Assembly: GCA_003133005.1 (NCBI GenBank)
Contig: PKZI01000096.1
Span: forward strand, 1 to 12,938
Source: Acidimicrobiaceae bacterium
GTDB taxonomy: Bacteria > Actinomycetota > Acidimicrobiia > Acidimicrobiales > RAAP-2
Length of the DNA: 12,938 nt
Direction: 5' to 3'
In this document: positions 1 to 12,938 of the stretch, in pieces
How the letters are laid out: every line of letters starts with the position of its first letter
How positions within the stretch are numbered: position 1 is the first letter of the stretch
Notes under the pieces: model-generated
What the model saw: the letters and a program-made list of their open reading frames with translations, nothing else
What the model was told of the DNA's origin: nothing
Databases searched by the model: none
Program-made: the position numbers and the translations under genes

Positions 1-672
1 AACCCCTCGCCGTACATGTACTTGCTTGACTCTGGGGAGAACCAGATCGTCGGCGCATCGCCCGAGATGCTCGTTCGCGTTCACGAGGGAATCGTCAGTA
101 CCCGGCCGATCGCCGGCACCCGCCAGCGTGGTCTCACCGAAGAGCAAGACCGCGCACTCGAAGCAGAGATTCTGAGCGATGAGAAAGAAATCGCCGAGCA
201 CGTCATGCTCGTTGATCTGGGTCGAAATGACGTGGGCCGCGTCGCGAGTCCGGGCACGGTCCGCGTTGAGCGTCTCGCGCACGTCGAAAGGTTTTCTCAT
301 CTCATGCATCTGGTATCCCAGGTGAGTGGCGACCTCGCCGAGGGACTCGACGCTTTTGAAGCCTTCGACGCCCTTTTCCCAGCGGGTACCTTGACTGGTG
401 CGCCCAAAGTTCGCGCAATGGAACTCATCGACGAGTTCGAACCGGTACACCGGGGTCCTTACGGCGGAGCCGTGGGTTACTTTTCACTGAGCGGCGACGC
501 GGACTTCGCCATCACGATTCGAACCGTGTCCATTCGCGACGGCTACGCCACAGTGCAGGCGGGTGGCGGCGTCGTCGCCGATAGTCAGCCCGCCTTCGAG
601 TACGAAGAGTGCATCAACAAGGCGTCCGCGCCGTTGTTGGCCCTCGAGATCGCCGATCCCTCGTTCTACTGA
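1..672 (+). CDS. trpE: Anthranilate synthase component I, C-terminal part (partial, 5' end outside window)
   Basis: This is the C-terminal 223 residues of a chorismate-binding enzyme; the frame is open from base 1, so the start lies outside the window. The product makes anthranilate from chorismate and an amino group, the first step of tryptophan synthesis, with a glutamine amidotransferase partner (TrpG) not seen here. Visible family motifs are [64 protein letters not shown] and the terminal [10 protein letters not shown]. The glutamates before EHVML and in YEE correspond to the family's Mg2+/chorismate ligands. PIAGT rather than PIKGT favours TrpE over aminodeoxychorismate synthase PabB. 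The gene ends 26 bases before the stop of the convergent nnr gene. The remaining uncertainty is TrpE versus a close paralogue. Confidence 0.93.
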
Positions 673-698
673 GCGCGAACGGGTTCGCCGCGCCTGCT

Positions 699-2030
699 TC
701 AAAGACTCATCACCGTCTTCGACTGACGGACTTCATCCAATATCCGCGTGACTTCCTCGGGAATACTCGACGCGGGTGCGTAGGTCGAACAACGTGCTCC
801 CGCGCGACCGTGAAGGTGGGCAGCGAGTGACGCCGCGAGCAACGGCGGGAGTCCCCGAGCAAGGGTTCCGCCGATCATCCCCGAAAGCACGTCACCGGAC
901 CCGGCCGTCGCGAGCGTAGGAGTTCCCGAGGTCACCACGCGCACTGCGCCCGAAGGATCCGCGACCACCGTCGTGGGTCCTTTGAGCAAAAGCACGGCCC
1001 CGAGTTTCGCACTCGCGCGACGAACGGCATCAATACGATTTGCACCGACCGGTGCGCCCATGAGTCGAGCGTATTCTCCCTCGTGAGGAGTGAGAACGAG
1101 AGGGGCGTGACTCGCGACTTCGTCGATCACCTTGGCTTCGAGCGCGTCCGCGTCGAGTACGACGGGAACATGCACCTCACGAAGGCGTTCACTTAGCCAC
1201 GCGGTGACGTCACTGCCCAGACCGGGTCCGGCGACTACCGCACGACTACGAGCGTCAAACGTTGCACCCTCACCGTGGACAACCTCGGGAGGAAAGGAGC
1301 CGGTGCTCGCGAGTTCTCCGTGACTCTGAAATCGAATCATCGACGCGCCCGTCACCAGGGCGCCGCGCACCACCAACTCCGCAGCGCCCGACATGAGCGG
1401 TGAGCCAGCGAACACGCTGAGCGCGTGCTTCCACTTGTGATCATCCCTCTGGGAGGTTCCGAGCAGCATGAGATCGTTGTCGTCGAGCACGCCGTCTCGG
1501 AAGTCGTCGACCAAGTCGAGATCAACGAAGCGAAGGGCGCCCACGTAGTCCTGCGCGGGACCGGTCACGTGCGCGTACTTATAGGCACCGATCGCCACAG
1601 TGACGTCAGCCTTCATGGGTGTACCAAAGAGTTCCCCGGTATCGGCGTCGACTCCAGAGGGAACGTCGACCGCCAACACACGCGTATTGCCTCGGACCTG
1701 CGGTGCCCCATACGGGCGCGAACAGCCAATGCCGAAGGCCGCGTCAATCACCAGGTCGAATCCTTCAAGCAACTTCGGCTGGGATTTCACCTCGATGATT
1801 GCGACGCGGGCGCCTCGGTACTTGAGCCATTCGCCCGCTACACGACCATCGGCACCGTTAAAACCAGGACCCACCACCACTGCGACGCGCGCGCCGTAAC
1901 ACGAACCCAACAGTCGCATCGCTTCAAAGCCCACGGCCGTGCCAGCTGCGCGAACGAGCTCGTCTTGGCTGCGTGCGCTGTAGCGAGATTCGCAGTCACG
2001 CATTTCTTGGACGCTCAGAAGAGGAATCAC
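699..2030 (-). CDS. nnr: Bifunctional NAD(P)H-hydrate epimerase / ADP-dependent (S)-NAD(P)H-hydrate dehydratase
   Basis: This 443-residue fusion repairs damaged NAD(P)HX. The N-terminal YjeF_N domain epimerises R- and S-hydrates and the C-terminal ribokinase-like domain dehydrates the S-form using ADP. Epimerase signs are GPGFNGADG (residues 54-62), a variant of the usual GxGNNGGDG, and VDVPSGVDADTG (121-132). Dehydratase signs are the domain entry at HKWKHALSVFAGSPLMSGAA (198-217), AGPGLGSD (267-274), LDADAL, LTPHEGEYARL, KGPTTVV and ATAGSGDVLSGMIGG (374-388), where the GSGD aspartate is the expected catalytic base. I chose the GTG at 2030 because it gives MIPLLSVQEMRD, the usual family N terminus. 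The frame stays open to a TTG at 2087 and another GTG lies at 2039, and none has a convincing Shine-Dalgarno. It is convergent with trpE and 137 bases from the next minus-strand gene. Confidence 0.92.
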   Translation of the reverse strand: MIPLLSVQEMRDCESRYSARSQDELVRAAGTAVGFEAMRLLGSCYGARVAVVVGPGFNGADGRVAGEWLKYRGARVAIIEVKSQPKLLEGFDLVIDAAFGIGCSRPYGAPQVRGNTRVLAVDVPSGVDADTGELFGTPMKADVTVAIGAYKYAHVTGPAQDYVGALRFVDLDLVDDFRDGVLDDNDLMLLGTSQRDDHKWKHALSVFAGSPLMSGAAELVVRGALVTGASMIRFQSHGELASTGSFPPEVVHGEGATFDARSRAVVAGPGLGSDVTAWLSERLREVHVPVVLDADALEAKVIDEVASHAPLVLTPHEGEYARLMGAPVGANRIDAVRRASAKLGAVLLLKGPTTVVADPSGAVRVVTSGTPTLATAGSGDVLSGMIGGTLARGLPPLLAASLAAHLHGRAGARCSTYAPASSIPEEVTRILDEVRQSKTVMSL

Positions 2031-2146
2031 TCTTCTCACTGTTGCACATAACGCGCTGTGAGTTTCACGCACCAGAACGCCGAGCAACTTTCGAGATCCA
2101 CGACAGGACCTACTAAATCACCATCCGGAACAAATATGACGCTCGA

Positions 2147-2166
2147 GCTCGCGTCAACGCGCGAGC
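2147..2166 (-). terminator. Hairpin directly after the secreted-protein stop codon
   Basis: A perfect 7-bp stem, GCTCGCG with CGCGAGC and the six-base loop TCAACG on the plus strand, lies one base beyond the TGA stop of the minus-strand gene ending at 2168. Its position fits a transcription terminator or 3' mRNA stabiliser. No uridine run follows on the minus strand, so it is not a classical intrinsic terminator. The 137-base spacer between this gene and nnr shows nothing else I can name. Confidence 0.35.
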
Positions 2167-2167
2167 C

Positions 2168-3202
2168 TCAGTAGCCCGTCTTCAACTCGTTGGCCCACGT
2201 GAAGACCATTGCGGGTGGTGTGTGCGCCGGGCGTTCGATGAGATCAACGAACGAGCCTGAACCATTCACGAGCGCGTAGCCCACGCCCATCTCAGAGGTG
2301 GTGCTGGTAGCTCCCACCCCGGGGTTAAACGCCGGGTCTGATCCCAGCAACTCGTCGCGGTGCGCCCAGCAGCCAAGCGATGACGGGGACGTGCAAGCGA
2401 TGTTGGACGTGTCAGCTGGACTACCACCCCATCCGTCTTCGTACATCCACGTGTAGTCGGCCGCCAAAACATTAAAACCGGCCGACCAGGCGCCACCCAT
2501 CGCTGGGTACCTGCCAGGATCCAAGGCTTCTACGAAACCCTTGGCCACGCTGGGGTCGCTGTCAGAGTTTGCCGCAGCCTGGGCGTTCGCGCTCAAGGCA
2601 ACATTGATGCCAAGGTACGCAGGCATGCCGCGAGCGGTGCGTTCAAGATTCGCGACAACGAATAATTGCTGGGGAACGCTCAATGAATACCAATTGCTTG
2701 GCAGCACCATGGCCGTAATGCCTTCAGAGGCGCGAGCATTGTTGATGGCTTGAAGGAGGTAACTCGTGCAGGTCGCACTGAAATTTGTTTCGGGAAAACC
2801 GAGTTGGGGCGTCACGCACGGATTGGCGCATTGCGCGGCCCCGTTCACGTAGGCACACGTGCCCGCGGTGAAAAAGTCGGGGCTTGGCGCGACGTTGGAT
2901 TGTGGATTGACGAGAAGGGGAAACGCCCTTGAGATGGTGGACTTCGGATCTGCGGTGGAGGCGCCAGTATCAATTACAACACCGCGCGCCGAAATCGAAG
3001 CGACGGTGTGCGGCGAAGCGCTCGCCGACGCCGATGAAACACCCGTTAACGCCACCAAACCACCCACCGCCAGCACCATTGAAAGGGCCGACACTCTACG
3101 GTGCCACGCTCGAGACAGACCACGAGGTGCCGCACATTTGGAATCCTTGGTGACTGCGTTCGCGAAACCGCTGTCGCTCGAGTGCCCTTGCATAACCTTC
3201 AT
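2168..3202 (-). CDS. Secreted CAP/SCP-like protein (putative)
   Basis: The product is about 344 residues from the ATG at 3202. An N region rich in Arg and Lys leads to a hydrophobic stretch (SALSMVLAVGGLVALTGV, about residues 41-55) and small residues (SSASASAS), so a signal peptide with cleavage near the Ala/Ser cluster is likely. After a Pro/Ser linker with Cys residues (GTCAY, QCANPC) comes the main domain. It contains LLQAINNARASEGI, LFVVANLERTARGMPAYLG, YTWMYEDGWGG, CTSPSSLGCWAHRDELLG, MGVGYA and FVDLIE. The order NNAR, then W.HRD, then GVGYA resembles CAP/SCP extracellular domains. That assignment rests on remembered motif order, not a profile match. No sorting signal or C-terminal membrane segment is visible. 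The frame is open up to 3343, but the upstream part lacks a signal-peptide character. The ATG at 3193, with GAAGG just upstream, is an alternative start. Confidence 0.72.
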   Translation of the reverse strand: MKVMQGHSSDSGFANAVTKDSKCAAPRGLSRAWHRRVSALSMVLAVGGLVALTGVSSASASASPHTVASISARGVVIDTGASTADPKSTISRAFPLLVNPQSNVAPSPDFFTAGTCAYVNGAAQCANPCVTPQLGFPETNFSATCTSYLLQAINNARASEGITAMVLPSNWYSLSVPQQLFVVANLERTARGMPAYLGINVALSANAQAAANSDSDPSVAKGFVEALDPGRYPAMGGAWSAGFNVLAADYTWMYEDGWGGSPADTSNIACTSPSSLGCWAHRDELLGSDPAFNPGVGATSTTSEMGVGYALVNGSGSFVDLIERPAHTPPAMVFTWANELKTGY

Positions 3203-3400
3203 AACTAGGATTCTGAACGCTCTGTCGCAATATCCCGACTTCGCATTCACAACAACTACGCAACAATGTCGTGAAATGGCCACACCAGGGATCTCCATAC
3301 CCGTCCAAGCGCGTGCTCGACAAGGTGCGAAAGTTGAACGCATCGGTCAGACATTTTCATTGCCGCGTTACGCTTCCAACTAGGACGTCTCGACCTCGCT

Positions 3401-3434
3401 TCCTCGCCACTGATACGCGTCAGTTCATCGAGGA
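3401..3434 (+). promoter_or_regulatory. Stem-loop overlapping a Shine-Dalgarno in the hydrolase leader
   Basis: TCCTCG (3401-3406) pairs with CGAGGA (3429-3434), and inside it ACTGA (3409-3413) pairs with TCAGT (3420-3424) around the loop TACGCG. The 3' arm contains part of the purine-rich GAGGAGAGG that precedes the GTG at 3445. A further 7-bp pairing, ACGTCTC (3385-3391) with GAGACGT (3459-3465), could enclose the element. This is a possible RNA switch or an operator. The rest of the 3203-3668 spacer holds only the doubtful small ORF listed separately, and I could not place a convincing promoter. Confidence 0.3.
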
Positions 3435-3444
3435 GAGGTTTTAC

Positions 3445-3657
3445 GTGAAAAATCGACTGAGACGTGCTGCAGCAACACTTCGCGCCAGCGACGCAGATGG
3501 CGAACCGCAAACTGAGATCAGAAATACCTACTGGGGTACGCCCAGAGTCGTCGGTGCCACCATTCCTCGCGAAGTCGGGATTGACGACGTCCCTAAATCC
3601 CGACCACCCACCAAAGGTCGCGTCCATCGACGCATCTCGTCGCACGACCGCAAATAG
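3445..3657 (+). CDS. Doubtful small ORF upstream of the hydrolase (70 aa)
   Basis: A GTG at 3445, preceded by GAGGAGAGG at a reasonable distance, opens a 70-residue frame ending 11 bases before the hydrolase start. The product is basic and polar (VKNRLRRAAATLRASDADGE at the start, HRRISSHDRK at the end) with no membrane segment, Cys or recognisable motif. The only support is the ribosome-binding site and the operon-like spacing. The composition could equally be a chance ORF in a leader region, and I recognise no family. Confidence 0.2.
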   Translation: MKNRLRRAAATLRASDADGEPQTEIRNTYWGTPRVVGATIPREVGIDDVPKSRPPTKGRVHRRISSHDRK

Positions 3658-3668
3658 AGGAGCAACGT

Positions 3669-4499
3669 ATGCCATACATCGAGATTGGTCGAGAGAATTC
3701 GGGCGCCGTCGAGCTCTATTACGAGGACCACGGCGAAGGAACCCCAGTGGTGTTGATACACGGTTTTCCGCTCAATGGTGCATCGTTCGAGAAGCAACTA
3801 CCCCCACTTCTCGCGGCCGGCTTTCGCGTTATCACGTACGACCGGCGGGGTTTTGGGATGTCGAGCAAGCCAAGCGAGGGGTACAACTACGACACCTTCG
3901 CCAGCGACGTCAAGATCCTGATGGACAAACTCGATCTGCGCGAAGCAGCGTTAGTGGGTTTTTCAATGGGTACGGGCGAAGTGACTCGCTATTTAGGCAC
4001 GTTCGGTTCCGAACGCGTTTCCAAGGCAGTTCTGGCGGGACCACTACCGCCCTATTTACTCAAGACCGACCTCAATCCTCTCGGCGTCGACCAAGGCGTT
4101 TTTACCAAGATACAAGAAGCGATCCTCGCGGATCGACCGGCGTTCTTTAAGGATTTCTTTGCGAACTTCTTCAACTTTGACGTGCTCGGAGGCACCCTCG
4201 TGAGCGAAGAAGCCGTGCAAATGTGTTGGACCGTAGCGCTCAATACGTCGCCAATTGCGACCTATGAATCGGTTCCAGCGTGGCTCGAGGATTTTCGAGA
4301 CGACTTAATGAAGTTTGATGTTCCAACACTGATAATTCAAGGTGTTGATGATCGGATCCTTCCGATCGACGCCACCGGACGCCGCTTGCCCGCGCTCATA
4401 AAGGACAGCAAACTCGTCGAAATCAAGAATGGACCTCACAACGTGTGTTGGACGCACGCTACGGAATTCAACGGCGCACTACTCGACTTTCTGACGTAG
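3669..4499 (+). CDS. Alpha/beta hydrolase, cofactor-free haloperoxidase/esterase type
   Basis: This is a 276-residue alpha/beta-fold hydrolase of the length usual for non-haem chloroperoxidases and related esterases. The oxyanion-side motif HGFPL is at 31-35, YDRRGFGMSSKP at 58-68, and the nucleophile elbow GFSMGTGEVTRYLG at 97-110 has Ser99. The acid is probably Asp228 in GVDDRILP and the general base His257 in NGPHNVCWTH. GFSMGTGEV and the final GPHN...TH..EFN..LLDFL pattern are characteristic of the haloperoxidase group. Such enzymes are mostly esterases in vivo and brominate only with peracid chemistry in vitro; the substrate here is unknown. The protein has no signal peptide, so it is cytoplasmic. 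AGAGGAG at 3656-3662, six bases before the ATG, supports this start. It is transcribed divergently from the secreted CAP-like gene. Confidence 0.93.
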   Translation: MPYIEIGRENSGAVELYYEDHGEGTPVVLIHGFPLNGASFEKQLPPLLAAGFRVITYDRRGFGMSSKPSEGYNYDTFASDVKILMDKLDLREAALVGFSMGTGEVTRYLGTFGSERVSKAVLAGPLPPYLLKTDLNPLGVDQGVFTKIQEAILADRPAFFKDFFANFFNFDVLGGTLVSEEAVQMCWTVALNTSPIATYESVPAWLEDFRDDLMKFDVPTLIIQGVDDRILPIDATGRRLPALIKDSKLVEIKNGPHNVCWTHATEFNGALLDFLT

Positions 4500-4576
4500 G
4501 CACAAAAAGGCGGTGCGCAGCGCAAGACGTTTGACCACTCTGTTCGCGCACGATGGGCTGCAAAATCCGAAGGCGA

Positions 4577-4866
4577 AGCGAGTCAGTTCCATCGTCAGAT
4601 CCAAACTTTCTGAGCGTGGGAGATGACTCACTCGCTGAAACGCGACGCCGCTTTTGGAACCAATAACTTTCACCAGCGAGGTCAGTGGATCTGGCGAATG
4701 CTCACTTTAAGGGGCATGTTGACGAGGCCGAAATCTCGCACCTGGGCCGACCCAAAATACTCCGGGAGGGGCACTGAAGTGTCCCCGGACGTGACCCTCC
4801 CTCGCAAGGGCTTATTAAGGGGGGTCACCTCAGAAAAGCTGAGAACCGGCCTCGCGGATTACGAGG
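4577..4866 (+). ncRNA. Candidate structured RNA: chain of adjacent hairpins in a gene-free stretch
   Basis: No convincing gene occupies 4500-5134. In its first half I see a dense series of complementary arms. CTCGCTG (4631-4637) pairs with CAGCGAG (4674-4680), extended by TGAC with GTCA (4624-4627, 4681-4684). CGAG pairs with CTCG (4723-4726, 4735-4738). TCCGGG pairs with CCCGGA (4761-4766, 4784-4789), with a further inner stem and loop TGAA. A 10-bp stem joins 4791-4800 and 4819-4828 with one T-G pair. CTCAG pairs with CTGAG (4829-4833, 4839-4843), and CCTCG with CGAGG (4850-4854, 4862-4866). Three of these stems abut with zero or one base between them. The wobble pairs are G-U only on the plus strand. 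It could be an RNA element or debris of a mobile element. No known RNA family is recognised, and there is no clear promoter or terminator. Confidence 0.3.
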
Positions 4867-4876
4867 TAACGAAGTG

Positions 4877-4886
4877 TCGCATGCGA
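4877..4886. promoter_or_regulatory. Perfect 10-bp palindrome TCGCATGCGA
   Basis: TCGCATGCGA is fully self-complementary and sits just after the hairpin chain. It could be a protein-binding site or chance. A small CGAAT/ATTCG hairpin at 4948-4960 follows in the same gene-free stretch. Confidence 0.2.
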
Positions 4887-4977
4887 AAAGTCGATTTCAC
4901 CCCACTTGTCAGGAAGTTGACGAAGGTTTGTCCTCACGTTGAGATTTCGAATCGTATTCGCTCGATTCTCGCAAGTT

Positions 4978-5041
4978 TTGACCACAGGAATGCTGCTTCG
5001 GCGGAACGCTCACAAAACATGAGGGCGGCAAAAGTGGTCAA
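4978..5041. repeat. Inverted repeat TTGACCAC / GTGGTCAA with a third direct copy upstream
   Basis: TTGACCAC at 4978-4985 is the exact inverse of GTGGTCAA at 5034-5041. A further direct copy of TTGACCAC lies at 4531-4538. The two direct copies share a CGCAAG a few bases upstream (4521-4526 and 4970-4975), giving an imperfect direct repeat about 450 bp apart around the hairpin-rich stretch. This may mark the edges of a decayed or excised element, but no transposase or integrase remnant is visible. Confidence 0.3.
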
Positions 5042-5134
5042 CCGAAAATCAAGAAACGGCGCAATATTGATGACGCGATATCAAATGGGCGCGGTGTCCA
5101 CGTCCCTCTTCAGGTAGTGCTCGTACAACTAAGG

Positions 5135-5182
5135 AAAAAAGAACGTTTGAAATTCTGATTCAGTTGGTACGAATCAACGTTC
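5135..5182 (-). terminator. Intrinsic terminator of the surface-protein/sortase operon
   Basis: On the minus strand, one base after the TAA stop of the last operon gene, GAACGT (5182-5177) pairs with ACGTTC (5146-5141) and TGATTC (5176-5171) pairs with GAATCA (5161-5156). This makes a 12-bp stem with a nine-base bulge on the 3' side and loop GTACCAACT. Six T residues (5140-5135) follow at once. Stem plus U-tract is the classic Rho-independent form and defines the operon's 3' end. Confidence 0.8.
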
Positions 5183-5183
5183 G

Positions 5184-5999
5184 TTAACTTGTAACCAACG
5201 CAGTGAACACAACGATGTCTGAAACGCTGCGTCCAGTGGGAGCGGTGAAAACACTTCCCACCGAAACGAGATTCAACGCACTGTACTTCTCTGGTCCGTA
5301 GACACCCTTGTATGGGTATCCCGCATTCGTGTATTGGCGAATTCCAATGACCTTGAAGGTCAGCCTCGTGTGGTCGGCCAGCGTCACCTGTAATTGCTGA
5401 CCAACCTTCAAGTCGTCAATTCGAGAAAAAACACCCGATGAGTCAATGTGTCCGAGAATCACGGCAGAGCCCAATTGTCCCGGCGCGTAACCATCCTTGT
5501 ACCACCCAGGTACTTGGTAATTCGTCGGTGACACCACCGAGCCATTCGCGTTCAATCCAACCTGTGAAACAGGAACGGAGATCCCAAGCGACGGAATCAC
5601 GAGTCGAACCGGAGCGGAGCGCGTAATAGTCGTGGTTGCGTGGTTCTCTCGAAGACCAGCGCTTTTTGCAGGCGAGGCCGGCGTTACCACGTTAGAAACA
5701 AACGCGGCGGTCGGAGTCGCGCTTGTTGTCTGAAAAACCGCGTCGGCTCCCGCTTTCACTCCGCTCGAGATGCTCGACGTCGCCGCTGGGACGCTACCTA
5801 CAGGGGCGGGCAGACTGGGACCGACCCTTGGTCCGTGAAGCCCGAAAACGATCAACAGCACCCCCGCGACAACCACCGCGGCAGACACTACCCACGCCCA
5901 GACGAATCGATGGCCCCTTTGCCGTTCCATGGCACTCACGCTAGCCCCGATTGGCTCGAATTCGTGGGAAAATGTACCACCAACGTAGAGATCCGTCAC
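5184..5999 (-). CDS. Sortase-like protein lacking the catalytic cysteine (pseudosortase)
   Basis: The product has 271 residues: a cytoplasmic N terminus, one membrane segment (about residues 33-54, WAWVVSAAVVVAGVLLIVFG), an Ala/Ser/Thr/Pro-rich stalk (about 57-128) and a sortase beta-barrel domain (about 130-271). Family motifs include RLVIPSLGI, PGWYKDGYAPGQLGSAVILGHIDSSGVF with His184 in GHID, and IRQY. At the catalytic TLxTC position it reads ALNLVSVGSVF, whereas the neighbouring sortase reads ALNLVTCGGSF over the same 11 columns. Val247 therefore replaces the nucleophilic Cys. The codon is GTG, more than one base from TGT or TGC, so a single sequencing error is unlikely. Transpeptidation should be impossible. 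A substrate-binding, partner or regulatory role is inference. The GTG start overlaps the upstream stop as GTGA, implying translational coupling; Met24 (5930) is an alternative start. A terminator follows directly. Confidence 0.9.
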   Translation of the reverse strand: MTDLYVGGTFSHEFEPIGASVSAMERQRGHRFVWAWVVSAAVVVAGVLLIVFGLHGPRVGPSLPAPVGSVPAATSSISSGVKAGADAVFQTTSATPTAAFVSNVVTPASPAKSAGLRENHATTTITRSAPVRLVIPSLGISVPVSQVGLNANGSVVSPTNYQVPGWYKDGYAPGQLGSAVILGHIDSSGVFSRIDDLKVGQQLQVTLADHTRLTFKVIGIRQYTNAGYPYKGVYGPEKYSALNLVSVGSVFTAPTGRSVSDIVVFTALVTS

Positions 6000-6592
6000 G
6001 TTGGTGTCACTTCCTTGGTGAAGACGACAATGCTCGATAGGTAGTGCCCGGTGTGAGAGTCAAACGATCCGCCACACGTCACTAAATTCAATGCCGGGTA
6101 CGAGGTCGAAAAGTTGTAGACAAGCTTGTCGGGGAAACTCGCCTTGAGGTACTGCCGGATGGCAATCACTGAAAATGACACGGTTGCACCGTCGGCCAAC
6201 TTCACGTTGACTAATTCGCCGACTTTCATGTCAACGAGACGATAGAACACGGCGGGACCCGACACCGAGTCGACGTGTCCCAAGATCACGGACGAGCCAA
6301 GTTGTCCCGGCGCGGGGCCGAGCTTGTACCAGCCTGCGGTGTACCAACTCGTAGGGACTTGGGGTGATCCGTTGGCGAGCAGACCGAGTTGGGTCAAATT
6401 CGTCGATACGCCAATCGCGGGAATCGAGAGATGCGTAGGTATCGACCGAGTTGTGGTGGACACATTGCTCGCTCCCGCCACGGATCCGCTTTGACTCAAA
6501 CTAAGTCCAACGACCGAACTGAGGAACACCGCGAGAGTTGCGGCCCAGATGACTACTCTGGGCCGCAATCTCTCGAACGGAGATTCAAACAT
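5996..6592 (-). CDS. Sortase (class E/F-like), probable anchoring enzyme for the adjacent surface protein
   Basis: The product has 198 residues from the ATG at 6592. I prefer this start to the ATG at 6598 because AAGGA, overlapping the upstream gene's stop, lies six bases before 6592 but only one base before 6598. An N-terminal membrane segment (about 14-33) is followed by a short linker and the sortase domain. The domain contains HLSIPAIGV, SWYTAGWYKLGPAPGQLGSSVILGHVD and LVDMKVGELV, then the active site NLVTCGGSFD (His106 and Cys173 in this numbering). Sortases cleave a C-terminal sorting motif and transfer the protein to the cell envelope. The order GHVD, TCGG, GHY is that of the small actinobacterial sortases. 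The usual catalytic Arg near the last strand is not obvious; the stretch reads GHYLSSIVVF. Only a few bases separate it from the giant surface-protein gene, its obvious substrate. Confidence 0.9.
   Translation of the reverse strand: MFESPFERLRPRVVIWAATLAVFLSSVVGLSLSQSGSVAGASNVSTTTRSIPTHLSIPAIGVSTNLTQLGLLANGSPQVPTSWYTAGWYKLGPAPGQLGSSVILGHVDSVSGPAVFYRLVDMKVGELVNVKLADGATVSFSVIAIRQYLKASFPDKLVYNFSTSYPALNLVTCGGSFDSHTGHYLSSIVVFTKEVTPT
6532..6575 (-). promoter_or_regulatory. 18-bp hairpin inside the start of the sortase coding sequence
   Basis: On the plus strand, bases 6532-6549 (CGAGAGTTGCGGCCCAGA) pair with 6557-6575 through a 12-bp uninterrupted GC-rich stem, one bulged T at 6569 and six more pairs. 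The loop is TGACTAC. In the minus-strand mRNA it begins 17 bases after the sortase ATG and covers codons for ERLRPRVVIWAATLAV. There is no T-run after it, so a terminator is unlikely. A brake on translation, an mRNA processing or stability element, or a pausing site is more plausible. Confidence 0.6.
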
Positions 6593-6601
6593 GGCCATTC
6601 C

Positions 6602-9600
6602 TTACGCGTGACGGCGACGTCGGAACAATAATGCCATCGCGGAAAGTCCCGCCAGCAGCATTAGAGCGCCAAGTGTCAACAACCCTCCATTGAAGGTTGT
6701 CAGCGCCATCCCACCTGCACCAGTTTGCGGCGCAGCATTGGGAATCTTGTACGACGGATTGGGATTCGAAACTACTCCGGCTGGGGCCGCTGGGGCCGCA
6801 ATCGTGAACGGCTCAGGCGTGCCCGGAGTCACAGCGGCATACGTGGTGTCGCCACTGTAACTGGCCAAGAAGTAGTAACTACCCGCAGGAAGCGTACCGG
6901 TGGTGACTGAAGAGACGGAGCTTCCACTCAAGGTCACCTGGTCAGGCGTGAAGGCCGAGACCAGCGTGCCATTGGGGAACGTTCCCGAGTAAAGCGTGAA
7001 CGTAATAGTTCCCGTTGGTGCCGCTCCTGATCCACTAATCGTCGCGGTGTCAATTGCCGTGGAGCCTGACACAGTTGGATTCGTGGTCAAACTCAGGCTG
7101 ACTGGAGGTGGTGGTGGTCCACCGCCGCCGCCAGGTGGCGGTGTCGTCGTCGTCACTACCAAGACCTCTGGTGAACCGGTGACCGTAGCTGACGTGTAGA
7201 AGGCACTCGCGGCCCCGTCAGGTGTATAGGTCGCCACGAAGTAGTAGCTGCCCGCCGCGAGAGCACCCGTAGGCGTGGACGTCGTCGCAGTGGTCGTCGT
7301 TCCGGCGCCGCTCAGTGTCTCAGTGTCGCTGTAACTCGCCACCAGCGTTCCTGGGTAGGAACCAGACCAAAGCGTAAAGGTCACGTGTCCCGAAGGAGTG
7401 CCTGTCGTGCCTGTCACGGTCACCGTGTCAGTCGCTGACGTGCCGTTAATCGATGGGGTCGTTGACACGTTGATCGAGCCCGCCGCGATACTAAATGGTT
7501 CTGGGAGTCCGATAACAGATGGATAGTTACTGTCACCTGAGTACGTCGCGATGAAGTAGTAATTACCCGGAGCGAGGGAACCCGTCGCCGTTGCGGTCGT
7601 CCCAGTCGCCGTAGTACCAGCACCGCTCAAAGTCTCGCTGTCGACGTAACCGGTGATTTGCGTTCCTCCTGGGTACGTACCGGACCAGAGTGTGAAGGCC
7701 ACCGTACCAGTAGGAGTCACCGTGTTCCCCGTCACTGTCACAGTGTCGGTGGCTGATGTACCAGTCAGCGTGGGCGTCGTCGAAACGCTCACCGTGCAAG
7801 AAGTGACCGAGAACGAACCCGTACCAGTCGTGCCCGAATAGTTAGAGTCACCCGAGTATGTGGCCACGAAGTAGTAGTTGCCTGATGACAGCGTACCGAC
7901 CGTCGCAGACGACAACGAAGCAACTCCATTGACAAGAGTCACGGAAGGGTAGGTCGTCTGCAGCACATTTGCCGAGTTGTACAGACTGAAGACAACCGAA
8001 CCAGTCGGTGTGCCCAACGAACCGCTCACTGTCGCGCTCACGCCCGTCACTGAACATGAAGAAGAGGGCGTTACGGTCACGAGTGGCGTGGCCGAAGCAA
8101 TAGTGAACGGCTCTGGCAATCCCGTCACCGCTGGATAGTTGCCGTCACCTGAGTACGTCGCGATGAAGTAGTAATTACCAGGCGACAATGTCCCTGTCGA
8201 GGTCGACGTTTCGGAGACTGATGCCCCAGCGCCGCTCAAGGTGACGGTGTCGCTGTAGCCAATCACCTGCGTGCCTGGGTAGGTCCCCGACCACAATGTC
8301 CACGTCACCGAACCACCAGGCGTCGCCGTCGATCCGGTCACCGTCACTTTGTCAGTCGCAGATGCGCCACTGAGAGTTGGAGTCGTCGACACAGTCACGG
8401 TGCATGAAGTCACCGTGAAGGTGCCCGTGCCGGTTGAGGACGAGTAGTTGCCGTCACCCGAGTAGGTCGCGAGGAAATAGTAGCCACCCGATGAGAGCGT
8501 GCCAATAGTTGCCGACGGCAATGTGGCTACGCCATTTATGAGAGGTACCGAAGCGTAAGTCGTTTGGAGCGCGTTCGCCGAATTGTAGAGACTAAAGACC
8601 ACCGAACCGGTCGGTGTGCCCGAAGATCCACTCACTGTGGCGCTCACTCCAGTCAGCGCACAGGAAGACGAAGGTGACACCGTCACGTGTGAAAGTGCCG
8701 TCGCGATACTAAACGGCTCGGGCGAACCGACGATCGATGGGTAACTAGTGTCGCCGCTGTACGTCGCGATGAAGTAGTAGTTCCCGGGGGCGAGACTGCC
8801 GGTCGTAGTCGAAGTGACCGCGATTGTAGAGCCATTGCCGGCCAAAGTGACGACGTCACTGTAACCAGTCACCTGCGTACCCGGATAGGTACCCGACCAC
8901 AGTGTGAACGTCACAGTACCCGTGGGCGTTACGGGCGAACCCGTAACTGTGGCCGTGTCGGTTGCCGACGTTCCACTTACCGACGGAACGGTGGACAGAC
9001 TCACCGTGCAGGCCGTGACCGTGAACGATCCAGTACCGCTCGCTGAGGAGTAGTTGCTGTCACCGGAGTACGTCGCGAGGAAGTAGTAACTACCAGTAGG
9101 GATCGTCGCTGACGGCAACGTGGCCACACCAGTATTACTGAGCGTTACCGCGGGGTACGTGTATTGCAGCACGTTTGCCGAGTTGTACAGGCTGAAAACC
9201 ACCGAACCAGTTGGTGTGCCCAACGAACCAGTTACGGTCGCCGTTACTCCGGTCGACGAGCACGATGAGGTGGCGCTCACTGCGACGTGTGGAGTCGCCG
9301 TCGCAATGGTGAACGGCTCCGGTGAGCCCGTGACTGCCGGGTAATTAGTGTCGCCGTTGTACCTCGCGACAAAGTAGTAGCTACCTGGGGCAAGGTTGCC
9401 CGTTGACGTCTGCGTGGTGGCGGTAGCTACTCCTGCACTACCCGCCAATGTTTCGGTGTCGGTGTAGCCAACGACCTGCGTTCCTGGGTAAGTACCAGAC
9501 CAGAGCGTGAACGAAACGGTGCCCGTGGGGGTCATCGATGAACCGGTCACGGTCACTTTGTCGGTTGCTGACAAGCCGCTGATGGAAGGGGTCGTCGACA

Positions 9601-12600
9601 CAGTCACCGTGCAAGCAGCGACGTTGAACGATCCCGTACCTGTCGAAGATGAATAGTTGCCATTCCCCGAGTACGTCGCTACGAAATAGTAGCTACCAGT
9701 CGGAAGCGAACCGATTGTCGACGATGACAGGGTCGCCACGCCCGTATTGCTTAGCGTCACTGACGTGTAGGTCGTCTGAAGCACATTCGCAGAGTTGTAC
9801 AAGCTAAAGACAACCGTGCCAGTCGGTGTGCCCGATGATCCAGTTACCGTCGCGCTCACACTTGTCAGTGAGCAGGATGAAGTTGGCGTGACGCTCACGT
9901 GAGAAACCGCCGCGGCGATGCTGAACGGCTCCGGCGAACCCGTGACTACCGGGTAGTTACTGTCTCCGTTAAAAGTCGCTACGAAGTAGTAATTGCCTGG
10001 AGCGAGCGTTCCCGTTGAGATAGACGATGCCGTGAGCGTGGTGCCACTGCCGCTCAGGGCGACGGTGTCACTGTAACCAGAGATCTGAGTGCCTGGGTAG
10101 GTACCGGACCAAAGCGTGAAGGTCACATAGCCCGACGGGGTCACGGGAGATCCTGTCACGCTCGCCGTATCGATAGCGGACGTACTGCTCACCGTTGGGC
10201 TCGTCGACACACTCACGGTGCAAGCCGCAGCCGTGAAAGTGCCCGTACCTGTCGAAGGTGAGTAGTTAGAGTCGCCGGAATATGCCGCACTGAAGTAGTA
10301 GTTGCCAGCAGCCAGTGCACCAGTCGTGGGAAGAATTGCGGTGCCACCACTCAGCGTTACGGCTGGGTATGTCGTTTGCAACACGTTCGCAGAGTTGTAG
10401 AGGCTAAAGGTCACCGTACCTGTTGGTGTGCCTGAAGAACCTGTAACCGTGGCGCTCACGTTCGTCGCGGAACACGATGAAGTGGGACTTACCGAAACGT
10501 GTGACGTAGCGGTCGCAATAGTAAACGGCTCTGGCGAACCAACGAGTGCTCCATAGTCAAGGTTTCCGTTGTAAGTCGCAATGAAGTAGTAGTTACCAGG
10601 GGCAAGTGACGCGGTAGAGATCGATGACGCGGTCAGCGTACTTCCGCTGCCACTCAAAGCAACGGTGTCACTGTAGCTAGTGATCTGAGTTCCTGGGTAG
10701 GTACCCGACCAAAGCGTGAACGTTACTGAACCCGAAGGCGTCACCGAACTTCCGGTAACCGTCGCGGTGTCAGTCGCGGTAGTGCCACTCACTGAAGGGC
10801 TCGTGGACAGACTGACCGAGCACGACGAAACCGTGAAGAGTGAACTCACTGCGCTGTAGCCCGAGTAGTTACTGTCACCCGAGTAGTTCGCGAAGAAGTA
10901 ATAGTTACCCGCGGAAAGAGAAGTAAGTGTCGGCAACGTTGCTACTCCACCGCTCAGCGTGACTGCAGGATACGTGGTCTGCAACACGAATGACGAGTTA
11001 TAGAGGAGGAACGTCACAGTCCCGGTCGGTGTGACCCCAGATCCAGTTACCGTGGCGCTCACGTTGGTAGAAGAGCACGATGACGTCGCAGTCACGGTCT
11101 CATGTGAAGGTGAGGTCGAGATGGTAAGCGGCTCAGGAGAACCGGTGACCGCCGAGTAGGTACCGTTACCGTTATACGTCGCCACGAAGTAGTAACTCCC
11201 TGGTGCGAGTGATGTCGCAGAAGTCGACGTAGCGGTGGTAGTCGAACCGCTACCGCTCAAGGCAGTCGTGTAGCTGTAGCCCGTCTGTGTTCCTGGGTAA
11301 TTTCCCTTGTACAGCGTGAAGGTCACGCTGCCCGAAGGCGTCGTAGAACTACCAGTAACGGTGACAGTGTCGGTCGCCGACGTCCCGCTCACCGACGGAG
11401 TCGTTGACACCGTCGCCGAACACGACGCGACGACGAACGTCGAACTTGATCCTGTCAATGACGAGTAGTTGCTGTCACCCGAATAAGTCGCCTTGAACGA
11501 GTAGTTGCCCGCAGCGAGAGTGCCAATAGTCGACGATGAGAGCGATGCCGATCCTCCGCTCAGCGTTACCGCGGCGTACGTGGTTACAAGAACGTTCGAC
11601 GAGTTGTACAAGCTAAACGTCACTGTGCCAGTCGGTGTGCCCGACGACCCGGAGACGGTCGCGCTCACACTCGCCGTAGAACACGAGGGCGAACTCGGCG
11701 TCAAGTTGAGAGTTGGAGTGCTCGTCGCAATCGAGAACGGCTCAGCGGAACTCGACGCGATTGGTGAATATGTGCCGCTGCCACTATAGGAATCAACCCA
11801 GTAGTAGTAGCCAGGTGCGAGACCTGAGTCCGTGGGCGAGGTAGCAGTGCCGCCACTCAGCGTCACGGCGCTCGACGTGTACACAAGCGAACCTCCGCTG
11901 GAGGGTGAGCTTGATGAGGTCTTGTACAGATTAAAGGTAACGGTCCCGGTCGGTGTGCCCGAAGTCCCCGACACTGTTGCAGAGTCGTGCGCGGAAGTTC
12001 CACTCACGGATGGAGTGGTCAAAATGCTAGGAGTCGCGGCGCCCACGGTGAATGGCTCACATGTGATGGGTGCGTACAACTGCGAAGTGGATCCGCCGAC
12101 GTTGCCGATAAGAGACGGAACGTTCCAGTCGGTGTAAGCAATGATGTAGTAACTACCAGCCGCCAAACCTGTGAAGGCTGGCGACACTGACGTCCCGTAA
12201 GGAACATTGTAACCATTTACGTTCTTCGACGTGTATGGGAACGAAGAACTTGGGTTTGCGTAAACGTACTTACGCTGATAGGGAGCGCTGTAAGGAAGAT
12301 CGGGAAAGCCGCTGATGCCACTACTGACACCACACGTGGTGGGCGTACCTTGAAAAAGATCGTACGTCAATTCGACCGTGGTGGGCGTGCCCATGTTGTG
12401 GACGTACGCAGTGTCAAACACTGTGGCGGGCGCAGGGAGAGTTGTGCTACCTGTTATCGCGGAACCACCACTCTCGGTGCACGAAGTGTAAATTGGCCCA
12501 ACGAATCCGGGTGTGTTGTCAGTCGCGCCTGAAGCCGTGCACGCTGGTGTCGCTCCGGTGTAGATCGTCGTACTGACAACATCGTGCGCACTCGCGACAC

Positions 12601-12727
12601 CGCTGACTACGAATATCGACGACAGGCCCGCAATGAGCGAGATGACTCCGACCCATGCAGTCCCCCGCATAACGCGAGTTCCGTTACGTGATTCGCTGCG
12701 ACGGTTCCGTGGGAAAACCCTAATCAT
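6602..12727 (-). CDS. Giant Ig-like repeat cell-surface protein with C-terminal sorting signal
   Basis: The product has 2041 residues. The start ATG has AAGGAG (12735-12740) seven bases upstream. Residues 1-47 form a long signal peptide: a basic N region, hydrophobic residues about 23-44, and ASA before His48. Residues 48-230 are a unique region with Cys residues; its end (GLAAGSYYIIAYTDW, CEPFTV) resembles a divergent Ig module. From about 232 come 17 Big_3-like modules of roughly 100 residues, recognised by TATVTGSxxTPTGTVTF, LAPGNYYFIATYSGDSNY and SPEPFTI. The first stands alone, 14 form seven alternating couples (about 336-1750), and two follow, separated by a PPPGGGGGPPPPP hinge. The tail (1999-2041) has APQTG, a hydrophobic segment and RRRRHA. 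Ser and Thr dominate and Lys is almost absent from the modules. It is probably a stalk, adhesin or S-layer-like protein; its ligand is unknown. It heads the operon with the two sortase-family genes. Confidence 0.93.
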   Translation of the reverse strand: MIRVFPRNRRSESRNGTRVMRGTAWVGVISLIAGLSSIFVVSGVASAHDVVSTTIYTGATPACTASGATDNTPGFVGPIYTSCTESGGSAITGSTTLPAPATVFDTAYVHNMGTPTTVELTYDLFQGTPTTCGVSSGISGFPDLPYSAPYQRKYVYANPSSSFPYTSKNVNGYNVPYGTSVSPAFTGLAAGSYYIIAYTDWNVPSLIGNVGGSTSQLYAPITCEPFTVGAATPSILTTPSVSGTSAHDSATVSGTSGTPTGTVTFNLYKTSSSSPSSGGSLVYTSSAVTLSGGTATSPTDSGLAPGYYYWVDSYSGSGTYSPIASSSAEPFSIATSTPTLNLTPSSPSCSTASVSATVSGSSGTPTGTVTFSLYNSSNVLVTTYAAVTLSGGSASLSSSTIGTLAAGNYSFKATYSGDSNYSSLTGSSSTFVVASCSATVSTTPSVSGTSATDTVTVTGSSTTPSGSVTFTLYKGNYPGTQTGYSYTTALSGSGSTTTATSTSATSLAPGSYYFVATYNGNGTYSAVTGSPEPLTISTSPSHETVTATSSCSSTNVSATVTGSGVTPTGTVTFLLYNSSFVLQTTYPAVTLSGGVATLPTLTSLSAGNYYFFANYSGDSNYSGYSAVSSLFTVSSCSVSLSTSPSVSGTTATDTATVTGSSVTPSGSVTFTLWSGTYPGTQITSYSDTVALSGSGSTLTASSISTASLAPGNYYFIATYNGNLDYGALVGSPEPFTIATATSHVSVSPTSSCSATNVSATVTGSSGTPTGTVTFSLYNSANVLQTTYPAVTLSGGTAILPTTGALAAGNYYFSAAYSGDSNYSPSTGTGTFTAAACTVSVSTSPTVSSTSAIDTASVTGSPVTPSGYVTFTLWSGTYPGTQISGYSDTVALSGSGTTLTASSISTGTLAPGNYYFVATFNGDSNYPVVTGSPEPFSIAAAVSHVSVTPTSSCSLTSVSATVTGSSGTPTGTVVFSLYNSANVLQTTYTSVTLSNTGVATLSSSTIGSLPTGSYYFVATYSGNGNYSSSTGTGSFNVAACTVTVSTTPSISGLSATDKVTVTGSSMTPTGTVSFTLWSGTYPGTQVVGYTDTETLAGSAGVATATTQTSTGNLAPGSYYFVARYNGDTNYPAVTGSPEPFTIATATPHVAVSATSSCSSTGVTATVTGSLGTPTGSVVFSLYNSANVLQYTYPAVTLSNTGVATLPSATIPTGSYYFLATYSGDSNYSSASGTGSFTVTACTVSLSTVPSVSGTSATDTATVTGSPVTPTGTVTFTLWSGTYPGTQVTGYSDVVTLAGNGSTIAVTSTTTGSLAPGNYYFIATYSGDTSYPSIVGSPEPFSIATALSHVTVSPSSSCALTGVSATVSGSSGTPTGSVVFSLYNSANALQTTYASVPLINGVATLPSATIGTLSSGGYYFLATYSGDGNYSSSTGTGTFTVTSCTVTVSTTPTLSGASATDKVTVTGSTATPGGSVTWTLWSGTYPGTQVIGYSDTVTLSGAGASVSETSTSTGTLSPGNYYFIATYSGDGNYPAVTGLPEPFTIASATPLVTVTPSSSCSVTGVSATVSGSLGTPTGSVVFSLYNSANVLQTTYPSVTLVNGVASLSSATVGTLSSGNYYFVATYSGDSNYSGTTGTGSFSVTSCTVSVSTTPTLTGTSATDTVTVTGNTVTPTGTVAFTLWSGTYPGGTQITGYVDSETLSGAGTTATGTTATATGSLAPGNYYFIATYSGDSNYPSVIGLPEPFSIAAGSINVSTTPSINGTSATDTVTVTGTTGTPSGHVTFTLWSGSYPGTLVASYSDTETLSGAGTTTTATTSTPTGALAAGSYYFVATYTPDGAASAFYTSATVTGSPEVLVVTTTTPPPGGGGGPPPPPVSLSLTTNPTVSGSTAIDTATISGSGAAPTGTITFTLYSGTFPNGTLVSAFTPDQVTLSGSSVSSVTTGTLPAGSYYFLASYSGDTTYAAVTPGTPEPFTIAAPAAPAGVVSNPNPSYKIPNAAPQTGAGGMALTTFNGGLLTLGALMLLAGLSAMALLFRRRRHA
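6605..6733 (-). other. Cell-wall sorting signal, APQTG type
   Basis: The last 43 codons encode APQTG (6719-6733), then 30-odd mostly hydrophobic residues (LTTFNGGLLTLGALMLLAGL, AMALLF) and the basic tail RRRRHA. This is the tripartite form of a sortase substrate. The motif departs from LPXTG at the first position (Ala) and from the LAXTG of class E sortases at the first two positions. Confidence 0.85.
7103..7141 (-). other. Pro/Gly hinge between the last two Ig-like modules
   Basis: Thirteen codons encode PPPGGGGGPPPPP, after a run of four Thr. It separates the C-terminal module from the rest of the stalk and probably acts as a flexible or wall-spanning linker near the anchor. Confidence 0.85.
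7478..11722 (-). repeat. Seven tandem two-module repeats of about 600-612 bp inside the surface-protein gene
   Basis: The recurring codons for EPFTI (plus-strand versions of AACGGCTC) lie near 7498, 8107, 8713, 9313, 9925, 10525, 11129 and 11737, a spacing of 600-612 bases. Each unit encodes an A module with FSLYNSANVLQTTYP and two Cys, then a B module with FTLWSGTYPGTQ and no Cys. Units are similar but clearly diverged, so the array is old or under selection rather than freshly amplified. Confidence 0.9.
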
Positions 12728-12766
12728 GCCAATTCTCCTTCAGCCCCTGCTCGGGAAAGTTTGTCA

Positions 12767-12790
12767 AAAGTTGACGCTGTTGTCAACTTT
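12767..12790. promoter_or_regulatory. Perfect 9-bp dyad upstream of the surface-protein operon
   Basis: AAAGTTGAC (12767-12775) and GTCAACTTT (12782-12790) are exact inverse copies around GCTGTT. The dyad lies about 40 bases before the start codon, next to the Shine-Dalgarno region. It may be an operator or, if transcribed, a 5'-UTR hairpin. The minus-strand TTGACA inside it resembles a -35 box, but no good -10 follows at the right distance. Confidence 0.5.
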
Positions 12791-12799
12791 GTGACGTTG

Positions 12800-12848
12800 T
12801 GTTGTGATTGCGCTGCCCTGAGGGTCCATCCTAGCGGTAATCACAACA
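12800..12848. promoter_or_regulatory. Perfect 10-bp inverted repeat around a putative -10, upstream of the operon
   Basis: TGTTGTGATT (12800-12809) and AATCACAACA (12839-12848) are exact inverse copies 29 bases apart. On the minus strand the interval contains TAGGAT (12833-12828), a possible -10 box about 100 bases before the start codon; I see no strong -35. The spacing of the half-sites suits a repressor or activator binding both sides of a promoter. Beyond 12849 to the window end I see no gene or other clear site. Confidence 0.4.
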
Positions 12849-12938
12849 AATTTCAGCGCGATGACGTAATTCACAATGAATATCGTCTGTCCGTTTATTC
12901 CGACCAGCCTCTCGGGTGATCGCGGTTGACCGATGTTT

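Follow-up and report, generated by a model that had tools for sequence, protein, structure and literature searches.

A probable pseudosortase retained beside an active-type class F sortase in an Acidimicrobiaceae bacterium

A stretch of 12,938 nucleotides from an Acidimicrobiaceae bacterium (assembly GCA_003133005.1, contig PKZI01000096.1; hereafter designated as the window) encodes a relative of class F sortases in which the active-site cysteine is replaced by valine, and which is probably a retained pseudosortase, with a suggested partner role in a unit for surface protein anchoring. Comparative analyses show homology with active-type sortases, a single loss of the cysteine on the tree, a changed site common to three protein clusters, and a conserved core. 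A single cysteine is taken as the defining feature of sortases as enzymes, and the novelty here would be, as judged from sequence comparison, a natural pseudoenzyme of the sortase family. The shared Cys-less copy and the relatives having both cysteines form a natural before-and-after series for asking what the second member of a tandem pair contributes apart from catalysis.

The probable pseudosortase gene and its neighbours

The features of the locus are collected in Table 1. Homology of the pseudosortase to the sortase family is supported by profile comparisons, with a score of 47.8 bits against Pfam Sortase PF04203 (gathering score 26.6) and of 115.7 bits against the class F sortase model NF033748, which is its best NCBIfam model although the curated cut-off of 166 is not reached. 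The partner sortase encoded just upstream obtained 59.5 bits with PF04203 and 152.9 bits with NF033748, the latter also under the cut-off. Structure prediction indicates that the sortase fold is retained in the pseudosortase, with residues 249-254, including S249, in a low-confidence loop; the model of the partner has a mean pLDDT of 87.7.

Table 1. Features of the sortase locus, in window coordinates and protein residues
Feature	Window position	Strand	Residues	Remarks
Hairpin across the pseudosortase stop codon	5163..5199	-		U-run farther on, 5135-5143
Pseudosortase, class F sortase relative	5184..5999	-		271 aa, GTG start, intact ORF
Predicted TM helix			30-54	pseudosortase
Juxtamembrane motif	5796-5843		53-68	pseudosortase; GLHGPRVGPSLPAPVG
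Variable linker			69-126	pseudosortase
Sortase core			127-271	pseudosortase
His184 codon	5448..5450	-	184	GHID motif, retained
Val247 codon	5259..5261	-	247	GTG, active-site Cys position
Overlap of both sortase genes	5996..5999	-		GTGA, 4 bases
Active-type class F sortase (partner)	5996..6598	-		200 aa, TC and GHVD motifs intact; just upstream of pseudosortase
Cys175 codon of the partner	6074..6076	-	175	TGT
Ig-repeat protein	6602..12727	-		2041 aa, 15 Big_3_5 stretches counted; Pfam and sorting-signal scan
Sorting signal	6605..6733	-		APQTGAGG, hydrophobic stretch and RRRRHA; sorting-signal scan

BLASTP analysis of the two neighbouring sortases revealed 89 identities over 181 positions (49%) and an ungapped alignment of ALNLVSVGSVF with ALNLVTCGGSF, which confirmed the initial annotation in placing Val247 opposite the active-site Cys175 of the partner. 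The codons at this site read TCG GTG in the pseudosortase and ACG TGT in the partner, TGT and GTG being different at all three bases. Compared with a catalytic class F sortase, the pseudosortase retains the active-site histidine of the GHID motif (His184), as had also been claimed, and has valine instead of cysteine in the place of the TC motif. Considering established sortase chemistry, Cys transpeptidation by this protein is very unlikely. Clear homology to active-type enzymes combined with a replaced catalytic residue is characteristic of pseudoenzymes, as are a replacement conserved across lineages, seen in 3/3 clade representatives, and a maintained gene, indicated by the constraint on the core since the loss (few sequences; see below).

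Several other statements of the initial annotation concerned the gene itself. Its reading frame is indeed intact, being open over 271 codons from the GTG start. The overlap of the two sortase genes is present, and these four shared bases make their translational coupling plausible. The terminator proposed to close the gene was not confirmed: scanning of positions 4480-6700 produced four hits versus 3.0 expected, none of them near 5184, and the stable hairpin across the stop codon (minus-strand fold of 5100-5200: -29.1 kcal/mol, z -3.1) has its U-run about 20 nt past the stem.

The own genome of the window, about 65% complete, contains two sortases, and the APQTG-type tail is the only similar sorting tail found; at this level of completeness, another sortase could be absent from the assembly. 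A comparison for the partner sortase is provided by P0037 (138/152 core identities), a protein not known to share its organism with P0002 or any V-type copy. In both, a Gly is replaced by Asn and a single Phe is inserted (162-163; window 6104-6118, about residues 161-165), neither of which is seen in the 17 other Cys sequences compared. Elsewhere in the window, a 391-aa ORF (2168-3343, minus strand) matched no Pfam or NCBIfam model within the limits applied.

Distribution of the valine replacement

Searched against about 5.8 billion proteins, the pseudosortase gave 35 relatives, all of which were listed. The TC motif is read in 32 of the 35, and LVSVGS in the remaining P0001, P0002, and P0003 (hereafter the V trio). 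P0001 is 99% identical to the pseudosortase and apparently represents the window's own cluster; P0002 is 79% identical, and P0003, a cluster of 13 member sequences whose motif was read in the representative only, is 70% identical. Because the P0002 and P0003 clusters carry the same motif, a sequencing error of the contig was rejected as the source of the valine. Since the whole trio carries PF04203, a sortase domain label does not by itself designate a transpeptidase. The juxtamembrane motif does not vary within the V trio; many Cys-bearing relatives also carry its GLHGPRVGP part, flanked by variable stretches.

The replacement was also searched for in a broader set of 234 listed homologues, made up of all 35/35 relatives, the top 120 out of 1293 in a second search, and the top 120 out of 320 in a third (from 8000 scored candidates; overlaps counted once). 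The active-site histidine occurs in 234/234, and the cysteine site is occupied by Cys in 230 and by Val in three, while one fragment stops short of it; as the sets were assembled on the basis of similarity, the counts are not unbiased frequencies. Source names associated with these homologues include Acidimicrobiales or Acidimicrobiaceae (P0052, P0126, P0224), Acidobacteriota (P0145), and Amycolatopsis (P0028).

At the DNA level, a census of 157 distinct sequences obtained from searches of the order, family, and phylum revealed the window as the only one devoid of this cysteine. Both His and Cys were found in 154 of them, and the three others are the window itself, with Val, a start-truncated sequence with Cys, and a gap row (L113) due to misalignment, in which the Cys is present in a misplaced position. 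Near-identical sequences were removed and L033 was skipped, and 12 matches (end fragments and the weakest) were left out of the fetched DNA together with many rows of two other match tables. One scan of viral contigs detected no relative. The single locus returned by a genome-contig scan, from Lachnospiraceae, was not used: its match of 26% covers residues 34-132, ahead of the core except at its edge.

A single loss of the cysteine

Based on a tree of 122 rows, the three V proteins form one clade (support 100/100) nested in a clade of 12 rows (100/99), the other nine of which are Cys-bearing; the exact sister of the V clade is less certain (88/66). The partner sortase falls in a parallel 12-row clade (100/98) of the same tree. 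Not entered into this tree were P numbers 21-35, 111-147, and those over 157, another ten named fragments or near-copies (of which two fall within these ranges), and, from the fetched regions, sortases no longer than 190 aa.

Two of the nine Cys-bearing rows, nearly identical to P0004 and P0007, are copies from two genomes of the same genus, G227 (locus L063) and G244 (L064). In both, an APQTG-tailed Ig-repeat protein is followed by sortase A and then by sortase B, with a cysteine in each sortase; the substrate gene of G244 is cut by the contig end. The Ig-repeat counterpart next to the Cys pair in G227 has 542 aa, the 2041-aa protein of the window being far longer. Among 20 fetched regions, the pair was found in two, a sortase directly following a sorting-signal protein in 13, and no sorting-signal protein flagged by the motif scan in five. 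Adjacent pairs of class F sortases also occur elsewhere in the phylum (L118 in G417, L120 in G338, and L133 in G349), with His and Cys in their census rows.

The tree, together with the cysteines of both sortases in G227 and G244, indicates that the loss is lineage-specific: as read from these sequences, a functional-looking second sortase lost its cysteine once, in the lineage of the window. The initial annotation had looked to the second copy in related genomes for conservation of the replacement and had counted random disabling mutations or an intact cysteine there as contrary to its reading. The replacement is conserved in 3/3 representatives of the V clade, and the contrary condition applies by half, as the cysteine is intact in the second copy of the two genomes of the same genus.

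Remodelling of the active site and probable retention of the gene

The cysteine did not change alone. Three near-invariant active-site positions, Lys225, Gly249, and Tyr258, changed along with it, a three-residue deletion in the V-type protein removed the Gly-Pro following the His loop, and at positions 228, 230, 232, 237, and 238, ahead of the Cys strand, the V trio departs from the Cys orthologues. In contrast to these active-site positions, scaffold residues are retained. Because the former pocket is remodelled, a clamp for the APQTG tail, one of the roles initially proposed, is not specially favoured.

With a single origin of the valine, differences within the trio postdate the loss. Identities of the window protein reach 131/145 in the core and 31/58 in the linker with P0002, and 121/145 and 28/54 with P0003, the motif at residues 53-68 being identical in both comparisons (16/16); core identities within the V trio range from 0.83 to 0.90. 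The corresponding 14 (P0002) and 24 (P0003) core changes compare with simulated neutral means of 31 and 41, and 0/3000 runs were as low. In this simple scheme, the window gene was randomly mutated, by substitutions without indels, up to an equal number of amino-acid differences, and 235/3000 and 92/3000 runs, respectively, were stop-free. The longest invariant runs in the trio cover residues 53-72, 163-192, and 228-249. Within the trio, the active-site region shows no extra conservation over the remainder of the core, with 22/26 versus 95/118 invariant sites (p = 0.78).

The view that the protein was kept rather than decayed, already expressed in the initial annotation, is supported by the valine in 3/3 clade representatives and by post-loss differences that spare the core. 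The opposite situation would be a decaying duplicate, in which the function of sortase B was lost and the leftover gene, still open by chance, is slowly eroding. Several observations go in this direction. The active-site columns changed most, as would also result from relaxed selection on catalysis, and the two close relatives G227 and G244 retain the cysteine. Sortase B also changed faster than sortase A in this lineage: the window matches G227 at 94/145 core positions for B and 110/147 for A, and G244 at 88/145 and 108/148, versus 109/148 and 107/147 for the control pair G227-G244. Relaxed selection around the loss is thus possible. Yet the valine and its companion changes are common to three clusters with similar cores, and the later differences avoid the core to an extent that no simulated run reproduced, within the limits of a scheme devoid of indels. 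Actual decay has another appearance in the same genus, where a class F sortase remnant (G296, L078, 5732-6258) is interrupted and truncated, with a TGA within one matched stretch, and still has its Cys (LVTCAG). Since three related versions share the altered active site, the gene is probably a helper rather than dying, and we regard erosion as unlikely.

Two other explanations assign the retained protein a different activity. It might still be catalytic, its nucleophile having shifted to Ser246 or Ser249, which would act with His184 in place of the cysteine; both serines are fixed in the trio, the histidine is kept, and the location of S249 in the low-confidence loop of the model would leave room for a catalytic pose. 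However, Lys225, Tyr258, and the Gly-Pro after the His loop went along with the cysteine, and no sortase with this fold is known to us to rely on serine; such an enzyme seems highly improbable. The Cys-less copy might otherwise be a decoy or inhibitor that would limit anchoring, either by binding sorting tails or by pairing with sortase A. The overlapping genes, the full predicted sortase fold, and the invariant segments 163-192 and 228-249 are compatible with this role, but with the stretch before the Cys strand altered relative to Cys orthologues, it is not evident that the protein would still compete unchanged for that tail, and a decoy or inhibitor seems improbable to us, about as much as erosion of the gene.

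Proposed role

The explanation that we find reasonably likely as a whole is descent from a Cys-bearing sortase B, a single loss, retention, and work at the membrane as a partner of sortase A without catalysis of its own. The ancestor would have been the second sortase of a three-gene unit also comprising an Ig-repeat protein with an APQTG tail and sortase A; it would have lost its nucleophile once, along with other active-site features, and then been retained. The present protein may be viewed as a membrane-anchored sortase fold incapable of Cys transpeptidation, whose remodelled cleft could bind, but not cut, one of three candidates: the neighbouring protein's sorting tail, its sister sortase A, or the acceptor in the cell wall. 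Anchoring of the neighbouring surface protein might in this way be helped or tuned. A non-catalytic partner is the simplest account: the protein has preserved its TM helix, juxtamembrane motif, and barrel, as well as a cleft that is remodelled but common to the trio, and its gene shares bases with an active-type sortase gene that follows one for a sorting-signal protein. Against this explanation stand the small number of V-type sequences (three), a V-type gene context known from the window alone, the faster change of B than A, the lack of extra conservation in the active-site region of the trio, and the incomplete genome.

A more specific and clearly more tentative possibility is that a dedicated Cys-less subunit would join its active sister at the membrane, the two forming a two-part anchoring machine, of a kind not yet described, for the giant Ig-repeat protein. 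Both members have a reshaped stretch before the Cys strand, at residues 228-238 in the V trio and, in the partner and P0037, through the Gly-to-Asn change and Phe insertion at 162-163.

Comparison with known systems

No natural Cys-less or inactive sortase was found described in the open-access literature searched, among the titles and opening lines of abstracts listed. The inactive sortase C of Lactococcus is an engineered protein (PMC3516528, PMC4806873), and PMC8615915 deals with a degenerate cleavage motif. A literature search on sortase dimers gave nothing useful among the papers listed.

Wild-type class E sortases are catalytic. The pseudosortase differs from this class, known from structures such as 9m2n and 5go5, with a class E NCBIfam score of 22.6 bits for a cut-off of 160. 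Neither sortase of the window had a convincing sequence match among solved structures when searched singly, and a profile built from the relatives matched sortases from other classes weakly, with a best E of 0.00012. Class F sortases (NF033748), whose physiological roles are called unknown in PMC13251363, are the closest known systems. They share with the pseudosortase the homology group, the N-terminal TM helix, the GHxD histidine, and the predicted sortase fold, and its neighbour is Cys-bearing. Unlike them, the pseudosortase lacks the Cys and Lys225, has lost the Gly-Pro, displays an altered stretch before the last strand, and remains at 115.7 bits for a cut-off of 166.

A functional parallel may be found outside the sortase family, in SipA of Streptococcus pyogenes. 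As described in PMC4049620, this signal-peptidase-like protein has its catalytic dyad replaced, keeps the fold and the peptide cleft, and is essential for pilus assembly. SipA belongs to the signal peptidase family and to another organism, and the likeness proposed is an analogy in the way of working: in both cases, a relative of a processing enzyme that appears catalytically dead would be kept beside sortase and substrate genes.
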